Assembly (NCBI RefSeq): GCF_000217715.1
Contig: NC_015658.1
Span: 248,001-312,000 of the forward strand
From: Halopiger xanaduensis SH-6
GTDB taxonomy: Archaea > Halobacteriota > Halobacteria > Halobacteriales > Natrialbaceae
Length of the DNA stretch: 64,000 nucleotides
Reading direction: 5' to 3'
In this document: positions 1 to 64,000 of the stretch, one piece after another
Layout of the letters: every line of letters starts with the position of its first letter
Numbering within the stretch: position 1 is the first letter of the stretch
Notes under the pieces: generated by a model
What the model saw: the letters and a program-made list of their open reading frames with translations, nothing else
The model's database searches: none
Told to the model about the DNA's origin: nothing
Position numbers and translations under genes: made by a program

Positions 1-472
1 CGCCGCGCTGGACTTGCTGATGCAGCGCAGCATCATCCAACTTATCCGGGAGATCGCCGAACAGCGAGATCTGACGATCGTCTTCATCACCCACGACCTG
101 CCGCTTGTCGCGAACCTGGCCGATCGGATCGCCGTCCTGTACGCCTTCGAGTTCGTCGAGGTCGGCGACGCGTACGAGGTGCTGAAGGCGGCGAAACACC
201 CCTACACGCGAGCGTTGCTCAATTCGACGCCCAATCTCGATACGCCGCGCGAACAGATGAAGCCGATCGAGGGGGCGGCGCCGGATCCGGTGTCGGTTCC
301 CGAGGGCTGTTCCTACCATCCCCGATGTCCGCTATCCGATGCGGTCTGCGAACGCGACGACCCGCCGCTAGATTCGGACGCGGACGACGGACACGTCGCG
401 GCGTGTCACTACGTCGAAGACGTCCCCGATGCGGTACCGCTGACCCTTCAGGAGGTGAAGATCAATGAGTAA
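1..472 (+). CDS. ABC transporter ATP-binding protein, oligopeptide family (3' part)
   Basis: Partial: the gene enters from the left edge and is read from base 2, so Walker A and the LSGGQ signature lie outside the window. What remains is the end of Walker B with the D-loop region (ALDLLMQ), the switch histidine in FITHDL, and the C-terminal extension of Opp/Dpp ATPases with its cysteine pattern (CSYHPRC, then C..C). It would energise uptake of short oligomers with the next ATPase. Its stop overlaps the start of that gene by 8 bases, so the two are coupled. The neighbouring glycosidases suggest oligosaccharide rather than peptide substrates; that is inference. Confidence 0.9.
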   Translation, partial: AALDLLMQRSIIQLIREIAEQRDLTIVFITHDLPLVANLADRIAVLYAFEFVEVGDAYEVLKAAKHPYTRALLNSTPNLDTPREQMKPIEGAAPDPVSVPEGCSYHPRCPLSDAVCERDDPPLDSDADDGHVAACHYVEDVPDAVPLTLQEVKINE

Positions 473-1577
473 CGATCACGTCGTCGCCCTCGAGAACGTC
501 GAGGTCCACTTCGAGTCGGATTCGTCGATGCTCTCTCGGCTGCGCGGCGACACTGACATCGTCAAGGCGGTCGACGACGTCTCGCTTTCGATCCCCGAGA
601 ACGACGTCGTCGCGCTGGTCGGCGAGTCCGGCTGCGGAAAGACGACCCTCGGAAAGACGGCGATCGGCGTCCAGCGGCCGACCGCCGGCACGGTGTCGTA
701 CCGCGGGCAAGACATCTGGAAGGCCAAAGACGGGGAAGGAACCGTCGAGATTCCCTTCGACGAAATTCGGCAATCGCTCCAGATCATCCCGCAGGACCCG
801 GGTGCGTCGCTCAATCCGAACAAGACGGTCCAGCACTCCCTCGAGGCGCCGCTCAAGCTTCGCAAGCCGGAGATGGACGCCTTCGATCGCCGAGAGCGCA
901 TCTACGAAATGCTCGAGCGAGTCGGCATGTCCCCGCCGGAGGACTACGCCAAGCGGTTCCCCCACCAGCTCTCGGGCGGCGAGAAACAGCGCGTCGCGCT
1001 CATTCGGGCGCTGTTGATGAACCCCGATCTCATCCTCGCCGACGAGGCGGTGTCGGCGCTCGACGTCTCCCTGCGGATCGACATGATGGACCTGATGCTG
1101 GAACTGCAGGGGCAGTTCAACACCTCCTTCCTGTTTATCAGCCACAACCTCTCGAACGCCAGCTACGTCGCCGGGAAGTCCGACGGTCGGATCGGCATCA
1201 TGTACCTCGGCGAGCTGGTCGAACTCGGCCCCATCGACGAGGTGCTCGAGAATCCGAAACACCCCTACACGAAGGCGCTGGTGTGGGCGACGCCGAACCT
1301 CGATCCCGATGTCGATGAACCGGACGGCTCGCCACTTCGGAAGATTGACGTGCCGGATCCGCGGAACCCACCTTCGGGCTGTCGGTTCCACACCCGCTGT
1401 CCGAAAGCGCGCGAAGCCTGTAAGCACAGCGCGCCCGACGCGGTGCCGGTCGACGGCGACGACGACCACACGGTGACCTGCTTCCGGGAACTCGACACCC
1501 ACGAGTACTGGGACAGTCCCGAACTTACGGACGAACCGGACGATACCGCACGGCTCGAGAACGAGCCGACGCAGTAG
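465..1577 (+). CDS. ABC transporter ATP-binding protein, OppF/DppF type
   Basis: 370 aa, complete. Walker A GESGCGKTT at residues 53-61, signature LSGGEKQR at 169-176, Walker B with LADEAVSALD, switch His in FISHNL, and the C-terminal oligopeptide-ABC domain with paired cysteines (CRFHTRC, C). This is the second ATPase of a two-ATPase importer. In haloarchaea such importers often sit beside glycoside hydrolases and carry sugar oligomers, which fits the arabinosidase genes downstream (inference). It ends the transporter operon; the next gene starts about 70 bases later. Confidence 0.95.
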   Translation: MSNDHVVALENVEVHFESDSSMLSRLRGDTDIVKAVDDVSLSIPENDVVALVGESGCGKTTLGKTAIGVQRPTAGTVSYRGQDIWKAKDGEGTVEIPFDEIRQSLQIIPQDPGASLNPNKTVQHSLEAPLKLRKPEMDAFDRRERIYEMLERVGMSPPEDYAKRFPHQLSGGEKQRVALIRALLMNPDLILADEAVSALDVSLRIDMMDLMLELQGQFNTSFLFISHNLSNASYVAGKSDGRIGIMYLGELVELGPIDEVLENPKHPYTKALVWATPNLDPDVDEPDGSPLRKIDVPDPRNPPSGCRFHTRCPKAREACKHSAPDAVPVDGDDDHTVTCFRELDTHEYWDSPELTDEPDDTARLENEPTQ

Positions 1578-1645
1578 CGGTTCCCACGATCTGGGCCTGA
1601 CAGTCTCCAGTACTTCTATTACGCCGCCGTCGAAACGAGCGTGCA

Positions 1646-1858
1646 ATGAACACGAGCGAAGCGATATTCCGGGGGCTCCTCGCGATCACCCTGACGCTGG
1701 CGGTTATCCTGCTGGCGCTGTTTCCCTTCCAAGAACCCGGATCGGGGGGATACGTTATCTCCGTGCTGACGCTGTCGATCCAGGGCGTGGTGATTCTCGT
1801 CGCGGCGGCCGGACTCTACTTCGGCTGGGAGCCGTTCTCGTTTCTCGACGAAAGCTAG
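1646..1858 (+). CDS. small two-helix membrane protein
   Basis: 70 aa with two clear hydrophobic segments (about 10-27 and 36-60) separated by a Gly-rich turn (EPGSGG), and a short acidic C-terminus. The ATG start leaves no room for a signal peptide. It is a membrane protein of unknown role, lying between the ABC importer and the converging GH51 gene, whose stop is 13 bases away. It resembles the small uncharacterised membrane proteins common in haloarchaea; no motif gives a function. Confidence 0.7.
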   Translation: MNTSEAIFRGLLAITLTLAVILLALFPFQEPGSGGYVISVLTLSIQGVVILVAAAGLYFGWEPFSFLDES

Positions 1859-1870
1859 CCCGCTGCAGGC

Positions 1871-4075
1871 TTACGTCCCGTTCTCGGCTTCAGCCGTATT
1901 CTCCCGGTCCGCGGTCAACCGAACCATCGAGTACGGCGGAAGCGACACCGTGACGCTATCCTCGTCGACCACCGCGCTGTCGGTCGTCGGCGTGATCCGG
2001 TCGGGCTCCTCGAGCGTGTTTCGGTCGTACATCGTCTCCGCCGAGAGGCGGTCGACGGTGATTTCGCCCCCGTTGACGGCCGCCAGCGGCTCGCCCGACA
2101 CCGTGACGTCGATAGCGTCGGCCCCGGCGTCGCGGTGGACGAGGATGACGGCGAGATCATGCTCGTCGGCGTCGGTCACCGCCATCGCGTCGACTGCGGG
2201 CTCGTCGGTCACCGGCTCGAGTTCGCCGAACCACTCGCTCGTGTCCGCCCCCCAGGTCGTCTCCGTCGAAAAGGTGTGGCAGGTCACGTCGACGCCGATC
2301 GGGGTCCCGCCGATGAGCCCCGAACCGAGCTGCTGGCCGTAGTAACAGGGGTCGGCCCACACGCGTCCCTGCGACTTCCGGAGGCCGCCGCCGTGGTTCC
2401 CGACGCCGGAGTGGGTCACCATCTCGACGGTGCCGCTCCGGATGCACTCGTGGATGATCGTGGCGTCGAAGACGACCTCGGTGATGCTCTTGTTCGTCGG
2501 GAGCGTCTCGCGGTCGAGTTGGTGCTTCTGAGAGTCTGTGGACGGTTCGGTGTCGTCCTCTGGCTCGTCGAACCGGGTGAACAGTTGCAGCTCCGTAATC
2601 GCCTGTCGCACGTCCTCGAGGCCGGCGTCCCGGCAGTCGGCTGCGACCGCCTCGTACTCCTCGCGCAACTGGCTCGCGACGCCCGAGTGGGCGTTGAACA
2701 GTTCGACCGGATCGGTCTCGGGACTGGCGTGACACTCCATGAGGACGTGGTCCGTGAGCCAGTCGTCCGCGTCGAGTTCCTCGAGCAGCGGCTCGTTCCA
2801 GTCGGTCAGTCGGTTCCCGCAGGCCAGCACCTCGATCGAGTCGTCGACGGACTCCATCGCGTTCTTGAACCGGCGGAACCGGTCCGCGTTACCCCTCGGC
2901 GTCGTCCAGCCGATCTGCCACGAGCCGTAGAGTTCGTTCCCGACCTCCCAGTAGGTGACGTCGTACGGGTCGGGGTGGCCGTGTTCGGCCCGCAGCGCGC
3001 CCATCTCGGTGTCGGTCGAGCCGTTGCAGTACTCCACCCAGCGGGCCGCTTCCTCGGGCGTCGCGCTCCCGGCGTTCAGGCAGATCATCGGCTCGCAGCC
3101 GACCGCCTCGCAGAGCGCGACGAACTCGTCGGTGCCGAACAGGTTCGTCTCGAGGGCGTCCCACGCCGGGTTCGGCTTCGTCGGCCGCTCCTCTATCGGG
3201 CCGACGCCGTCCTCCCAGTGGTAGCCGGAGACGAAGTTCCCGCCGGGCCACCGGAGCACGGAGAGGTTCATCTCCGAGAGCAACTCGACGATTTCGGGAT
3301 CGGCCGTGGCGACGTGATCGTCGGGATAACAGCAGACGCGGTCGACGACGACGTTCGCGTCCGACGCCTGCGTGGTCACGCTGAACCCGTACAGACGCTC
3401 GTCCTCCCGGTCGACCGGCGGCAGCTCGAGCGAGAACGAGACGGTCCGGTTCTCGTCTCGAGCGGTCACCTCGGTTTCGGCGAGTAGCGTGCCGATCGAG
3501 CCGTCGTCGTCGACCTCGTGGATGGCGAGACGAACCGACGTCTCCTCGGCGGCGCGCAGCGTTACCTGCCCCTCGAACGCGGTCGTCCGGTGGACTGGAA
3601 GGTAACACCACTGCGCGAGCCCGTCGTATCCGTCCGTGGATCCGGTCTCGAACCGCTGTGCGCGGTCGTCCGCCGTTCCGATGTCGGGGCTCGTTCGAAC
3701 GTCCGCGGCGTGCCCGTACGGGAACCACCACAGCGCAGTGCCATCGTGATACGCGCGCTGCAACCGCTCGGCGGCCGGCAACCCGTGGGTCTCGGCGTAG
3801 GTCTCGATCCGCTCGTCGATGGCGTCGGGGTCGGAGAGCTCGCTGTTCCCGCCGTCGGCACCGTACTGCTGGTCCCCGAACTTCCAGGAGCCGAAGGTCG
3901 GATTGAACAGCACCTGCGCCTCGAGGACGTTCGTCACGTTCCGCGGCGTGTAGAGGTGTTCGCCGAATTTGCTATACAGTTCGGGAGACACGTCGTCGCC
4001 CCGGCGCGAGGGATCGAGCCGAACGGTCGCTCGAGACTCGGACTCGCCGCTCGCGTGCGTGAAAAGGTCTGCCAT
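1871..4075 (-). CDS. alpha-L-arabinofuranosidase, GH51-like, cytoplasmic
   Basis: 734 aa from the ATG at 4075; a GTG at 4096 would add seven residues. A (beta/alpha)8 clan GH-A enzyme: the RWPGGNF motif opens the barrel, WEVGNELYG carries the likely acid/base (N380-E381), and ITELQLF the likely nucleophile (E495). The last 150 residues form a beta-sandwich as in GH51. It has no signal peptide, so it probably releases L-arabinose from imported oligomers. It is transcribed away from the GH127 gene across a 108-base shared promoter with a palindromic operator. Family assignment is firm; the exact substrate is inferred. Confidence 0.88.
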   Translation of the reverse strand: MADLFTHASGESESRATVRLDPSRRGDDVSPELYSKFGEHLYTPRNVTNVLEAQVLFNPTFGSWKFGDQQYGADGGNSELSDPDAIDERIETYAETHGLPAAERLQRAYHDGTALWWFPYGHAADVRTSPDIGTADDRAQRFETGSTDGYDGLAQWCYLPVHRTTAFEGQVTLRAAEETSVRLAIHEVDDDGSIGTLLAETEVTARDENRTVSFSLELPPVDREDERLYGFSVTTQASDANVVVDRVCCYPDDHVATADPEIVELLSEMNLSVLRWPGGNFVSGYHWEDGVGPIEERPTKPNPAWDALETNLFGTDEFVALCEAVGCEPMICLNAGSATPEEAARWVEYCNGSTDTEMGALRAEHGHPDPYDVTYWEVGNELYGSWQIGWTTPRGNADRFRRFKNAMESVDDSIEVLACGNRLTDWNEPLLEELDADDWLTDHVLMECHASPETDPVELFNAHSGVASQLREEYEAVAADCRDAGLEDVRQAITELQLFTRFDEPEDDTEPSTDSQKHQLDRETLPTNKSITEVVFDATIIHECIRSGTVEMVTHSGVGNHGGGLRKSQGRVWADPCYYGQQLGSGLIGGTPIGVDVTCHTFSTETTWGADTSEWFGELEPVTDEPAVDAMAVTDADEHDLAVILVHRDAGADAIDVTVSGEPLAAVNGGEITVDRLSAETMYDRNTLEEPDRITPTTDSAVVDEDSVTVSLPPYSMVRLTADRENTAEAENGT

Positions 4076-4143
4076 GATCGTTCGGAATTGTTTCACAGCC
4101 TATCATAAATGTGTGGGTCGCCGACGGGACGGACTTACAGCAG

Positions 4144-4178
4144 TATTTATATGTCATTGTGTGCTGTTCGCACACAAT
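4144..4178 (+). promoter_or_regulatory. TATA box and perfect 9-bp inverted-repeat operator
   Basis: A TATA element (TATTTATAT, 4144-4152) lies 32 bases before the GH127 ATG at 4184. Directly after it is a perfect inverted repeat: ATTGTGTGC (4156-4164), a 5-base spacer, then GCACACAAT (4170-4178). The repeat covers the expected transcription start, so a bound protein could block initiation. It also lies about 80 bases upstream of the divergent GH51 start. Dimeric IclR regulators are encoded nearby and are the obvious candidates; which one binds is inference. Confidence 0.75.
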
Positions 4179-4183
4179 AGACG

Positions 4184-6094
4184 ATGATGAACGCAGACGC
4201 AGTCCCGCTTTCGGACGTGACGATCACCGACGACTTCTGGCGTCCGCGAATCGAGACGAACCGGGACGTGACGATCGAGTACCAGTACGAGCAACTCGAG
4301 ACGAGCGGCTGCCTCGAGAACTTCCGGCGGGCCGCCGCCGGCGAAACGGGCGGCTTCGAGGGGTTCTGGTTCGCCGATACGGACGCGTACAAGTGGATCG
4401 AGGCCGCCAGTTACGTCCTCGCGACGACCGACGACCCTGACCTGGAGGAACGGGTCGACGAGGTCGTCGACCTGATCGCCGCCGCGCAGGAGGACGACGG
4501 CTACCTCAACACGTACTTCGCGCTCGAGGAGCCGGCGAAGAAGTGGACGAACCTCAACATGATGCACGAACTGTACTGCGCGGGCCACCTCATCGAAGCG
4601 GCCGTTGCGCACTACCGTGCGACGGGGAAGACGTCGTTGCTCGACGTCGCGACGAAATTCGCCGACTACATCGACGAGGTGTTCCCAGACGAGGTCGACG
4701 GCGCGCCGGGCCACCAGGAGATCGAACTCGCCCTGGTGAAACTCGCCCGCGCGACCGGCGAGGATCGCTATGTCGAACTCGCCGCCTACTTCATCGACGT
4801 TCGGGGCCGCACCGACCGCTTCGAGCGGGAGTTCGAGAACACCGAGGAGATCGCCGGCTACGACTCCGACGACGGCGGAATCGCCGAGAGCGCTCGCGGC
4901 GCGTTCTACGAAGACGGCGAGTACGACGGCACGTACGCGCAAGCGCACGCCCCGCTCGAGGAGCAGGACGCCGTCGAGGGTCACGCCGTGCGGGCGATGT
5001 ACTTCTTCGCCGGCGCCGCGGACGTCGCCGCGGAGATGGGTGACGACGAACTGCTCGAGCACTTAGAGCGGCTCTGGCGGAACATGACGACGAAGCGGCT
5101 GTACGTCACCGGCGGCATCGGGTCGGCCCACGAGGGCGAGCGGTTCACCGAGGACTACGACCTGCCCAACGACACGGCCTACGCCGAGACCTGCGCGGCG
5201 ATCGGGAGCGTCTTCTGGAACCGGCGCATGTTCGAACTGACCGGCGACGCGAAGTACGCCGACCTCATCGAACGGACGCTCTACAACGGCTTCCTGGCCG
5301 GCGTCTCGCTCGACGGCACCGAGTTCTTCTACGACAACCGCCTCGAGAGCGACGGGAGCCACGGCCGTCAGGGCTGGTTCGACTGCGCGTGCTGTCCGCC
5401 CAACGTCGCGCGGTTGTTCGCCTCGCTCGAGCGGTACCTGTACACCGTCGACGGGCGGGAACTCTACGTCAACCAGTACGTCGAGAGTACGGCGACACCG
5501 ACGGTCGACGACGCCGAACTCGAGGTCGCACAGACGACCGACTACCCCTGGGACAGCGAGGTGACGATCGACGTCGAGGCGCCGGAACCGACGCAGGCGA
5601 CGATCTCCCTTCGCGTCCCCGAGTGGTGCGACGAGGCGTCGATCGAGGTGAACGGGGAGCCGATCCCGGTCGACGGCGACGGGTACGTCTCCCTCGAGCG
5701 CACGTGGGACGACGATCGAATCACCGCGACTTTCGAGATGTCGGTTACCGTCGTCCGCAGCCATCCCGCGGTCGCGGCCAACGCCGGCCGCGTCGCCCTC
5801 GAGCGCGGGCCGATCGTGTACTGCCTCGAGGAGCCCGACGCCGAGCGACCGGTGCATCAGTACCGCGTCGACTCGACGACCGACCTGGAGCCGGTTTACC
5901 GGGACGACCTCCTGGGCGGCGTGACCGTCCTCGAGGGGGAAGCGCCGGTCCCGGCTCTCGACGGTTGGGGGAACAGCCTCTACCGACCGGCCGAGGAATG
6001 CGAGGAGACGACGGCCCAATTGACCGCGATCCCGTACTACGCGTGGGATAACCGCGAAAGCAGTGCGATGCGCGTCTGGCTACAGGAAAACTAA
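4184..6094 (+). CDS. beta-L-arabinofuranosidase, GH127 (DUF1680) family
   Basis: 636 aa, the usual length for the family. GH127 enzymes use a Zn-bound cysteine as nucleophile, and the ligands are all visible: E335 and C337 in AETCA, then C401, C403 and C404 in the CACCPPN motif, with C403 the expected nucleophile. The N-terminal (alpha/alpha)6 barrel is followed by two beta-sandwich domains. There is no signal peptide, so it acts in the cytoplasm on beta-linked arabinofuranosides. A second ATG follows directly at 4187; either start is possible. Transcription is from the TATA/operator region just upstream. Confidence 0.93.
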   Translation: MMNADAVPLSDVTITDDFWRPRIETNRDVTIEYQYEQLETSGCLENFRRAAAGETGGFEGFWFADTDAYKWIEAASYVLATTDDPDLEERVDEVVDLIAAAQEDDGYLNTYFALEEPAKKWTNLNMMHELYCAGHLIEAAVAHYRATGKTSLLDVATKFADYIDEVFPDEVDGAPGHQEIELALVKLARATGEDRYVELAAYFIDVRGRTDRFEREFENTEEIAGYDSDDGGIAESARGAFYEDGEYDGTYAQAHAPLEEQDAVEGHAVRAMYFFAGAADVAAEMGDDELLEHLERLWRNMTTKRLYVTGGIGSAHEGERFTEDYDLPNDTAYAETCAAIGSVFWNRRMFELTGDAKYADLIERTLYNGFLAGVSLDGTEFFYDNRLESDGSHGRQGWFDCACCPPNVARLFASLERYLYTVDGRELYVNQYVESTATPTVDDAELEVAQTTDYPWDSEVTIDVEAPEPTQATISLRVPEWCDEASIEVNGEPIPVDGDGYVSLERTWDDDRITATFEMSVTVVRSHPAVAANAGRVALERGPIVYCLEEPDAERPVHQYRVDSTTDLEPVYRDDLLGGVTVLEGEAPVPALDGWGNSLYRPAEECEETTAQLTAIPYYAWDNRESSAMRVWLQEN

Positions 6095-6182
6095 GCGGAG
6101 ACCACAGTTTTAACGTCGAGTTCGAGTCATCCGGTCGGGAACGAGATACCGCCGTCGCTCCGAACGAGTCAGGCCGGCAGCA

Positions 6183-6944
6183 CTACGCGTAGTTGTACTC
6201 GAGTTCGATCACGTTCGCCGCACCCTGGAGCGCGGTCAGATAGTCGCCGTAGAACTGATCGTCGTCGACGCGGTGGACGGGGCAAGAGAGACCGATCGAC
6301 GCGATACTTCGCCCGTCGTCGTCGGTGATCGGTGCAGCGAGCGATCGCAACCCGGGCCGTTGTTCCTCGTCGCTCTCCGCGTACCCTCGTTCGCGGATTG
6401 CGGTCAGTTCGTTGTCGAGGGACTCACGTGTCGTGATGGTGTTCGACGTGAGCATCGGTAAACCGTGCTCCGAAACGATGCCGTCGACCTCACACTGGGA
6501 GCGGAACGCGAGTAGCGCTTTTCCGGACGCCGTACTGTGGAGGTGGACGGGTTCGCCTTCGTGCGTGCCCAGTTCGATTCCGTTCGTTCCGCTGGCGTAG
6601 TACAGGTAGACCCCGAGGCCGTTGTTCTCGACGAACAGCGTCGCGAGTTCGCCCGTCTCCTCGGCGAGGCGATCGACCTGCGGTTGGGCGATGTCGTAGA
6701 TGGGGACGAGATTTCTCGCGTGAGAGCCGAGACTGAAAAGCGGCAGTCCGATGTGGTACTCGTCGCCGTCCTTGTCGACGTACTCGTTATGCTCGAGCGT
6801 TTTCAGGTAGTTGTACACCGACCGCTGTCCGATGTCGACCCGCTCCGTGATCTCGCCGATGGTCGCACCGTCGAGGTCGCGGATGACCTCCAAGATTTCG
6901 AAGGTGCGGCTAACGGACCGGATAGAAGACTCTGACTTAGCCAT
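6183..6944 (-). CDS. IclR family transcriptional regulator
   Basis: 253 aa from the ATG at 6944. Residues 5-70 form the winged helix (IGEITERVDIGQRSVYNYLKTL), followed by the IclR effector-binding GAF-like domain with the typical HLHSTASGKALLA and RGYAESDEEQRPGLRSLAAPI segments. It follows the GH2 gene on the same strand after 53 bases, but a TATA-like CTATATG (about 6970-6976 on the minus strand) would allow a leaderless transcript of its own. It is the local candidate regulator for the arabinosidase genes. The longer open frame to 7241 is antisense-like extension over GH2 and was not used. Confidence 0.92.
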   Translation of the reverse strand: MAKSESSIRSVSRTFEILEVIRDLDGATIGEITERVDIGQRSVYNYLKTLEHNEYVDKDGDEYHIGLPLFSLGSHARNLVPIYDIAQPQVDRLAEETGELATLFVENNGLGVYLYYASGTNGIELGTHEGEPVHLHSTASGKALLAFRSQCEVDGIVSEHGLPMLTSNTITTRESLDNELTAIRERGYAESDEEQRPGLRSLAAPITDDDGRSIASIGLSCPVHRVDDDQFYGDYLTALQGAANVIELEYNYA

Positions 6945-6997
6945 AGTCGTAGTTACGCTCACCGCCACATATAGATTGTCCCGAGCCGAGAACTCGC

Positions 6998-9676
6998 CTA
7001 GTCCCGGCCGGCGAGATAGTCGACGAGTCGACACAACAACCCGGTCACTACCGGGTGCGATCCGGCGGTCGTCTGCACGCGGAACGTGCACGCGACGACC
7101 CGACCGTCGTCGACGGACCGCTCGAGGAGCGGACTCCCCTGGTCGGCCAGCCACCCCCGCACGAACCCGACGTGGACGGTGTCCTCCTCGGGCGCGACGT
7201 CCGCGACGATGTCGTACGGGTAGGCGTCTTCGAACTCCCACCCGAGGTGGCGGTTCGAACAGAACGCCTCGACGAGCGGCGAATCCTGGTAGAAAAACGA
7301 CGCCGCGTTGTTCCAGCTGTCCGTCCGCGGGAGCGACCGAAACTCGAAAAACTCGGTCCCCTGCATCTCTCCCTGGCGGTCCGGGACGTGGACGGCGGTC
7401 CCCCCGTTCGAAACGAACTCGACGATCTCCGCGGTCGTCTCCGTCACGAACGCGACGTCGACGTCGGGCGTCAGGCGGTGGGTGACGTCGAATCCCACCG
7501 ACGCGAGTCTCGAGGCGAGCGTCCCCTCGGCGAACACCAGCGCTTCCGGCGGTTCGCGCGGCGACGGGACGACGACGATCGGTTCCGTACGCGCCAGTTC
7601 CGTCTCGGAGCAGCCCCGAACCGTTAGATCAGCGATCTGTACCGACTCGACCTCCGGGGCGGTAATCCGAACCGGATCCAGTTCCGCTACGGAGTGTGGC
7701 GGGGCAGTCAGCTGTCGGGTTTCGGTCGTCCCGTCGAACTCCCACTCGAGGTCTTCGACGACGCGGTCGTCGGTATCGTTGACGAGCGCGATCTCGAGTT
7801 CGCACTCCCCGCCGCCCCACGCGACGTGCGAATCGACCGTCGGGACGATCGTCACGTCGGCGTTCAGCGCGGCGACGTCGTCGTAGACGGCCTTCTCGTT
7901 TCGGCAGTAATCGAGCAGGCCGGTCACCTCCCACTCGGTATCGTACAGCTGCGTCAGCACGTAGCCGGCGATTTCCTCCCGCGTTCGAAACTCGCCGAGG
8001 ATGTGCTCGAGCGAGACGCTCGCGCGGTGTTGCCACGACGCGGCGAGGTCCTCGAGGCCGTCGAAGACGTCGTCGAGACCGGTCTCGGCGAACCGGTCCT
8101 GAACGCCGCTGGGCCGCTTGACCGGGTCGGTGAGGAACTCGTGGGAGAACCACGCCGGCTCTCGACCGTAGTGGTCGACGAGCGTGGAAACCGACGGAAA
8201 CGAGAGGGCGCCGAACTCCGAGATCACGACCGGCTCGCCGTCGTCGGACCAGCGCTGGGTCGCGTAGTTATCCCGGCGGTGGTGGAGCGTGTGTTCCAGA
8301 TTCTCGACCCACTCGGTCGCTCGGTCGGGACTGATACAGTACCAATGGTAGTCGTTGAGATCGGTCTCGACGTGGGCCCACCCGGAGTTGTCACAGACGA
8401 GGCGCGTCGGATCCCACTCCCGAACCGTTTCGACCAGCGACGCGAGGTACGTCTGCTTCGCCTCGTCGGTCCAGAGCGTCTCTTCGGCCTCGTCGTGGCC
8501 GATCCCCCACTCCTCGTGGTAGAGGCTCCAGACCACGACGCTCGGCCGGTTGTAGTCCCGTTCGACGAGCCGGCGGAGTTCGGTTTTCACCTCTTCTTTC
8601 GAGCGATCCGTATACTGTGCCGGGTTCGCCGGCTCCTCCCAGACGAGGATTCCCTGCCGGTCGGCTGCCTCGAGGAAATCGGGGTGGGCCGGTTTGAGGT
8701 GTTTGCGAACGAGGTTGAACCCGAGTTCCGAGACGCGCTCGAGTTCGCGCTCGAAGAAGCCGTCGTCCGGCGGTCGGTACAACGTCGTGGGGAAGTAGCC
8801 CTGATCGAGCACCCCGCGGAGTCGAATCGGGTCGCCGTTGAGCCGGAAGCCGTCGTCGTCGCGCTCGATCGTCCGGAGGCCGAAGTAATCCTCGTAGCGA
8901 TCGAGCACCTCGCCGTTGGCTTCGAGCGTGATCTCGAGGTCGTACAGCGCCGGGGACTCGGGCGACCAGTACGCCGGCTCGTCGAACTCGAGGACGGCGT
9001 CGTCGTCCCCGTCTATCGGATGGACGGCGATCGCTTCGACCTCCCCGTCTCGCGAGGCTCGAACGACGGCGTCGACCGCCGACGGATCACTGTCGCCGAC
9101 GTCGACATCAAGCGAGACGGCGGCGGTATCCGTCTCGAGGTCGGGCGTCACTTTCGCCCCCGAAACGTGGGTCTCCGGCCGGAACGAGAGCGTCACCGAC
9201 TGCCAGATTCCGCTGACGCGCGTAAACCACGGCTCGCCCTGCTTCCCGTGGGGAATCTCCGACAGATCCTCGGGATCGTGAACCGCGACGGTGAGCGCGT
9301 TCTCCCCGTCGGTGATCGCATCCGTGATTTCGAACTCGAAGGGCAGGTAGCCGCCGCGGTTTTCGCCGACCCGCTCCCCGTTGACCCAGACGGTCGTCCA
9401 GTAGTCGGCGGCGCCGAATTCGACGAAGACGCGCCGTGACTCGAGTTCCGCCACGTCGACCTGAAAGGTCCGATTGTACCACGCGGTTCCGGTATATCCC
9501 CGCAGGCCGTCGTCCTCCTGCCAGCTGTGCGGAACGTCGACGGGATTGGCCTCGGTGAGCCACATCGCGAGTTCCGTCTGCCATCCCTCCGTCATCCCGA
9601 TGCCGTCGGGATCGACTTCGAAGAGCCACTCCCCGTCGAGCGACCGAGAGCGGCGAAGGGACGTATCGTCGTTCAT
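6998..9676 (-). CDS. glycoside hydrolase family 2 enzyme
   Basis: 892 aa. Order: jelly-roll sugar-binding domain (about 1-170), immunoglobulin-like domain (170-275), TIM barrel (275-580), then about 300 residues of beta-rich and amidotransferase-like sequence. The nucleophile is E487 in VISEFGALS. The acid/base is E388 in WSLYHEEWG; most GH2 enzymes have Asn before this Glu, here it is His387. No signal peptide is seen. GH2 covers beta-galactosidases, glucuronidases, mannosidases and arabinosidases; context favours an enzyme acting on arabinan or pectin side chains, but the substrate is not readable. Its upstream region holds the paired operators of the fused regulator gene. Confidence 0.9.
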   Translation of the reverse strand: MNDDTSLRRSRSLDGEWLFEVDPDGIGMTEGWQTELAMWLTEANPVDVPHSWQEDDGLRGYTGTAWYNRTFQVDVAELESRRVFVEFGAADYWTTVWVNGERVGENRGGYLPFEFEITDAITDGENALTVAVHDPEDLSEIPHGKQGEPWFTRVSGIWQSVTLSFRPETHVSGAKVTPDLETDTAAVSLDVDVGDSDPSAVDAVVRASRDGEVEAIAVHPIDGDDDAVLEFDEPAYWSPESPALYDLEITLEANGEVLDRYEDYFGLRTIERDDDGFRLNGDPIRLRGVLDQGYFPTTLYRPPDDGFFERELERVSELGFNLVRKHLKPAHPDFLEAADRQGILVWEEPANPAQYTDRSKEEVKTELRRLVERDYNRPSVVVWSLYHEEWGIGHDEAEETLWTDEAKQTYLASLVETVREWDPTRLVCDNSGWAHVETDLNDYHWYCISPDRATEWVENLEHTLHHRRDNYATQRWSDDGEPVVISEFGALSFPSVSTLVDHYGREPAWFSHEFLTDPVKRPSGVQDRFAETGLDDVFDGLEDLAASWQHRASVSLEHILGEFRTREEIAGYVLTQLYDTEWEVTGLLDYCRNEKAVYDDVAALNADVTIVPTVDSHVAWGGGECELEIALVNDTDDRVVEDLEWEFDGTTETRQLTAPPHSVAELDPVRITAPEVESVQIADLTVRGCSETELARTEPIVVVPSPREPPEALVFAEGTLASRLASVGFDVTHRLTPDVDVAFVTETTAEIVEFVSNGGTAVHVPDRQGEMQGTEFFEFRSLPRTDSWNNAASFFYQDSPLVEAFCSNRHLGWEFEDAYPYDIVADVAPEEDTVHVGFVRGWLADQGSPLLERSVDDGRVVACTFRVQTTAGSHPVVTGLLCRLVDYLAGRD

Positions 9677-9800
9677 ACCGGTGTGTCTGGTTGATCGGGG
9701 TTAAATCTTCAGTATCCGCCCAGCCCAGGAGGGCCTGGCAGTCTTCGACTGACTCGAGGCCGTCCGCCCCTCCGAACAACCGCAAACGATTCGCCGTATG

Positions 9801-9821
9801 CTATTTCTCTATAAGAAATAG
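9801..9821. promoter_or_regulatory. operator-like inverted repeat, copy 1
   Basis: Perfect 8-bp palindrome: CTATTTCT (9801-9808), spacer CTATA, AGAAATAG (9814-9821). A second copy 120 bases away keeps arm sequence and spacer length. It lies 125 bases upstream of the GH2 start. Likely bound by a dimeric regulator, most simply the fused IclR protein encoded next to it (inference). Confidence 0.75.
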
Positions 9822-9923
9822 ATAGCGGCGGGATCGCATAATTACACGGGTACTGTTGTAACGAATGGTATGGTGTAACACGGAGAAATTCGGGATATTA
9901 GCGGCTCTACGGAGAAGACATTC

Positions 9924-9942
9924 TGTTTCTCATAAAGAAATA
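9924..9942. promoter_or_regulatory. operator-like inverted repeat, copy 2
   Basis: TGTTTCT (9924-9930), spacer CATAA, AGAAATA (9936-9942): six of seven arm positions pair, and the arms match copy 1 except at one base. Shared consensus TATTTCT-N5-AGAAATA. The two copies have the same 5-base spacer, as expected for one protein. Confidence 0.7.
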
Positions 9943-10220
9943 CGTTCGTGGGCGCGGTGGAAACGCCGGCGCCGTTTCGCTCCGATCGAATCGAGACCGA
10001 TCACGAACGCCGAACGAATCCGCAGTAGGGATCCGTACCAATAAGGTCGTCCAACAACGAAGAGCCACTCAATGACACACGCACGCACGGTCCGCCCCGG
10101 TCGACGACGTTCGCGCAACGGACTGGTACCCCACAGACCGGCTGGGCCGACGTGCGAGACCGGACGGTGTCGGACGGCCAGCCGATCAGAGGGGAACGAC
10201 ACGCCAGCAGACGGAGGACG

Positions 10221-12326
10221 ATGACCGACGACGAACCAACGGACGACCGCGACGGACGCGTCCTGTACAGCCCCCCGGAGTGGGCGCCGGTCCCCGGGGC
10301 GATGTACCCTCGAGTCGCTCGACTCGAGCACGACGAGAGCGGCGACCCGACGCTTCTCGCGACGTTCGAATGTTACGAGACGGCGGGCAAGAACGGCACC
10401 GACGAGCCGTATTTCCCGGTCTATCGGAGCACCGACGACGGCCGAACCTGGTCTCGCTTCGCCGAGATTCGGGACACCCAGCACGGGTGGGGACTGCGGT
10501 ACCAGCCGACGCTCTTCGAGGCCCCACAGCAGCTCGGTCCCTGGGAGGCGGGAACGGTCTTTGCCGTCGGAAACTCGATTCCGAGCGACCGCTCCGAGAC
10601 GAGCATCGACCTCTACGCGAGCGAGGACGGCGGCCGGACCTGGACGTACGTCAGCACCGTCGACACGGGCGGAAAAGCCGTCCCGGGACGCGGGGAGTCG
10701 CCGGTGTGGGCGCCCGAACTGACCGTCGATGCCGACGGCAACCTCGTCTGTTACTTCTCCGACGCGCGCCACTCGGACGACGGCTACAACCGCGTCATCG
10801 GCCACCGCGTCTCCACAGACGGCGGGCAGACGTGGGACTCCGAGACGTTCGACGTCGCGATCGCGGACGACGAGTCGACGCCGGGAATGCCGACGATCAC
10901 GAAACTCCCGACGGGCCGGTACCTCCTCGCGTACTTTATCGGCGGGCGGCGGTACGGGGGCGGCGTGTACGTCAAAACGTCGCCGAACGGCCGCGACTGG
11001 GGCGCACCCGACGACGTCGGATCGCCCGTCCGGACCGACGACGGGCGCCAGCTCATCGAGGGGCCCTACGCGACCTGGGTCCCCTACGGGGACGACGATG
11101 GGACGATTCTGGTCGCAGGAAAGACGCTCCGCGACCAGAACCGAAATCGCGTTTCCGAAAGCGGGACGGTCCTGCTCGCCTCGAGCGATCTCTCCGGCAC
11201 GGAGACGTGGGAACCGGTTTCGGCACCGCTGTGGTACGACGACGAGCTCGAAACCGGCCACCGGTCCGTCGGGTGGACGAGCGCGTTGCTCCCGTCGGCG
11301 GACGGGACGGCGCTCCTGCACCTGACCTCGACGTACGACGGCCACGGCAAAACCGAGATCAGGTACGCGCGAGCGCCGCTGGAATCGCTTTTCGACTACG
11401 ACTCGAGCGACCGTGCGGCGGAGGGGGCGTCGCAGCGACGGGCCGGCGATCGTTCATCGTCGTCCTCGCCGTCGCCGTCACCGTCGCAGGACCCGCCCGG
11501 AGCGGTCCGACGGTCGCGGGAGTCGACGCAGTCGGCGGAATCGCACCACGTCAAATCGATCGTCAAAGCGTTCGAACTCCTCGAGACGCTCGAGCAGACG
11601 GGCGAGATCGGCGTGACCGAACTGTCCAGACAGACCGGCATCGCGAAAAGTTCAGTCTACAAGTACCTCGACACGCTGCGACACCTCGGATACGTCACGA
11701 AATCCGACGGCGCCTACGCACCGTCGCTGCGACTGTTCCACTTCGGGCAACGCGTCGTCTCTCGCCACGAGGCCTACCGCATCGCACAGCCGGAACTCGA
11801 CGCGCTGGCCGAGAAAACCGGCGAAGTGGTCTCGCTGATCGTCGAAGAGGACGGCGATGCGGTGTATCTCTACTCCACGTCGCCCCACGACGACCGGACC
11901 ATCGAAGAGGGGAGCCGAATGCCGATCCACGCGTCGACGGGCGGGAAGGCGCTCCTCTCGTACCGATCGCGGGAGTACGTCGACGACATCCTCGAGAACA
12001 CCGTGTTCGATATCGATCGCCAGAACTTCTACGCCGACCTGAAGCAAGCGCGCGACAACCGCGTCATCATCGATCGGGAAACGAACACGCAACAGTACAA
12101 CGCAGGCGTGCTCGAAAAGCGCTGGCACTCCTTCGACCAGCAGGCGGAGACGAATCAACTCTATCGGATCGCCGTTCCGATTCGAGATGCAGATGACAAG
12201 GGGGTCGCCGCCATAGAAGTCCTCGGTTCGGAGTTGCAATACGATTCCCGACGCCTCCAGGAGGAGATCGTGCCGCTGCTGGTTTCGGCCGGGAAATCGC
12301 TCGAAACTGAACTCTTGCGCACCTAG
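10221..12326 (+). CDS. sialidase/GH93-like beta-propeller fused to IclR regulator
   Basis: 701 aa from the ATG at 10221, which has GGAGG at 10213-10217; an upstream in-frame start at 10152 adds 23 unlikely residues. Residues 1-391 are a BNR/Asp-box propeller: boxes at STDDGRTW (70-77), SEDGGRTW (134-141) and STDGGQTW (198-205), with the YPRVARL opening typical of sialidase-fold glycosidases such as GH93 exo-arabinanases. A Ser/Pro-rich linker (392-441) leads without a stop into a complete IclR protein: winged helix (VTELSRQTGIAKSSVYKYL) and effector domain (442-701). There is no signal peptide, so the protein is cytoplasmic. The propeller may be an enzyme or a sugar sensor for the regulator; the arabinosidase context favours arabino-oligosaccharides (inference). 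Confidence 0.88.
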   Translation: MTDDEPTDDRDGRVLYSPPEWAPVPGAMYPRVARLEHDESGDPTLLATFECYETAGKNGTDEPYFPVYRSTDDGRTWSRFAEIRDTQHGWGLRYQPTLFEAPQQLGPWEAGTVFAVGNSIPSDRSETSIDLYASEDGGRTWTYVSTVDTGGKAVPGRGESPVWAPELTVDADGNLVCYFSDARHSDDGYNRVIGHRVSTDGGQTWDSETFDVAIADDESTPGMPTITKLPTGRYLLAYFIGGRRYGGGVYVKTSPNGRDWGAPDDVGSPVRTDDGRQLIEGPYATWVPYGDDDGTILVAGKTLRDQNRNRVSESGTVLLASSDLSGTETWEPVSAPLWYDDELETGHRSVGWTSALLPSADGTALLHLTSTYDGHGKTEIRYARAPLESLFDYDSSDRAAEGASQRRAGDRSSSSSPSPSPSQDPPGAVRRSRESTQSAESHHVKSIVKAFELLETLEQTGEIGVTELSRQTGIAKSSVYKYLDTLRHLGYVTKSDGAYAPSLRLFHFGQRVVSRHEAYRIAQPELDALAEKTGEVVSLIVEEDGDAVYLYSTSPHDDRTIEEGSRMPIHASTGGKALLSYRSREYVDDILENTVFDIDRQNFYADLKQARDNRVIIDRETNTQQYNAGVLEKRWHSFDQQAETNQLYRIAVPIRDADDKGVAAIEVLGSELQYDSRRLQEEIVPLLVSAGKSLETELLRT

Positions 12327-12514
12327 CAGCGGAGGCCGCTATCGACCCGGTCCGACCGGTTTTCGGTGCTTCTCGATCGGGAACGAGGGAGCGGCGATGC
12401 CCGGATTCGCCGACCGTCGGGACGGATTGATTCGCTGGGTGCCGCGCGTATATATAATCAGTCGGCGGACGGAATTATCTTCACCCTTCAATTTGGTGTA
12501 ATTTTGGATAATAA

Positions 12515-12522
12515 TTTAATAA
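12515..12522 (+). promoter_or_regulatory. TATA-box promoter of the secreted GH51-like gene
   Basis: TTTAATAA in an AT-rich stretch about 28 bases upstream of the ATG at 12546, the spacing of a leaderless haloarchaeal promoter. A second TATA-like run (TATATATAATC) lies at 12449-12459. The AT-rich, stop-free sequence before 12546 explains why the open frame extends back to 12366. Confidence 0.6.
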
Positions 12523-12545
12523 CATTATGTACAATTCGCAGACGG

Positions 12546-15035
12546 ATGTCACCAGATCCAACGGCAGATGGTAGTGTCGACAACGGTTCGGACGACGCGG
12601 GCCTGTCGCGTCGCGAACTGCTCGCAACGCAGTCCGTGTTGGTCGCCGGTTCGACGGTCGGACTCGGCGCCGGCATCGCGTCGGCCGAACCCCGGGAAAC
12701 GATCGAGAACAGAGTTAGCGTCGATCCCCGCTCCCGGTCCGACGAGCCGGTCCCCGACACGCTGTTCGGCCGGCTGAACGAGCACTACGGGGACGCGACG
12801 ATCTACCCGGGCGTCTACTCGCTGCACGTGATGAACCCGACGTTCTGGCGGGTTCCCGACGACTGGTTCAGCGACGAGATAGACGCGTTCTACGAGGTCG
12901 AGCGCCACGAGACGCTGCCGTTCCCGTGGGAGCCGGTCGGCGATTCGGGCGTCGCCTCCGAGCACCGCGCCGACGGCGACCGCGTCGCCGGCGGCGACTC
13001 GCCGCACGGGACCGTCGGCTACCCGCGGATCGCGGTCGACGACGCGGCCGACAGCGGCGGCCTCAAACAGCGGATCGTCCTGCCCGACAACCGGACGCTC
13101 GGCTACGACCTCGGCTTCTCGGTGCGCGGCGACGTCGACACCCTCACGGCGTCGCTGACGACGCTCGAGGGCGACGTGCTCGCCTCGACCGAGGTGGACG
13201 TTTCCGAGGAGTGGACGCGCTACGAACCGACGCTCGAACTCGAGGAGCAAAGCGGGGACGAGTACGTCGGCGGCGCCGTCGCGGACGTCGAAACGCCGTA
13301 CGGGCAGTACGCCCTCGAGTTCACGACCGACGGCGTCGGCCACTTCGACATCGACTTTATCGAACTCGCGGCCGACGACGCCGTCAACGGGAAGTTCAAC
13401 CCGTACACGGTCGAACTGCTGGAGGAACAGAACGGCACGTGGCTGAAGTGGCCCGGCGGCAACGTCACCAGCCAGTACAACTGGCGCGACGGGATCGGCC
13501 CGCTCGAGGAGCGCACGCCCCGGTTCAACCACGCCTGGCAGGGAATGCAGCCCAACTTCTTCGGTACCGCCGAATACTTAGAACTGTGCGAGGTCGCCGA
13601 TCTCACGCCCGAGATCACGATCGGCTGGTGGGACAACCCCGACGACTGGGCCGAAGAGCGACAGATCCTGCCCGAAGACGCCGCCGACTGGGTCGAGTAC
13701 GTCAACGGCTCGAGCGACACCGAGATGGGCGCGCTGCGCGCAGAACACGGCCGCACCGACCCCTGGAACGTCGACCACTGGGGCGTCGGCAACGAGGTCT
13801 GGGGGGACTGGCAGTGGGGCCACACATCGGACGCCTCGGAGTACGCTACCGGCTCCGAGGACCGGATCGGCTTCGACGAGTACGCCGCGGCGATGCGCGA
13901 GGTCGACGGTTCGATCACGATCATCGCGAGCGGGTGGGATCCGGCCGAGGCCGAACACAACGACAATCCGTGGAACGAGACGCTACTGGACGAACTGTCC
14001 CCAGAGCAACTCGACGGGCTGAACATCCACCGCTACCAGTGGGGACTCGAGAGCGCCGACGCGGTCGAGACGTGGAAGAACGACCACGACGCCGACGACT
14101 GGGACTACAGCGAAGTGATCGTGATGGCAGCGACCCAGCTCGGCGAGCAGCTCGCCGACCTCGGCGACCTGGCCGACGAGCACGGTTACGAGGACTTCTA
14201 CGTCAACTTGAGCGAGATCGGCATCTTCCCGACCGTCGCGGACGGCGCGCCGTATCCGGGCCCGGAGACGATGCCCGGCGCGTCCTACGTCGCGGGCGTG
14301 CTCAACGCGTGTATTCGAGAGACGGATACCGTCAAGTGGGCCGCCCAAACGTGGGTCCCGATCAAGTCGTGGGTGCCGATGAAGACGGATGACTACCCGC
14401 CGGATCCGAACCCGCTCCGTCCCGACGGCTCCGTGACGGGGCTGTACTCGGCCGTCTTCGAGTACGACGCCGAGTGGCACGCGATCGACGTCGCGACGAG
14501 CGGCGCCGGTCGCGACCTCCCCGACACCGGGGAGCGGATCAACCCGATGGACGACGTCCCGTACGTCGACGCCGCCGCGATGCAGAACCGACGGGGCAAG
14601 GAACTGGCCCTGTTCCTGACCAACCGGAACCTCCGGGCACAGAGCGAGGTAACGATCGAACTGGGCGAGTGGTACGCCGACAAATCGGTCGAAATCGTCA
14701 CGCTCGAGCCGGCTACCGACGAGCGGCCGCTCCCGCACGAGACGCCGACGTCGTGGGACGAACCGACGAACCACGCGGTCGAGCACACGATCGAGGACGT
14801 CGACGGCGACGGAACGGTCACGCTCGAGCTCGAGCCGGCGTCGATCGCCCGGCTGTTCGTCGACAACGACCGGGGTCGAGCCGATATCATCGGCGACAAC
14901 GGCGTGTGGCCCGGACTCGACGGTGAGGAGGACATCCCGATCCGGAACAACAGCACACCCGGCAGGAAGAACGGCCACGGCAAGAAGAACGGGAATGGGA
15001 ACGGGAACGGCAAAAAGCGCGGGCAGTCGAAATAG
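12546..15035 (+). CDS. Tat-exported GH51-like alpha-L-arabinofuranosidase
   Basis: 829 aa from the ATG at 12546, chosen because it puts the Tat motif SRRELL at residues 21-26, with a hydrophobic stretch and cleavage site ASA after residue 47. The GH-A barrel has KWPGGNV, the acid/base E417 in GVGNEVWG, and the likely nucleophile E557 in NLSEIGIF. It resembles the GH51-like protein at 1871-4075 (NGSSDTEMGALRAEHG is shared almost exactly) but carries a longer N-terminal beta domain. The last 35 residues are a basic Gly/Asn/Lys tail. It probably trims arabinan outside the cell to feed the importer (inference). Confidence 0.87.
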   Translation: MSPDPTADGSVDNGSDDAGLSRRELLATQSVLVAGSTVGLGAGIASAEPRETIENRVSVDPRSRSDEPVPDTLFGRLNEHYGDATIYPGVYSLHVMNPTFWRVPDDWFSDEIDAFYEVERHETLPFPWEPVGDSGVASEHRADGDRVAGGDSPHGTVGYPRIAVDDAADSGGLKQRIVLPDNRTLGYDLGFSVRGDVDTLTASLTTLEGDVLASTEVDVSEEWTRYEPTLELEEQSGDEYVGGAVADVETPYGQYALEFTTDGVGHFDIDFIELAADDAVNGKFNPYTVELLEEQNGTWLKWPGGNVTSQYNWRDGIGPLEERTPRFNHAWQGMQPNFFGTAEYLELCEVADLTPEITIGWWDNPDDWAEERQILPEDAADWVEYVNGSSDTEMGALRAEHGRTDPWNVDHWGVGNEVWGDWQWGHTSDASEYATGSEDRIGFDEYAAAMREVDGSITIIASGWDPAEAEHNDNPWNETLLDELSPEQLDGLNIHRYQWGLESADAVETWKNDHDADDWDYSEVIVMAATQLGEQLADLGDLADEHGYEDFYVNLSEIGIFPTVADGAPYPGPETMPGASYVAGVLNACIRETDTVKWAAQTWVPIKSWVPMKTDDYPPDPNPLRPDGSVTGLYSAVFEYDAEWHAIDVATSGAGRDLPDTGERINPMDDVPYVDAAAMQNRRGKELALFLTNRNLRAQSEVTIELGEWYADKSVEIVTLEPATDERPLPHETPTSWDEPTNHAVEHTIEDVDGDGTVTLELEPASIARLFVDNDRGRADIIGDNGVWPGLDGEEDIPIRNNSTPGRKNGHGKKNGNGNGNGKKRGQSK

Positions 15036-15646
15036 CCGAGTGCAGTAGCACGAGTCACTTCACAGTTATATTTTGGCGGCTGGTGGTCGAGCGTTCTGTC
15101 GGAGCTTGAACGGAGAGCCAGCAGGACGCACAACGTGGCCAACTAATAACAGTATAACATACTACGTCTAGAGCTGATAAAATACTGAATCTGATTCTCG
15201 AGAGTGATCATCGAATCTGGCCACGAGCTCGACGATTATAGAAACGAATTTTTACCACAGTATATCCATATATTCGCCCAATTACTCAGAAGAATGTGGA
15301 TTATTTAGCTAACTCAAAATAGAATGCAAAGGACACCACTAGACGATCGATTACTGATCCTCAGTATAGACTGGTCAAATAACATAACCGAGGTCGAAAT
15401 ACTCGTTATTTTTATATTACTGTCACCTGGTTCCTCCACAGGTAGAATAGCTACCTATTGCAGCTATTGCACCTATCTTCGGTTCTGAAGATCGAACAAT
15501 TACGGCAGGTCGAATACCGGGCGAAACACTGATTATCGGTCGAAACACGCCATCTCGAGGGTAGAAAAGCGAAACTCGGTTTACCCGCTTGAGCGGAAGA
15601 GTATCGAACGGCAAGTGTTTACAAGGACGGCCCTAGAACTGCGTCT
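15036..15646. other. 611-base AT-rich intergenic region
   Basis: Between the secreted GH51-like gene and the histidine kinase. It is much richer in A+T than its surroundings, with several TATA-like runs (for example near 15237-15275 and 15405-15420). No open frame has haloarchaeal codon use, and no RNA gene was recognised. It may contain the kinase promoter or be old inserted DNA. Confidence 0.6.
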
Positions 15647-18600
15647 ATGGATACCCCCGGGTCGGAACCGGACGTTACACGGGAGGACGTGCGGGGTGTT
15701 TTTACGCAGTTCGAGCGGGCGTCGACACCGGTCACGGTCACGGACGTCGCCGAAACCCTCGACTGTCCGCAGCGAACTGCACGCCACACCTTAGACGAGC
15801 TCACCGACAGCGGCGAGGTAGAAACGCGGGAACTCGCCGACGGGACGCGAGTGTGGTGGCAGCCCGACGGCGACACCCGGACGCGGGCCGAAACCGAAAC
15901 CCCCGACGAAGCGGAGTTCGCTGCCTTCGTGAGCGCCGTCAGGGACTACGCCATCTTCATGCTCGATCCCGAGGGGACCGTCGTCAACTGGAACGAGGGT
16001 GCCGAACGGATCAAAGGCTACCGAACCGAGGAGATCGTCGGCGAACACTTCTCGACCTTCTATACCGATTCCGATACCGACGCAGGCGTCCCCGAGGAGA
16101 ATCTCGAGGCGGCGGCAGACGCGGGCCGCGTCGAGGACGAAGGGTGGCGCGTCCGCAAGGACGGCTCGCGGTTCTGGGCCCACGTCACGATCACCGCGAT
16201 CCGCGACGACGACGGCACGCTGCAGGGCTTTACCAAGGTCACGCGAGATATGACCGAGCGCCGGGAGTACGAACAACGACTGCGCCGGGAGCGGGACTTC
16301 ACCGAACGGATCCTCGAGACGATCCCGGTGGGTACCTGCGTCCTGACCCCGGACGGAACCCTCACCCGTGCAAACCGGCGGCTGCTTACCCGACTCGAAA
16401 TCGACGAGTCGGAACGTTCGGAGTACACTATAGAGTCGTGGGAAGTCTACGACGGAGCGGGCGACCGCATTCCGCCAGCCGAACGGCCCTGGACGAAAGC
16501 CTTGGACACCGGGGACCCCGTCTACGATTACCAGTGCCAGCTCGACGTCCCGAACGGGGACCGACGCTGGGTCTCGCTCAACGCGGCGCCGCTCGAGGAC
16601 GGCGAGGAGCAGCGGGTGATCCTCTCGGTCGAGGACATCGCCGAGCAAAAGGAGCGCGAACAGCAACTCCGGCGGCAGTATCGCCAGACGGAGCAACTGC
16701 TGCGGACGGCGCCGGTTGCGATCGCCGTTCAAAACAGCGACCGAGAGACGGTGATGGCGAACCGGCGGGCGGAGGTAGTGTTCGATCTCTCCGAAGCAGA
16801 ATTCGCCGAAAACCCCGTGGATACGGGCGACTGGAAGATCTACGACGCCGACGGGAACCGACTCGAGCCGGACGAAACGACGTCGGCCCGCGTGGTAGAA
16901 AGCGGCGAACCGGTGTTCGACGAGGAGCTAATTTTCGAACTTCCGAACGGAGATCGGCGCCACTACCGCGTAAACACCGTGCCCGTGTTCGGCCCCGACG
17001 AAACGATCGATCGCATCATCACTGCGGGGAAAGACATCACCGAGCTCAAGGAACGAGAGCGGCAACTCGAACAGCGAAAGGCGGAACTCGAGACGGAACT
17101 CAACGGGATCCTCGGGCGGATCTCCGACGCGTTCTACGCGCTCGACGACGACTGGCAGTTGACGCACTTAAACGAGCGGGCCGCCGAACTCCTCGGGCGA
17201 CCGGCCGACGAGTTACTGGGGCGGGAAATCTGGGACGTCCTTCCCGAGGCGGACGACGAACTGTACAGGACGAAATTCAGGACTGCGATGGAAACGCAGG
17301 AGCCGCTCAATTTCGAGGTCTACGAGGAGGGCACCGAGTCGTGGCTCGAGTTTTCAGTGTACCCGTCCGAATCGGGACTCTCGATTTACTTCCGCGACGT
17401 GACGGCGCGGGTCGAGCGCGAACAGGAACTGACGAAGTACGAAACCATCGTCGAGACGATCAACGACGGCATCTACGTCAAAGACGAGGACGGCTACTTC
17501 GCGATGGTCAACGAGGCGTACGCGGAGCTCACCGGCTACGATCGCACCGAACTCGTCGGCGAACACGCCTCGCTGGTCGTCGACGAGGAGACGATCACGG
17601 AATCGCGAGACCAGATCGCGGCCGGCGACGGCGCACCGCCGGCGATGGAGACGGAGCTCCAGACGGCCAGCGGAGACCGCGTCCCGGTCGAGGGGACCTT
17701 CGCGACGTTACAGACCGGCGACAGCCGCGAGGAGATCGGCGTGGTCCGCGACGTCACCGAGCGCAAGGAACGCGAACGGGCCCTCCGCGAGCGCGAACGT
17801 CGACTCAAGGAGCACAAGGAGTTCACTGACGACGTTCTGAACGCCGTCGACGACCTCTTCTACCTCATCGATGCGGACGGCAACTTGCAGCGGTGGAACG
17901 AGAGCGTGAACGACGTCACCGGCTACTCGGACGCGGAAATCGAGTCGATGACCGCACTGGACTTTTTCGACGAGGAGTACGCCGAGCAGGTCGCGGACAC
18001 GATCGCCGACGGCTTCGAATCCGGCGATCTACAGATCGAAGCGAAGATTCGGACCAAGGACGGGGAGCGGATACCGTACGAGTTCACGGCGTCGACCCTC
18101 GAGGATCCGGACGGGAACGAGGTGCTCACCGGCATCGGCCGCGATATCACGGATCGCCTCGAGTACGAACGCCAGCTCGAGGAGTCGAACGAACGCTTGG
18201 AGCAGTTCGCCTACGCCGCCTCCCACGACCTGCAAGAGCCGCTGCGGATGGTGACCAGTTACCTGCAGTTGCTGGAGAATCGGTACGCCGACGACCTCGA
18301 CGACGACGCGAAGGAATTCATCGAATTCGCCGTCGACGGCGCCGAGCGCATGCGCAAGATGATCGACGGCCTGCTCCAGTACTCGCGGGTCGAGACGCGG
18401 GGCGATCCGTTCGAGGCGGTCGATCTGAACGAGGTGCTCGACGAGACGCTCGAGAACCTCGAACTCCAGATCGACGAAAACCGGGCCGAGGTCGTAGTCG
18501 ACTCGTTGCCGACCGTCCGCGGCGACGCGAGACAACTCCAACAGGTGTTCCAGAATCTGATCAGCAACGCGGTCGAGTACAGCGGCGAGGAGCCGCCCGA

Positions 18601-18856
18601 GATCCGTATCGTCGCCGAACGAGAGGGGGCGAAATACGTCGTCTCGGTTCACGACGACGGGATCGGGATCGACCCCGCGGATCAGGATCGAATCTTCGAA
18701 GTGTTCCACCGGCTCCACACCCACGAGGAACACCCCGGGACCGGGATCGGCCTCGCGCTCTGTCGTCGCATCGTCGAGCGCCACGGCGGCGAGATCTGGG
18801 TCGACTCCGAACCGGGAGACGGAACGACGTTTTCGTTTACGCTGCCCCCGGCGTGA
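15647..18856 (+). CDS. multi-PAS sensor histidine kinase with N-terminal helix-turn-helix
   Basis: 1069 aa, no membrane segments, so a cytoplasmic sensor. Residues about 8-75 look like a winged helix (VTVTDVAETLDCPQRTARHTLDEL, then RVWWQP). Six PAS domains follow at roughly 90-205, 215-335, 345-465, 480-595, 600-715 and 730-845. HisKA has the phosphoacceptor H860 in ASHDLQEPLR, and the ATPase domain shows the N-box (NAVEYS), DDGIGID and GTGIGLAL. It autophosphorylates in response to ligands or redox state sensed by PAS domains. No response regulator is adjacent, so the partner is unknown. This wHTH-PAS-kinase design is frequent in haloarchaea. Confidence 0.92.
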   Translation: MDTPGSEPDVTREDVRGVFTQFERASTPVTVTDVAETLDCPQRTARHTLDELTDSGEVETRELADGTRVWWQPDGDTRTRAETETPDEAEFAAFVSAVRDYAIFMLDPEGTVVNWNEGAERIKGYRTEEIVGEHFSTFYTDSDTDAGVPEENLEAAADAGRVEDEGWRVRKDGSRFWAHVTITAIRDDDGTLQGFTKVTRDMTERREYEQRLRRERDFTERILETIPVGTCVLTPDGTLTRANRRLLTRLEIDESERSEYTIESWEVYDGAGDRIPPAERPWTKALDTGDPVYDYQCQLDVPNGDRRWVSLNAAPLEDGEEQRVILSVEDIAEQKEREQQLRRQYRQTEQLLRTAPVAIAVQNSDRETVMANRRAEVVFDLSEAEFAENPVDTGDWKIYDADGNRLEPDETTSARVVESGEPVFDEELIFELPNGDRRHYRVNTVPVFGPDETIDRIITAGKDITELKERERQLEQRKAELETELNGILGRISDAFYALDDDWQLTHLNERAAELLGRPADELLGREIWDVLPEADDELYRTKFRTAMETQEPLNFEVYEEGTESWLEFSVYPSESGLSIYFRDVTARVEREQELTKYETIVETINDGIYVKDEDGYFAMVNEAYAELTGYDRTELVGEHASLVVDEETITESRDQIAAGDGAPPAMETELQTASGDRVPVEGTFATLQTGDSREEIGVVRDVTERKERERALRERERRLKEHKEFTDDVLNAVDDLFYLIDADGNLQRWNESVNDVTGYSDAEIESMTALDFFDEEYAEQVADTIADGFESGDLQIEAKIRTKDGERIPYEFTASTLEDPDGNEVLTGIGRDITDRLEYERQLEESNERLEQFAYAASHDLQEPLRMVTSYLQLLENRYADDLDDDAKEFIEFAVDGAERMRKMIDGLLQYSRVETRGDPFEAVDLNEVLDETLENLELQIDENRAEVVVDSLPTVRGDARQLQQVFQNLISNAVEYSGEEPPEIRIVAEREGAKYVVSVHDDGIGIDPADQDRIFEVFHRLHTHEEHPGTGIGLALCRRIVERHGGEIWVDSEPGDGTTFSFTLPPA

Positions 18857-18902
18857 CGGCCGCGCCGTCGGCCGCACTATCGATCGCGGAGTGCTCGCCG
18901 GG

Positions 18903-19919
18903 CTACCACGGGAACAGCGGCGGGAGGGCGGAGGCAACCGACGATGCGGTTAGTTCGGCACCGTCCTCGCCGTAGGCCATCGTCGGATACGCATCAGTGG
19001 CGGCGGCGGCGTACTCGATAGACTGCTCGTATCCCGCTCTCGTGTGCGGTGAGAACGGCGTTTCCAATCCCTGCTCTTCGAGCACCCACTGGCCGAACCG
19101 CTCGTTCATGTCCTCGTTTGTCCGCCACTCGCCGCCGTCCGGTCGACTCCCCTCCTCGAACTCGGTTTCGTCGCGCTTTCGCTCCTCGACGTAGAGGTAG
19201 TGTTTCGGATACGGGCTGGCGTCCCAGACGCGGGCCAGCGTCGTCCCGTCGGCCAGCAGCGCGAGCTCGAGGAACGTGTACATCGTCGGCGGCTCCACGA
19301 TGAACGCGGGAACGACCGCCGCGTCCATCCCCGTCGTCTCGAGGAACTCGACGGGGCCGAGCTCGTAGAACTTCTCGCGCATGATCTCGATGTACGTGTC
19401 GGTGCCGCCGTAGATGACCGAGGCGCGAACGCCCTCGACGCCGTCGACGACTTCGGTCACGGCGTCGCTCTCGAATCGTTCGACCGTCGCGCGAAGCTTG
19501 TCCTGGCCGCCAAACCAGTCGAGGTCGTCCCGCTCGATGATGTCTCGCACGACGTTGTCCTCTGACTTCTCGCCTTCGACGACGACGTACGACGGCTTCT
19601 CGTCCGCGTTCGTATCGTAAGAGAGACTCGAGTCGACGACGGTTCGACCGTCGGGGGTGGCGAACGACAGGTCAATCTGGTTCGCCAGCCGGTACTGTCG
19701 AAGCCCCTCGTCGTATTCGGGAAGCTGCTTTCGCATCTCGCGGACCGCCTGCAGGTCGTCCGGGAGGTCGGTTACGGCGTCGGCGACGAACCACGCGTCG
19801 AGGGACTTCCCGTAGTAGTCGGGCATCGCGCTGTTGAGGGGATCGCCGCCCTCCGAACTGTTCTCGTTGCGACCCGGAAGGAGCGTGACCGTCGTCGCCG
19901 ACGTGGAACGCTCGACCAT
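18903..19919 (-). CDS. conserved protein of unknown function
   Basis: 338 aa from the ATG at 19919, which overlaps the stop of the upstream gene as ATGA; a GTG at 19928 is the alternative. I do not recognise a family. The protein is acidic with no signal peptide or membrane helix. Visible features are an aromatic-rich centre (FIVEPPTMYTFLELALLAD) and a Tyr/Lys segment (SPYPKHYLYVEERK). The ATGA coupling says it works with the frameshifted Tat-type protein made just before it, perhaps as a pair. Confidence 0.75.
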   Translation of the reverse strand: MVERSTSATTVTLLPGRNENSSEGGDPLNSAMPDYYGKSLDAWFVADAVTDLPDDLQAVREMRKQLPEYDEGLRQYRLANQIDLSFATPDGRTVVDSSLSYDTNADEKPSYVVVEGEKSEDNVVRDIIERDDLDWFGGQDKLRATVERFESDAVTEVVDGVEGVRASVIYGGTDTYIEIMREKFYELGPVEFLETTGMDAAVVPAFIVEPPTMYTFLELALLADGTTLARVWDASPYPKHYLYVEERKRDETEFEEGSRPDGGEWRTNEDMNERFGQWVLEEQGLETPFSPHTRAGYEQSIEYAAAATDAYPTMAYGEDGAELTASSVASALPPLFPW

Positions 19920-20798
19920 CAGTGCCACCCCCGTCCGAATTCGATCTCGGTTCCGGCAACCGTGAGCAGGTGCCGATTCGCGTCGAGCGTCTCGAATCGG
20001 TACGGTTCCGTTGCACCGTCAGCGAACACGAACTCGCCCTCCTCCCGCGCCTCTGTCTCCGCGGTCACCGTAGTACGGACGTAGACGCCGTGCTCGAACT
20101 GGAGGTCCCGCATCGTCGCTGCGAGGCGGGCTCGTCCGACGGCGCCGACCGAGTTGGTCGCACGGATCGCATCGAAGACGATTCCGCCGCGGCGCGTGTC
20201 GATCTCGGTCGACGAGCCCGAACCGCGGTCGGCCACCGACCACGTGATCTCGAGCCGCGGCATCGCGTCGAGGAGACCGGCGTCGACGTCGCTCACATCC
20301 CAGTAGACGCGTCCGGGCATCGCTTGCGGGACCGATACCGGGTCGGATTCGGCGATCGGATCCGTCGTTAGCCAGTCGTCGAGTCGATTCACCAGCCGAA
20401 AGCGAAACTCGAGGGGCGAGTCGGTCCCGGCAATTCGGCCCGGTGTCACGTCGGCGACGAAGTACGGGTGCGTCGACGGGTCGAGGTCGGTGAGCGGCCG
20501 CGAGATGGCGCGTCGCATTCCCGTCGACGGTCGCCTCGAGGGCGTACTCGCCTTCGGTGACCGCGGTCGGACGGTCGCGTCGGGCGACCCTCGACAACGC
20601 GACACCATCGCCGGGTCGCCACTCGTCGAGCGCCGATTCGAAGGTCCCGAGCGAGAGGGTATCGATCGCGTCAGTGCTCGCGTCGGCGGTCGTTCGCCGT
20701 GACGCGAGCGAACCGACGACGGCGGCGATACCGGTTCCCGCGACCGCCGATAAGACGTCGCGGCGCGGCGCCCGGAACAGCCTCTCTTTGTCGGACAT
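19919..20798 (-). pseudogene. Tat-signal protein of unknown function, one frameshift
   Basis: The start at 20798 gives a Tat leader (APRRDVLS, residues 10-17, then a hydrophobic stretch) and about 95 sensible residues ending EATVDGNATR. Near 20507-20518 the reading frame jumps: sense continues in another frame from RRAISRPLTDLDPSTHPYF to the stop at 19919. Adding one base restores a single protein of about 290 aa. The cause may be a sequencing error, a true mutation or, less likely, programmed slippage. The product would be exported and acidic, with no family recognised. It is coupled by ATGA to the next gene. The long N-terminal part of the 19919-21172 frame is not coding. Confidence 0.75.
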
Positions 20799-21137
20799 CT
20801 ACCGGAACCGATGAACGTCACGTTCGTAGTAATTACGCATCGCGGGATTGTCGACGGGCCATACGTGCGGTCGGCTCGAGGCCCGCGATCGGGGGTGCGA
20901 AAGACCGAGTCACCGAGTGAGTTCGACCGCACGCCGCCGCTGCACCGAACAGGTTCTCGATCCGCAGGCTCGACGGATTCGTCACGCTGTGCGCTCGACC
21001 GGCGGATTCCTGTCCGCTCCGTCCACACTCGTGATTCATCCGGTGCGCCGGCAAACGAAAAGAGATACCATAATAGAGTCGCTACCGTGAGCAATGAAAA
21101 CTCACGGAGAGCGTAACGAACCGTACGGTGAGTAACG

Positions 21138-22781
21138 ATGGGTGCTGATAACGTCGATATCTTCAAACACATCGTTTTCAGGCTGCCGTCGCTCCCGGTC
21201 CAAATCGCCGCGATGGTGGGTTTGAGCCCGATCTACGCGACTCTCACGTACGTGGCCCTCAACGAATTCGCACCGGTCGAACTACAACCGTGGGTCGTCC
21301 CGGTCGGGGCGTTCGTGATCTTCTTGGCGCCGTTTCTCGTCGCCGCCGAACTGTTCTATCACGCCCTCCCCGACTACCCGCGCCACTGGAGCTACTTCCT
21401 GGCGCTCACGACGCAGCTGTTCCTCTTTATCTACGCGCTCATCCTGTCGGGTGCGGATACCGGGCTGAACGCGTGGCGAATCGTCTGGCTCGCACTGATC
21501 ACGGTGAGCCTCGCCAACGTGATGGTCCTGACCGTTTCGGTCGGTCCCGAGCGCCTGCGACGGATCGTCCCGCTGTCGCTCGTGCAGCCGCTGCTGCTGA
21601 TCGGCACGTTCCAGTTCTTCATCGGCCGGAACGTCGGCGTCTCCGAGGCGTCGCTGCTCGTCAACTTCGGGGTGCTCCTGGTGGTCGTCGCGGTCCTCGT
21701 CGGCTTCCTGAAACTGTTCGACTACCTGATCGGCAGCAACGCCGACGTGTCCGCGTTCGCGCTCACGTCGGGGCTGTTGAAGGGCGAACGATCGGCGCTC
21801 GATCTCGGATATCCGGCGCGGCCGGACGTGCAAACGCTGACGGTCGACAACGGTCGGGAACTCACGCTCGCAGCGCCGTGGATCCATCCGGGCCCGCTCG
21901 GCGGGTTCGGCGGCGGCGAGCTCAGTAGCGAAGTCATCGACGAACTAAACGACGCCGGCACCGGATTCTTCCTGCACGTTCCGTGTACCCACAAGGAAGA
22001 CCTCGCCGATCCGGCCGACGTCACCAAGGTCGTCGATGCGATCGGCAATCCGGAGACGGTTTCGGCGGCGTCGCGACTCCACGCTGCGGAGTACGACGAC
22101 CTCGAGTTCTACGGCCGGACTATCGACGGAAAGAAAATCGTCTTCTTCGAAGCCGAGGGGATCGACGACTATCATCCGGGCGTCTTCATGCGGGACGTCT
22201 CGAAGGACGACGTCCTGTTGGTGGACATGCACAACCACCACATCCACGCGGAACTGGACAGGGAGATCCAGTACGGGACCGAGGAGGCCGACCGCCTCAA
22301 GCGGTGTTTCGACGACTTCCTCGAGCAACTCGAGGGTGCCGAGACCTTCCCGTACAGCGCCGGCTTCGCCGTCGATTGCGGCGACCATCCGCTGATGGCG
22401 CTCGTCGAGGAGGTCGGCGGGCAGCGCACGCTCGTCTTCGGCGTCGATACCAACGGGATCACCGACGATCTGCGAGCGCAACGCGAGCGGTTCAAAGGGG
22501 AGTTCGACGAGGTGATCCTGTTCTCGACGGACACGCACGCGTCGGTGCACGACCTCGCGAATATGGACGACTTCGACATCGAGACGGTCACGAACACGGT
22601 CCGGCGGGCGGCCGATCGTATCTCCGACGCCCGGATCGGTCTGACGAACGATCGGACGGACCGATTGCGCCTGCTCAAACTCGACTACAGCGGACTCGTC
22701 TTCAGCGTGAACATCCTCATCCGACTCGTCATCATCTCGCTTGCAGCGTTTTACGTCTTCCTCGTGCTCTGGGTCTTCTGA
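21138..22781 (+). CDS. DUF2070 family membrane protein
   Basis: 547 aa. Six to seven hydrophobic helices fill residues 15-200, then a large soluble domain (about 205-520) with the conserved histidine cluster DMHNHHIH and the segments APWIHPGPLGGFGG and FSTDTHASVHD, and one or two closing helices (517-547). These are the marks of archaeal DUF2070. The His/Asp sites look like a metal-dependent hydrolase facing the cytoplasm, but no activity is established as far as I know. It is transcribed alone, divergent from the frameshifted Tat gene. Confidence 0.88.
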   Translation: MGADNVDIFKHIVFRLPSLPVQIAAMVGLSPIYATLTYVALNEFAPVELQPWVVPVGAFVIFLAPFLVAAELFYHALPDYPRHWSYFLALTTQLFLFIYALILSGADTGLNAWRIVWLALITVSLANVMVLTVSVGPERLRRIVPLSLVQPLLLIGTFQFFIGRNVGVSEASLLVNFGVLLVVVAVLVGFLKLFDYLIGSNADVSAFALTSGLLKGERSALDLGYPARPDVQTLTVDNGRELTLAAPWIHPGPLGGFGGGELSSEVIDELNDAGTGFFLHVPCTHKEDLADPADVTKVVDAIGNPETVSAASRLHAAEYDDLEFYGRTIDGKKIVFFEAEGIDDYHPGVFMRDVSKDDVLLVDMHNHHIHAELDREIQYGTEEADRLKRCFDDFLEQLEGAETFPYSAGFAVDCGDHPLMALVEEVGGQRTLVFGVDTNGITDDLRAQRERFKGEFDEVILFSTDTHASVHDLANMDDFDIETVTNTVRRAADRISDARIGLTNDRTDRLRLLKLDYSGLVFSVNILIRLVIISLAAFYVFLVLWVF

Positions 22782-23062
22782 GGTTCGTCACCGCTATTTT
22801 CGATCGTCGCTGCGCGCTGTGATCCGCCGATAGCGACCGACCGTCGAACGTTTGCTTTCCATCCGATAAAACACCGGATCATACGTCAGTAAACTAATCG
22901 TATTTGGAAGATACCGAAATGCTCATTCCACTCTCCTCCCGGGTACTAGCCAGTACCCGTCTGTCAGCGATGGAGGGGGAGCCAGTCACCGGCGGGAGCC
23001 AGTTCGCTCGTCGCTCGAGTCCATCGCCGCCGACGAGTCGGTCGTGACGGGGAGGGGGAATC

Positions 23063-24520
23063 ATGACATCCGATACAGCCGTTTCGAACGTCGTACTCAT
23101 CACGGTCGATTCGTTGCGGGCGGACGCCACCAGTCCGTACGACCAGGATCGACACACGCCGGTATTACAGTCGCTCGCAGACCGCGGGACCGTCTTCGAA
23201 CGGGCCTTCGCGACCGGCAACTGGACCCCCTTTTCGTTCCCGTCGATTCTCGCTTCTCGCCCGGTGTTCGCCGACGGCGGCGGAATCGGCGTCGAGCAGT
23301 CACCGACGCTCGCCGAGACGCTTTCGGCGGCCGACGTTTCGACCGGCGGGTTCAACGCGGCGAACGGGTTTCTCACCTCCCACTGGGGATACGACGACGG
23401 GTTCGACGAGTTCGAATCCTTCGTCGCGAACGTCGGCTCGAGTATCTACAGTCGCTATCTCGCGACGCACCCGACGGTCGAAGCGTGGCTGCAGTTAGCC
23501 GCGTCGCCGTTTCGCCGCGTCGGGTCGCGGCTCCGCGGGAACACCGACGATCGACCGTTTCTGGATACGTCACGACTGTTCGACGTCGAGCACGGCGCGC
23601 GGTCGTTCCTCGAGGAGGCGGACGAGCCGTTTTTCCTCTGGGTGCACTATATGGACGCGCACACGCCGTACGTGCCAGCTCCGCGGTACATTCGCGACGT
23701 TTCGTCCGACCTCCTCGGCACGCACAGGATGTTGCTCGCGCACACGCGGACCGGGCTCGGCTGGGACGTCAGCGAGCGGACGCTCGCGGACCTCCGAACG
23801 CTCTATCAGGCCGCCGTCCGACAGGTCGACGCGAGCATCGGCCGACTGCTCGAGGCGCTCGCGTCGAACGACCTCGACGACGAAACGGCCGTCGTCGTCG
23901 CGGGCGATCACGGCGAGGAGTTTCAAGAGCACGGCCACCTCGCCCACTATCCGAAGCTGTACGACGAACTGATCCGCGTCCCGCTACTCGTCGACGTCCC
24001 CGACAACGATGGTGGACGGGTAGACGGGCAGGTCGGCCTCGATTCGATTCCGCCGACGGTGACGGACCTGCTCGACGTACAGCCGCCGGCGGAGTGGACG
24101 GGCGAGACGCTCGTCCCGAGCGTTCGAGGTGACGAGGCTCCAGCCGACGACCCCGTCGTCTCGGTTACCGTTCGGGGCGAGGACGTGACGGCGCAACCGA
24201 TTCCGCGGTCGCTCTCGGACGGCGACCTCCTCGTCAGCGTCCGGGATCGAGACTGGACCTACATCGAGAACGTCGACGCGGACGAAATCGAACTCTACGA
24301 GCGGTCCGCCGACCCGGCTCAGCAGACGAACCTCGCAACGGAGCCGACGTCCGACCAGTCCGCCCGGATCGAGGCGTTCGCATCGATCGCCGCAGACCAC
24401 GCCGACGTGCTCCGGGAGTCCGATAATGACGCATCGACCGATAGCGACGAGAGCGAGAGCGAAGACGAATCGATCGACGACGACCTCGAGGCACGGTTGT
24501 CGGCACTCGGGTACCGATGA
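23063..24520 (+). CDS. sulfatase-like hydrolase (alkaline phosphatase superfamily)
   Basis: 485 aa. The metal site opens with VLITVDSLRAD (D16) and closes with VVAGDHGEEFQEHGH; FFLWVHYMDAHTPY is the usual central strand. The formylglycine motif CxPxR is absent; at that place stands NWTPFSFPS (53-61), leaving T55 or S58 as possible nucleophile, as in phosphodiesterase/phosphoglycerol-transferase relatives. No signal peptide or helix is seen. Its stop overlaps the start of the GtrA gene (ATGA), suggesting surface-polysaccharide or glycolipid work rather than sulfate ester hydrolysis (inference). Confidence 0.85.
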   Translation: MTSDTAVSNVVLITVDSLRADATSPYDQDRHTPVLQSLADRGTVFERAFATGNWTPFSFPSILASRPVFADGGGIGVEQSPTLAETLSAADVSTGGFNAANGFLTSHWGYDDGFDEFESFVANVGSSIYSRYLATHPTVEAWLQLAASPFRRVGSRLRGNTDDRPFLDTSRLFDVEHGARSFLEEADEPFFLWVHYMDAHTPYVPAPRYIRDVSSDLLGTHRMLLAHTRTGLGWDVSERTLADLRTLYQAAVRQVDASIGRLLEALASNDLDDETAVVVAGDHGEEFQEHGHLAHYPKLYDELIRVPLLVDVPDNDGGRVDGQVGLDSIPPTVTDLLDVQPPAEWTGETLVPSVRGDEAPADDPVVSVTVRGEDVTAQPIPRSLSDGDLLVSVRDRDWTYIENVDADEIELYERSADPAQQTNLATEPTSDQSARIEAFASIAADHADVLRESDNDASTDSDESESEDESIDDDLEARLSALGYR

Positions 24521-24939
24521 TTCGACGATACCTTCGCAATCTTCAGAGCGGTCCGATCGCCCCCCAGTTGCGACGGTTCGTCGCCGTCGGGATCGTCGCC
24601 GCCAGCGTACAGATGGTATTACTCTGGGCGTTCGTCGACCGGGCCGGCTTCCACTACCTCGCTAGCGCCGTCGTCGCCATCGAGATCACCATCGTTCTCT
24701 CGTACGTGCTCAACAACGCGTGGACCTTCCGAGCGTCGCGAAACACCGGTCCGGTCGAGTACGTCGTCGGCTTACTCAAGACGAACATCGTTCGCGGAAC
24801 GGCGATCCCGATCCAGATCGGCGCCCTCGGCCTGCTCGTCGAGTGGCAGAGTGTTCCGTATCTGCTCGCTAACGGGGCCGCGATCGCGATCAGCGGGATC
24901 TACCGGTACGTCCTCGACGCGAGGTGGACCTGGGGATGA
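24517..24939 (+). CDS. GtrA family membrane protein
   Basis: 140 aa with four transmembrane helices and the family's RFVAVGIVAASVQ opening, SYVLNNAWTF centre and closing YRYVLDARWTW. GtrA proteins are thought to help move polyprenyl-phosphate-linked sugars across the membrane. It overlaps the sulfatase-like gene by four bases and is surely co-translated with it. Confidence 0.92.
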   Translation: MIRRYLRNLQSGPIAPQLRRFVAVGIVAASVQMVLLWAFVDRAGFHYLASAVVAIEITIVLSYVLNNAWTFRASRNTGPVEYVVGLLKTNIVRGTAIPIQIGALGLLVEWQSVPYLLANGAAIAISGIYRYVLDARWTWG

Positions 24940-25089
24940 GCGCGCGAGTACGCATCGCCGTCCGAGGTCGAAGTCGGACTCGAGGTCGACTACGGATATT
25001 GCGGCACGCTCGCGAGCAACCGAAACGTACTCACGAAACGAAGTTATATCAAAAACATATCTGGTACCGTGGTGACTCTCCGTTCGTTC

Positions 25090-25626
25090 ATGCTTGAAAC
25101 ACTGGTCGGGACCGGCGGCGCAGCCCTCGAGGCGCTCGTCGAATCGGCGACGGGCTGGCCCGGGATGGGCATCATCTTCGTGTACTCGTTTCTGATCGCG
25201 TTCGCGCTGCCCGGACCGAGCGAAATCGTCCTGGTGGCACCCCTCGATCTCGGACTCCCCCCGTGGGTGCAACTCTCCGGTATCATGCTCGTCAGTGCGA
25301 CCGGAAAGGCCGCGGGAAGCGTGTTCGCGTTCCACATCGGTCGGGAAATAACGCAATCCGGACCGGTCGTCGGCTGGTTGCGGCAGTCGCGGTGGAACAT
25401 CCTCGAGTGGTCCGAGAAACGGTCCGTCCAGCTCGCACAGAAGTACGGCTACGCCGGCCTCGCAGCGGCGTTGTCCGTCCCGTTTTTCCCGGACACGATC
25501 TCCATCTACGCGTTCGCCGTCCTCGAGCAGAATTATCCGCGATTCGCGCTCGCGACGTTTCTCGGGAGCCTCGGACGCCTCCTCGTTACCGTCGGGTTCT
25601 TCGGTGGCGTGACGACCGTCGTCTGA
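25090..25626 (+). CDS. DedA/VTT-domain membrane protein
   Basis: 178 aa from the ATG at 25090; GTG codons at 25069 and 25072 are alternatives, and a TATA box (TTATAT near 25043) fits a start at about 25072 or a short leader. The protein has 4-5 hydrophobic segments and the VTT/SNARE-associated pattern: FALPGPSEIVL, then GKAAGSVFAFHIGR, then FFPDTISIYAF. DedA proteins act in membrane lipid homeostasis, probably as lipid scramblases or flippases. It is shorter than bacterial DedA (about 200 aa). It stands alone after GtrA. Confidence 0.85.
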   Translation: MLETLVGTGGAALEALVESATGWPGMGIIFVYSFLIAFALPGPSEIVLVAPLDLGLPPWVQLSGIMLVSATGKAAGSVFAFHIGREITQSGPVVGWLRQSRWNILEWSEKRSVQLAQKYGYAGLAAALSVPFFPDTISIYAFAVLEQNYPRFALATFLGSLGRLLVTVGFFGGVTTVV

Positions 25627-25767
25627 TCGGCGTCCCCTTGCCGGCTCGAGTCGACGAGTCGGCGGTAACGTACGCCGGTCGCTCTCCGCATTCACATATC
25701 GGACGGCGATCTAGATCCTACCCGGATTCGATTAAATTGTAATTGGCGGACGCCTCGAGGACGGCGC

Positions 25768-26268
25768 CTACGAATTACGCTCGGGACAACGGCACTCGTA
25801 CCCCTGCGATGACCGACCGACGACGAAGTCGTGGAGTTCGGTGGCGAGGGCGATCATCGCCCGAGCCCGTTCCGCTGAGGCGAGACCGTCCCGGTAGTAC
25901 GTCTTCGCCCGATGATCGCGCCACAGGTCGGCGAGGTCCTCGGCCGTCGATTCGGCGACGATACCGACCGACGCCGCCTCTCGGTACACCCCCGGATGCG
26001 TTCCGGGAAGATCGTCGGGCTCCATCGTACCCCGCTCGAGGAGGCGAAACTCGACCGTCCGTTCGATCGCGACGAACGCGGCTTCGATGACGAGCGTATA
26101 GTATTCGGCCTCGTGCAGCGCGTCGGCGCCAGCTAGCAGCCGACAGGCCTTTCGTAACTGGAGGAGCGCCGCGTCCTCCACCTCGAGTCCGGGTTCGACC
26201 GCCGTCGGTCGTCGGTCGAACGCCGCCTGCGCTTCGTCGATGAGGTGGTCGATTCGGGTACTACTCAT
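25768..26268 (-). CDS. HEPN-domain protein, toxin candidate of an MNT/HEPN pair
   Basis: 166 aa, mostly helical: about 45-80 (LHEAEYYTLVIEAAFVAIERTVEF) and 105-150. The candidate active segment is WRDHRAKTYYRDG; classic HEPN ribonucleases have an RxxxxxH motif, so catalysis cannot be assured here. It overlaps the HTH-nucleotidyltransferase gene by 8 bases, in the order antitoxin then toxin. In such pairs the MNT protein AMPylates or otherwise silences the HEPN RNase. Confidence 0.8.
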   Translation of the reverse strand: MSSTRIDHLIDEAQAAFDRRPTAVEPGLEVEDAALLQLRKACRLLAGADALHEAEYYTLVIEAAFVAIERTVEFRLLERGTMEPDDLPGTHPGVYREAASVGIVAESTAEDLADLWRDHRAKTYYRDGLASAERARAMIALATELHDFVVGRSSQGYECRCPERNS

Positions 26269-26941
26269 CGACTATCACCGCTTTCCGGATCGAGTCGAGT
26301 CGCTCACCGCCGTACACGGTCACGCCCTCCACAAAGATCTCGCGGAGTTTCGGCCCCGCCCGGCGTGCGCTTTCCGCGGATTCGACGTACGGTTCGAAAT
26401 CGAACCGATCGCCGTCGAAGCGGCGCTTACTGAGGTCGGCGACGACGTCAGTAACGGTCCGCCGAGCACTCGTCCGATCGCCGTCCACGACGACGAACAG
26501 GTCGATATCGCTTCGCCGGTCGGCCTCGCCTCGAGCGACGCTGCCGAACACGACGATACCGAGAACGTCAGTGACGTCGTCGGTATTGGTCACCTCCTCT
26601 CGGACGCGAGTTACGAAGGCCCGAACCGGCGCGTGGAACTCCGGTTGTCCGATAGCCAGGATCGGATCGTCTTTCCGGAGTCGCGTCGGATCGATCGAAA
26701 CGTAGTTCCGTTGTGGCGTTTCGCGAACCTGGACAGCACCGATACTCTCGAGAAGGTCGACCGCCCGCCAAACCGTCGATCGGGTGACGTCCGTCGCGTC
26801 GACGAGCTCCGGGATCGTAAACTCGGTCTCGTGAGCATCCGCTAAGAGCCGGAGAATATCGTCTGCAGCCCCGATACGGAAGATTTCGGTGTCCGAATCA
26901 GGACGGGGATCGATGCAGACACTTATACCTCGTTTCGTCAT
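26261..26941 (-). CDS. HTH-fused MNT nucleotidyltransferase (antitoxin candidate)
   Basis: 226 aa from the ATG at 26941; a GTG at 26950 is the alternative but would lie inside the palindrome. Residues 25-90 form a winged helix (FTIPELVDATDVTRSTVWRAVDLLES). The nucleotidyltransferase core follows, with GS at 133-134 and SDIDL (D145, D147), and a third acidic site probably in FDFEPY. The HTH fusion lets the antitoxin repress its own operon. A perfect palindrome lies just upstream of the start codon. Confidence 0.88.
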   Translation of the reverse strand: MTKRGISVCIDPRPDSDTEIFRIGAADDILRLLADAHETEFTIPELVDATDVTRSTVWRAVDLLESIGAVQVRETPQRNYVSIDPTRLRKDDPILAIGQPEFHAPVRAFVTRVREEVTNTDDVTDVLGIVVFGSVARGEADRRSDIDLFVVVDGDRTSARRTVTDVVADLSKRRFDGDRFDFEPYVESAESARRAGPKLREIFVEGVTVYGGERLDSIRKAVIVDE

Positions 26942-26942
26942 T

Positions 26943-26957
26943 TCAGACACTGTCTGA
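26943..26957. promoter_or_regulatory. perfect palindrome at the MNT start codon
   Basis: TCAGACA (26943-26949), one base, TGTCTGA (26951-26957), ending 2 bases before the ATG at 26941. On the minus strand a TATA element (TATTTATA, about 26970-26980) places the transcription start at the palindrome. Binding by the HTH-MNT protein would block initiation, the usual autoregulation of toxin-antitoxin operons (inference). Confidence 0.72.
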
Positions 26958-27131
26958 TTTTACGCAACAAGGTATAAATAGCTGCCGACGGCGGTACTCC
27001 CGTCCGGTCTCGAGTCACCGTTTGCGTCCCGTCGTAGTCTCACGATCTACCGGGACGTTGAACGCGACCGGAACGGAAAGACGAGTCGGCAGAACGGAAC
27101 GTTTTCGTACGAGTCGTTTATCGTGGGTGAC

Positions 27132-27989
27132 ATGCGACGCCGTCAGGTCCTCGCGAGTTGTGGATCCCTCCTCGCGGTCACCGTCGCCGGCTGTGGCCAT
27201 CCTCCCGTCGTGCTCGACATGGACGGCGCAACGGCGGACGACATCGCCGATGAGGTATCGATGGCTGCCGATCCCGGTTCCGAAGAGTACACGCTCGTCA
27301 CGTCGGCCCGCGAAAACGGCTCCGCAACGCGGACCGGGCGGACCGAACTGTTCGATCGGATCGATACCGTCCGCGCGGACGACACTTTCTACGAAGTTTC
27401 CGAGACGCGACTCGAGAGCAACGACGTGACGGTCTACGAGGTGCTGGTCGACATCGATCCGGAGAATTCGACGCCGGAGCTCGGCGAAATCGCGTACGAC
27501 GACCTGCCGGAGGCGGATCGGAACCGCCTCGAGCGGATCGTTTCGGAGGAAGATCAGCCCGGCCAGTCAGAATACGATATCGGCGTCGAGTACGGAACGG
27601 CGGACGAAGTCGGAAACGACTCGGTATTCGTGCCGGAACGACAGTACGACATCGTTCGCCGCGACGAGGACCGGTATCGTATCGCGGTGCATTCGCGAAC
27701 GGCGACCGAAGCGACGTACCGGTACGAGGTGACGGAAATCGCCCCCGACGTCGCGGCGTTCGCTGCCCGGATCCGGGAGCGGTATCTGTTCGCACTCGCG
27801 GACCTTTCCGACGCCGAACGCGCAGTCGTCGAAAAAGCGATCGACGAGGGGTACTTCGAAGACGACGACGCCTTCCGATCGGTGATCGATCGGATCCGCG
27901 ATCACGACGGGTTGGACGTGACCGGCACGTACGGGACGTGGCTCGTCGAATACGAGGGCGACGAGTACGTCACCTACGCGGAGTGGTGA
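27132..27989 (+). CDS. secreted lipoprotein of unknown function
   Basis: 285 aa from the ATG at 27132 (the GTG at 27123 adds three residues). It begins MRRRQVLASCG with a Tat-like twin arginine and a lipobox ending AGC, lipid on C21. The mature part is very acidic, with a helical C-terminal third (RERYLFALADLSDAERAVVEKAIDEG). I recognise no enzyme motif. It is a membrane-anchored extracellular protein of a type common in haloarchaea. Confidence 0.82.
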   Translation: MRRRQVLASCGSLLAVTVAGCGHPPVVLDMDGATADDIADEVSMAADPGSEEYTLVTSARENGSATRTGRTELFDRIDTVRADDTFYEVSETRLESNDVTVYEVLVDIDPENSTPELGEIAYDDLPEADRNRLERIVSEEDQPGQSEYDIGVEYGTADEVGNDSVFVPERQYDIVRRDEDRYRIAVHSRTATEATYRYEVTEIAPDVAAFAARIRERYLFALADLSDAERAVVEKAIDEGYFEDDDAFRSVIDRIRDHDGLDVTGTYGTWLVEYEGDEYVTYAEW

Positions 27990-28095
27990 CCCGGACGACG
28001 GCGCGAAAAGGGGCCGATCGCAACCGCTCGAGTCGGCTGAACCGCGAAATATGTTCGGAACAATCGTTTCGGTGAGGGCGTCGTAACACGGGACG

Positions 28096-28599
28096 ATGGA
28101 CGGCCTCAAATCCTACGGCGTTCCCGACGATGTCGATCCTGACGGCTGGACGCTTCGCGTCGCCGGCACGGTCGACCGGCCGCTCCGGATCGATCCGGCC
28201 GATCTCGCGTCCTATCCCCTCGAGACGGCGGCCGACGACTTCGCATGTATCGAGGGGTGGGTCGCGAACGGGCTCTCGTGGCGCGGCGTCCGCGTCGCGC
28301 GACTGCTCGAGGGCGCCGACCCGACCGACGCGAGCGAGTACGCGCTCGTCCGTGCGATGGACGGCGAGTACGCCTGTTCGTTTCCGCTGGATCGGCTCCG
28401 GGAGTCGATCCTCGCGGTCGAACTCGACGGCGAGACGCTCCCGGTCGAGCACGGCGGCCCGGCGCGGCTCGTGCCGCTCGATACCGACCGCGACTGCTGG
28501 GAGAGCATCAAGTGGGTGTCGGAAATCCGCATCGGCGAAACGCCGTTTACGGAGGACGACACCGCGAAGGACCTCGCGCTGTCCCGGATCGAAGGGTGA
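28096..28599 (+). CDS. molybdopterin-binding domain protein, sulfite oxidase family
   Basis: 167 aa, only the Oxidored_molyb core. The Mo-ligating cysteine is C51 in DFACIEGW; GLSWRGVRVARLL, HGGPARLVPL and KWVSEIRI follow as in YedY/sulfite oxidase. It has no heme or dimerisation domain and no Tat signal, so it is a small cytoplasmic relative whose substrate cannot be told. The start ATG at 28096 follows a 100-base gap after the lipoprotein gene. Confidence 0.88.
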   Translation: MDGLKSYGVPDDVDPDGWTLRVAGTVDRPLRIDPADLASYPLETAADDFACIEGWVANGLSWRGVRVARLLEGADPTDASEYALVRAMDGEYACSFPLDRLRESILAVELDGETLPVEHGGPARLVPLDTDRDCWESIKWVSEIRIGETPFTEDDTAKDLALSRIEG

Positions 28600-28691
28600 A
28601 CCGAGCCGAACGCGAGTCGAAGCAAGGAGCCTGATACACACCCGAACTCGTTCGGCACAGGGGCCATCCGGCCAGCCGGGAAGTATCGACT

Positions 28692-29777
28692 ATGCCGATG
28701 GCCACCGAAATCGACCTGCGAGAGCGACCAGCCGACGAGTATCGGACGCGATTGTTCGACGCGTTTACCGAGGCCGAGCGCGGCGACGCCTTCGAAATCG
28801 TCGCCGCGGAGGACGTCGATCCGCACCTGGTTCGGTACCAGTTCGAGTACGAGCGCGTCCTCGAGTGGGAGTACGACGATCCGGACGCGGAGCCGCGGGA
28901 GCTCCGGCTGACGGTAGCCGGCCCGCTCGAGGACGGACGCCCGACGATCGACGTTCGAGACTTGAAACCGCAGCGTCGCCACGGGGTCCTCCTCGAGATC
29001 TTCGATAGCCTCCGTGCCGGCGAGGAGTTCGTGCTCGTAAACGATCACGATCCCAAACCGCTGTACCACGAACTGCGGTCGATGCACGGCGATATCGTCG
29101 AGTGGGAGTACGCGAGCGAAGGCGACGGCGAGTGGCGAGTCGAGATCGAGAAAACGTCCGAATCGGCGGTCGACAACGACGGCGTCGTCTCGCGATACGA
29201 CGTTCGCGAAATTCCGAAGCAGGAGCGACATCCCACGATTCACCACCGGTACGGAATGCTCCCCGACGGCGCGACGATGGAACTCGTGGCGCCGCACGAG
29301 CCGCGGCCGCTCCGCCGGGAGTTCCAGCAGCGGTACGGCGATACCTTCGACTGGGAGATCGTCGAGCAGGAACCGGGCCGCTGTCGCGTCCACATTACGA
29401 AGCGAGGCGATACCGGCGAAGGGGCGAGCGACGCCGGCGACGCCGAAACCGAGGACGGGGCGACAGCGGACGACGCGTCGCTCGAGGTCGTCGACGAACT
29501 CGACGTCCGGGAGTTGCCGCCAGCCCAACGCCACGAGCGGATCTTCGACGCGTACGCCGAGTTGGACGGCGGCACGGGGTTCGTGCTGGTGAACGATCAC
29601 GACCCCAAGCCGCTGTATCACCAGTTCGAGGCGGAGGCCGGACCGGAGTTCCGGTGGGAGTATCGCCGGAAAGAGCCGGGCGAGTTCCGGGTCTTGATCG
29701 GGAAAACGGACGGTGGCGGGACCGGCGCGAACGCAGGCGAGACGCAGGACGAAGCAGCGCCCGACGCACCGTTCTGA
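28692..29777 (+). CDS. protein with four DUF2249 repeats
   Basis: 361 aa; a second ATG is at 28698. DUF2249 units are about 75 residues with pattern DVRxLPPxxRHxxIFxxxxxLxxGxxFxLVNDHDPKPLYHxF. Copies 2 (about 82-155) and 4 (about 262-338) carry the full LVNDHDPKPLYH motif; copy 3 (168-240) has VAPHEPRPL and copy 1 (5-77) is the most worn. A Gly/Ala/Asp linker precedes copy 4. DUF2249 proteins accompany nitrate/nitrite and metal-cofactor genes and are presumed small-molecule or metal binders; the next-door Mo protein fits loosely. Confidence 0.85.
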   Translation: MPMATEIDLRERPADEYRTRLFDAFTEAERGDAFEIVAAEDVDPHLVRYQFEYERVLEWEYDDPDAEPRELRLTVAGPLEDGRPTIDVRDLKPQRRHGVLLEIFDSLRAGEEFVLVNDHDPKPLYHELRSMHGDIVEWEYASEGDGEWRVEIEKTSESAVDNDGVVSRYDVREIPKQERHPTIHHRYGMLPDGATMELVAPHEPRPLRREFQQRYGDTFDWEIVEQEPGRCRVHITKRGDTGEGASDAGDAETEDGATADDASLEVVDELDVRELPPAQRHERIFDAYAELDGGTGFVLVNDHDPKPLYHQFEAEAGPEFRWEYRRKEPGEFRVLIGKTDGGGTGANAGETQDEAAPDAPF

Positions 29778-29868
29778 CGACCGCCGGCGTCGTTACTGGC
29801 CGGTCTCGAGGCGGGACGCTATCGACGACGGACGGCGAGGCCGCGTTCTCGAACCGGATCGGTACCCG

Positions 29869-30000
29869 TCAACTGCCGCCGCGGACGACGTGGCTGTACT
29901 TCAACAGCCCGACGCCGAAGACGGCGTAGATCCCGCCGCCGATCATTCCCCCGAGCGCCATCGAGACGGCTTCGGTGAGACCGAAGCTCCCGTCGCTCAT
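29869..30000 (-). pseudogene. N-terminal remnant of an APC-family permease (43 aa)
   Basis: Read on the minus strand from ATG at 29998-30000, this gives MSDGSFGLTEAV followed by SMALGGMIGGGIYAVFGVG, the first helix and Gly-rich substrate loop of APC amino-acid permeases, then an unrelated tail and a stop at 29869. A full permease is about 450 aa. The permease at 31943-33289 opens with the related VALGVGGIVGGGIYAAIGI. It is either a decayed copy or a short membrane peptide; decay is more likely. Confidence 0.7.
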
Positions 30001-30281
30001 GGCCGATTCTTTCGCCGCCAACTGAATCATCGGTGCGCAGGATACTGCAACGGAACGCCTCGCTGGCCGACGAGTTCCGAGAGCGATTGGAACGGATTAC
30101 GCGCGACACTACAGCTGCCGGCGAACGCGATCGGACGCTCGCAAACTCTCACCAACCCGCATTTCAACGCCCGTTAATCGTCTCCACCCCGCGGACGCCG
30201 GTACGGTCGACAGCAACCCATTCAAAAGCAGGCCTTCGATCCAATATTTCTCCGCGACAACGTTCACTGGATCAGTTCCCG

Positions 30282-31946
30282 ATGCGACGACGAACCCTCG
30301 GACGCGACGACGTATCGACCGGAACGGATCCTCGAGAGCGGATACGGACGAGCGCGGAGAGCGCGTCTGACGGTCGGGATCTGCCGACGCGTCGCGAGGT
30401 GCTAGCCGGCGTCGGCAGCGCGAGCGCCGCTCTGGTAGCCGGCTGTTCGACGACGCTGGGAACGGGCCCCGATCCGACGCTCCGGATCGGCACCCTCCGA
30501 CCGCCGGTCACGCTCGATCCGATCGAGGCCGAATCGATCGGCTCCGAACAGACCGTCGAGCGCGTCTTCGAAGGGCTCTACGCGTACGGCGAGAGGACCG
30601 ATATCGTCCCGGCGATCGCAGACGGCGAGCCGCAGTACGAGAACGACCGCCGGGAGGCCGTGATCGAACTCGACGATCGGGCCCGGTTCCAGAACGGCCG
30701 GGACGTGGTCGCCGAGGACGTGGTTTACTCGTTCGAGGCGCCCCTCGAGGAGGACGCGCCGACGGCGTGGCGCGTAGACCCGATCGGCTCTGTCGAGGCG
30801 GTCGACGAGCGGACCGTTCGGTTGTCGCTCTCCGAGCCGTATCCCGCGCTCGAGCACGCCCTCACACACCCGATCGTGCCGAAGGAGGAGCGGGAGGACG
30901 ACAGGGAGACGTTCGCGACGGACCCGGTCGGTGCCGGTCCGTACGAGGTCGCGTCGTTCAGCGCGGAGAAGAAGGCGACGCTCCGACGGTGGGACGACTA
31001 CTGGGGCGAGCCGGTCCCGGAGATCGGGCGGGTCACGATGGCCTACGTCGAGTTCCCGATGACCCAGTTAACGAGTCTCCGGACGAACCGCAACGACGCC
31101 ATCGAGCCGGTATCGCCGCGGATCGTCGACGACGTCGAAAGCGTGGCGAACGCGACCGTGAAACGACGCGAGGGGTACACGTCGTTTTACTTCGGGTTCA
31201 ACCTGAACGAGGGGCCGACGACCGACCCGCGGGTGCGCGAGGCGATCAGCTACTGCATCGACCTCGAGAAGGCTGTCGGCGAGTTCATCGAGCCGATGGG
31301 GGAGCGCCAGTACGGTCCGCTGCCGCCGCGGGTGGCCGAGGAGTGGGACATGCCGACCGGCGAGTGGGCGGAGTTCGCGAACGAGAAGAACGCCGAACGC
31401 GCCCAGCAGCTGTTCCGCGAGGCCGACGAGGCGAGCGGCCAACTCCGCATCCTGACCACGATGGATCCGAAACACAAGGAGCTCGGCGAGGCGCTGGCGG
31501 GCGGCCTTCGGGACGCCGGTCACGGCGCCCTCGTCGTCTCGAAGCCCGAGTCGTCGTTCCTCGAGCGGTACGTCTCCGGCTCCGAACGGGACTACTCGAT
31601 GTTCGTCGGCGAGGTGTCGGGAACCCCCGATCCCGATTCGTTCCTCTACCCGACGTTCCACGAGAACGCCGAAGGGACGACGAACGGGACGTTCTACCGC
31701 GAGGATGCGGTGATGGAACGGCTCACGAATGCCAGGGAGACGCGGGACCGCGAGCGCCGACGGCGGCTCTACGAGGAAGCGATCGCTCGGTTGCTCGAGG
31801 ACCGCGTCTGTTTACCGATCTGCTCGTACGAGAACAGCTTCGCCGTGGACGGGAACGTCTCGAACTTTCGCGTGCATCCGATATCGCAGGTCAATCCGCG
31901 GCTCGCGTGGGAGAACGGGGTCGTCACCGTAGGTGATGGATCGTGA
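30282..31946 (+). CDS. family-5 substrate-binding lipoprotein (OppA/DppA type)
   Basis: 554 aa from the ATG at 30282. A 35-residue acidic lead precedes the Tat motif TRREVL (36-41) and the lipobox with C55, so the lipoprotein is exported folded. SBP-family-5 landmarks follow: DPIEAESIGSEQTVERVFEGLY, ANATVKRREGYTSFYFGFNL and DPRVREAISYCIDLEKAV. It should bind a peptide, metal complex or sugar oligomer. The next gene starts inside its stop (GTGA) but encodes an APC permease, not an ABC permease. An earlier frame start at 30033 lacks sense. Confidence 0.9.
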   Translation: MRRRTLGRDDVSTGTDPRERIRTSAESASDGRDLPTRREVLAGVGSASAALVAGCSTTLGTGPDPTLRIGTLRPPVTLDPIEAESIGSEQTVERVFEGLYAYGERTDIVPAIADGEPQYENDRREAVIELDDRARFQNGRDVVAEDVVYSFEAPLEEDAPTAWRVDPIGSVEAVDERTVRLSLSEPYPALEHALTHPIVPKEEREDDRETFATDPVGAGPYEVASFSAEKKATLRRWDDYWGEPVPEIGRVTMAYVEFPMTQLTSLRTNRNDAIEPVSPRIVDDVESVANATVKRREGYTSFYFGFNLNEGPTTDPRVREAISYCIDLEKAVGEFIEPMGERQYGPLPPRVAEEWDMPTGEWAEFANEKNAERAQQLFREADEASGQLRILTTMDPKHKELGEALAGGLRDAGHGALVVSKPESSFLERYVSGSERDYSMFVGEVSGTPDPDSFLYPTFHENAEGTTNGTFYREDAVMERLTNARETRDRERRRRLYEEAIARLLEDRVCLPICSYENSFAVDGNVSNFRVHPISQVNPRLAWENGVVTVGDGS

Positions 31947-33289
31947 GCGACGACGGCAATGGAAACGGCGGTGACGGGAACGGAGACGACGGATTCGGCG
32001 TCGGAACGGCCGTCGCGCTGGGCGTCGGCGGCATCGTCGGGGGCGGCATCTACGCGGCGATCGGCATCGTCGTGGCCGCGGCCGGCATCCTGACGTGGTT
32101 CGCCTACGCGCTGGCGACGGTGGTGGTTATCTGTTGTGCGTACTCGTACGTCAAGCTCAACGACGCGACCGACAGCGACGGCGGGTCCGTCACGTACATC
32201 GAAGAACTAACCGGTAGGTCGACGGTCGCCGGCGTCGTCGGCTGGACGCTCGTCGTCGGATACATCGGGACGATGGCGATGTACGCCTACGCGTTCGGCA
32301 TGTACGGGCAGATGATGATCGGCGTCGAGTACGTCTGGGGACTGCCGATCAGACAGTTCCTCTCGGTCGGCGTCCTCGCGATCTTCATCGGATTGAACCT
32401 GCTCGGCGCGGGCTCGTCGGCGGCGGTCGAGCGCTACCTCGTGTTCGTGCAGGCGGGTATCATCGCCGGCTTCGGACTCATCGGCCTCTGGTTCGGCGCC
32501 GCAAACTATCAACTGCAGCTGGGCCTCTCGGAGCTCGGCTTCAATCCGATCCTCGCGGCGTCCGTCGGCTTCGTCTCCTTCGAAGGGTGGCAGCTGCTGT
32601 TCTACGACCAGGAACAGTTCGACGATCCGGACGATACCCTCGCGAAGGGGGTCTACATCTCGATTCCGATCGCGGCTGCGATCTACATTCTCGTCGGATT
32701 CGTGATCACCACGCTGTTACCCGAAGAGGTCGTCGCCGCCCAGCCCGAGCCGGCGCTGCTCTACGGAGCCCTGCTCATCTCCAAGTGGCTCGCGCTCGCG
32801 GTCGGGCTCGCCGGCCTGATTTCCACGGCGAGCGCGATCAACTCGACGCTGTTCAGCGAAGCCATCTTCGCGAAGAACCTCATCAGCGACGACATCCTCC
32901 CCCACGAGATGGGCGATCCCGACGCCGACGCAGCCCCGAGTCGGACCGTGATCGTCATCGGGGTGCTGACGGCCGCGTTCACCATTCTCGGGAGCCTCGA
33001 GGCCGTCGTCGAGTTCGCCTCGCTGGCGTTCATCGTCGTCTTCGGCGCGATGAGCGCGCTCGCGCTGACGGTCCGCGACGAGGTCGACCTCAACCCGATC
33101 CCGCCGCTGCTCGGCGCGGTCGGCTCGGCCGCGTTCTTCGTCATGCTGACGTGGTACCTCTACTCGCAGCTCCCGGCGGTCTTCTGGCTGGTCGTCGTCA
33201 TCGCGGCGATCGTCTTCTCGATCGAGGGGCTGTACTTCAAGCGCCAGACCCTCTCCGAAGGCATCACTGCCGTAGAAAAGCGACTTTGA
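31943..33289 (+). CDS. APC superfamily amino-acid permease
   Basis: 448 aa, 11-12 helices. A soluble Gly/Asn/Asp-rich lead (about 1-18) precedes helix 1, which holds the APC Gly motif GVGGIVGGGIYAAIGI. SVGFVSFEGWQLLFYDQEQFDDPDDTLAKGVYIS is the loop before helix 7, shared with archaeal amino-acid/polyamine antiporter relatives. The GTG start overlaps the stop of the binding-lipoprotein gene, so translation is coupled. Substrate unknown; probably an amino acid or amine. Confidence 0.88.
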   Translation: MSDDGNGNGGDGNGDDGFGVGTAVALGVGGIVGGGIYAAIGIVVAAAGILTWFAYALATVVVICCAYSYVKLNDATDSDGGSVTYIEELTGRSTVAGVVGWTLVVGYIGTMAMYAYAFGMYGQMMIGVEYVWGLPIRQFLSVGVLAIFIGLNLLGAGSSAAVERYLVFVQAGIIAGFGLIGLWFGAANYQLQLGLSELGFNPILAASVGFVSFEGWQLLFYDQEQFDDPDDTLAKGVYISIPIAAAIYILVGFVITTLLPEEVVAAQPEPALLYGALLISKWLALAVGLAGLISTASAINSTLFSEAIFAKNLISDDILPHEMGDPDADAAPSRTVIVIGVLTAAFTILGSLEAVVEFASLAFIVVFGAMSALALTVRDEVDLNPIPPLLGAVGSAAFFVMLTWYLYSQLPAVFWLVVVIAAIVFSIEGLYFKRQTLSEGITAVEKRL

Positions 33290-33440
33290 GCGCTTCCTCT
33301 CCATTCGAAGTCCTTCGGGAGATACGGAAATCCGCTCTCGAGGGGCGGCACTGCTGCTCGATCGTCTTGGCAGCCGACACTCGAGACAGATCGGGATCGA
33401 AAGCTACCGACTGCCGTCTCGACGAAACGGTAACCGGTGG

Positions 33441-34505
33441 TCAATCATCCTTCTTCGACGGCCACTTCCGGCCGCTCGCCTCGATCACGGCGCGCAGCTG
33501 CCGGCGCCGCTCCTCGAGGTCATCAAGCGCGTCGGCGAACTCCTCGTCCGAGACCGTCGGAACGCCCGCCTCGCGGAGGCGGTCGAGATCCGGCGCTGGG
33601 GGCGCCCGATCGGCGGGCTCGATCGTATCCGTGTACGCCTCGAGGTAGCTCTTGGCGTTCGAGCGCGCACTGCCGATGAGCGCGCTGTTCGGACGGTGCT
33701 CCTCGGGGATCCCGAACCGGAGGAGCGTCAGCGCCTCGTCGAAGACGACGACCGCTCTGGCCGAGGAGTCCAGCAGGTCCTCGCTCCGGTAGTAGTGGAG
33801 GATCGGGTGGATCTTGTGCTGGGCCCCGAGGTCGCTCAGCTCGGCCGAGAGCGAATCGAGCAGGTGGTGGAACTGGTCGAAGTCCTCGCCGTTCCAGCCG
33901 GTCGTGACGAACGTCTCGCCTCGCTTGCCGACGCCCAGGACGCTGTTCGCGTACGATCGACGGCCGATGACCCCCTCGAGAACCGAGATCACGTACGAGA
34001 CGCCGAGCGTGACGAATAACATCCCGCTGGCCGTCGTCAAGGACGCGGCGATTTGCCACGCGCTGGATCCGGGATAGAAGTCGCCGTTTCCCATCGTGAA
34101 CATCGTTTGAGCGACGAAGTAGAACCGTCCGATCCACGTGACCGGTCCCGTCGGACGGGAGTGAACGAGGGCGTTCTCGCCGCCGGCGAAGACGAGCGTC
34201 CAGCCGAGCCAGATGAGCCCGACCCACGTAAGAAGGTTCAGCGCGAGAATGAGCGGCCCGCCCAGCGAGAGCACTGATCCGCGATCGCCGCCGACCGTTC
34301 GAAGGCGGTGCCACGCACTGGTCATCAACCGTGACGAGAGCGGCCCCGCTCCCTTGTCGTCCCATAACGTCGTCCAGAACAGATCGACGATCGCGACGAG
34401 GAGACAGGCGACTCCGATCGCGAGAGACAGGAGCCGCACCGGCTCGATCGACTGAACCGTCCCGACGGCACTTGAAACGGGTACAAACGGACTGAATCCG
34501 GCCAT
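33441..34505 (-). CDS. two-pore-helix ion-channel-like protein (K+ channel fold)
   Basis: 354 aa from the ATG at 34505. Four hydrophobic segments lie in about 15-195. The pore segment ends TMGNGD (137-142) where K+ channels have TVGYGD, so the filter tyrosine is Asn. It is followed by a helix (ASGMLFVTLGVSYVISVLEG) and a 160-residue cytoplasmic helical domain. The fold is that of Ion_trans_2 proteins; selectivity may differ from K+. It is transcribed away from the FNT gene. Confidence 0.82.
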   Translation of the reverse strand: MAGFSPFVPVSSAVGTVQSIEPVRLLSLAIGVACLLVAIVDLFWTTLWDDKGAGPLSSRLMTSAWHRLRTVGGDRGSVLSLGGPLILALNLLTWVGLIWLGWTLVFAGGENALVHSRPTGPVTWIGRFYFVAQTMFTMGNGDFYPGSSAWQIAASLTTASGMLFVTLGVSYVISVLEGVIGRRSYANSVLGVGKRGETFVTTGWNGEDFDQFHHLLDSLSAELSDLGAQHKIHPILHYYRSEDLLDSSARAVVVFDEALTLLRFGIPEEHRPNSALIGSARSNAKSYLEAYTDTIEPADRAPPAPDLDRLREAGVPTVSDEEFADALDDLEERRRQLRAVIEASGRKWPSKKDD

Positions 34506-34697
34506 TCCGGTACACGTACGAGGGAATCCCGGAAAACGTTGGTGCGGACACACCGATATCGAAACTCGACGGCGGTCGCGACGCTTCGAGGAGAGCGGTT
34601 TCGACCGCCACGACGGTCGACGAACACGAGATGTGAACTATCTCCGGAAGCGCAGGCACGTCCTATTTCGCCCGTGGGATGGAACGGTTCTCAGTGC

Positions 34698-35486
34698 ATG
34701 TCCGTCGCGCCCGATCCGCCCGAGATCTTCGATCGAGCGGCCGAGGAAGGGGAACGGCGCCTGGATCAGTCGTGGCTCGAGTTGGTCTCGACCAGCTTTA
34801 TCGCCGGATTCACGATCGTCTTCGGCCTCGCGGCGCTCGGCATCTCTCACGCGGTCCTCGAACCGCGGATCGGCGACGCCGCGAAGCTTCCGGGATCGCT
34901 CGCGTTCGGTCTCGGTCTCGTCATGCTGGTCGTCGGCCGGTCCGAACTGTTCAACGAGAACTTCTTCGACCCCGTCGCGACGGCGATCGAGCGAGACGAC
35001 TCGTGGCTCGTCTGGCCGCTGCTCCGCCTGTGGACGGTGACGTTCGCGTTCAACCTCGTCGGCGGTGCCCTCTTCGTATTCGTGCTCTCCGTCGAGGGTG
35101 CGCTTCCCACCGGGACGGGCGAGGCGCTGGTGACGGTCGCCGAGGAGATCGTTCACCGGGGATCGAGAGGTATGTTTGCGGACGCCATCGCCGGGGGTGC
35201 GCTCGTGGCGTTGCTCTCCCACCTCCTCGAGTCGGTCGACGGCGTCGGCGGCCGAATCGCCATGGCGTACGTCGTCGGCATTCTGCTGGCGCTCGGGCCC
35301 TTCGATCACGTGATCGTTACCGTTCTCCACGTCTTCTTCGGGATCCAATTCGGTGCCGACATTGCCGTCGGTGCGCTGGGGCGGGTGACCGCCGTCGTGA
35401 CGGCCGGAAATGTCGTGGGCGGGCTCGGCCTAGTCACGGTAAGTCACATCGCCCAGGTGGTGGGAGCCCGGGACGAACGCGACTGA
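34698..35486 (+). CDS. formate/nitrite transporter (FNT) family channel
   Basis: 262 aa from the ATG at 34698; earlier frame starts at 34539 add non-membrane sequence. It has six helices in two repeats, with GRSELFNENFFDPV matching the family's first broken helix, and SHLLESVDGVGGRIAMAYVVGILLALGPFDHVIVTVLHVF the second. FNT pores carry small monovalent acids (formate, nitrite, lactate, HS-). It stands alone; the following Usp gene starts 186 bases later. Confidence 0.85.
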   Translation: MSVAPDPPEIFDRAAEEGERRLDQSWLELVSTSFIAGFTIVFGLAALGISHAVLEPRIGDAAKLPGSLAFGLGLVMLVVGRSELFNENFFDPVATAIERDDSWLVWPLLRLWTVTFAFNLVGGALFVFVLSVEGALPTGTGEALVTVAEEIVHRGSRGMFADAIAGGALVALLSHLLESVDGVGGRIAMAYVVGILLALGPFDHVIVTVLHVFFGIQFGADIAVGALGRVTAVVTAGNVVGGLGLVTVSHIAQVVGARDERD

Positions 35487-35672
35487 ACGCCGACGACGGT
35501 TCTGGAGCATAGTTCGCGTGTCCAGCACGCGTCACTGCGCCGGTGCCCGAAACGGGACCACCACCGTTCGCCCGATGGGGGCAACTCGAACCCGTCGACG
35601 AGCGGGGTCGTCGAGCGGCGGCCAGTTCGTCCCGGCCGTGGCTTGTTGGCGCCGACGGGTGTAGCCGCGAGC

Positions 35673-36107
35673 GTGTACACCGACATTCTGGTGCCGACCG
35701 ACGGAAGCGAGTCGAGTGCCGCCGCGGTGGAACACGGAATCGAGATCGCCTCGCCACACGCGGCGACGGTCCACTTCCTCCACGCGGTCGACGTCGGGAC
35801 GGAGATGTCCGCGTCCGGCCTCGGAAACATCGCGCCGGACCTCACGGAGACGCTCGAGTCGGAAGCCGAAGACGCGCTCGACGACGCGGTCGCTCGAGCC
35901 GAGGAGAGCGACGTCGCGTACGAGCGAACCGTTCTCGAGGGCGTGCCGCACGAAGTGATCGCCGAGTACAGCACCGAGAACGAGATCGATCTCATCGTCA
36001 TGGGCGCGAGCGGTCGGTCCGGACTCGCGGACCACCTGCTCGGCAGTTCGACCGATCGCGTCGTCCGATCCGTCGAGACGTCCGTACTCATCGCGCGCCC
36101 CTCGTAA
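35673..36107 (+). CDS. universal stress protein, single UspA domain
   Basis: 144 aa from GTG at 35673, the point where the usual opening YTDILVPTDGS begins; the TTG at 35643 is less likely. The ATP-binding signature G-x2-G-x9-G-S is intact in GASGRSGLADHLLGSS. It is the first of five Usp genes within about 8.3 kb. Usp proteins bind ATP and support survival under stress; the target is unknown. Confidence 0.9.
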   Translation: MYTDILVPTDGSESSAAAVEHGIEIASPHAATVHFLHAVDVGTEMSASGLGNIAPDLTETLESEAEDALDDAVARAEESDVAYERTVLEGVPHEVIAEYSTENEIDLIVMGASGRSGLADHLLGSSTDRVVRSVETSVLIARPS

Positions 36108-36291
36108 GTGGCCCGTTCCCGTAGCGGGCGGCGGTTGCCACCGCCGTTCTCAAACGGAAGCGAACTCGGATCGACGGCTATCCGCGCCGACCGGATCGGC
36201 CGCAACGAGTCCCGCACGGAGCCCGCGAAATCGAACCCGTTTTTCGCCGTCGTCCCTGCGGAGACCCGTGCGAACGACGGCGTCGGACCCG

Positions 36292-36525
36292 TTACGTTCG
36301 ATCGCGATCCCGCTCGATCGATTCGTGGTGCTCGAGTAACTGCTGAATCCCCGCTCTGAGTGCTTCGCTTCGGGAGTGGTAGACGTCGTCTTCGACCAGT
36401 GACTCGAGGGCCGCGAGTTGATCGTCGGTCGCTCGAAAGGTAATGCGATTCAGCGTGCGATCGTTCTCGAGCCGAGAACGGCTGGCATCGGTCGACGCGG
36501 CGTTGGAAGCCGAACGACGCGTCAT
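36292..36525 (-). CDS. ribbon-helix-helix (CopG-type) regulator
   Basis: 77 aa from the ATG at 36525. The strand NRITFRAT is followed by helix TDDQLAALESLVEDD, turn YHSRSE and helix ALRAGIQQLLEHHES: a complete RHH fold that dimerises to bind DNA. Residues 1-27 are a polar lead. It lies between two convergent stress genes with no partner, so it may act on its own promoter or as an orphan antitoxin. Confidence 0.85.
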   Translation of the reverse strand: MTRRSASNAASTDASRSRLENDRTLNRITFRATDDQLAALESLVEDDVYHSRSEALRAGIQQLLEHHESIERDRDRT

Positions 36526-36816
36526 CGATATCCACCTCGGTCGGGTGCGGATCGGAACGATGGTCTGATTGGGTTTCGTCCGGTGACCATACCGCAGGAA
36601 CGGTGTCGCCGTCAAAAAGGGCTCGCGTAGCGGAGTGAAAGTGAATTTGGAGCCCGTCCGGAGATCGGAACGGCTGCCTGGCAGGGTCGATTCGATCAGC
36701 GGTCGATCGGACGGAGTTCGATCCTCGAGTGGGGGAGAATTCGGCGGACGGCGTGACGGACAGCGTTATCCTCGTCGGGGCCGTGTACGTGATGCGGGCA
36801 ACCGCAGGAAACCACC

Positions 36817-37380
36817 ATGCCCGAAGATACGCAGTCATCACCCGAGCACAGCGCAGCCGCGCCCGATCGATTCGACCGACTCGAGGGCGCCGATTACGAC
36901 CGCGTCAACGAGTTTCTCCGCGACCGTGTCGCCTTCACGGCCCGCGAGTGGGCGATCGCACGCCTCTGTTCCGACTTTCGGACCGGAACCGGCGTCGAGA
37001 TGACGAAGATCGGGGACAATCTGCCCGAGCTCGTTCCCTTCATGGACGAACCGTACACCCGACAGGCCGTCTACCAGTCGCGACGCTCGTTCGAGGACAA
37101 GGTTCGCACCGCCGGCGCGACGTTTCTCTACGGCGCCTACGCCGACTTCTTCACGGCCGACGAACTCGACGATATCGTGTACGAGGCGACCGAGGTAGCG
37201 AGGTTCTTGATCGAAGTCGAAAGAGCGTCGCTTTCGGCTACTGCCGAGCGAGACGCGGAGGAACGGATCCGCGAAGCGATGGAGGCCGTCCATCGGGCGA
37301 GTCGCGACCTCCGCTACGACCACTGTCCGAACTGCGGGGCGAAACTCGACGCGGAGGCTATCGACTCCGACGGGGCATAA
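36817..37380 (+). CDS. DUF5806-type haloarchaeal protein with zinc ribbon
   Basis: 187 aa. A conserved haloarchaeal helical protein (YDRVNEFLRDRVAFTAREWAIARLCSDFRT, then DNLPELVPFMDEPYTRQAVYQSRRSFEDKV). It ends with a short metal-binding knuckle CPNCGAKL (C..C); only one CxxC is present, so a dimer or partner would complete a zinc site. Function is unknown; the tip suggests nucleic-acid or protein contact. I recall the family as DUF5806. Confidence 0.8.
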   Translation: MPEDTQSSPEHSAAAPDRFDRLEGADYDRVNEFLRDRVAFTAREWAIARLCSDFRTGTGVEMTKIGDNLPELVPFMDEPYTRQAVYQSRRSFEDKVRTAGATFLYGAYADFFTADELDDIVYEATEVARFLIEVERASLSATAERDAEERIREAMEAVHRASRDLRYDHCPNCGAKLDAEAIDSDGA

Positions 37381-37611
37381 TCGACGGATCGTACGGTCGC
37401 GGTTACTCGAGTAGCCCTGAGGATGTGGCGTCGGTCAGCGCGCGGTCCAGACGCGTTGGTACCGCACTTCTCCATCCAGCTAATTGATTCTGATATCGAG
37501 CCGATCACACCGGTCACGAACTTTTGACAGGCGACGCGAAGACTGACTCACGAGTACGCCGATCGCTCGAGTCGGGAGTAACGATATATGACTCCTGACC
37601 GAACAGCCTGT

Positions 37612-38484
37612 ATGATCGATTTCGTTCTCGTCCCCGTCGACGGCAGCGACCCGGCGACCGTCGCGCTCGATTACGCCCTCGAGATCGCGGCCACCCACGG
37701 GGCGACGCTGCAATTGCTGTACGTCGCGGACACGAACAAACCGAGTCTTACACAGCAAGGGGGGTCCGTCGTCGACGTCCTCGAACAGGAGGGCGAAGAC
37801 GTCCTCTCGGACGCACGCGAGCGAGCGGCCCGGCGAGACGTCCCCGTCACCGACGATATCGTTCAGGGCGATCCGCGGGAGGCGATCGTCGACGCAGCGG
37901 CGCCCGAATTCGTCGATCTCGTCGTCATGGGAACGCACGGCCGAGACAGCCTCGAGAGCTACGTCCTCGGGAGCGTCACGGAACACGTCGTCAACGCGTG
38001 TGAAACCCCCGTTCTGGCGGTTCGTCCGGACGAGGACGCGAGGCAACCGTACCCCTACGACGATCTTCTCGTGCCGACCGACGGGAGCGATAACGCGCGG
38101 AAAGCGATGGAATTCGCTGCGACGCTCGCGACGCAGTACGATGCAAGGCTGCACCTGCTTTCGGTCGTCGACGAACCCGCGCTCGGAGCGGCGGTCGGTT
38201 CCTCGCCAGTGCTCGACCGACTCGAGGATACTGCACAGGAAATCGTCGCCGAGGGCGCGGAGACTGTGAGAGAAGCGGGGGCTGACGATGTCAAGACGGC
38301 GGTCGAAACGGGTTCGGTGCCGGAGACTGTCCGCGAGTTCGCGACCGACGTCGGTGCCGAGCTGATAGTGATGGGAACGCACGGACGACGGGGACTCGAC
38401 GAACGGTTGCTCGGGTCGACGACGGAGCGGGTGCTTCGAACGGCGCCGGTTCCCGTCTTGACGATCGGCGTCGCGGCAGATTGA
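37612..38484 (+). CDS. tandem universal stress protein (two UspA domains)
   Basis: 290 aa from the ATG at 37612 (MIDFVLVPVDGS); an ATG at 37588 adds eight residues. Domain 1 (1-140) has GTHGRDSLESYVLGS and domain 2 (145-290) GTHGRRGLDERLLGS, both keeping the full ATP-binding spacing G-x2-G-x9-G-S. Such tandem proteins fold like Usp dimers. An ATA-rich promoter (GATATATG) lies just before the first ATG. Confidence 0.92.
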   Translation: MIDFVLVPVDGSDPATVALDYALEIAATHGATLQLLYVADTNKPSLTQQGGSVVDVLEQEGEDVLSDARERAARRDVPVTDDIVQGDPREAIVDAAAPEFVDLVVMGTHGRDSLESYVLGSVTEHVVNACETPVLAVRPDEDARQPYPYDDLLVPTDGSDNARKAMEFAATLATQYDARLHLLSVVDEPALGAAVGSSPVLDRLEDTAQEIVAEGAETVREAGADDVKTAVETGSVPETVREFATDVGAELIVMGTHGRRGLDERLLGSTTERVLRTAPVPVLTIGVAAD

Positions 38485-38518
38485 GTTCCGTAGTGTGAGG
38501 GCGAACTGGTCGAGACCG

Positions 38519-39577
38519 CTACGAGAGTTGTCCCTGGTCGAGCGGATCCTCGATATCGCCCATAACCGCTTCCAAGAGGTCGGTAACGGTTATCAACCCG
38601 ACCACCTCACCGTCCTCGATCACGAGCGCCAGTTCTTGCTGTTCCGTCTGGAACTGGTCGATCGCATCGCTGACGTCCGTATCGGGGGACATCGTCATCG
38701 GCGGGGCAGCAACTTCCGCGAAATCGATGCTACCGTCGGCCACTTCCTCGCGGTTTCTGACGAGGATCGGCGTGTAGACGATGCCGCGGAAGTCGGTAAG
38801 ATCGTCGCCGACGAGGGGGTACCGCGTCTGGGGTCGCTCTTCCATTTTCTGAAAGTTCTCCTCCGGACGCGCTTCGGTAGACAGCGCGACGATCTCGTCC
38901 GGCGGAACCATCAGTTCACTGATGGGCTGTTCGCCGATCTGAAAGGCGTTCATCACTTCCTCGCGGCGTTCGTCAGGAATCTCGCCTTCCTCGAGAACCG
39001 ATCCGAGCCGGTTGCGGAGATCAGCGCGCGATTCGATGACCTCGCGTTCGGTCTCACGCCAGGCGCCGGTCATCTCGATACCGAACAGTCGAAGCGTTCC
39101 CTTTGCGACTATGTCACCGAGTTTGATCGCCGGGGCGAGCACCTTCGCGAACCAGTACAGCGGGCGTGCACCGTACTTGCAGACTTGCTTCGAACGTTCG
39201 ACGCCAAGGTACGTCGGCGTCTGTTCGCCGTGGGTGAGATGAACCAGGTTGATGAGGCCGAACCCCAGCAGCGAGCCGGCGCCGATCGATGCCAGTGCCG
39301 TATTCGCGAACAGCGGCTCGAACAGGGCCGCTAGCCCGGGTTCAGCGATGATCCCGAGTGCGATACTCGTCCCCGAGATCCAGATCTGACACGTCGTCAA
39401 ATAGAACTCGAGGTCGTCGGTCATCTCCCAGGCGAGTTGAAGACTCGGCGTATCGAATTCCGATTTGGGGTATTGCCGAGCGCGCGTGAGGCCGAATTCG
39501 ATCGCGACGAAGTAGGCGTTCAGGCCTATCAGCATGATACCAGCCAGTATTCGTCCGCCGATCTCGAGTGATTCCAT
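38519..39577 (-). CDS. CNNM/HlyC-type transporter protein with CBS pair
   Basis: 352 aa from the ATG at 39577. Three to four helices of the DUF21/CNNM membrane domain (1-150, with NAYFVAIEFGLTRAR and HLTHGEQTPTYLG), an acidic helical link (REVIESRADLRNRLGSVLEEGEI), then two CBS domains (about 205-345). The family handles Mg2+ or Co2+ efflux and senses ATP-Mg through the CBS pair. It has no C-terminal CorC/HlyC domain. It converges on the tandem Usp gene. Confidence 0.9.
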   Translation of the reverse strand: MESLEIGGRILAGIMLIGLNAYFVAIEFGLTRARQYPKSEFDTPSLQLAWEMTDDLEFYLTTCQIWISGTSIALGIIAEPGLAALFEPLFANTALASIGAGSLLGFGLINLVHLTHGEQTPTYLGVERSKQVCKYGARPLYWFAKVLAPAIKLGDIVAKGTLRLFGIEMTGAWRETEREVIESRADLRNRLGSVLEEGEIPDERREEVMNAFQIGEQPISELMVPPDEIVALSTEARPEENFQKMEERPQTRYPLVGDDLTDFRGIVYTPILVRNREEVADGSIDFAEVAAPPMTMSPDTDVSDAIDQFQTEQQELALVIEDGEVVGLITVTDLLEAVMGDIEDPLDQGQLS

Positions 39578-39854
39578 CACCGGTAAAATGTTGTCATCTC
39601 ATAAAATAATGCGTGGAATCAACGTGGTTTACGCGCTCGATACTAACTATTGAGTGATACCACGGGTAGTTTGTCTCACCCATATTCGAAGTAGTCCGAA
39701 CAATCAGTACGGTAACAGATTTCAGAACCATATTTGCTGTCCGGCTACGTCAGACCGCTCGGTCACTTTCCGCCTGAGCCAGTAGATTCGTACCCGCTCA
39801 GGCGACCGATTTTCGATACCTATATCTGATTATCTTACCTATCTCGGCTTGGAC

Positions 39855-40145
39855 ATGTATGATTTGACCGGATTCCAACGTGACCTGCTGTATACGATCG
39901 CTGGTCAGGAGGAACCGCACGGCCTGGCGATCAAAGAGGAGCTCGAGAACTACTACGAAAAAGAGATCCATCACGGCCGGCTGTATCCGAATCTCGATAC
40001 GCTCGTCGATAAGGGGCTCGTCGAGAAGGGCCAGGCCGATCGCCGAACGAACTTCTACACGGTCACCAAGCGCGGCCAGCGCGAGCTCGAGGCCCGCCGC
40101 GAATGGGAAGATCAGTACGTCGGCGACCTCCTTTCGTCCGAGTAA
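39855..40145 (+). CDS. PadR family transcriptional regulator
   Basis: 96 aa from the ATG at 39855, in the form common in haloarchaea: FQRDLLYTIAG, HGLAIKEELENYYEKEIHHGRLYPNLDTLVDKGLVEKG, then the wing ADRRTNFYTVTKRG. It is a small dimeric winged-helix repressor lacking the C-terminal helix of large PadR proteins. Upstream are a TATA-like CCTATATC and two copies of TACCTAT (39817-39823 and 39836-39842), possible binding half-sites. Confidence 0.92.
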   Translation: MYDLTGFQRDLLYTIAGQEEPHGLAIKEELENYYEKEIHHGRLYPNLDTLVDKGLVEKGQADRRTNFYTVTKRGQRELEARREWEDQYVGDLLSSE

Positions 40146-40440
40146 GGTCCGCGCCAGACACTGGACGCTTCTCGAGGACGGTTGCCGTACCGGCAGATAG
40201 TGGTACGATTTCGTCGTATTGCTCGAACGTGAATCCAGTGCTGCAGCCTACGGTATTCTATCGGTACGACGCTCAATGTGGCCGGCAGGTCAACTGGATT
40301 GAGCAGCGAATACTCTGCGCCGGTCACCAATTATTTTCACCAAAAAGAACTAAGTAATGTATTGTGGTAGAGTGTGGTGTTCGATAACAGCTGACGCTGT
40401 GTCGGACACGATTACCGTTCGGACGAGCGGGGGAGAAACA

Positions 40441-40845
40441 ATGACAACAGACCAGATGCACCAAGAGATCGAGGAGTACCTCGGACGGGTACCAAGCTGG
40501 ATGGAGCTGCTGGCAGAGCCAGCCAGCGAGCACAGTTGGGGGATCTTTCGCGATCTCGGCCTCGGGGAAACCGAACTGAGTCCGCGCGAGAAAGCGCTCA
40601 TCGAATTGGGTGCAGCAGCGGCGATGAAGTGTCCGTACTGCACCTACTTCCACAAAGAAGAGGCGCGACTGTCAGCAGTGACGGACGACGAACTCGAAGA
40701 AGCCGTGAACCTGGCCAGCGTTACCAGTTACTTCTCGACGATACTTCACGGCAACGAGGTCGACTACGACGACTTCGTCGCCGAAACGGACGAGATCATG
40801 GCGTACGTCGGTGAACAAGAAAGCGCAGCGGCGGCGGACGACTAA
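40441..40845 (+). CDS. AhpD-like carboxymuconolactone decarboxylase family protein
   Basis: 134 aa from the ATG at 40441, preceded by a GGGGGAG ribosome site. The redox motif is CPYC (C64, C67) with TYFH (H71), matching the AhpD pattern CxxCxxxH. These proteins pass electrons to peroxidases or act as thiol oxidoreductases. Its lone position among stress genes fits a redox role. The upstream 295 bases hold an A/T-rich promoter (AATTATTTT near 40330). Confidence 0.9.
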   Translation: MTTDQMHQEIEEYLGRVPSWMELLAEPASEHSWGIFRDLGLGETELSPREKALIELGAAAAMKCPYCTYFHKEEARLSAVTDDELEEAVNLASVTSYFSTILHGNEVDYDDFVAETDEIMAYVGEQESAAAADD

Positions 40846-40973
40846 CTCGGTCGACAAGGGTCTCGTACCCCTTGTCGGTCTCGAGTTCCTGTATTGGGCC
40901 GCTCTCTGTAACACCGTCTTCTGAAAGCCTCTGGAGCGGTCGGTAGTCGTGCAACTAGAAGAAATACCCGCAT

Positions 40974-41382
40974 TCACCACTCGGCGATGCTACCGTCTTC
41001 GTGGCGCCAGACAGGGTTGTACCACTTCACGTCGGCACGCGACTGTTCTCGCACGTACGACTCGTTCACGTCGATTCCAAGGCCTGGTTCGGTCGGTCGA
41101 CTGACGTAGCCGTCGTCGAACTCGAACGTCCCGGGACCGTTCAGATACTGGAGCCCGACGCTCTCGGTTGGGTCGTGAAGCGAGAGATCCTGTTCCTGCA
41201 TGACGGCGTTGTATGAGCAAAAGACCACTTGCAGGTTCGCCGCGAAGGCGATCGGACTCAACGGACAGTGCGGAACGACGGCCACGTCGAACGCCTCGGC
41301 CATCGTCGTAATCTTCCGTAGTTCCGTGATGCCGCCGACGTGCGTTACGTCGGGCTGGATGACCGTGACTGCGCCCTCGGTC
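40974..41382 (-). pseudogene. enolase-superfamily sugar-acid dehydratase, C-terminal fragment
   Basis: About 136 residues remain of some 400. They match the C-terminal half of mandelate racemase/galactonate dehydratase proteins: VTVIQPDVTHVGGITELRKI (metal and base site), VVPHCPLSPIAFAANLQV (His-containing end of the barrel) and the terminal RPTEPGLGIDVNE. Sense stops abruptly near 41380; the upstream part of the frame is antisense to the IclR fragment. The barrel start, N-domain and promoter are lost. It is clearly inactive. Confidence 0.85.
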
Positions 41383-41390
41383 CGTCGGCG

Positions 41391-41654
41391 ACCGACCGGA
41401 CCATTTCGACAACGGACTCGCTCGAATCGGAGCTCCAATCGATCCGAGAGAACGACCTCGCGTTTTCCAGAGAAGAACATTCCGAAGGCGTCGTTGGCGT
41501 CGGCATCTCGTTCGGCGTTGACGAGCGCGCGCCAGCCGCCGCTATCGGCGTGGCAGGCCCCTCGGATCGGCTGACCGGTCGGTACCTCCACGAAGACATC
41601 ACCGGACAGGTACTCAGTACGGCGAAGACGATACAGGTCGAATTGACGAAGTAA
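41391..41654 (+). pseudogene. IclR family regulator, C-terminal fragment
   Basis: About 87 residues of an IclR effector domain: TDRTISTTDSLESELQSIRENDLAFSREEHSEGVVGVGISF, then APAAAIGVAGPSDRLTG, ending at 41654. The DNA-binding domain and first half of the effector domain are missing. It abuts the dehydratase fragment head to head, so one deletion seems to have removed both starts and the shared promoter. Confidence 0.82.
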
Positions 41655-41678
41655 GCTACGTCGTCAGCGACGGGAATC

Positions 41679-42104
41679 CTATCGGGCCACGAGGACGGGA
41701 ACCGGTGACCGACGAACGACCTTTTCGGCGACGCTCCCGAGGAGGAGCCGCGAGATTCCCGTTTGGCTGTGGCTTCCGATGACGATCAGATCGATCGATT
41801 CTTCCTCGGCTTGCGCAACGATACGGTGATCCGGTTCGCCGGTGACGATCTTTGTTTCGAGCTCGCGGTCGTACTCAGTGGCCACCTCCGACGCGGACTC
41901 GAGGACGTCCGAAGCGTATTCCTGCGCTCGCTCACTGACGGGGATTTGCAGTTCGGGACCGACGGCTTGCGCCCAGCGACCGTCCGGGATTTCGATGACG
42001 TACAGGGCGATGACGGTTGCATCCGGAAAGTGTTCGAACGCGAACTCGAGGGCGTCGGTTGCCGGTGGCGATCCGTCGAACGGGACGAGAACTCGATCGG
42101 CCAT
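41679..42104 (-). CDS. universal stress protein, single domain
   Basis: 141 aa, MADRVLVPFDGS opening. The nucleotide loop reads GSHSQTGISRLLLGSV, with Ser in place of the second Gly of G-x2-G, so ATP binding may be weaker. It converges on the IclR fragment. It is closer to short archaeal Usp than to the tandem forms nearby. Confidence 0.92.
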   Translation of the reverse strand: MADRVLVPFDGSPPATDALEFAFEHFPDATVIALYVIEIPDGRWAQAVGPELQIPVSERAQEYASDVLESASEVATEYDRELETKIVTGEPDHRIVAQAEEESIDLIVIGSHSQTGISRLLLGSVAEKVVRRSPVPVLVAR

Positions 42105-42190
42105 ACTGAACGGATTTCGTTAACGACCATAAATGTAGTACCGGACTCGGGCACTCGAGCACTCGGACAACTCGAGGGCACCGCCGAATA

Positions 42191-42421
42191 GTGTTCATCA
42201 CGCCCGCACACCCGCCTGGGCCGGATCACGACGCCGCGCTGTTGCTCCTCAACGCCGTCGAATCCTGCTATCCGATCGACATCGACGAACGGGAGTTACA
42301 CCGACGCGCAGCCGAGATGAAACAGTACTACGAAGAACTCACGTCTCGACTCGCGGCGCTCAAACAGGGGGAAAGAGGGATCGACGAGCGCGACTTTCCC
42401 GAAGACCGAATGTACATGTAA
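42191..42421 (+). CDS. short PAC2-like C-terminal fragment (76 aa)
   Basis: GTG start at 42191. The sequence (PGPDHDAALLLLNAVESCYPIDIDERELHRRAAEMKQYYEELTSRLAALK, ending PEDRMYM) looks like the helical C-terminal end of haloarchaeal PAC2/proteasome-assembly-chaperone proteins, whose core (about 170 aa) is missing. No good promoter or leader is seen and sense is lost above 42188. It is probably the remnant of a deleted gene rather than a working protein. Family call from memory of the pattern. Confidence 0.5.
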   Translation: MFITPAHPPGPDHDAALLLLNAVESCYPIDIDERELHRRAAEMKQYYEELTSRLAALKQGERGIDERDFPEDRMYM

Positions 42422-42618
42422 ACCGTACGAGACGCGTACTGGTTCGGTACCGAGCCGCGTCCTCGTGGCGTAAACGACGTAGTCGGCGATCGACGCAAGT
42501 ACTGACGCCGACCGATCGCGACTCGAGCGCATCGGACGGATCAAAATCGGCGTCGCAGTGGCGAACGAGCGACGGCCGCTGGGGAAGAACGAAGAGCGTC
42601 CGAGTGGAACGTCGACGC

Positions 42619-43500
42619 ATGTACGATCGAATCCTGCTCGCCGTCGACGGAAGCGACGAGGCCGAACGAGCCGCGAGACGCGGACTCGAGTTCGCTCGCG
42701 TTTTCGACGCGACCGTCGACGTCCTCCACGTCGTCGAGCAGCGGGCGGTGAAACTCGCAACGACCGCCCAGAAGGAGCGACTCCGAGAGCGGGGGACGGC
42801 CGTTCTCGAGCGGATCGAAGCGGTCGCGTCCGATATCGGACACCCCGTAACGACGGCGATGAGAGAGGGAAAACCCTCGGCGCAGATCAGCGACTACGCA
42901 ACCGATCGAGACGCGTCGCTGATCGTGATCGGACGGCAGGGGTTGACCGGGGTCGGAAAGCGACTTCTCGGCGGCGTGACGGAGCGGTTGCTCCGTCGGA
43001 GCGACGTCCCCGTCTTCGTCGTTCCGAAAGCTGCGCCGGACGAGACGGGGGATTACTCCGACGTGCTCGTCCCGACGGACGGCAGCGAGATTGCGGCCGA
43101 CGCCGCACGACACGGCGCCGCGGTCGGACGGCGGTACGACTCGACGGTCCACGTGCTGAACGTCGTCGATCTGCAAGCTGCGGGCGGTGCGTTCAATGCA
43201 GGTGGCCTCGATCGTGAATTCGTCGGGCGACTCGAAGCGGACGGCGAATCGATCGTCGAAGACGTAGCGACGGAGATCGACGGCGCTGCTCCCGACGTGA
43301 CGACCGCCGTCGTGCGAACGACGTCGTTCGGCGGCGTCGCTGCCGGCGTCCGCGAGTACGTCGACGAGAACGATATCGATCTCATCGTCATGGGTGCGCG
43401 CGGCCGGTCGAACCTCGGACGGCAGGTCCTCGGGAGTGTTACCTCCGCCCTCTTACGGACGGTCGAGATCCCGGTTCTGGCCGTTACGCGGTCATCGTGA
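42619..43500 (+). CDS. tandem universal stress protein (two UspA domains)
   Basis: 293 aa from the ATG at 42619 (MYDRILLAVDGS). Domain 1 (1-142) has GRQGLTGVGKRLLGG, with Gly instead of Ser/Thr at the end of the loop; domain 2 (147-293) has the complete GARGRSNLGRQVLGS. A Gly/Ala-rich stretch sits near residues 190-200. It is followed 70 bases later by another Usp gene and they may be one transcript. Confidence 0.92.
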   Translation: MYDRILLAVDGSDEAERAARRGLEFARVFDATVDVLHVVEQRAVKLATTAQKERLRERGTAVLERIEAVASDIGHPVTTAMREGKPSAQISDYATDRDASLIVIGRQGLTGVGKRLLGGVTERLLRRSDVPVFVVPKAAPDETGDYSDVLVPTDGSEIAADAARHGAAVGRRYDSTVHVLNVVDLQAAGGAFNAGGLDREFVGRLEADGESIVEDVATEIDGAAPDVTTAVVRTTSFGGVAAGVREYVDENDIDLIVMGARGRSNLGRQVLGSVTSALLRTVEIPVLAVTRSS

Positions 43501-43570
43501 CGACGGACGATCCGGCCACCCCGTTCGGACGAGGGCCGGACTTATTGACCCCGTCATCGAACGTCGGCGT

Positions 43571-43972
43571 ATGTACGATCACATTCTCGTTCCGACCGAC
43601 GGACGCGAGGGCACCGAACGGGCGATCGACGAAGCCGTCACCCTCGCCCGCGAAAACGGTGCGACACTCCACGCGCTCTATGTCGTTAATTCGGCCGCGA
43701 TCGCGCCCGGAATCGAATTCGCCGACCTCGAGGACGTTGGTCAGCAGGCGGTCGAATACGTCCGTGATCGTGCGACGGACGCAGGCGTCGAACACGTCGT
43801 CTGCGACGTGACACACGGACTCCGCCATCGCGCGATCCTCCAGTACGCCGAGGAACGCGATATCGATCTCATCGTGATCGGTCGCCACCGAGAGCTGGAC
43901 CATCTCGTATACGGCAGCGTATCGAAACAGGTCTCCGAGAAAGCACCGGTCCCGGTATTAGTAATCGAATGA
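43571..43972 (+). CDS. universal stress protein, single domain
   Basis: 133 aa from the ATG at 43571 (MYDHILVPTDGR). The ATP loop is shortened: GRHRELDHLVYGS lacks two residues of the usual G-x2-G-x9-G-S, so this copy may not bind ATP in the standard way. Last of the Usp cluster. Confidence 0.9.
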   Translation: MYDHILVPTDGREGTERAIDEAVTLARENGATLHALYVVNSAAIAPGIEFADLEDVGQQAVEYVRDRATDAGVEHVVCDVTHGLRHRAILQYAEERDIDLIVIGRHRELDHLVYGSVSKQVSEKAPVPVLVIE

Positions 43973-44326
43973 CAACCCCGGGATCGGAGTCACCGTATCC
44001 GGAGGGTACGTTCGATCGGAATCCGAGGCACAGTCTATAACTGTCACGCGAGACCGTCCGACGATTCCGCCTCGAGCCGCCACCTGAAACGCTCGATTTG
44101 GCGCGTGAGCGACCAGCAAAGTGACCGTTCGCTCTCGGTCAGTTCACTCCCTTTTGGACGCTATGCAGCATCTCAGCGGATGGGTGTAAATCACCGACGC
44201 ACGAACAGGGGCGGTATAACGAGGTAACGGCCTGATTTCGATAACGTCGATTCCATCCCGTGTATGCGAGCAGCAATTCGACAGGATTGCCAATGAGATA
44301 TAAGGGAGTCGGACGATAAATCCCGT
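43973..44326. other. 354-base intergenic region
   Basis: No gene or repeat was recognised. A TATA-like GATATAAG near 44297-44304, about 26 bases before the IclR ATG at 44327, is a plausible leaderless promoter. Confidence 0.55.
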
Positions 44327-45100
44327 ATGAACGAGCCCGATCAAGGAAACTCCGACCGGCGAATCCAATCGCTCGAACGGGGGTTCGAGGTACTCGAGTA
44401 CCTCTACCGGGAAGGGGAGACCACCGTCTCCGAGCTGGCGGCTGCGCTAGATCTATCGACGAGCACGGCTCATATCTATTTGAAAACGCTCAGTGATCTC
44501 GGCTACGTGAAAAAAGCGGCGTCGAAATACTCGCTCAGCCACCGCTTTCTTCGATTCGGTACAAAGACGCGAAAGCAGGCGGATATCTATCAAGCGGCGC
44601 TCTCAGAAGTCGATAAACTGGCCGACGAAACGAACGAAGTTTCCGCACTCGGCGTTCCGGAGCGGGGAAAACGAGTCCTGTTATACAAGTCGGAGAGTTC
44701 CGAGGCAGTATACGATAATCCGCCAGCGGGCGAGTACACGTACATGCATTGGACCGCGCTCGGAAAAGCGATACTCGGTCACTTGCCGCGCGATCGGGTC
44801 GAAGAAATAATCGATCAACACGGACTCCCCGCCAGAACCCAACAGACGATCACGGAAGAGTCCGAACTGTTTGACGAGTTAGCGACGATCAACGAAACCG
44901 GGTACGCCGTCGAAGACGAAGAGCGGTGGAACGGGATTCGGTCGGTTGCAGTGCCGATCCTCGATAACGAAACTGTCGTCGGCTCAATTTCTGTCTCAGG
45001 TCCGAAAAATAGATTCGACCGAGATCGGATCGAATCCGAATTAGTCACCGATCTTATGCAGTCAAAAAACGTAATTGAAGTCAGATTAGCGCACGAATGA
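44327..45100 (+). CDS. IclR family transcriptional regulator
   Basis: 257 aa, complete. Winged helix at 12-75 (TVSELAAALDLSTSTAHIYLKTLSDLGYVKK); effector domain with YMHWTALGKAILGHL and the ETGYAVEDEERWNGIRSVAVPI segment. AT-rich flanks and slightly less GC-biased codons than its neighbours suggest transfer. No target gene adjoins; the truncated dehydratase/IclR scar 2.7 kb to the left hints that a sugar-acid locus once stood here. Confidence 0.92.
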   Translation: MNEPDQGNSDRRIQSLERGFEVLEYLYREGETTVSELAAALDLSTSTAHIYLKTLSDLGYVKKAASKYSLSHRFLRFGTKTRKQADIYQAALSEVDKLADETNEVSALGVPERGKRVLLYKSESSEAVYDNPPAGEYTYMHWTALGKAILGHLPRDRVEEIIDQHGLPARTQQTITEESELFDELATINETGYAVEDEERWNGIRSVAVPILDNETVVGSISVSGPKNRFDRDRIESELVTDLMQSKNVIEVRLAHE

Positions 45101-45371
45101 TCGCTTTCCACAACGCCGCTGTGATGGATTTTCTTCCCGCGTTCATCCTGAAACAGACACTCTAGATGAGTGATTTTTACTGTATAGTGGCAGTGTACTG
45201 AATAGTTGTGATTATAGGATAATTGCCAAGATAAAGTTGGAACTATTCATATTATATTTAGTTGATAATTTCATCCGGAATGGCCCTCAGTTGCTGTGAA
45301 AGCATCGCCATCCATAGTTCGATGAAGCCACACCTATCAGTCCATTACAAGCATACAAGTGTAATTTGAGA

Positions 45372-46145
45372 TTAGAACACGTCGTCTTTCAGCGCGTCGA
45401 CTTCGTCCAGTAACAGCCGGCCGGTTGCCGCAGTCGAGTCGTCGTCGACGGCCATACGGTACGTCGGGCCGCCGACGGTGAACGCACCGAGGACATCGCC
45501 ATCCGGGCCCGTGACCGCCGCTCCGATTGACCGATATCCCTCGATCAGTTCTTCGTCATTAACAGCGTATCCGCGGCGTCGAATCGTCTCGAGTTCCTCG
45601 AACAGCGTCGATTCACTGGTGATCGTCTGCTCGGTCGTCGCGGGCAGTCCCCAGCGATCGAGGATCGATCGAACGTGATCTTCGGACATGGCAGCTAACA
45701 TCGCCTTTCCCGAGGCGCAGTTGTGCATGTGAAACCGGTTGCCGGCTCGGAACGGGCTCGATTCCGAAACGCCGCGCGTCGACTCGCTAAGCGCGTACTC
45801 GAGCGAGTAGGCGCGGCCGTTTTCCTCCACGATGAAGTCGGCCTCGTTGCCCGTCTGCTCGGCGAGCGAGTAGACGCGTCGACGCGCCGGCGCATACAGG
45901 GGGTTCCGGTGGCGCGCGTGTTCGCCGAACGGGAGGAACTCGAGTCCGACGTGATACGCGTCGCCCTCGCGAACGAGAAAGCCCTCGTCGACCAGCGTGT
46001 GGAGGTGGTTGTGGATGGTGCTCTTGGCCAGGTCGAGGCGATCGGCCAGCTCGCTCAGCGTCGCACCGTCGGTGTCGCGAATCGCACGGACGATCGCGAA
46101 CGACGTTTTCGTCGTCTTGACCGGGCGCGGCCGACTGTCAGTCAT
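45372..46145 (-). CDS. IclR family transcriptional regulator
   Basis: 257 aa from the ATG at 46145; the frame to 46448 upstream is not protein-like. Winged helix at 8-70 (ATLSELADRLDLAKSTIHNHLHTL), effector domain with HMHNCASGKAMLAAM and the RGYAVNDEELIEGYRSIGAAV segment. It lies 518 bases downstream of the aldehyde dehydrogenase stop on the same strand, a spacer holding repeated GTGTGAACA-type motifs that are likely its own operators (inference). Confidence 0.92.
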   Translation of the reverse strand: MTDSRPRPVKTTKTSFAIVRAIRDTDGATLSELADRLDLAKSTIHNHLHTLVDEGFLVREGDAYHVGLEFLPFGEHARHRNPLYAPARRRVYSLAEQTGNEADFIVEENGRAYSLEYALSESTRGVSESSPFRAGNRFHMHNCASGKAMLAAMSEDHVRSILDRWGLPATTEQTITSESTLFEELETIRRRGYAVNDEELIEGYRSIGAAVTGPDGDVLGAFTVGGPTYRMAVDDDSTAATGRLLLDEVDALKDDVF

Positions 46146-46183
46146 TGGTCGATCGATCGGATGCCGGCTCCATAAGCGTTCGG

Positions 46184-46198
46184 AATGTGTGAACAGAG
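46184..46198. repeat. 15-bp direct repeat, copy A (candidate operator)
   Basis: AATGTGTGAACAGAG, 39 bases upstream of the IclR start and next to a TATA-like element (about 46172). It is identical to copy B, 190 bases away. Three related half-sites follow: TGTTCAC at 46470, GAATGTGTCACAG at 46484 and TTCACAC at 46505. Confidence 0.7.
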
Positions 46199-46373
46199 TG
46201 GCTGGACAAATGTAGTACTTTATCATTATAGGATCGGGAGAAAGTGACAGACGATTACTTTGGTTACCGTCCTTCGCGAAATCGACCTCGAGTATATGAG
46301 CGTGAGAGTAACTGACAGCCGATCCGACCGCGACCGACGGATCCAACACAGCTAGATTGAAGTTCTCGTACGA

Positions 46374-46388
46374 AATGTGTGAACAGAG
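46374..46388. repeat. 15-bp direct repeat, copy B (candidate operator)
   Basis: AATGTGTGAACAGAG, exact match to copy A in the same orientation. The surrounding 518-base spacer has no gene. A repeated regulator-binding site is the simplest reading. Confidence 0.7.
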
Positions 46389-46663
46389 GTGCCACGAATT
46401 AGTGGGTGTGTCATGGTCCCTCCAAACATCGTAGATTCCCCATTGCATCGTCCCGAAAGGCTGTTCGCATGTTCACGTATCCCGAATGTGTCACAGCATC
46501 GTTATTCACACGGTTCAAAGGTTCGGAATACGGGACAACCGGAATGACCGCCCGAAACGACGGCGCCGAGAGACCGCTCGAATCGATCGGGTCAGGTCGA
46601 ACGAAAAGCGAACGAGAACGCCGGAGGTAGCAGTGACGAGGAAAACGACCGGTTCGACCGCGG

Positions 46664-48199
46664 TTAGTCGTCTTTCGTCGTGACGTCCGCGGAGAGGCCC
46701 TGGGCCATCTCGATCTCCTTGGAGTTGTTCAGCGTCCAAGCGGTTCGTTCGGTGACGGCTTCGATCACTTCGCGGCCGCTCGGGTAGCCGTTGCCGGACT
46801 TGCCGACGCCGCCGAAGGGCAGGTGGACCTCCGCGCCGATACACGGCAAGTTCCCGTAGGCGAGCCCGACCTCGGCGTTGTCGCGGTAGTAGTTGATCTC
46901 GCGGTAGTTCTCGGAGATGATCGCGCCCGCCAGTCCGTATTCGGTGTCGTTGTGGATCTCGACGGCGTCCTCGATGTCGCCGGAGTATTCCATAAGGGCG
47001 ACGTGGGGACCGAAGACCTCCTCCTGTGTACAGCGGAGGTCGGCCTCGTGATCGGCCTCGTAGACGAACGGGCCGACCCAGTGGCCGTCCTCGTGGCCGT
47101 CCGGAATCTCGTCGTCGTCCAGTTCGTCCCGGTCGACGAGTACGTCGACGTCCTCGTTGCGGGCGAGTTCGTTGTACTCGAGGACCTTCTCCTTGTGCTC
47201 GCCCTCGACGAGCGGTCCCATGAAGGTATCCTCCTCGAGCGGGTCGCCGACGGCGATGTTCTCGGCGACGTCGACGAACCGTGCTTTGAACTCGTCGTAG
47301 ATATCCTCGTGGACGATCAGGCGCTCGCTCGAGACGCAGCGCTGGCCGGTCGTCTTGAAGCTCGACATGACCGCCGAGTGGACGGCCGTATCGAGGTCGG
47401 CCTCGTCGGTAATGACGACGGCGTTCTTCCCGCCCATCTCGCAGGCTGCGAGCTTGCCGGGCTGCTCGGCGACGGAGCGGGCGACCTGCTGGCCGACCTC
47501 GGCCGATCCCGTAAACAGGACGGTGTCGACGCGCTCGTCCTCGACGATGGCCTCGCCGGCGTCGCCGAAGCCCTGCACCATGTTGAAGACGCCGTCGGGA
47601 ATGCCGGCGTCCTCGAACATCTCGGCGACGATCTGGGCGCACCACGGCGTCTGCTCGGCGGGCTTCCAGACGACGGTGTTGCCCTCGACCAGCGAGACGG
47701 CCATATGCCAGAACGGGATGGCGACCGGGAAGTTCCACGGCGTGATACAGCCGATCACGCCGCGGGGCTTGCGGCGCATGTACGCGTCCTTGCTCGCGAT
47801 CTCGGACGGGACGACGTCCCCGTGGGGGTGGCGAGCGTTGCCGGCGGCCCACTCGACCATGTGAGCGGCCTCGACGACGTCGGCCTTCCCCTCGGAAATC
47901 TCCTTGCCGCACTCCTTGGTGACGATCTCGCCGAGTTCGTCCGTCCGCTCGCGCAGCTCGTGGTAGATGTCCCAGAGGTACTCCGCGCGGTCGATGTGCG
48001 AGAGTGCGCGCCACTCCTTTTGCGCTTCGTCCGCGGCCTCGAGGGCCGCATCGACGTCGGCTTCGGTCCCGCGGTGGAACGTGCGGAGCGTCTCGCCGGT
48101 CGCCGGATTCTTGCTCTCGAACGTCTCGTCGCCCGCGCCAGTCGTCCACTCGCCGTCGATGTAGTGTCGGTCGGGCTGGGCCGTGGTCTGCTGACTCAT
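46664..48199 (-). CDS. aldehyde dehydrogenase, probably delta-1-pyrroline-5-carboxylate dehydrogenase
   Basis: 511 aa from the ATG at 48199. NAD(P)-dependent ALDH fold: TPWNFPVAIPFWHMA (oxyanion Asn), FTGSAEVG, catalytic Glu in CEMGGKNAV, catalytic Cys in TGQRCVSS, and QEEVFGPHV. Length and the neighbouring proline dehydrogenase, PutP-type symporter and activator point to glutamate-semialdehyde/P5C oxidation to glutamate, the second step of proline catabolism (inference from context; ALDH substrates cannot be read from sequence). It diverges from the HTH_10 regulator. Confidence 0.9.
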   Translation of the reverse strand: MSQQTTAQPDRHYIDGEWTTGAGDETFESKNPATGETLRTFHRGTEADVDAALEAADEAQKEWRALSHIDRAEYLWDIYHELRERTDELGEIVTKECGKEISEGKADVVEAAHMVEWAAGNARHPHGDVVPSEIASKDAYMRRKPRGVIGCITPWNFPVAIPFWHMAVSLVEGNTVVWKPAEQTPWCAQIVAEMFEDAGIPDGVFNMVQGFGDAGEAIVEDERVDTVLFTGSAEVGQQVARSVAEQPGKLAACEMGGKNAVVITDEADLDTAVHSAVMSSFKTTGQRCVSSERLIVHEDIYDEFKARFVDVAENIAVGDPLEEDTFMGPLVEGEHKEKVLEYNELARNEDVDVLVDRDELDDDEIPDGHEDGHWVGPFVYEADHEADLRCTQEEVFGPHVALMEYSGDIEDAVEIHNDTEYGLAGAIISENYREINYYRDNAEVGLAYGNLPCIGAEVHLPFGGVGKSGNGYPSGREVIEAVTERTAWTLNNSKEIEMAQGLSADVTTKDD

Positions 48200-48363
48200 A
48201 CGATATCGATGCCGGATCACCCCCGAATAAGCAGGGCCTCCCATGGTCGGGTTCGGTTCCGACGGTTGACGGCTCGAAGACGGAAATCGGACAGATGGCG
48301 GATGGTACCGGGAGTCAATATGTTTATAGCGGTGACGACGAAACGTACGATACGGACAAACAC
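48200..48363. promoter_or_regulatory. divergent promoter region, ALDH / HTH_10 regulator
   Basis: A 164-base gap. GTTTATA at 48322-48328 lies about 36 bases before the regulator ATG. On the other strand CTTATTCG (about 48226-48233) is placed 27-34 bases before the ALDH start. The shared region would let the regulator control both directions. Confidence 0.6.
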
Positions 48364-49107
48364 ATGAGTAGTACGAGTTCGACGACGACAGCGGCGGGAG
48401 CGACGGACGGGACTCGGCTGACGCTCGAGATCTGGCATCCGGACTGCTGGGGGATTCAGGCGACGGAAGCCGTCGACGCCGGCCTGCTCATCCACACCGT
48501 CCACCGGACCGTCGACGAGACCGTCAAGGGACACTTCACCGTGTACGCCGACACGACGGCCCAACTCGACGAGTTCGTCGCCTTCGCCGACGAGTCGCCC
48601 CTGACGCGCTCGGCGGTCGAACTCGGTGGGCGACCGGCCAGTACGGCGCCGAATCCGGGTAATGCGACTCGCGAGTTGTTCGTCGAGTACGAGCCCGAAC
48701 ACAGTATCAGCGACACGCTCGTTTCCCACGGCTTCATCCACGACGCGTCGGTCCGCGTCGAAGGCGGCGTCGAACACTGGCCGGTCTTCGTCGCCGACGA
48801 TCGCTCGCAGGTTCGGGACCGCCTCGAGACGATCCGCGCCGAGACCGACGCCGAGATCACGGTCAGCAAGATCGGCTCGGCCGACGGGGGCGGGGGATCG
48901 ACGGACTCGGGGCCGGTCGATCGCCTCGACCGTCTCACGCCGCGCCAACGAGACGCGTTCGAACTCGCCTGCGAACGGAACTACTACGCCTGGCCCCGCG
49001 AGATCAACACGCGCGAACTCGCCGACGAACTCGGCGTCTCGAAGACGACGCTGCTCGAGCACCTCCGAAAGGCGGAGGCGAAACTTCTCAATCCCGACGC
49101 CGCGTGA
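48364..49107 (+). CDS. HTH_10 (Bat-type) transcriptional regulator
   Basis: 247 aa from the ATG at 48364. The N-terminal 160 residues are a ligand-sensing domain of the haloarchaeal type (LEIWHPDCWGIQATE). The C-terminal HTH_10 domain reads LTPRQRDAFELACERNYYAWPREINTRELADELGVSKTTLLEHLRKAE. Wedged between ALDH and proline dehydrogenase, it is the likely proline-responsive activator of the cluster. It starts with a Ser/Thr-rich lead. Confidence 0.9.
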   Translation: MSSTSSTTTAAGATDGTRLTLEIWHPDCWGIQATEAVDAGLLIHTVHRTVDETVKGHFTVYADTTAQLDEFVAFADESPLTRSAVELGGRPASTAPNPGNATRELFVEYEPEHSISDTLVSHGFIHDASVRVEGGVEHWPVFVADDRSQVRDRLETIRAETDAEITVSKIGSADGGGGSTDSGPVDRLDRLTPRQRDAFELACERNYYAWPREINTRELADELGVSKTTLLEHLRKAEAKLLNPDAA

Positions 49108-49167
49108 CGCTCGCCCACTTATATTCGCTAGTTTAGAGGGCGAATCTTTTGGTCGGGTATCGATTTA

Positions 49168-49181
49168 GGAGGGATCCCTCC
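49168..49181. promoter_or_regulatory. 14-bp perfect palindrome in the proline dehydrogenase leader
   Basis: GGAGGG directly followed by its complement through ATCCCTCC. It lies 13 bases before the ATG at 49194 and downstream of a TATA element (TTATATT, about 49119-49125). It could be an operator, or in RNA pair a GGAGG ribosome site with CCTCC. Which of the two is open. Confidence 0.55.
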
Positions 49182-49193
49182 CAGTTGTTCGAT

Positions 49194-50033
49194 ATGATTC
49201 CCCCGATCGCCAGCCGATTCGTCGCCGGTACGACCGCGTCCGGCGCGCTCGATCACGTCGCCGACTGCAACGACGATGGCCTCGGCGGTATCGTGAACCT
49301 GCTGGGCGAACACTACCACGAGCGCGAACCCGCCGACGAGGACGCCGACGCGTACTGCCACCTCGTCTCCGAGTTGGCCGCTCGCGACCTCGAGGGAAGC
49401 GTCTCGGTCAAACCCTCCCAGATCGGCATCGACGTCGGCCCGGACGTCTTCGCGGAAAACTTCGACCGGATCGTCGAGACCGCCGCCGAAGAAGACGTGT
49501 TCGTCTGGTGCGACATGGAGGATCACACGACGACCGATACGACGCTCGAGGCCGTCGAATCGGCTGCGGAGACGTACCCACACGGCGTCGGGGTCGCCAT
49601 TCAGGCGAACCTCAAACGCACGCGCGACGATCTGCGTCGCCTGGCCGATGTCCCCGCGGCGGTCCGCCTCGTGAAAGGCGCCTACGACGAACCCGCGTCG
49701 GTCGCCTACCAGACGAAAGCCGAGGTCAACCAGGCTTACGAAGGGCACCTCGAGTTCCTCTTCCAGGAATTCGATCGCGGCGTCGCGGTCGGCAGTCACG
49801 ATCCGACGATGCTCGAGACCGCCGTCGACCTCCACGAGGAGTACGGGACGCCATTCGAGGTCCAGATGCTCATGGGTGTTCGCGAGGACGCCCAGCGCCG
49901 ACTCGCGGCGGAGGGCTACGAAGTCAACCAGTACGTCCCCTACGGGGGCAAGTGGATGCAGTACTTCTACCGACGAGTCCGCGAGCGCAAGGAGAACGCG
50001 CTGTTCGCGCTGCGTGCCGTCGTCGGCGTGTGA
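49194..50033 (+). CDS. proline dehydrogenase (PRODH family)
   Basis: 279 aa from the ATG at 49194; an upstream frame start at 49149 reads through the leader. It is the short monofunctional form. FAD-barrel motifs: SVSVKPSQIGID, VWCDMEDHTTTDTTL, RLVKGAYDEPASVAYQTK, HDPTMLE, EVQMLMGVREDAQ and the signature YVPYGGKWMQYFYRRVRERKEN, whose Arg pair binds the proline carboxylate. It oxidises proline to P5C and passes electrons to quinone. Partner enzyme and transporter are on both sides. Confidence 0.92.
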   Translation: MIPPIASRFVAGTTASGALDHVADCNDDGLGGIVNLLGEHYHEREPADEDADAYCHLVSELAARDLEGSVSVKPSQIGIDVGPDVFAENFDRIVETAAEEDVFVWCDMEDHTTTDTTLEAVESAAETYPHGVGVAIQANLKRTRDDLRRLADVPAAVRLVKGAYDEPASVAYQTKAEVNQAYEGHLEFLFQEFDRGVAVGSHDPTMLETAVDLHEEYGTPFEVQMLMGVREDAQRRLAAEGYEVNQYVPYGGKWMQYFYRRVRERKENALFALRAVVGV

Positions 50034-50181
50034 ACTGCGGGGCCTGGACGTAGCGGTTCCGGACCGTCCGGCGACAACCGGGACAGTACTGGTTTGCGGC
50101 CCGGAGCGAGCGATAGCTGTAGTTTAGCGCGACATATTTTCAACCAGCTCCTACATTAAAGAACGGGTAGATCCGGTAGTC

Positions 50182-50203
50182 TTATATGTGGGTAGTAACC
50201 ACA
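50182..50203 (+). promoter_or_regulatory. TATA box with overlapping 17-bp imperfect palindrome
   Basis: TTATAT at 50182-50187 sits about 27 bases before the ATG at 50212, so the transcript is leaderless. TGTGG..CCACA arms (50187-50203) enclose GTAGTAA, with seven of eight pairs matching. The palindrome spans the space between TATA and start, an operator position for regulation of the symporter operon. Confidence 0.65.
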
Positions 50204-50211
50204 CAACGACG

Positions 50212-50358
50212 ATGTCTGTGAGTAACATGGTCGGTCAGGTCTGGTTGTTCGGACCGTTCGCCGTGTACCTCGTGATGCTCGGCGTCTATTACGTGTGGGA
50301 GGGAAAGCGAGAGAAACGACTCCGTCAAGAGTACGAGGAGGCGAACCATGGCCAGTGA
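50212..50358 (+). CDS. 48-residue single-helix membrane protein, symporter accessory candidate
   Basis: ATG at 50212 right after a TATA box; the product begins MSVSNMVGQVW and has one helix (about 8-30: WLFGPFAVYLVMLGVYYVW), then a strongly charged tail (KREKRLRQEYEE). It overlaps the symporter start by 11 bases (50348-50358). Known solute:sodium symporters such as ActP and PanF have small partner proteins (DUF485, YhdT) before them in the operon; this looks like a still shorter analogue. No homology is claimed. Confidence 0.75.
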   Translation: MSVSNMVGQVWLFGPFAVYLVMLGVYYVWEGKREKRLRQEYEEANHGQ

Positions 50359-52042
50359 GGGGATCGCCGGCTCCGCCGGAATCTGGGTCCTCGGAACGTT
50401 CGCGGCGTATCTCCTCGTGCTGCTGGGGATCGGGCTGTACTCCTCCCGACTCATGGACACCGTCGACGACTACGTCATCGGCGGTCGAAGCGTCGGTCCC
50501 GTCGTGACGGGCTTTTCCGAACGCGCCTCCGAGATGAGCGGCTGGCTGACGCTCGGCGTCCCCAGCGACGCGTTCGGAACGGGCGTGATGGCGTTCTACA
50601 ACGGCCTCGGCATGATCCCCGCCGACCTGTTCGCGTGGGCGGGACTCGCGAAGCGACTCCGGAAGTACACGGAGATCGTCAAGACGGTCACGCTGCCGAC
50701 GTTCTTCGAGACGCGGCTCCAGGACGACACCGGCCTCGTCAAGGGCGTTTCCGCGGTCGTCCTCATGATCTTCGAGGGCGGCTACGTCGGCGCCCAGATC
50801 GTCGCCGCCGGGACGCTGCTGGAAGTGCTCACCGGCGTCGAGCCGCTCGTCGGCATCCTCGTGGGCGGGCTCATCGTCGTCGGCTACACCATCCTTGGCG
50901 GCTACTTCGCCGTCGCCTGGTCCGACTACTTCCAAGGCGCGATCATCCTGGGCGCATTCATCGTCCTGCCGATCATCGCGTTTACGAACTACGGGCTCCC
51001 GTTCGACAATCTCGCGTCCGTCGGAAGTTCGTACACGAGCGTCACGGCCGGCATGACCGGCTGGGCCGCCGTCTTCGGCATCATCAGCTACGCGGCCATC
51101 GGGCTCGGGATCCCCGGGAACCCGCACGTGATGGTGCGGTTCATGGGGATCGACGAGGTCAAGAACATCCGCCTCGCGGCGATGGTCGCCCAGCTGTTCA
51201 TGTTCGTCGCGTACCTCGGCGCCGGCTTCGTCGGGCTGTACGCGCTGGTCGCCTTCGGCCAGGGCGGCATCGAGGACCCGAACAACGTCATGCCGATGCT
51301 CACCCTCGAGTTCTTCCCCGGCGCCGTCGCGGGAATCATCCTCGCAGCGGCCCTCGCTGCGATGATGTCCAGCGCCGACTCGCAGCTGCTGGTCGCGACC
51401 AGCGCCATCGTCGAGGACGTCTACCACGGCTACGTGAACCCGAACGCGAGCCAGGAGAAGCTCGTCCGGTACTCGCAGATCGTCACGCTCGCGCTCGGTG
51501 CGGCCAGCATCGCCTTCGCCTACCTCGCGAAGGACACCCCGATCTACACGCTCGTCCTCGACTACGCCTGGGGCGGTCTCGGCGCCGCCATCGGCCCGAC
51601 GCTGATCGCGGCCCTGTGGTGGAAACGCGTCACCGCCACGGGCTCCGTTGCAAGCATGATCGTCGGAGCGACGACGATGATCCTGTGGACCCAGCTGTCG
51701 GCGGCCCTCGAGGCGCTCGGCCTCTCGGGTGCCGTCGAGAGCTCGGCGTTCCTCTCCGGACTCGTCGGCGTCTACGGGCTCTTCCCGGCCTTTATCCTCT
51801 CGGTGACGACGCTGATCGTCGTCTCGCTGCTCACGCGCCCGCCGGAGGGCGTCGACGAGCACTTCGACGTCTTCGACAAGCCGCTCTCGGCGCTCTCGAG
51901 CAGCGAGAGCCCGACGGGCACTCCCGATTACGTCACCGACGGCGGTCGCGACGTCGACCCGAAAGCCGTAACGGAGACCGACAACATTCGCGCCCACGTC
52001 GCCGCCAGCGACTACTGGGAGAAAGAGGAGGGTGACGAGTAG
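50348..52042 (+). CDS. putP: sodium/solute symporter (SSS family), probable proline importer
   Basis: 564 aa with about 13 helices. Close to PutP pattern: VDDYVIGGRSVGPVVTGFSERASEMSGWLTLGVPSDAFGTG near the start, GYTILGGYFAVAWSDYFQG (helix 5), and ALAAMMSSADSQLLVATSAIVEDVYHGY containing the Na+-binding serines. The C-terminal 70 residues are acidic and cytoplasmic. It is the import step for proline; the family also covers choline and pantothenate, but the proline genes next to it support this call. It is translated from ATG at 50348 within the small protein gene. Confidence 0.88.
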   Translation: MASEGIAGSAGIWVLGTFAAYLLVLLGIGLYSSRLMDTVDDYVIGGRSVGPVVTGFSERASEMSGWLTLGVPSDAFGTGVMAFYNGLGMIPADLFAWAGLAKRLRKYTEIVKTVTLPTFFETRLQDDTGLVKGVSAVVLMIFEGGYVGAQIVAAGTLLEVLTGVEPLVGILVGGLIVVGYTILGGYFAVAWSDYFQGAIILGAFIVLPIIAFTNYGLPFDNLASVGSSYTSVTAGMTGWAAVFGIISYAAIGLGIPGNPHVMVRFMGIDEVKNIRLAAMVAQLFMFVAYLGAGFVGLYALVAFGQGGIEDPNNVMPMLTLEFFPGAVAGIILAAALAAMMSSADSQLLVATSAIVEDVYHGYVNPNASQEKLVRYSQIVTLALGAASIAFAYLAKDTPIYTLVLDYAWGGLGAAIGPTLIAALWWKRVTATGSVASMIVGATTMILWTQLSAALEALGLSGAVESSAFLSGLVGVYGLFPAFILSVTTLIVVSLLTRPPEGVDEHFDVFDKPLSALSSSESPTGTPDYVTDGGRDVDPKAVTETDNIRAHVAASDYWEKEEGDE

Positions 52043-52555
52043 ATGAGCGGCGCTCGTCGGACCGACGCCGCGTCCCCGCCAGCTCGGGGCGACCGCCGCG
52101 AGCGGGCGGAACTGTCCGTCATCACACCGGCAGTCGCGCGAGACGACGTCGACTCGGACGGCCGCGTCGGCGCCGTCGCGTATCCCTACCGCGTCTACGA
52201 CGCCGTCGCGACCGTCGGCCGGCCGCTGCTGTCGGACCGCGAGCTCGAGTACGTCGTTACCGTCGATCGCTCCCGGCGACTCGCAGTTCGTGCGGACACG
52301 TTCCCGGAGACGACGGACCGGACGGTCAAGGACGTCCTCGTCATCCCGTCGGAACTCTCCGACGAGCAGACGGGAGAGAAGGCCGACGACGCCGTCTTCA
52401 ACTGGACGCTCCGGAAGGTCGCCGTGAGCTCCGCGCCGGACGTGCGCTTCGAGCGATCGGTCGACGCCTACAAGCTGTTCTGGATCGCGTCACGACCCGA
52501 CGGCGACGTCATCGTCGACAGCGTCCGCGGCACCGAATCGCCGCTCGAGGACTGA
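52043..52555 (+). CDS. unknown protein coupled to the symporter
   Basis: 170 aa, its ATG directly abutting the symporter's TAG stop, so co-transcribed. No family recognised. It has a polar N-terminus (1-25), then a mixed beta/alpha region with VRADTFPETTDRTVKDVLVIPSELSDEQ and KLFWIASRPDGDVIVDS. No signal or membrane helix. It may regulate transport or be bound to the proline operon by position only. Confidence 0.7.
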   Translation: MSGARRTDAASPPARGDRRERAELSVITPAVARDDVDSDGRVGAVAYPYRVYDAVATVGRPLLSDRELEYVVTVDRSRRLAVRADTFPETTDRTVKDVLVIPSELSDEQTGEKADDAVFNWTLRKVAVSSAPDVRFERSVDAYKLFWIASRPDGDVIVDSVRGTESPLED

Positions 52556-53104
52556 GCCGGTCCCCTTTGATCGGTTGGCGGTGACGTTTCTCCCTCTCTC
52601 GAAGAGTGGCTGACTCGAGTAGTCGGATCGACTATCGCTAATGTGTGTGGTTTCACTGTCTAGTGTAGCATCTCCGTCAGCATCCATTGGTTGACTAACT
52701 GATTCGACCGTTGCGTGCCATAGTAGTGTCCTAATCATTCAATATACCCGGTGACGATAGCCTGACCGCCCATCCACGAAATGTGGAAGCGGTGAGCCGC
52801 AGTTTGAGCGTGTAAAATCACTTCTCGAGGCGGTTTCGATCGGCGTAGGAGGGGTACCGTTTAACCGAAACGAGTAGAGCCAGTCAGATAGCCGTAGCTA
52901 TCAACGTGAAGCACAGATCGAAGAGATTGTGCTTTCCTAATCGCTTTCTATGGGAAAACAGCAGCTGGATTGGTGCCTCGACAGCCGAAAACTGCGACGT
53001 CGAGAATCAACCGTGAGTCGGACAATATCTCATTATACGCCCAATACCAACTCTCGTCAGTATTGGAAGAAAACGGATGTATTAGATCACGATACGATCG
53101 AATT
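52556..53104. other. 549-base region without recognised genes
   Basis: Between the proline operon and the IS element. The GC-bias falls from about 52620 on. Short frames at 52948-53172 and 52950-53132 have no plausible product. It looks like transposon-flank debris; I recognise no second element end. Confidence 0.55.
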
Positions 53105-53112
53105 TGACGTCC

Positions 53113-53134
53113 TCCTACGGCTGAAGCCGTAGGA
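53113..53134 (-). ncRNA. right-end hairpin and likely omega/reRNA 3' end
   Basis: TCCTACGGC-TGAA-GCCGTAGGA, 9-bp perfect stem. In TnpB elements the right end encodes the 3' scaffold of the guide RNA, which overlaps the end of tnpB and runs into flanking DNA. Here the guide would be the minus-strand sequence below about 53105. RNA production is inferred; the hairpin is seen. Confidence 0.6.
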
Positions 53135-53152
53135 TTCACGGGCGTTGGGATA

Positions 53153-54414
53153 TTATGGTTTGCAGTCAGCAACCTGTTCTCGGCCGGCTACTACGCCGGT
53201 GTATTTATCGAACAGACGGACTGCTGGCTGCGCCAACCAGCCGTTACTCCTCTCCTTCGCAGGACTCGGAGTTACCGTTGCTCGCATGTTCTCTGCTGCG
53301 TTCAGATCTGCGTTCGCCACTAACCCACAATCATCACAGACGTATAACCCACGTTCCACACGATTCGCCGAGGCTTTCATTCCGCATGCACAGCACGTCT
53401 TCGATGTTCGGTGCCCAGCTTCATCAACTCGGGTCACGCTGATTCCGCGTTCCTCGGCTTTGTACTCGATCATGTTGATGATCGTGTCGAACGGCCAGTC
53501 GTGGATCTTCTTGTTCCCGTGGCGTCCCCATTCAGCGTCATCACGGATATCTTTCGGGTGCCCGACAGCGATTTCACCGACGCCGCGATCGGCACATTGC
53601 TCGACGATGTCTCGCGTCAACGCGTGGAGTGAATGCTTCCGGCGTCGATCTTTCTTCTTCCGCGCCCACTCAGCTTTCTTCGATGGGCCGGCTTCACCTT
53701 CCGTGTCGTATTCGACGTGGCGGAAGTAGTGGATGTCCTCTTTGACGGCGTTTCCTGGGTAGAGCAGCGTTTCATCACCGATCGACACGGCAGCCACGTT
53801 GCTGATGCCGAGATCAATGCCAGCTGTTTTCTCGCCCAGGACTTCTGACTGCTCAATGGCGACGTTGCAGACGAAGTGGAGTTCCCAGTCATCGCCGTTC
53901 CAGACGGCTCTGACCTGCTGGACACTCTCAACGTCGGCAAGATCAACGTCCGGTCTAGTTTCGTACGAACACAGAACAAAATCACTTCGGTGTTCCTTCA
54001 GATTCCGTCCTTTACTGAGACGGACGTATCCATGCTTAGCATCGAGTTTGAAGCCCTTCTGCTTGAACGTGACCGTGGACCGGGGATGCTCGTCACCTCG
54101 TTTCCGATAGCCTGAGGGTTATCGTCTGGATCGTTGCTGGCGTACCAGCCGTTGAACGCTTCAGCGAGCTCTTGGAGAACTCGCTGACTGGACTGTGAGT
54201 GCAGGTCCCTGTAGCGTTCGTGGCGTTTGAGGTATGACGTGAGTTCATTGTGATCTGGGATGTGACTGGTAGCGTTCCAGATATGTTGGATGTGCCAGCG
54301 GCCGACGTTCCAGAGTTTGGAGGCGGCGAACGCGAGCGAATCGAGATCGGCACGCACCTGTGACTGATTACGGAAACTCGCTTTGAAGGTGCGCGTCACG
54401 ACCCGATTCGCCAT
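53153..54414 (-). pseudogene. tnpB: TnpB RNA-guided nuclease, one frameshift
   Basis: Read from 54414, MANRVVTRTFKASF gives a normal haloarchaeal TnpB start to about residue 103 (DDNPQ). There a G is missing (a run of two where three are expected, about 54116), and sense continues in the next frame as YRKRGDEHPRSTVTFKQK to the stop at 53153. Adding the base gives about 420 aa. RuvC residues are intact: D in AGIDLGISN, Glu in GEIAVGH, and a zinc finger CCAC..CDDC before ADLNAAEN. The frameshift could be real or a sequencing slip. Confidence 0.88.
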
Positions 54415-54515
54415 ACCTGAGTCGTGTTCGGTGATTGTTGTAAAGAGTTGGATTTCTCAGTGAATATCCTGCCGGCGGTCAGGCCGGTGGTTGGTAAATC
54501 CTGTGTCGGCTTCAT

Positions 54516-54536
54516 CCCACCGCTAAAGCAGGTGGG
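54516..54536 (-). repeat. left-end hairpin of the IS element
   Basis: CCCACC and GGTGGG arms with an inner GC pair, loop TAAA and one bulged A. This form, close to the 5' side of tnpB, is typical of left ends of haloarchaeal IS605-type elements, where TnpA would bind. Confidence 0.7.
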
Positions 54537-54615
54537 CTTTCGCCTTGCCCCGCTGTAAACACCGCAGGATTGACGCGTTCACGCCGCCGGTAACTGCAAC
54601 CAGCGCGAATAACCC

Positions 54616-54756
54616 CTAGATCGCCGTCGACCGCTCAAGGTCGAACTCGTCGACGAGGAACGAGACTGGGATCTCAAGCATGCTGACCAGACTCGTGAGG
54701 CTGGCGAGGAGTACGACGAGGAAGAAGACTGCGCCGAGGAGTCGTCCGCCGGGCAG
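54616..54756 (-). pseudogene. fragment of a sodium:neurotransmitter-type symporter
   Basis: About 46 residues: LPGGRLLGAVFFLVVLLASLTSLVSML, then EIPVSFLVDEFDLERSTA and a stop. This matches the region of NSS/SNF transporters around helix 8 (pattern FFLxLxxAALTSAISLLEVPVAxLVDE). The rest of the transporter (some 400 residues) is not present in the window. It lies just outside the IS left end, so insertion or deletion may have destroyed the gene. Confidence 0.6.
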
Positions 54757-54775
54757 GCGATTCTCCGTCTGCCGG

Positions 54776-55297
54776 TCACCTCGATGCCGCGTCGTCGACG
54801 GCGTACTCGGAAATCCACGGCGGCATCGATCGATCCTTCGACCAGCTGAACAGGGGCCGTTTCTCGTTCGCATAGTAGTAGCGGTAGGCGTCGACGTAGT
54901 CGTCGGCCGTCCACTCTCCCGTTAATTGCGGTGGGTCCTCCCGTCCCACCGTCGGCCACTCAAGGTCGCGAACGTGCTCGTCGTCCAGCGATCGAACGAC
55001 GGCCCACGAGCCATGATAGTCCGCAGGCTCGTGGTCCCATCGATAGCGCCACTCCTCGTGAGCTGCCTCAGTGTAGTCGCGCAAGTACTCCCAGTTAGCG
55101 AGCGAGCGGGCCGCCCAACCGGTCAGTGGGTTATCCGGGTGCGTGAAGTACAGGTCGTCCGACTCGGGGTACCCGTTCAGTTGGACCGCGGTCGTCAACA
55201 CCATCGAACACTCGAAGACGCTGCTGGTGACGTGGCGATCAACAAGCCATGTCGCGGTTCGCACAAGGTCGCGATCGAGCCAGAAGGCGTTGACCAT
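54776..55297 (-). CDS. uncharacterised phage-type protein (HxxxWA/AYRxYY pattern)
   Basis: 173 aa from the ATG at 55297, since the likely fold starts MVNAFWLDRD. It resembles a family met in phages: FWLDxD, then VDRHVTSSVFECSMVL, HPDNPLTGWAARSLANWEYLRDY, and ADDYVDAYRYYYANEKRPLFSW. Members are sometimes compared with pyrimidine-dimer-glycosylase-like proteins, but I know no proven activity. Its place next to IS debris fits integrated mobile DNA. An in-frame start at 55336 is the alternative. Confidence 0.6.
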   Translation of the reverse strand: MVNAFWLDRDLVRTATWLVDRHVTSSVFECSMVLTTAVQLNGYPESDDLYFTHPDNPLTGWAARSLANWEYLRDYTEAAHEEWRYRWDHEPADYHGSWAVVRSLDDEHVRDLEWPTVGREDPPQLTGEWTADDYVDAYRYYYANEKRPLFSWSKDRSMPPWISEYAVDDAASR

Positions 55298-55973
55298 CGA
55301 TCGAAGATACGTGAGGTGGACAGATAGTGGTTCCACAGGTACTTCCGCTGACTGTTACTGTGGAGACTATGGGTACGACGCTCCTAGGCCGAACTCCTAT
55401 TACAGTTCTCGAGCCACGCCCGAAGATCGTAGTTCCTGTTGTTCGAACCGACGAAGGCGGGACACGGATCGTGCCCTAACGCGACCAAGGGACCTCGAAC
55501 TATACGTCGCCGTACGTGTGTGCGGAGACTCACTACGGAGCATTTTGGGCGTCGAGACCGAAGTCGAACGAAAGATGGGACGCTCGAACGCGACTGCATC
55601 GGCCGGTGTCGGCCGCATTGAGACGAGCGGACGCGTCTTGCCCCGACGGACCGACGCCGTCGTCAAGGTGGACGTTCCGTGAACGTGCTCTATCTCGGTC
55701 TCGGCGTTCTCCTTCTCGTCGTCACGAACGTGCGCTCGAGCGTCGAGAGTTACCTACAGACGCTCCAGAGCGCGTTCATCGAGCCGGCGTCCGGCACCCC
55801 GCCCACGGCTGATCTCGAACCGCTTCGCGATGCGGACGTGTCGACCGTTCTCGATCGGCAGTTCGAGGCGGCGGTCGTGACCTGAACGAACGCCGGCGGA
55901 CGTTGCTCGGCCTCGCCGAGTCAGACATTCGACAATGGCCGGTGGACTGAACGCCTCGTTCACACGCCCGTCG
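55298..55973. other. 676-base region with decayed coding traces
   Basis: No complete gene. A weak plus-strand frame at 55679-55885 from GTG gives one hydrophobic stretch (VLYLGLGVLLLVVTNV) and an acidic tail, overlapped by four bases with the end of a frame ending VLPRRTDAVVKVDVP. This could be a small membrane gene or a leftover of one. Nothing else was recognised. Confidence 0.45.
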
Positions 55974-56816
55974 TTACTCGTCATTGGACGTCCCTCGCTC
56001 ATCCTCGTCGCTTCGAGATTCGAATCCGTCGTCCGATTCGTCCGAACGCTCATTGTCATCGTCTCCCTCGTCGCTGCTCGAGTCGGCCGGTGCGACGGCT
56101 CCTTCGCCCGTTCGCTCCGGGGCCTTATCCGAGGTCGGTTCGGGATCGGTTCCTTCGAGGGCCGGATACGCCTGTTCCGGATGGGGACCCGCCGCCTCGC
56201 TGGCTTCGTCAGCCATTGCCGCCTCCGAGAGGTCGATCTCAGTCGGTTCGTCGTCGTTATGAGGGTGCAACCGCGGGTCGTGGGCGGTCTCGTCCTCGAG
56301 GTGCGTCTCTCGGTGAGGGGCGCCCTGTTCACCCTCGACGAATCGAATGTCGCTATTTTCGTCCCCTTGATCGTCGGTTTCAACGTCGGACCTGTCGGAC
56401 ATCCCTCTCGGATTCGGTTCCGTCTCTGACTGGTAGACGCTCGCCGACTCGTCGGCGTTTCGCTGGGCGCCGAGATCCCCTGCTGCTTCGATATGCGCGT
56501 CGTCTGAGACCCGCTTTTCCCCGGCCTCGTCCCGTCGAGCGTCGGCGCCGGTTTCGACGGCATCCTTGCCCCGCACAACCTGTCGCTGGCGGGCACCGAA
56601 ACCGACCAGTCCGGCGCCGGCCATGGCCAGCACAGCCGTCGTCGCACGGCTTTGGGTCTTCCGACCCGCCGTCAGCGCCGACGCGAGCGTCGCGCCGCCG
56701 GCGAGCATCGCCAGCGAACCGTCTCGACCGCGGGCTTCGAGCACCGAGCGGATGCGCACTGTGGTTGACTGAGCAGTACTGGAGCCGTCAGCCGTCTCGA
56801 GAGACTGTGATGACAT
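55974..56816 (-). CDS. acidic membrane-anchored protein of unknown function
   Basis: 280 aa from the ATG at 56816. A hydrophobic segment at about 34-50 and 58-72 is followed by some 200 very acidic, low-complexity residues (Glu, Asp, Ser, Thr) with several Glu-rich runs, ending DEDERGTSNDE. It looks like a membrane-tethered acidic tail. No family or motif is recognised. The longer frame up to 57593 uses codons unlike the rest and was rejected. Confidence 0.7.
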   Translation of the reverse strand: MSSQSLETADGSSTAQSTTVRIRSVLEARGRDGSLAMLAGGATLASALTAGRKTQSRATTAVLAMAGAGLVGFGARQRQVVRGKDAVETGADARRDEAGEKRVSDDAHIEAAGDLGAQRNADESASVYQSETEPNPRGMSDRSDVETDDQGDENSDIRFVEGEQGAPHRETHLEDETAHDPRLHPHNDDEPTEIDLSEAAMADEASEAAGPHPEQAYPALEGTDPEPTSDKAPERTGEGAVAPADSSSDEGDDDNERSDESDDGFESRSDEDERGTSNDE

Positions 56817-57219
56817 TGTGGATTGGCGGTCGTAACGAGCCGTGATCGCGTACCCGGTCGCAAGATCCGTACGAAATTCCCCTACGCTTTGAACACGGTT
56901 GAATCCTCTACCGGCAACCGCTCGTGGTCGGTGACCGTCACCTCGCGTAGTCGTCACCGAAAAGCAACCGTCCAAACCTAATCGATCGTTCCTCCACTCG
57001 CACGATCGACCACAACCCGCCGGTCCGCCAACGGAACTCCCGGTTAACCCGTCACGTTCGCACTCGATCCTGAAGCCTCGAGCAAATCGCAGCAGTCTCG
57101 AGCATGAAGTGGACGGACGACGACGGTGATGTCGCTTCGGGGAGAATACGCAACCCGGCGGTCGGTGCCGGCGGCGTCCGGGCCAGCCTTCTTTGACGGG
57201 ACGCCCGTTCGATTCCACG
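56817..57219. other. 403-base divergent intergenic region
   Basis: Between the acidic protein and the lipid-kinase-like gene. GC-rich, no gene or strong repeat seen; a short GTGAC-C-GTCAC palindrome lies near 56932. Promoter elements are not clear. Confidence 0.5.
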
Positions 57220-58209
57220 ATGACCCGCAGCAGCGGCGGTGCGAGCGGCGCGACGGCCCGGCCCACGGACGAGCCGCTCGAGGGAGATCGGATCGGCGAG
57301 ACCGAGATCGGCGCCAACCCCGAGCGGCGGCTCGTGTTGAACCCCACGAGTGGCGACGGCGACCACGTCGAGCGCGTACGACGGCTCGCTGCCGAGTACG
57401 GGTTTCCGGTCGTCGAGACGGAGCGGGCCGGCCACGCGACCGAGCTGGCCGAGGCGGCCGCCGCCGACGGTGTCGACCTGCTCGCGGCCTGCGGGGGCGA
57501 CGGAACGGTCAACGAGGTCGTTCGGGGACTCGTCGCCGCCGACGCGCTCGAGGACGTGACTCTGTGTGTGATCCCGACCGGCACGGCGAACATCTACGCG
57601 TCGGGGCTGGGAATCGACTCCGTTCGCGACGGGTTCGACGCCGCGCGCCGCGGCGACGTGCGGCGACTCGATCTAGGAACGGCCGACGGCGAACCGTTCG
57701 TGATGTCGGCTATCGCCGGGCTCCCCGCCGCGGCGAGCGTGGCCGCGTCCGGGGGGCTCAAGTCCCGTCTCGGCGAGCTCGCGTTCGCCGTCGAGGGGAT
57801 CCGAACGGTCCGCGAGTTCGACGGGTTGCAGGCGAGCGTCGCGGTCCGAACCGACGACGGTGCGTACGTCTGGCGGGGCGAGGCCCTGTGTCTGTTGATC
57901 GGCAACCTCCGACGGTTCGTCGGCGGGAACGAACCGGCGAACGCCGAGGACGGACGGCTCGAGGTGACGATCGTCGACCGCGTGTCGCCGACGGACGCGA
58001 TCGCCGGGGCGATCGAACGACTCGTTCGGCGGGAGTCGTCCCGCGTCGCGACGATCGAGGCGACCGCAGTCGAAGTCGTCGCCCTGGACGATGTCCCGAT
58101 CGAGTTCAGCCTCGACGGGGAACCGCAAACGCACGACGCCGTCGAAATCGGGGTTCGTCCGGGCGCGCTTCGTGTCTGCGTAGGCGCCGACTACGCGGAC
58201 CGAGCGTAA
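57220..58209 (+). CDS. diacylglycerol/sphingosine kinase-like protein (YegS family)
   Basis: 329 aa from the ATG at 57220; the TTG at 57193 is less likely. DAGK catalytic domain: RLVLNPTSGDGD, the nucleotide motif GGDGTVNE (92-99), IPTGTANIYASGLGI, and the C-terminal beta-sandwich ending IEFSLDGEPQTHDAVEIGVRPGALRV. It phosphorylates a lipid, in archaea maybe a glycerol-ether or isoprenoid alcohol (inference). It is divergent from the acidic protein. Confidence 0.9.
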   Translation: MTRSSGGASGATARPTDEPLEGDRIGETEIGANPERRLVLNPTSGDGDHVERVRRLAAEYGFPVVETERAGHATELAEAAAADGVDLLAACGGDGTVNEVVRGLVAADALEDVTLCVIPTGTANIYASGLGIDSVRDGFDAARRGDVRRLDLGTADGEPFVMSAIAGLPAAASVAASGGLKSRLGELAFAVEGIRTVREFDGLQASVAVRTDDGAYVWRGEALCLLIGNLRRFVGGNEPANAEDGRLEVTIVDRVSPTDAIAGAIERLVRRESSRVATIEATAVEVVALDDVPIEFSLDGEPQTHDAVEIGVRPGALRVCVGADYADRA

Positions 58210-58397
58210 CCGTCACGTCCAGCGCTCGAGCGGTTGGAATGACTGGTGACGCTAGTACAATCGAATTGAAGGCTGTATGGGTTCGTTCAGAACACGTGTC
58301 GTACTCGTTGCAGTAGCGCTTGTCATACCGGCTGCATTCTTGCGATTAACCGGAATACGAAATCTTTTGCCACCGTGGCGATGATGCTCACAGCGTT

Positions 58398-59393
58398 ATG
58401 GGTCAGGGAAGATCGGCGGCTTCTATCCTTCAACTTCTCCAGCAGTTAGACGGCCACGAATTCGAACACTTCATCGCCGATCTCTGGGCTCGTCGCGGGT
58501 GGAACACCGACGTAACGTCCCAATCGAGTGATAAAGGAATCGACGTGATCGCCACGAAAGCGTTCCCGTATCCGAAGAAGGTTCTCATCCAGACGAAGCG
58601 ATATCGCGACACCAACTCAGTCTCCGGACCCGAGTTACAGAAATACGCCTCGCTAAAGCAGCGAGAGAACGTCGACGAAGTCGTCGTCATCACGACGAGC
58701 GAATTCACGAACCAGGCCAAAGTTATCGCCGACGATTTCAATATCAAGCTGATTGACGGCAAAACGCTGCAGCGATTGGTCGGCGAGATGTCCGCCGAAG
58801 ATTTGGTCGCAACCTACGCGGACGGGGACGAAATCCAGAACCACCCGTACACTGAGAGCATCAGCACATTTGAATCTCAATCTCAGACGACTATCGTCGC
58901 CGAATGCGAACTCTTCAGGGCAGACCTCGTCGGATACGAGTGGGTCACGTCGTCGGACCCTGCCGTGCAAAAGCCGACGGCGTTCGACGGCCCGTTCTTC
59001 GCGTTCGAATTCACGAATCTCGTCGATTACGATCTCTCCTTGCATCCCTGGGAGGATTTCACCGTCTACGATGACCGCGGCCGTTCGTACACCCAGGAGA
59101 TGCGATTCTCGAGGAACAGCTATTTTCCGGGGGAGTGGCAGGTCAAACAGCCGGTCATCCCCGCCTCGGGAACCGCTAAATTCGCGTTCTACGTCGGCGA
59201 TGTGGAGAGCGACGTTTCCAAAATACGATTTCGGAACAATACGCACCTGCTACTCGACGATTACGATCGAGAATCGGACGAATTCTCTAGGGAGGACCTA
59301 CTGCAGAAAGTAGAGTGGATGATGTACCTCTCCGAAGAGCGGAAGGCGGACGTCCCGAATCTCCCGCCGGAACTGGCAGATGCCGTCAAATAA
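58398..59393 (+). CDS. Mrr-type restriction endonuclease fused to a C-terminal beta domain
   Basis: 331 aa. Residues 17-125 are a restriction-endonuclease Mrr_cat fold: E23 in HEFEHFIADLW, D49 in KGIDVIA, and Q65-T-K67 in VLIQTKRY, the PD-QxK type catalytic centre. Residues about 155-280 form a predicted beta-sandwich (FAFEFTNLVDYDLSL, TVYDDRGRSYTQE, VIPASGTAKFAFYVGD), like DUF4352/telokin-type domains. The last 40 residues are charged helix. Mrr proteins cut modified DNA, so this is a solitary defence candidate; the added domain is unusual. Confidence 0.82.
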   Translation: MGQGRSAASILQLLQQLDGHEFEHFIADLWARRGWNTDVTSQSSDKGIDVIATKAFPYPKKVLIQTKRYRDTNSVSGPELQKYASLKQRENVDEVVVITTSEFTNQAKVIADDFNIKLIDGKTLQRLVGEMSAEDLVATYADGDEIQNHPYTESISTFESQSQTTIVAECELFRADLVGYEWVTSSDPAVQKPTAFDGPFFAFEFTNLVDYDLSLHPWEDFTVYDDRGRSYTQEMRFSRNSYFPGEWQVKQPVIPASGTAKFAFYVGDVESDVSKIRFRNNTHLLLDDYDRESDEFSREDLLQKVEWMMYLSEERKADVPNLPPELADAVK

Positions 59394-59455
59394 CCCAGTC
59401 GGCATGACAGAGTTACTGGCAACACCACACCACCGTTTCCTATCCTCTGACTTCC

Positions 59456-59475
59456 CCCACGACTGAAGCTGTGGG
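59456..59475. repeat. solo IS605-type right-end hairpin
   Basis: CCCAC and GTGGG arms around a GA-C-TGAA-G-CT core. From the loop on, TGAAGCTGTGGGATTC matches TGAAGCCGTAGGATTC of the tnpB right end at 14 of 16 positions, and the other side also carries a GGGGAAGTC-like tail. No tnpB is attached, so it is a scar or a non-autonomous element end. Confidence 0.65.
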
Positions 59476-59489
59476 ATTCTGCTGGCCAC

Positions 59490-59800
59490 GGACCAGCGCC
59501 CGTCACAGTCGGTCATCCCTACGTGGGAGTTTTGTACGACTTCCTCCGCAACGAGCCGCAGTGGTCGAGTCCCCTGTCCGAACTCCGCGATATCGAGGTT
59601 GTTGCTGACCGGCTCCCGGATCGATTGCTCGAGACGCGAACGATCGCCGTCATGACCGGCTGAGAAGAGTCCGAATCAAGAAGGTATCTCCGTCCGGTCG
59701 CAGATGTCGACACGTTCGTCGAAACGTTCGCGTTGCCAATCTACACGACGGACTTGAAACCGCTCGATCGACGGGGGAGTACCGCCACGGCCACGTGTGG
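59490..59800 (+). pseudogene. degenerate coding stretch with in-frame TGA
   Basis: In one frame it reads YVGVLYDFLRNEPQWSSPL, SELRDIEVVADRLPDRLLETRTIAVMTG, then TGA at 59661, and goes on in the same frame with RRYLRPVADVDTFVETFAL and PIYTTDLKPLDRRG. Codon use is haloarchaeal on both sides of the stop, so a real gene was probably here. I do not recognise the family. It begins right at the solo hairpin. Confidence 0.5.
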
Positions 59801-60128
59801 CATCGGGTCCGTCGTCGCGGTCCTGACTGTAGTCGGTCCGTGGGCATCCTCAACGGTGCTACTGTGCGTCGTCTTCGAGCGCCCGTTCGTATCGATCCAC
59901 ATCGGACGCTCTAGAACCAGGCCGACCCTGACGAGAGTGAGTACAACGATACAGCCCGATAGCGGATACCTCTGTCTTCAGGCGGAGGTCAAGCAACCAA
60001 CGAATCCAGTTCGAAAAGCTAGACTACAAGCCGAATCTGTTCTTTTCAGCCGATCTCTGACTAATTCTCGGATATCTCTAGCTATTACGTTGTGGGTCCG
60101 ACCTATCTTCGGTTAAATGTAGGGTAGC
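59801..60128. other. 328-base region, nothing recognised
   Basis: A frame (59733-60116) runs on from the degenerate stretch but loses protein character after about 59800. Base composition drops towards AT near 60000-60120. No repeat or promoter stands out. Confidence 0.45.
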
Positions 60129-60713
60129 TTACTCTACACCTCGCCACTTTGTCGAGCAACCCATCGGTGAAATGGTTTCGATCGGATACTCCTCTCCTGA
60201 GAGGACGGCGTCGATTGCGTCTCGAACGTACTGCTCGGAAACGTCTTCGCCCTCGCGGTCGTCGTCAATCGCGCCCTGGTAGACTAGTTCGCGGTCCTCA
60301 TCAAAGACAAAGGCATGGGGCGTACACTGCGCGCCGTACGACTTTGCGACCTCCTGGGATTCGTCTCGAAGATACGGAAAGTTGAAGTCCGCAACGTCGG
60401 CTCTCGCGCTCATATGCTCGAACGAGTCCGTCGGATAGTATTCGTTCCCACCGGCGTACTCCTCGATCGTATTATTCGAATTGATCGCCACAACATCCGC
60501 GTCGTCGTAGTCCGCCTGGATCGCTTTGATGCGGTCCTGATAGGCTTGTGCGGTAGGGCAGTGATTGCAGGTAAAGACTACGACGAGTGCCGAAGCGTCG
60601 AAATCTTCGAGCGTATAGGTCTTGTAGTTGACCGTCGCGTATTCTCCGCCGGTCACGCCTGGGAGTTCGAAGTCCGGTGCTGATTCACCATCGTCAAGCG
60701 GTTGAACTTCCAT
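60129..60713 (-). CDS. thioredoxin-fold redoxin (AhpC/TSA/ResA-like)
   Basis: 194 aa. GESAPDFELPGVTGG opens the redoxin fold. The active site is CNHCP, a CxxC form, and GAQCTPHAFVFDEDREL holds the cis-proline loop with an extra Cys. No signal peptide, so cytoplasmic. The pattern fits the large group of thioredoxin-family proteins annotated as AhpC/TSA family in archaea. Likely thiol-disulfide reductase or peroxidase; which one is unclear. Confidence 0.9.
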   Translation of the reverse strand: MEVQPLDDGESAPDFELPGVTGGEYATVNYKTYTLEDFDASALVVVFTCNHCPTAQAYQDRIKAIQADYDDADVVAINSNNTIEEYAGGNEYYPTDSFEHMSARADVADFNFPYLRDESQEVAKSYGAQCTPHAFVFDEDRELVYQGAIDDDREGEDVSEQYVRDAIDAVLSGEEYPIETISPMGCSTKWRGVE

Positions 60714-60815
60714 AGATACTGATTATCGATTGTGGTTGTTATGATTTAGCACAGTGGCAGTAGCGCTGAATGCCGTTCTACAGGTGAACTGCTTCAGGGT
60801 CAAGCCCGGTGCGGT

Positions 60816-61745
60816 TCATGCGTTGACACACCGCTCGTATACGACGACGAGCGAGACGGCGTGGACGGTCCCGGCGACAGTCGTACTGCAGAGTGAGCCG
60901 ATGACGGGAACCTGCGCCAGCGCCCAGGAGCCGATCCCGACAAGGAGTACGACGCCGGCAATCGCGGTCCCGTATCCCCTCGAGGAGCGCCAACTTACGC
61001 TGACCGGCTGCAGAACACCGCCCTCACGGAGCAGGGTCACCGGCACCAGGAACAGGCGGACGGCCACGAACAGTAGCCCCGCAAGCAGCGCCAGTCCGAC
61101 CAGGAGACGGTCAGTGCTGTACTCGAGTCCCATCGCGGCGGCCACCTCGACGAAAACCGTAAGGAAGCCAACGCCGCTTGCGTACACGAGGAACCGTCGC
61201 CGGTGGAACGGGGCGTCGCTCGCGCGCCGCATCGTCTCCCAGCCCGCGACGACGATCGCAGCGAGGACGATGAGCTCAAGCCCCAGGGCGTAGCCGAGCA
61301 ACGGCGGTTGCAGGTCGACGAGCGCACCCAGTGGCCGCTCCGTGACGAACGTCCCGGTCGGATAGATCGCGTACGAGGCGTGGAGCGTCGACTCCTCGAT
61401 CCCCGTTGTGGCGGGCAGCGGATCGTGCTCGCGAAGCAGATCGGCGACGAGGGCGAGACAGCCTGCGAGGAAAAACGGCAGCCACAGCCTCGGATCGTCG
61501 CGGAGTCGGGATCCTGTGGCTCTGAGGATGGTCGGATCGCTGTCTCGAGGGTGGATGACTGGATCATCGAGCGGCGACTGCGACCGACGGCCGCTCGAGG
61601 CGTCCCCGTTGCGATCGGCAGCAGTCGGTCTCGATGTGGGTACAGTCGTCTCGGAATCGAGCGTCGTCGATCCGGAGTCGGCCGCAGTCGCCTCAGGATT
61701 CGGATCATCAGCGCCCTCGATTGGAGACTCTCGATCGCGGCTCAT
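60816..61745 (-). CDS. membrane protein coupled to the PQQ-like gene
   Basis: 309 aa. The first 85 residues are acidic, Ser/Thr-rich and soluble; seven helices follow (about 90-305). No family recognised. Its ATG overlaps the stop of the propeller gene (ATGA), so both are made together. It may anchor or serve the exported propeller protein. The C-terminus is near the redoxin start, in a separate unit. Confidence 0.8.
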   Translation of the reverse strand: MSRDRESPIEGADDPNPEATAADSGSTTLDSETTVPTSRPTAADRNGDASSGRRSQSPLDDPVIHPRDSDPTILRATGSRLRDDPRLWLPFFLAGCLALVADLLREHDPLPATTGIEESTLHASYAIYPTGTFVTERPLGALVDLQPPLLGYALGLELIVLAAIVVAGWETMRRASDAPFHRRRFLVYASGVGFLTVFVEVAAAMGLEYSTDRLLVGLALLAGLLFVAVRLFLVPVTLLREGGVLQPVSVSWRSSRGYGTAIAGVVLLVGIGSWALAQVPVIGSLCSTTVAGTVHAVSLVVVYERCVNA

Positions 61746-62986
61746 GGCGTCTCCTCCAGTGCGATAACCCGACTTCGAGCGACCGCGTATAGTCGGTCGT
61801 CGCCGACGATCGGTGTCGACAGCGGCACCTCCGGCGACTCGTATCTGAACCGCTCGTCACCCGTCTCAGCGTCGAGACCGACCAGCGCCGCGTCCCGTTC
61901 GACGGCGTAGACCATCCCGTCGGCGACGACCGGCGTCGTCTCCCCGTCGAACGGGACCGACCACAGCGACTCGCCCGTCTCGAGATCGAGCGCGTGAAAG
62001 CGCTCGCGTCCGTCGCTCAGGAAGATCGTCCCCTCGGCGACCGCGGCCGCTCCGTCGACCGCGTTCCCCTCGAGGTCGCGCCACCAGAGTACATCGCCGG
62101 TGTCGGCCTCGAGGAGCGCAACCCCGTGTCGCGTCGTGACGACGACCCTCGCGTCCGTCGCCGGTGAACAGAGTCGCATGTGATCGACGTCGTCGTGGAG
62201 CGCTGCCTCCCGTTGCCACAATTCCGTGCCGTCCTCGCAGTCGTAGGCCAACACCTGGCCGGGCCAGTTCGCGACGAACAGCGCGCCGTCGCGGACCGTC
62301 GGCTGCCCGAACGAGGTGCCGACAGTCTCGTCGTCGTTGACGGTGACGCACCAGCGCGTCGACCCGCTGTCGGCATCGACCGCCGCGACGTCGTTGGTTC
62401 CGGGGACCGGCGCGTACACCGTGCCGTCGACCGCGACGGGATCGACGGTCGGTCGGTGCTCGATCGTCGATCGGTACCGACCGGATCCCGGTCCCGTCCA
62501 GCGTCGGCTGCCGATGGCGCGGTCGAGCCCCGGCACTTCGAGCCCGCCGCCGGCGTTCAAGCCGTATATGCCGCCCGTCGCCGTCACCGCCAGCGTGAGC
62601 GTCCGGTACGACGACGCCGTCGCCGCAGCCGCGCTCGAAGTGTACGGTCCCGGGTTGCCGAACCGTCGCTCGCCGCCGTCGACCGCGAGCGCCAGCAGTC
62701 CGTGTCCGATCGCGTAGAGCGTGTCGCCGAGGCGGATGGGTGCGCTGGCGCCGCGGAACCACGCTGGTGCGTCGTGGGCCCATGCGACTCGCACGTCGTT
62801 AGCCGGTCCCGACGCGTCGGGATTGTATCCGGTACCGGCGGGGTCGTACCGCGGCAGCGGCCAATCAAGGTGCGACGACGCGACCGGGCCGGGTTCCGGC
62901 TGCGCTCGCGAGACGACACTGGCACCGGCGGCGCCGCCGACCAGCGTGATCCCCGCGCCGGTCAGGAGCTGACGTCTGGAGGGCAT
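61742..62986 (-). CDS. Tat-exported PQQ-like beta-propeller protein
   Basis: 414 aa. Tat leader PSRRQLLTG (twin Arg at residues 4-5) and hydrophobic GITLVGGAAGASVV. The mature part repeats the PQQ blade pattern: LYALD-type GDTLYAIGHGLLAL, GTVYAPVPGTNDVAAVDADSGSTRW, VLAYDCEDGTELWQ, VALLEADTGDVLWW, FHALDLETGESLW. Such proteins bind cofactor or partners outside the cell. No quinoprotein catalytic Asp can be fixed. Partner gene downstream is coupled. Confidence 0.88.
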   Translation of the reverse strand: MPSRRQLLTGAGITLVGGAAGASVVSRAQPEPGPVASSHLDWPLPRYDPAGTGYNPDASGPANDVRVAWAHDAPAWFRGASAPIRLGDTLYAIGHGLLALAVDGGERRFGNPGPYTSSAAAATASSYRTLTLAVTATGGIYGLNAGGGLEVPGLDRAIGSRRWTGPGSGRYRSTIEHRPTVDPVAVDGTVYAPVPGTNDVAAVDADSGSTRWCVTVNDDETVGTSFGQPTVRDGALFVANWPGQVLAYDCEDGTELWQREAALHDDVDHMRLCSPATDARVVVTTRHGVALLEADTGDVLWWRDLEGNAVDGAAAVAEGTIFLSDGRERFHALDLETGESLWSVPFDGETTPVVADGMVYAVERDAALVGLDAETGDERFRYESPEVPLSTPIVGDDRLYAVARSRVIALEETP

Positions 62987-63081
62987 TCGATCTCGAGGTG
63001 GGCTCTTCGCTCCCGGTAATTGTTTCTACCGATACTAGTCCCGATAGATTTGTTTTTATTACTACCGGATCAAACGGGGAT

Positions 63082-63603
63082 ATGGTTTCCCGTCGCTCCG
63101 CACTCCTCCTGACTGTACTCCTCGCGGCGGCAGTCGCAATCGCCGGCGTCGGCGTTGCCATGGGCACCCCGGAACCCGTCCTGACGCTCGAGAACGACGA
63201 TACCGCGTCCTACCACGTCACCGCCTACACCGTCGACGATCGGGACGAAGCCGGCTACCTGAACTTCGAAGTGACGACGCGGGACGGCGACCGACGGCTC
63301 GTGAGCTACGCCGATCTCGTCTGGCCGGACGGCTATCGGAACGTGACGCTGGTCGACGACGGCGTCAATCGGCAGGCGTTCGTCGTCGGTCCGAACGAGA
63401 CCACCACCGAACCCGTGGAGGGGTGGACCCGCGGCGACGTGACGGTGTACGTGATCGAGCGCGGTGACGAGCGAACGCACGAATGGTCCCGAACGGTCAC
63501 CTGCGGCGGTCGTGGCCAAGAACACGAACTCCGATTCGACGATGACTCCGGCGGAGGCGGTTCGACGGTCTGTGCGGGCGGGGTCGGCTGGCTATTCCGG
63601 TGA
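63082..63603 (+). CDS. small secreted or membrane-anchored protein
   Basis: 173 aa from the ATG at 63082; a TTTTTATT element near 63051 fits a leaderless start there. A short N-terminal signal-anchor (RRSALLLTVLLAAAVAIAGVGVAM) precedes a beta-rich acidic domain, with two Cys (CGG and VCAGG) at the end that might pair. No family recognised. It diverges from the PQQ gene across 95 bases. Confidence 0.75.
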   Translation: MVSRRSALLLTVLLAAAVAIAGVGVAMGTPEPVLTLENDDTASYHVTAYTVDDRDEAGYLNFEVTTRDGDRRLVSYADLVWPDGYRNVTLVDDGVNRQAFVVGPNETTTEPVEGWTRGDVTVYVIERGDERTHEWSRTVTCGGRGQEHELRFDDDSGGGGSTVCAGGVGWLFR

Positions 63604-63631
63604 CTGGCGGCGACCGGCCTGCCACGGTCCT

Positions 63632-63775
63632 GTGAATTTCAAAGCTCAACTCCTCGAGGCTGTCCCCGAACTCGAATCCCACGTTGATCTCTCGGATGTT
63701 GAGGAATCGATTCAGGAAACGTTCGCGCCTGCCGATCGATCCCGATTAGGTGACTCGAGGACAGCTCAAACGTAG
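63632..63775 (+). CDS. possible 47-residue ORF
   Basis: GTG at 63632 gives NFKAQLLEAVPELESHVDLSDVEESIQETFA, a plausible acidic helix pair, then a basic end. It overlaps the convergent deacetylase by 10 bases and has no clear promoter. It may be a gene remnant. Confidence 0.3.
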   Translation: MNFKAQLLEAVPELESHVDLSDVEESIQETFAPADRSRLGDSRTAQT

Positions 63776-64000
63776 TCGCTCTGACTCTCGTACACCGACG
63801 GGTCGTCTTTATATTTCTCGGCGATGGTCTCGAGGGTAACGAACTGCGCGTTCTCGTGCCCCTGCACGTACTGGATGAACTCCTCGAGCAACGGAATCAT
63901 GTGCGGCAGGCCGTGGATGTCTGGGTGGATCGTGAACGTGTACACGCCGGCGCCGCGGCGGTTGTAGAGGTAATCGAACTGGCGCTTGTAATACTGCTCG
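63766..64000 (-). CDS. polysaccharide deacetylase family protein (C-terminal part)
   Basis: Runs off the right edge, so the start and active-site Asp-His motif are outside. The visible 77 residues include YKRQFDYLYNR, then TFTIHPDIHGLPHMIPLLEEFIQYVQGHENAQFVTLETIAEKY. The HPxxxGLPxxI pattern is the last catalytic motif of NodB/polysaccharide-deacetylase proteins of the archaeal/allantoinase-like kind. It removes acetyl groups from a sugar polymer or acts on a related amide. Stop at 63766. Confidence 0.8.
   Translation of the reverse strand, partial: EQYYKRQFDYLYNRRGAGVYTFTIHPDIHGLPHMIPLLEEFIQYVQGHENAQFVTLETIAEKYKDDPSVYESQSDYV

Follow-up and report, generated by a model that had tools for sequence, protein, structure and literature searches.

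Two palindromes located between the GH2 glycosidase gene and the gene for a GH93-like propeller-IclR fusion of Halopiger xanaduensis SH-6 were found to form the two ends of a conserved element with three parts. The preliminary description of the analyzed DNA, a window of 64,000 nucleotides, included neither the third palindrome (9842-9861) nor a layout that is fixed to within a few bp. Taken together, the results are best explained, in our view with moderate confidence, by a fusion protein that would bind the outer sites and a second IclR regulator that would bind the core, both controlling arabinan/pentose genes. This explanation builds on the three-part anatomy, the fixed spacing and polarity, the regulon, the conservation, the co-occurrence of the element with the IclR part of the fusion and the loss of catalytic residues, all of which were computed.

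Anatomy of the element and its copies in the genome

Two palindromes with common arms and a 5-base spacer had been described for the window, and both were present at the positions given in Table 1. The proximal palindrome, CTATTTCT-CTATA-AGAAATAG, has perfect 8-bp arms, and the distal one, TGTTTCT-CATAA-AGAAATA, has 7-bp arms with one non-complementary pair. The start-to-start spacing of the two outer 19-mers was 122 bp. From the start codon of GH2, which is at 9676 on the minus strand, they were 125 and 248 bases away, in agreement with the 125–250 bases proposed before. When up to one mismatch was allowed, the window contained only these two sites, and 100 dinucleotide shuffles of the window contained none of the outer type. 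The exact outer palindrome matched once in the whole 4.36-Mb genome. With up to one mismatch, the genome contained the two window sites and a site at C3:3349039 and no others; at three mismatches, the pair C1:243156 and C1:243277 appeared among scattered other matches.

Table 1. Features of the GH2/fusion intergenic region and its neighboring genes in the window
Feature	Position	Strand	Remarks
Proximal outer palindrome, CTATTTCT-N5-AGAAATAG	9801..9821		Core 15-mer TTTCTCTATAAGAAA at 9804-9818; IclR group-1 type
Distal outer palindrome, TGTTTCT-N5-AGAAATA	9924..9942		Core 15-mer at 9926-9940
Core palindrome, TTACACGGGTACTGTTGTAA (consensus TTACRNNNRTAYNNNYGTAA)	9842..9861	-	Start-to-start 43 bp to proximal and 79 bp to distal palindrome, minus-strand reading
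Putative GH2 TATA box, TTTAA within conserved ATACTGAAGATTTAACC	9701..9705	-	Predicted promoter role
GH2 glycosidase, predicted target gene	6998..9676	-	Pfam GH2 domains; element stays before GH2 in G392, Halosolutus, G062 and G105
XacR-like IclR regulator	6183..6944	-	53 bp downstream of GH2; candidate binder of core palindrome
GH93 exo-arabinanase-like propeller + IclR fusion (HTH_IclR + IclR_C)	10221..12326	+	Both catalytic Glu lost; candidate outer-site binder

Paired copies were searched over the 4.36-Mb genome with the pattern TTYCYN5RGRAA occurring twice, 103–133 bp between starts. Exactly three places were identified and none with the reversed-pattern control. Element A was the window pair, element B was at C1:243158-243293 and element C at C3:3348920-3349055, and their outer spacings were 122, 121, and 121 bp, respectively. 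The earlier judgment that two matching palindromes would be unlikely to arise by chance was borne out by the shuffles and this search. Although the palindromes lie in an AT-rich stretch within a G+C-rich genome, it is extremely improbable that they are chance AT-rich repeats, RNA hairpins or terminators. Chance was rejected on the basis of the shuffles, the three fixed-spacing pairs found against no control match, the cross-genus conservation and the result with simulated sequence given below. Neither sequence nor position supported a hairpin or terminator, as the palindromes are AT-rich, lie upstream of promoters and lack a T run.

Alignment of the three paired regions identified the 20-bp third palindrome between the outer two, which was TTACACGGGTACTGTTGTAA in A, TTACAACAGTACATTCGTAA in B and TTACAAAAATACGATTGTAA in C. 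In all three elements, the core was 43 bp, start to start, from one outer site and 78–79 bp from the other. Because these distances are unequal, the module has a direction. Its 43-bp side faced the ABC transporter in B and gfo6 in C, and the module was inverted in A, where it faced GH2 on the minus strand. Element B was upstream of the gene for the substrate-binding protein of a PepT-type ABC transporter, and the ATPase gene of this transporter extends into the start of the window. Element C had an SDR gene on one side and, on the other, a gene whose product was 81% identical to the D-xylose 1-dehydrogenase Gfo6 of Halostagnicola. Window genes include those for GH2, a GH127 beta-L-arabinofuranosidase, arabinofuranosidases and two IclR-type regulators. 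Elements A–C thus mark an arabinan/pentose regulon, and the genome-wide motif scan that the preliminary description had called for did reveal further pairs upstream of sugar genes, namely those of the ABC transporter and of the D-xylose dehydrogenase Gfo6.

The conserved ATACTGAAGATTTAACC was about 27 nt before the GH2 ATG and was identical in Halosolutus; G344 provided further evidence. It is plausibly the TATA box of the GH2 mRNA, which is probably leaderless. The distance from this TATA-like box to the middle of the proximal palindrome was about 108 bp, which would fit an activator acting from upstream better than a block of the promoter. On the other side of the intergenic region, a possible ORF of 50 codons (10073-10224) was found behind a TATA-like CCAATAAGG, and its stop codon extends into the ATG with which the fusion gene begins. 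This ORF could be a chance occurrence or a short leader ORF.

Conservation among haloarchaea and spacing rule

A congeneric species (G392) had the three-part layout at each of the three loci. Genomes of other genera contained one or two elements. The layout upstream of GH2 was also found in Halosolutus gelatinilyticus (G378), G062, and G105. The second element of G062 and G105 was upstream of an operon for proteins that we read from their sequences as an SGNH-like esterase and a TIM-barrel isomerase-like protein. In G344 and G391, the element adjoined an unfused ortholog of the IclR part of the fusion; in G391 it was upstream of a GH51 gene and in G344 the nearest called gene on the facing side was 1.7 kb away. 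A degenerate element was located between two converging genes in G411.

Of 14 modules, 11 had a core-to-proximal distance of 43 bp and the remaining three had distances of 44, 44, and 45 bp. The core-to-distal distances of the same modules ranged from 78 to 82 bp. A relaxed scan for the triad gave no match in 9.8 Mb of simulated sequence. When the window region was aligned with the orthologous region of Halosolutus, all three palindromes as well as the TATA region stood out, and the remaining intergenic DNA was diverged. The outer sites were mostly 125–390 bp upstream of start codons.

The polarity of the module and the synteny in G062 and G105 point to the GH2-IclR operon, not the fusion gene, as the target. 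The preliminary description had placed the palindromes upstream of the fusion gene, which is correct loosely, in that the intergenic region is common to both genes; the element itself faces GH2. Control of the divergent fusion gene by the module, alone or together with GH2, is rather improbable. Such autoregulation is usual for IclR-family regulators (PMC8222616), and the two genes share the intergenic region in both the window and Halosolutus. However, owing to its asymmetric layout the module has its proximal palindrome on the GH2 side, just as it has it at the target gene in every copy with a clear target, and in Halosolutus about 460 bp lie between the distal palindrome and the start of the fusion gene. 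Moreover, in G062 and G105 the element remains at GH2, with a GH51 gene between it and the fusion gene. The fusion gene was rejected as the target on these grounds of polarity and synteny.

Several related arrangements were observed. A similar element with 89/46 spacing was found in G270, which has no ortholog of the fusion. A second spacing class occurred in genera g15 (L082, L083, L084, and L091) and g5 (L085 and L086), with distal distances of 71–72 bp and core-to-proximal distances of 43–44 bp. These modules were mostly 190–290 bp upstream of other conserved genes, which in three g15 genomes encode a SelA-like PLP enzyme and in G350 and G231 a 333-aa protein. The distal spacings of 71–72 and 78–82 bp differ by about one helical turn, and the three-part architecture may be a reusable design. 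In addition, conserved GTTCCC-N5-GGGAAC pairs, usually 127 bp apart and without a TTAC core between them, were found at L026-L033, mostly in genus g43. They are probably operators of another IclR regulator, and no match to the g43 pairs was found among the plasmid records searched. Matches of the pair search to TTCCTTCGCAAGGAA were set aside, as they resemble tRNA-associated sequence.

Candidate regulators of the outer and core palindromes

The C-terminal part of the fusion matched HTH_IclR (2.2e-13) and IclR_C (4e-19), both above the Pfam cut-off. Its propeller belongs to the six-bladed GH93 family (3a71, 1e-57; 2w5n, 7e-52), whose catalytic residues are E170, E242, and Y337 (PMC11813348). 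In the alignment, E170/E242 were replaced in all six fusions (A/F in three, V/Y in two and D/H in one) and kept in all five stand-alone relatives as well as both reference structures. In the window fusion, whose GH93-like domain spans 10221-11430, the replacements were A and F. The full-length fusion was conserved, with identities of 80% in Halosolutus and 93% in G392. Since the fusion combines a catalytically dead arabinanase with a DNA-binding regulator and is encoded in an arabinan cluster, the GH93-like part would most simply serve as a sugar sensor. A search of the open-access literature found no description of a GH93-IclR fusion.

The 28 outer sites gave the consensus GTTTCTYAWTRAGAAAC. 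The published consensus for IclR group-1 operators is GKTYCRYW3-4RYGRAMC (PMC8222616). With its GTTTC-N7-GAAAC arrangement, the outer consensus matches the group-1 palindrome GKTYC-N7/8-GRAMC in both half-sites (PMC8222616); its position 6 is T, where group-1 has R. Commonly, but not obligatorily, group-1 sites are centered 20–80 nt upstream and tandem sites are 18–22 nt apart (PMC8222616), whereas the outer sites lie farther upstream and their pairs are 121–125 bp apart.

Orthologs of the IclR part of the fusion (at least 55% identity) were identified in 8 of 125 family genomes, and all eight carried the element, although G344, G391, and G411 were assessed with a relaxed scan restricted to the surroundings of the fusion-IclR gene and the other genomes with an exact-pattern scan. 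The exact pattern with this spacing class occurred in five of the eight ortholog genomes and in none of the other 117. The eight genomes represent five genera and are not phylogenetically independent. The recognition helix KSSVYKYLDTL was invariant in all eight fusion-type proteins. Four further genomes encode IclRs that are 46–48% identical to the fusion and have the same recognition helix, and no such pairs were found near them. One IclR of this kind, in Natronorubrum aibiense (L138, L139), was 48% identical to the IclR part of the fusion, shared its recognition helix and was encoded divergently to a GH2 gene, in a cluster of the galactose type with galactonate dehydratase and KDG/KDGal kinase. 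It is possibly of the unfused ancestor type of the fusion.

Binding of the outer palindromes by the XacR-like IclR, with the fusion having other targets or being only a co-sensor, is unlikely, although this gene is probably in one operon with the target GH2 and was also found in all eight element-bearing genomes. Its relatives (44–60% identity) are in oxidative pentose clusters of Halostagnicola, Haloterrigena, and Haloarcula pelagica alongside gfo6 and/or SDR, FAH-type and ALDH genes, a position that agrees with that of XacR. Three citing papers describe XacR of Haloferax volcanii as an IclR activator of pentose genes (PMC11519228, PMC10448506, PMC6085418). However, at least 11 genomes contained orthologs of the XacR-like gene (55–61% identity) and lacked this element class. 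In G344, G391, and G411, the element adjoins the fusion-IclR gene and the XacR-like gene (55–57% identity) is elsewhere in the genome. The helix of the XacR-like protein also varied, from GQRSVYNYL in the window to GRSAVYNYL in Halosolutus, while the outer operator and the fusion helix were unchanged. Given the co-occurrence in eight of eight genomes, the fixed recognition helix, the IclR group-1 consensus and the XacR-like genomes without the element, the fusion is the best candidate for binding the outer palindromes. This evidence from sequence comparison is suggestive, not proof, and favors the regulatory role that the preliminary description had given to the fusion.

The core consensus TTACRNNNRTAYNNNYGTAA had 21 exact sites in the genome, many near carbohydrate genes, and none with the control. 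The window contained two of them, at 9842-9861 and 45345-45364, the latter about 245 bp after an IclR gene (44327-45100). Among 116 Halobacteria genomes, 74 contained a total of 476 core sites. The number of core sites correlated with the number of IclR genes (Pearson 0.66 overall and 0.91 for the 28 genomes of the family). Of 18 genomes that lack IclR genes, 17 also lacked core sites. In G057, 13 of 35 core sites were within 1 kb of an IclR gene, with 1.8 expected when the sizes of two contigs are approximated. As the site number tracks the IclR gene number and the sites of G057 lie close to IclR genes, the core is probably recognized as an operator by one class of IclR regulators in haloarchaea, including the XacR-like one. 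Another factor may bind the core, which matches neither published IclR consensus type (PMC8222616) and is absent from some IclR-rich genomes. The numbers of core sites and IclR genes may also both simply follow the amount of sugar metabolism. Binding of the core by every IclR is not general, as is evident from genomes such as G073, in which exact core sites are absent despite 17 IclR genes. A search of the open-access literature found no description of the core motif.

The fixed spacing, as if spanned by one complex, would also fit a single regulator, or a single IclR in multimeric form, on all three palindromes, with the core as a variant site. This is improbable, since the core differs from the outer sequence as well as from the published types and occurs so widely. 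Moreover, 52 core sites without TTTC partners showed no enrichment of palindromes at the triad offset, although degenerate ones could escape such a search. They gave no support for a flanking palindrome pair at every core site.

Proposed mechanism and comparison with known systems

We propose that the element, about 140 bp long and located upstream, works as one composite module to regulate the gene toward which its proximal end points. In this module, two IclR-type palindromes (GTTTCTYAWTRAGAAAC) 121–125 bp apart flank a shared 20-bp core (TTACRNNNRTAYNNNYGTAA) positioned 43–45 bp from the proximal and 78–82 bp from the distal palindrome. The pseudo-GH93-IclR fusion would occupy the outer palindromes, one dimer each, and the dimers might be bridged as a tetramer with the DNA between them bent or looped. 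A different IclR-type regulator would occupy the core, and the most likely one is the XacR-like IclR whose gene follows GH2. Both regulators would control, and most likely activate, the GH2-IclR operon, the PepT-type ABC transporter and gfo6, which are genes for uptake and breakdown of arabinan and pentoses. The trigger would be an arabino-oligosaccharide bound to the catalytically dead GH93 domain. The cooperative binding suggested in the preliminary description agrees with the paired architecture, which is of the cooperative type; binding itself is predicted.

A broader interpretation is offered only tentatively. The dead exo-arabinanase-IclR might sense arabino-oligosaccharides and its paired operators might bend or loop DNA round the core of the second regulator, so that a fixed three-site module builds pathway-specific sugar-gene promoters. 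The second spacing class (71–72 instead of 78–82 bp), which occurs in other genera, might serve a different pathway.

Very few operators of archaeal sugar regulators are known, and the results supply a directly testable consensus, spacing rule, regulon and candidate regulator. The three-part module, the wide core motif and the dead enzyme as putative sensor are new here. If true, a transcription factor with a dead polysaccharide-degrading enzyme as its sensor would be a clear archaeal example of an enzyme turned sugar sensor. The core motif, with hundreds of copies across haloarchaea, could make many sugar regulons predictable.

Similar to bacterial IclR group-1 systems, the outer operators have palindromic GTTTC/GAAAC half-sites with a 7-base center, an IclR is encoded in the cluster and the regulon concerns sugar catabolism. 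Different from these systems, in which tandem sites are 18–22 bp apart and mostly 20–80 bp upstream, the archaeal pairs are 121–125 bp apart around a different core palindrome and mostly 125–390 bp upstream. XacR of H. volcanii, reportedly described by Johnsen in 2015, is similar in being an IclR of an oxidative pentose cluster that, according to the papers cited above, acts at upstream promoter regions. Relative to the XacR system as those papers present it, two IclR-type regulators and a three-palindrome module are found here. Similar to the GH93 exo-1,5-alpha-L-arabinanases Abnx (3a71/3a72) and Arb93A (2w5n), with which it aligns over about 290 residues (1e-57), the fusion has a GH93 propeller. 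Different from them, it lacks E170 and E242, is joined to an IclR regulator and has no evident signal peptide. RsgI-type anti-sigma factors of Clostridium use glycosidase-like domains to sense polysaccharide and control glycosidase genes. The fusion may be analogous in its glycosidase-like sensor domain; RsgI-type proteins, however, are membrane anti-sigma factors, whereas the fusion would be an IclR protein that binds DNA directly.

Follow-up and report, generated by a model that had tools for sequence, protein, structure and literature searches.

The DNA analysed here is a 64,000-nt stretch of the Halopiger xanaduensis SH-6 genome (contig NC_015658.1, positions 248,001–312,000; hereafter the window, whose own numbering is used throughout). 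Genomes and loci used for comparison carry G and L numbers, and G000 is the source genome. An Opp-type ABC transporter operon begins outside the window and reaches into it with its ATPase end (20–1577, + strand; assigned by blast clusters, and by Pfam for the upstream part, L085). It is followed by an arabinofuranosidase-like gene with Alpha-L-AF_C and ASD1_dom domains (1871–4075, − strand; Pfam), a GH127 β-L-arabinofuranosidase gene (4184–6094, + strand; PF07944, E = 2.1e-118), an IclR regulator gene (IclR2; 6183–6944, − strand) and, upstream of IclR2, a GH2-family glycosidase gene (6998–9676, − strand; Pfam). Divergent from the GH2 gene, a single open frame of 701 codons (10221–12326, + strand) runs without an internal stop and encodes a 701-residue protein, P0001. 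An arabinofuranosidase-like gene (ASD1_dom; 12546–15035, + strand) follows, whose product has, with its start chosen by eye, a twin-arginine-like N-terminus (SRRELL) and is perhaps secreted. Outside the window, the cluster also includes genes for a GH4 enzyme, a Zn-dehydrogenase, an Alpha-L-AF_C arabinofuranosidase, an SBP_bac_5 protein, a permease and an ATPase. The setting is thus an arabinoside cluster, in which an Opp-type ABC transporter accompanies enzymes of the GH127, GH2 and arabinofuranosidase types; a first-pass annotation made from the sequence alone had likewise placed the frame inside an arabinosidase cluster.

P0001 is composed of (i) a GH93-type six-bladed propeller that has lost its catalytic pair (residues 1–388; 10221–11384, + strand), assigned by phmmer and structural alignment; (ii) a disordered, Ser/Pro/Arg-rich linker of ~55 residues (residues 389–441; 11385–11543, + strand); (iii) an HTH_IclR winged-helix DNA-binding domain (11556–11702, + strand; Pfam E = 2.1e-13); and (iv) an IclR effector domain (11751–12323, + strand; Pfam IclR_C E = 3.6e-19, and alignment) with an insertion of ~22 residues. 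The Pfam matches cover residues 67–238 (BNR_2), 446–494 (HTH_IclR, 50.2 bits against a cut-off of 22) and 511–626 (IclR_C, 69.4 bits against a cut-off of 24); the last spans profile positions 2–126 of 174, the rest of the domain holding the insertion. Both parts of a complete winged-helix IclR protein are thus present, as is the six-bladed propeller with three Asp boxes noted at first reading: by eye we find three canonical boxes (STDDGRTW, SEDGGRTW and STDGGQTW) and a degenerate fourth (SPNGRDW). Unlike the usual IclR layout with an N-terminal HTH, ~440 residues precede the HTH in P0001. AlphaFold2, run with an alignment of 39 sequences, gave a model with a mean pLDDT of 76 and a pTM of 0.57, in which pLDDT falls below 50 at residues 396–442 of the linker and 621–646 of the insertion; at this pTM the mutual placing of the propeller and IclR halves is not fixed by the model. 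The protein is soluble-looking, and its N-terminus has no visible signal peptide.

The passage from the propeller to the winged helix lacks an in-frame ATG, GTG or TTG, the only candidate being a CTG at codon 387; the two parts therefore share one frame with neither a stop nor a usual start between them, as the first-pass annotation had stated. We considered and rejected a separate IclR protein made from an internal start: the P0001 linker offers none of these codons, yet each of the other five fusions described below has one in-frame ATG or GTG within its linker.

A search for the same domain order in other haloarchaeal genomes, proposed with the first-pass annotation, yielded five more full-length fusions. 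Among the 125 family genomes searched, six from four genera thus carry full-length and stop-free orthologues: G000, G009 (93% identity to P0001), G015 (80%), G096 (69%), G095 (68%) and G120 (63%). A draw of 391 genomes of the class, which included four of these six (G000, G015, G095 and G096), gave no further full-length match at E ≤ 1e-40 when the best two candidates per genome were scored. Among 72,556 plasmid records, only NZ_CP095492.1, the complete plasmid of Halosolutus gelatinilyticus (G015; NCBI family Natrialbaceae), covers 80% of the query at one place, and the fusion is annotated there as one CDS (WP_247004427.1, "helix-turn-helix domain-containing protein"). The six proteins have 688–704 residues, and their linkers, measured between the last strand and the HHVKS motif, have 46–57 residues and are always in frame.

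The fused propellers form one clade and the fused IclRs form one clade (100/99 in both trees), with identical internal branching, which is most simply explained by a single fusion event followed by joint descent. The propeller tree excludes the frameshifted copy S_G072b, and the IclR tree excludes the second copy of G094 (L030); the tree program gave long-branch warnings for S_G261 with the fungal enzymes, for S_G410 with the outgroup IclRs and for F_G120, itself a long branch. Over the 15 pairs of fusions, Nei–Gojobori (NG86) estimates are dN 0.03–0.24 and dS 0.24–1.21 for the propeller half and dN 0.02–0.34 and dS 0.27–1.44 for the IclR half, that is to say, both halves are under purifying selection. 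The linker reaches a dN/dS of at least 0.65 in 10 of the 15 pairs, a rough figure from 36–45 codons. Constrained halves and a fast linker together point to a loosely constrained spacer that holds the frame between constrained domains. The fusion is real. That it might be a recent accident or a sequencing artefact, two adjacent genes joined through a lost stop, is scarcely credible: both parts do occur as separate genes elsewhere, in L067 only ~6 kb apart, but the fusion is found in six genomes of four genera, its halves branch together within single clades, its linker varies in length and stays in frame, and a complete plasmid carries it as one CDS. By the same findings, the refuting case named with the first-pass annotation, in which all close homologues would be two separate genes, does not hold.

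The neighbourhood of the fusion is largely shared. By blast clustering, all six loci have a gene of the arabinofuranosidase type close to the fusion, and five have a GH2 gene, G120 lacking one within its 20 kb. Genes for an Opp-type transporter are found at five of the six loci (in G009, one ATPase in the stretch fetched), and the G120 transporter is of another type. The transporter operon lies directly 3′ of the fusion in G096 and G095. In Halosolutus, a rhamnogalacturonan lyase gene lies beyond the transporter, a gene content that would fit the side chains of pectin.

The propeller is specifically of the GH93 (exo-1,5-α-L-arabinanase) type. By phmmer, residues 14–303 of P0001 match the solved GH93 exo-arabinanases 3a71 (E = 1.1e-57) and 2w5n (Arb93A; E = 7.4e-52), with sialidases far below. 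Structural alignment of the modelled residues 6–392 with 2ydp (Arb93A E242A) gave a Z score of 43.3 and an RMSD of 2.4 over 345 aligned residues with 34% identity; among the families listed, sialidases came next, at Z = 28.7. Foldseek also returned a GH93 match (E = 1e-27), along with IclR structures.

In the account of GH93 given in PMC11813348, the catalytic residues are named E170, E242 and Y337 for the Penicillium structure 3A72; for Arb93A, E242 is given in the PDB title of 2ydp, and positions 156 and 228 of the Arb93A chain correspond to residues 170 and 242 (an offset of 14, worked out by hand). At the site of Arb93A E170, P0001 has A164 (codon 10710–10712, + strand), and at the site of E242 it has F239 (codon 10935–10937, + strand), both placed by alignment. 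Across the six fusions, the first position is A, A, A, V, V and D and the second F, F, F, Y, Y and H, whereas Glu is present at both positions in 24 of 24 aligned stand-alone haloarchaeal homologues (a count that leaves out the stand-alones H3 and H7 and the bacterial relatives) and in both fungal enzymes. For Y337, the profile and phmmer alignments end before the last blade and reach no column. Sixty-seven columns are invariant in the two fungal enzymes and 23 intact stand-alones, the frameshifted S_G072b being omitted; 54 of them are unchanged in all six fusions. Only four are changed in all six, and the catalytic pair makes up two of these four (chance by hand calculation, 6/2211 = 0.003).

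The first-pass annotation had suggested looking for GH93 or sialidase catalytic residues in a predicted structure, and had left open whether the protein binds or cuts an oligosaccharide. The GH93 fold is confirmed, but the catalytic glutamates are absent, and the loss of both in all six fusions makes binding without hydrolysis much more likely than cutting. Thus, the fused propeller is probably a pseudoenzyme, retained for something other than cutting. The residue at position 239 is always replaced by an aromatic one, which would suit stacking on a sugar, and the title of 2ydp reports Arb93A E242A crystallised with an iminosugar, so that such a residue loss need not abolish binding. A propeller that is still active, or altered in its activity, and travels with the regulator as a bifunctional protein or as a trigger enzyme removing its own inducer would fit the GH93 fold and the retention of most invariant columns. 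The haloarchaeal alignment also shows an acidic residue, E166, that is almost invariant and two positions away from A164. However, E166 is found in nearly all stand-alones that retain the catalytic pair and hence is no substitute for the lost Glu, and the lost residues themselves have been replaced in varied ways; we regard an active enzyme as improbable.

In the source genome, the fused propeller is the sole match at E ≤ 0.001. At E ≤ 1e-40, all six fusion genomes yield one match apiece, a threshold that leaves room for weaker GH93 relatives in the other five; the enzyme gene thus seems to have been turned into a sensor. No genome with both the fusion and a stand-alone GH93 was listed among the 125 family genomes or in the 391-genome draw. 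GH93 genes have been noted in haloarchaea (PMC3102087; PMC9726719), and the passages concerned mention no fusion.

In the IclR half, the insertion of ~22 residues in the effector domain (P0001 ~621–646) is shared with the stand-alone relatives at L020–L024, L029, L047, L067 and L081 and is absent from the other aligned IclRs, including IclR2 and L048. The presumed recognition helix, SSVYKYLDTL, is kept in the fusions and in most stand-alone members of the subfamily and differs in IclR2, which Pfam, alignment and tree place in another subfamily. Long open frames ahead of some stand-alone iclR genes (L060 and L029) are provisionally ascribed to GC-rich open DNA, because the HTH is where a simple gene caller places the start of these genes. 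The first-pass annotation had set the fusion against IclR proteins that normally sense small acids. This contrast is weaker than stated, because haloarchaeal IclRs are already known for sugar control: XacR, GacR, RhcR and MscR regulate sugar catabolism and, as presented in the relevant part of PMC11519228, are activators.

The two matching operators reported beside the fusion are present as TTTC-N7-GAAA palindromes at 9804–9818 and 9926–9940, 122 nt apart, found by pattern search between the divergent GH2 and fusion genes. By eye, the two are upstream of TATA-like elements by ~100 nt, a position compatible with activation. The source genome has 41 TTTC-N7-GAAA sites, against 7 for the reversed control, and two pairs of sites at a spacing of 121–122 nt: the pair at 9804/9926 and one in front of the transporter operon (C1:243158/243279; L085). 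With a weight matrix, nine pairs spaced 121–125 nt were found across the six fusion genomes (two each in G000, G096 and G095, one in each of the others), every genome having such a pair in the cluster or close by, and two further pairs, spaced 124 nt, lie beside the nearest stand-alone IclRs in G008 and G007 (L060 and L061). Eight of the 19 pairs within 400 nt, all at L067, L082 and L083, have other spacings, 29–393 nt. At L062–L066 and L081, the stand-alone iclR genes of the fusion's subfamily are immediately preceded by single sites. Scores above 11 were reached at 46 of 160,527 intergenic and 3 of 617,377 genic positions, in a search that is partly circular because the 13 training sites of the matrix come from the same loci. 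Held out of training were both sites of the pairs at L053, L085, L051 (19345/19470) and L052 (458/582), the site at L052 14801, and the singles at L062–L066 and L081; L055/L084 and L067/L031 are overlapping or repeated loci in the set.

The conserved operator-like pairs track the IclR subfamily of the fusion. G096, G095 and G120 have no pair at the fusion's own promoter, and the only pair found in G120 is flanked by the fusion and a gene called as convergent, both with their 3′ ends towards it, a position that suits no promoter. The exact pair pattern, which misses G095, occurs in 12 of the 391 genomes, the reversed control giving 0 throughout; four of the 12 (G000, G007, G015 and G096) have the fusion or a near IclR. 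The other eight (G041, G042, G043, G047, G011, G038, G294 and G322) show no link to arabinan or to this IclR that we could see; G322 does have a stand-alone GH93, on a different contig from its pair.

Which regulator binds the pairs is a question separate from the nature of the propeller. They could be bound by IclR2, with the fusion binding elsewhere: IclR2 adjoins the GH2 gene, whose upstream region carries the pair in G000, G009, G015, G096 and G095. Against this assignment, which we consider rather unlikely, candidate pairs or singles lie beside iclR genes of the fusion's subfamily at L060–L066 and L081–L083, and the shared recognition helix described above belongs to most of that subfamily and not to IclR2. 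A second palindrome, TTACA-N10-TGTAA, lies between the paired sites (9842–9861; pattern search). Similarly placed copies of TTACA-N10-[TC]GTAA occur at L085 (9237), L049 (9446), L050 (11206), L051 (3507), L052 (14760) and L082 (1130 and 8661); this motif is perhaps the site of another IclR-type regulator, and IclR2 might own one of the two motifs. A further copy is found at 45345 of the window, between the iclR genes at 44327–45100 and 45372–46145.

Downstream of the paired sites, a conserved TATA-like element, CCAATAAGG (10038–10046, + strand), marks the putative promoter of the fusion; each of the six upstream regions has AATAAG or GGATAAGG between −182 and −110 relative to the fusion start. 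All six fusion genomes conserve an ATG, here at 10072 and ~30 nt past the TATA-like element, that begins a short frame (10072–10224) whose end lies 3 to 8 nt inside the fusion gene. A leader peptide under selection, considered for this frame, gained no support: in the three pairwise comparisons among G000, G009 and G015, the differences are spread about evenly over the three codon positions (5, 7 and 7; 17, 16 and 16; 16, 15 and 12).

Taken together, the fusion, the single clade formed by each half, the selection on both halves, the loss of the catalytic pair and the conserved operator-like pairs lead us to the following reading, to which we give a probability of about 0.68. The capture of a GH93 exo-arabinanase, N-terminal to an IclR of an arabinoside locus, would have taken place once, in an ancestor from which part of the family descends, and P0001 would now be a cytoplasmic arabino-oligosaccharide receptor derived from a dead arabinanase that controls the arabinan uptake and degradation cluster. 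Arabino-oligosaccharides would enter the cell through the Opp-type ABC transporter, and the dead propeller would bind their non-reducing end (arabinobiose, by analogy with GH93). Binding may shift how the IclR dimer or tetramer sits on the paired TTTC-N7-GAAA operators 121–125 nt apart, to which we provisionally match the protein. Activation of the GH2, fusion and transporter promoters, rather than repression, would be the most likely outcome, and the GH127, GH2 and arabinofuranosidase-type enzymes would then use up the ligand and so end the signal. The idea of one cytoplasmic protein that both recognises a sugar and controls genes, raised at first reading, is therefore plausible in its sensing and regulatory parts and not in its enzymatic one.

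The propeller might instead be a protein-interaction or stability module, or bind a glycan other than arabinan, while the IclR effector domain senses the inducer. P0001 does have that domain, which could by itself account for the sensing; together with its insertion, the domain is common to stand-alone relatives that lie, propeller-free, beside similar operators. Such a role is unlikely, however, given the purifying selection on the propeller, the GH93-invariant columns that it mostly keeps and an arabinoside locus that fits the GH93 substrate. A tentative extension of the receptor reading, possible though not favoured, is a soluble factor with two inputs, in which the propeller would read a polymer-derived oligosaccharide and the IclR effector domain a catabolite, both gating the arabinan cluster. 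If so, P0001 would be the first described one-component regulator with a dead glycosidase propeller as its receptor; in open PMC papers we found no description of an IclR–propeller fusion or of a dead-glycosidase receptor regulator, in agreement with the first-pass annotation, which knew of no such system.

MocR/PdxR regulators, in which a winged HTH is fused to an aminotransferase-like domain, also have an enzyme-derived sensor in a one-component regulator; they differ from P0001 in enzyme class, ligand and HTH family. P0001 resembles the GH93 enzymes Fusarium Arb93A and Penicillium Abnx in fold, aligned identity (34–36%), most invariant columns and arabinoside context. It differs from them in the replacement of both catalytic Glu residues, the absence of a visible signal peptide and the fused IclR. 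By the criterion of the catalytic pair, we would not class P0001 as a GH93 enzyme but as an IclR family member with an added domain. With the haloarchaeal IclR sugar regulators XacR, GacR, RhcR and MscR it shares the winged HTH, the effector domain and the sugar catabolic setting. MscR is described in PMC11519228 as a two-domain protein typical of IclR-like regulators, to which P0001 adds a third, enzyme-derived propeller domain and the ~22-residue effector-domain insertion. The Bacteroides arabinan sensor BT0366, a hybrid two-component system (HTCS), binds arabino-oligosaccharides from the hexaose up according to the section on this sensor in PMC3243724. Like P0001, such an HTCS joins a propeller to a transcription-factor output and senses arabino-oligosaccharides, as P0001 presumably does. 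By contrast, the HTCSs as described there are membrane-spanning kinases with two 7-bladed periplasmic Reg_prop propellers and an AraC-type output, whereas P0001 is a one-component protein, looks soluble and carries a six-bladed propeller of enzyme origin; no Reg_prop, histidine kinase, receiver or AraC output is among its Pfam matches at E ≤ 0.001.

The fusion shows how a carbohydrate-cutting enzyme can become the likely receptor of a gene regulator while catalytically intact relatives persist in related lineages. It gives a testable account of polysaccharide-fragment sensing in some haloarchaea, and could serve haloarchaeal genetics as an arabino-oligosaccharide switch. In annotation it calls for caution, since any tally of GH93 in the fusion genomes would count a protein that is probably unable to cut. 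Among the stand-alone genes, G024, G025, G027 and G072 each have two GH93 copies ~10 kb apart, of which one has, by eye, a twin-arginine-like N-terminus and the other does not. The stand-alone GH93 of Natrinema sp. SYSU A 869 at L059 (4198–5519; the same gene as in L028) is split over two overlapping frames and is probably broken; the same genome has a second copy in one frame.
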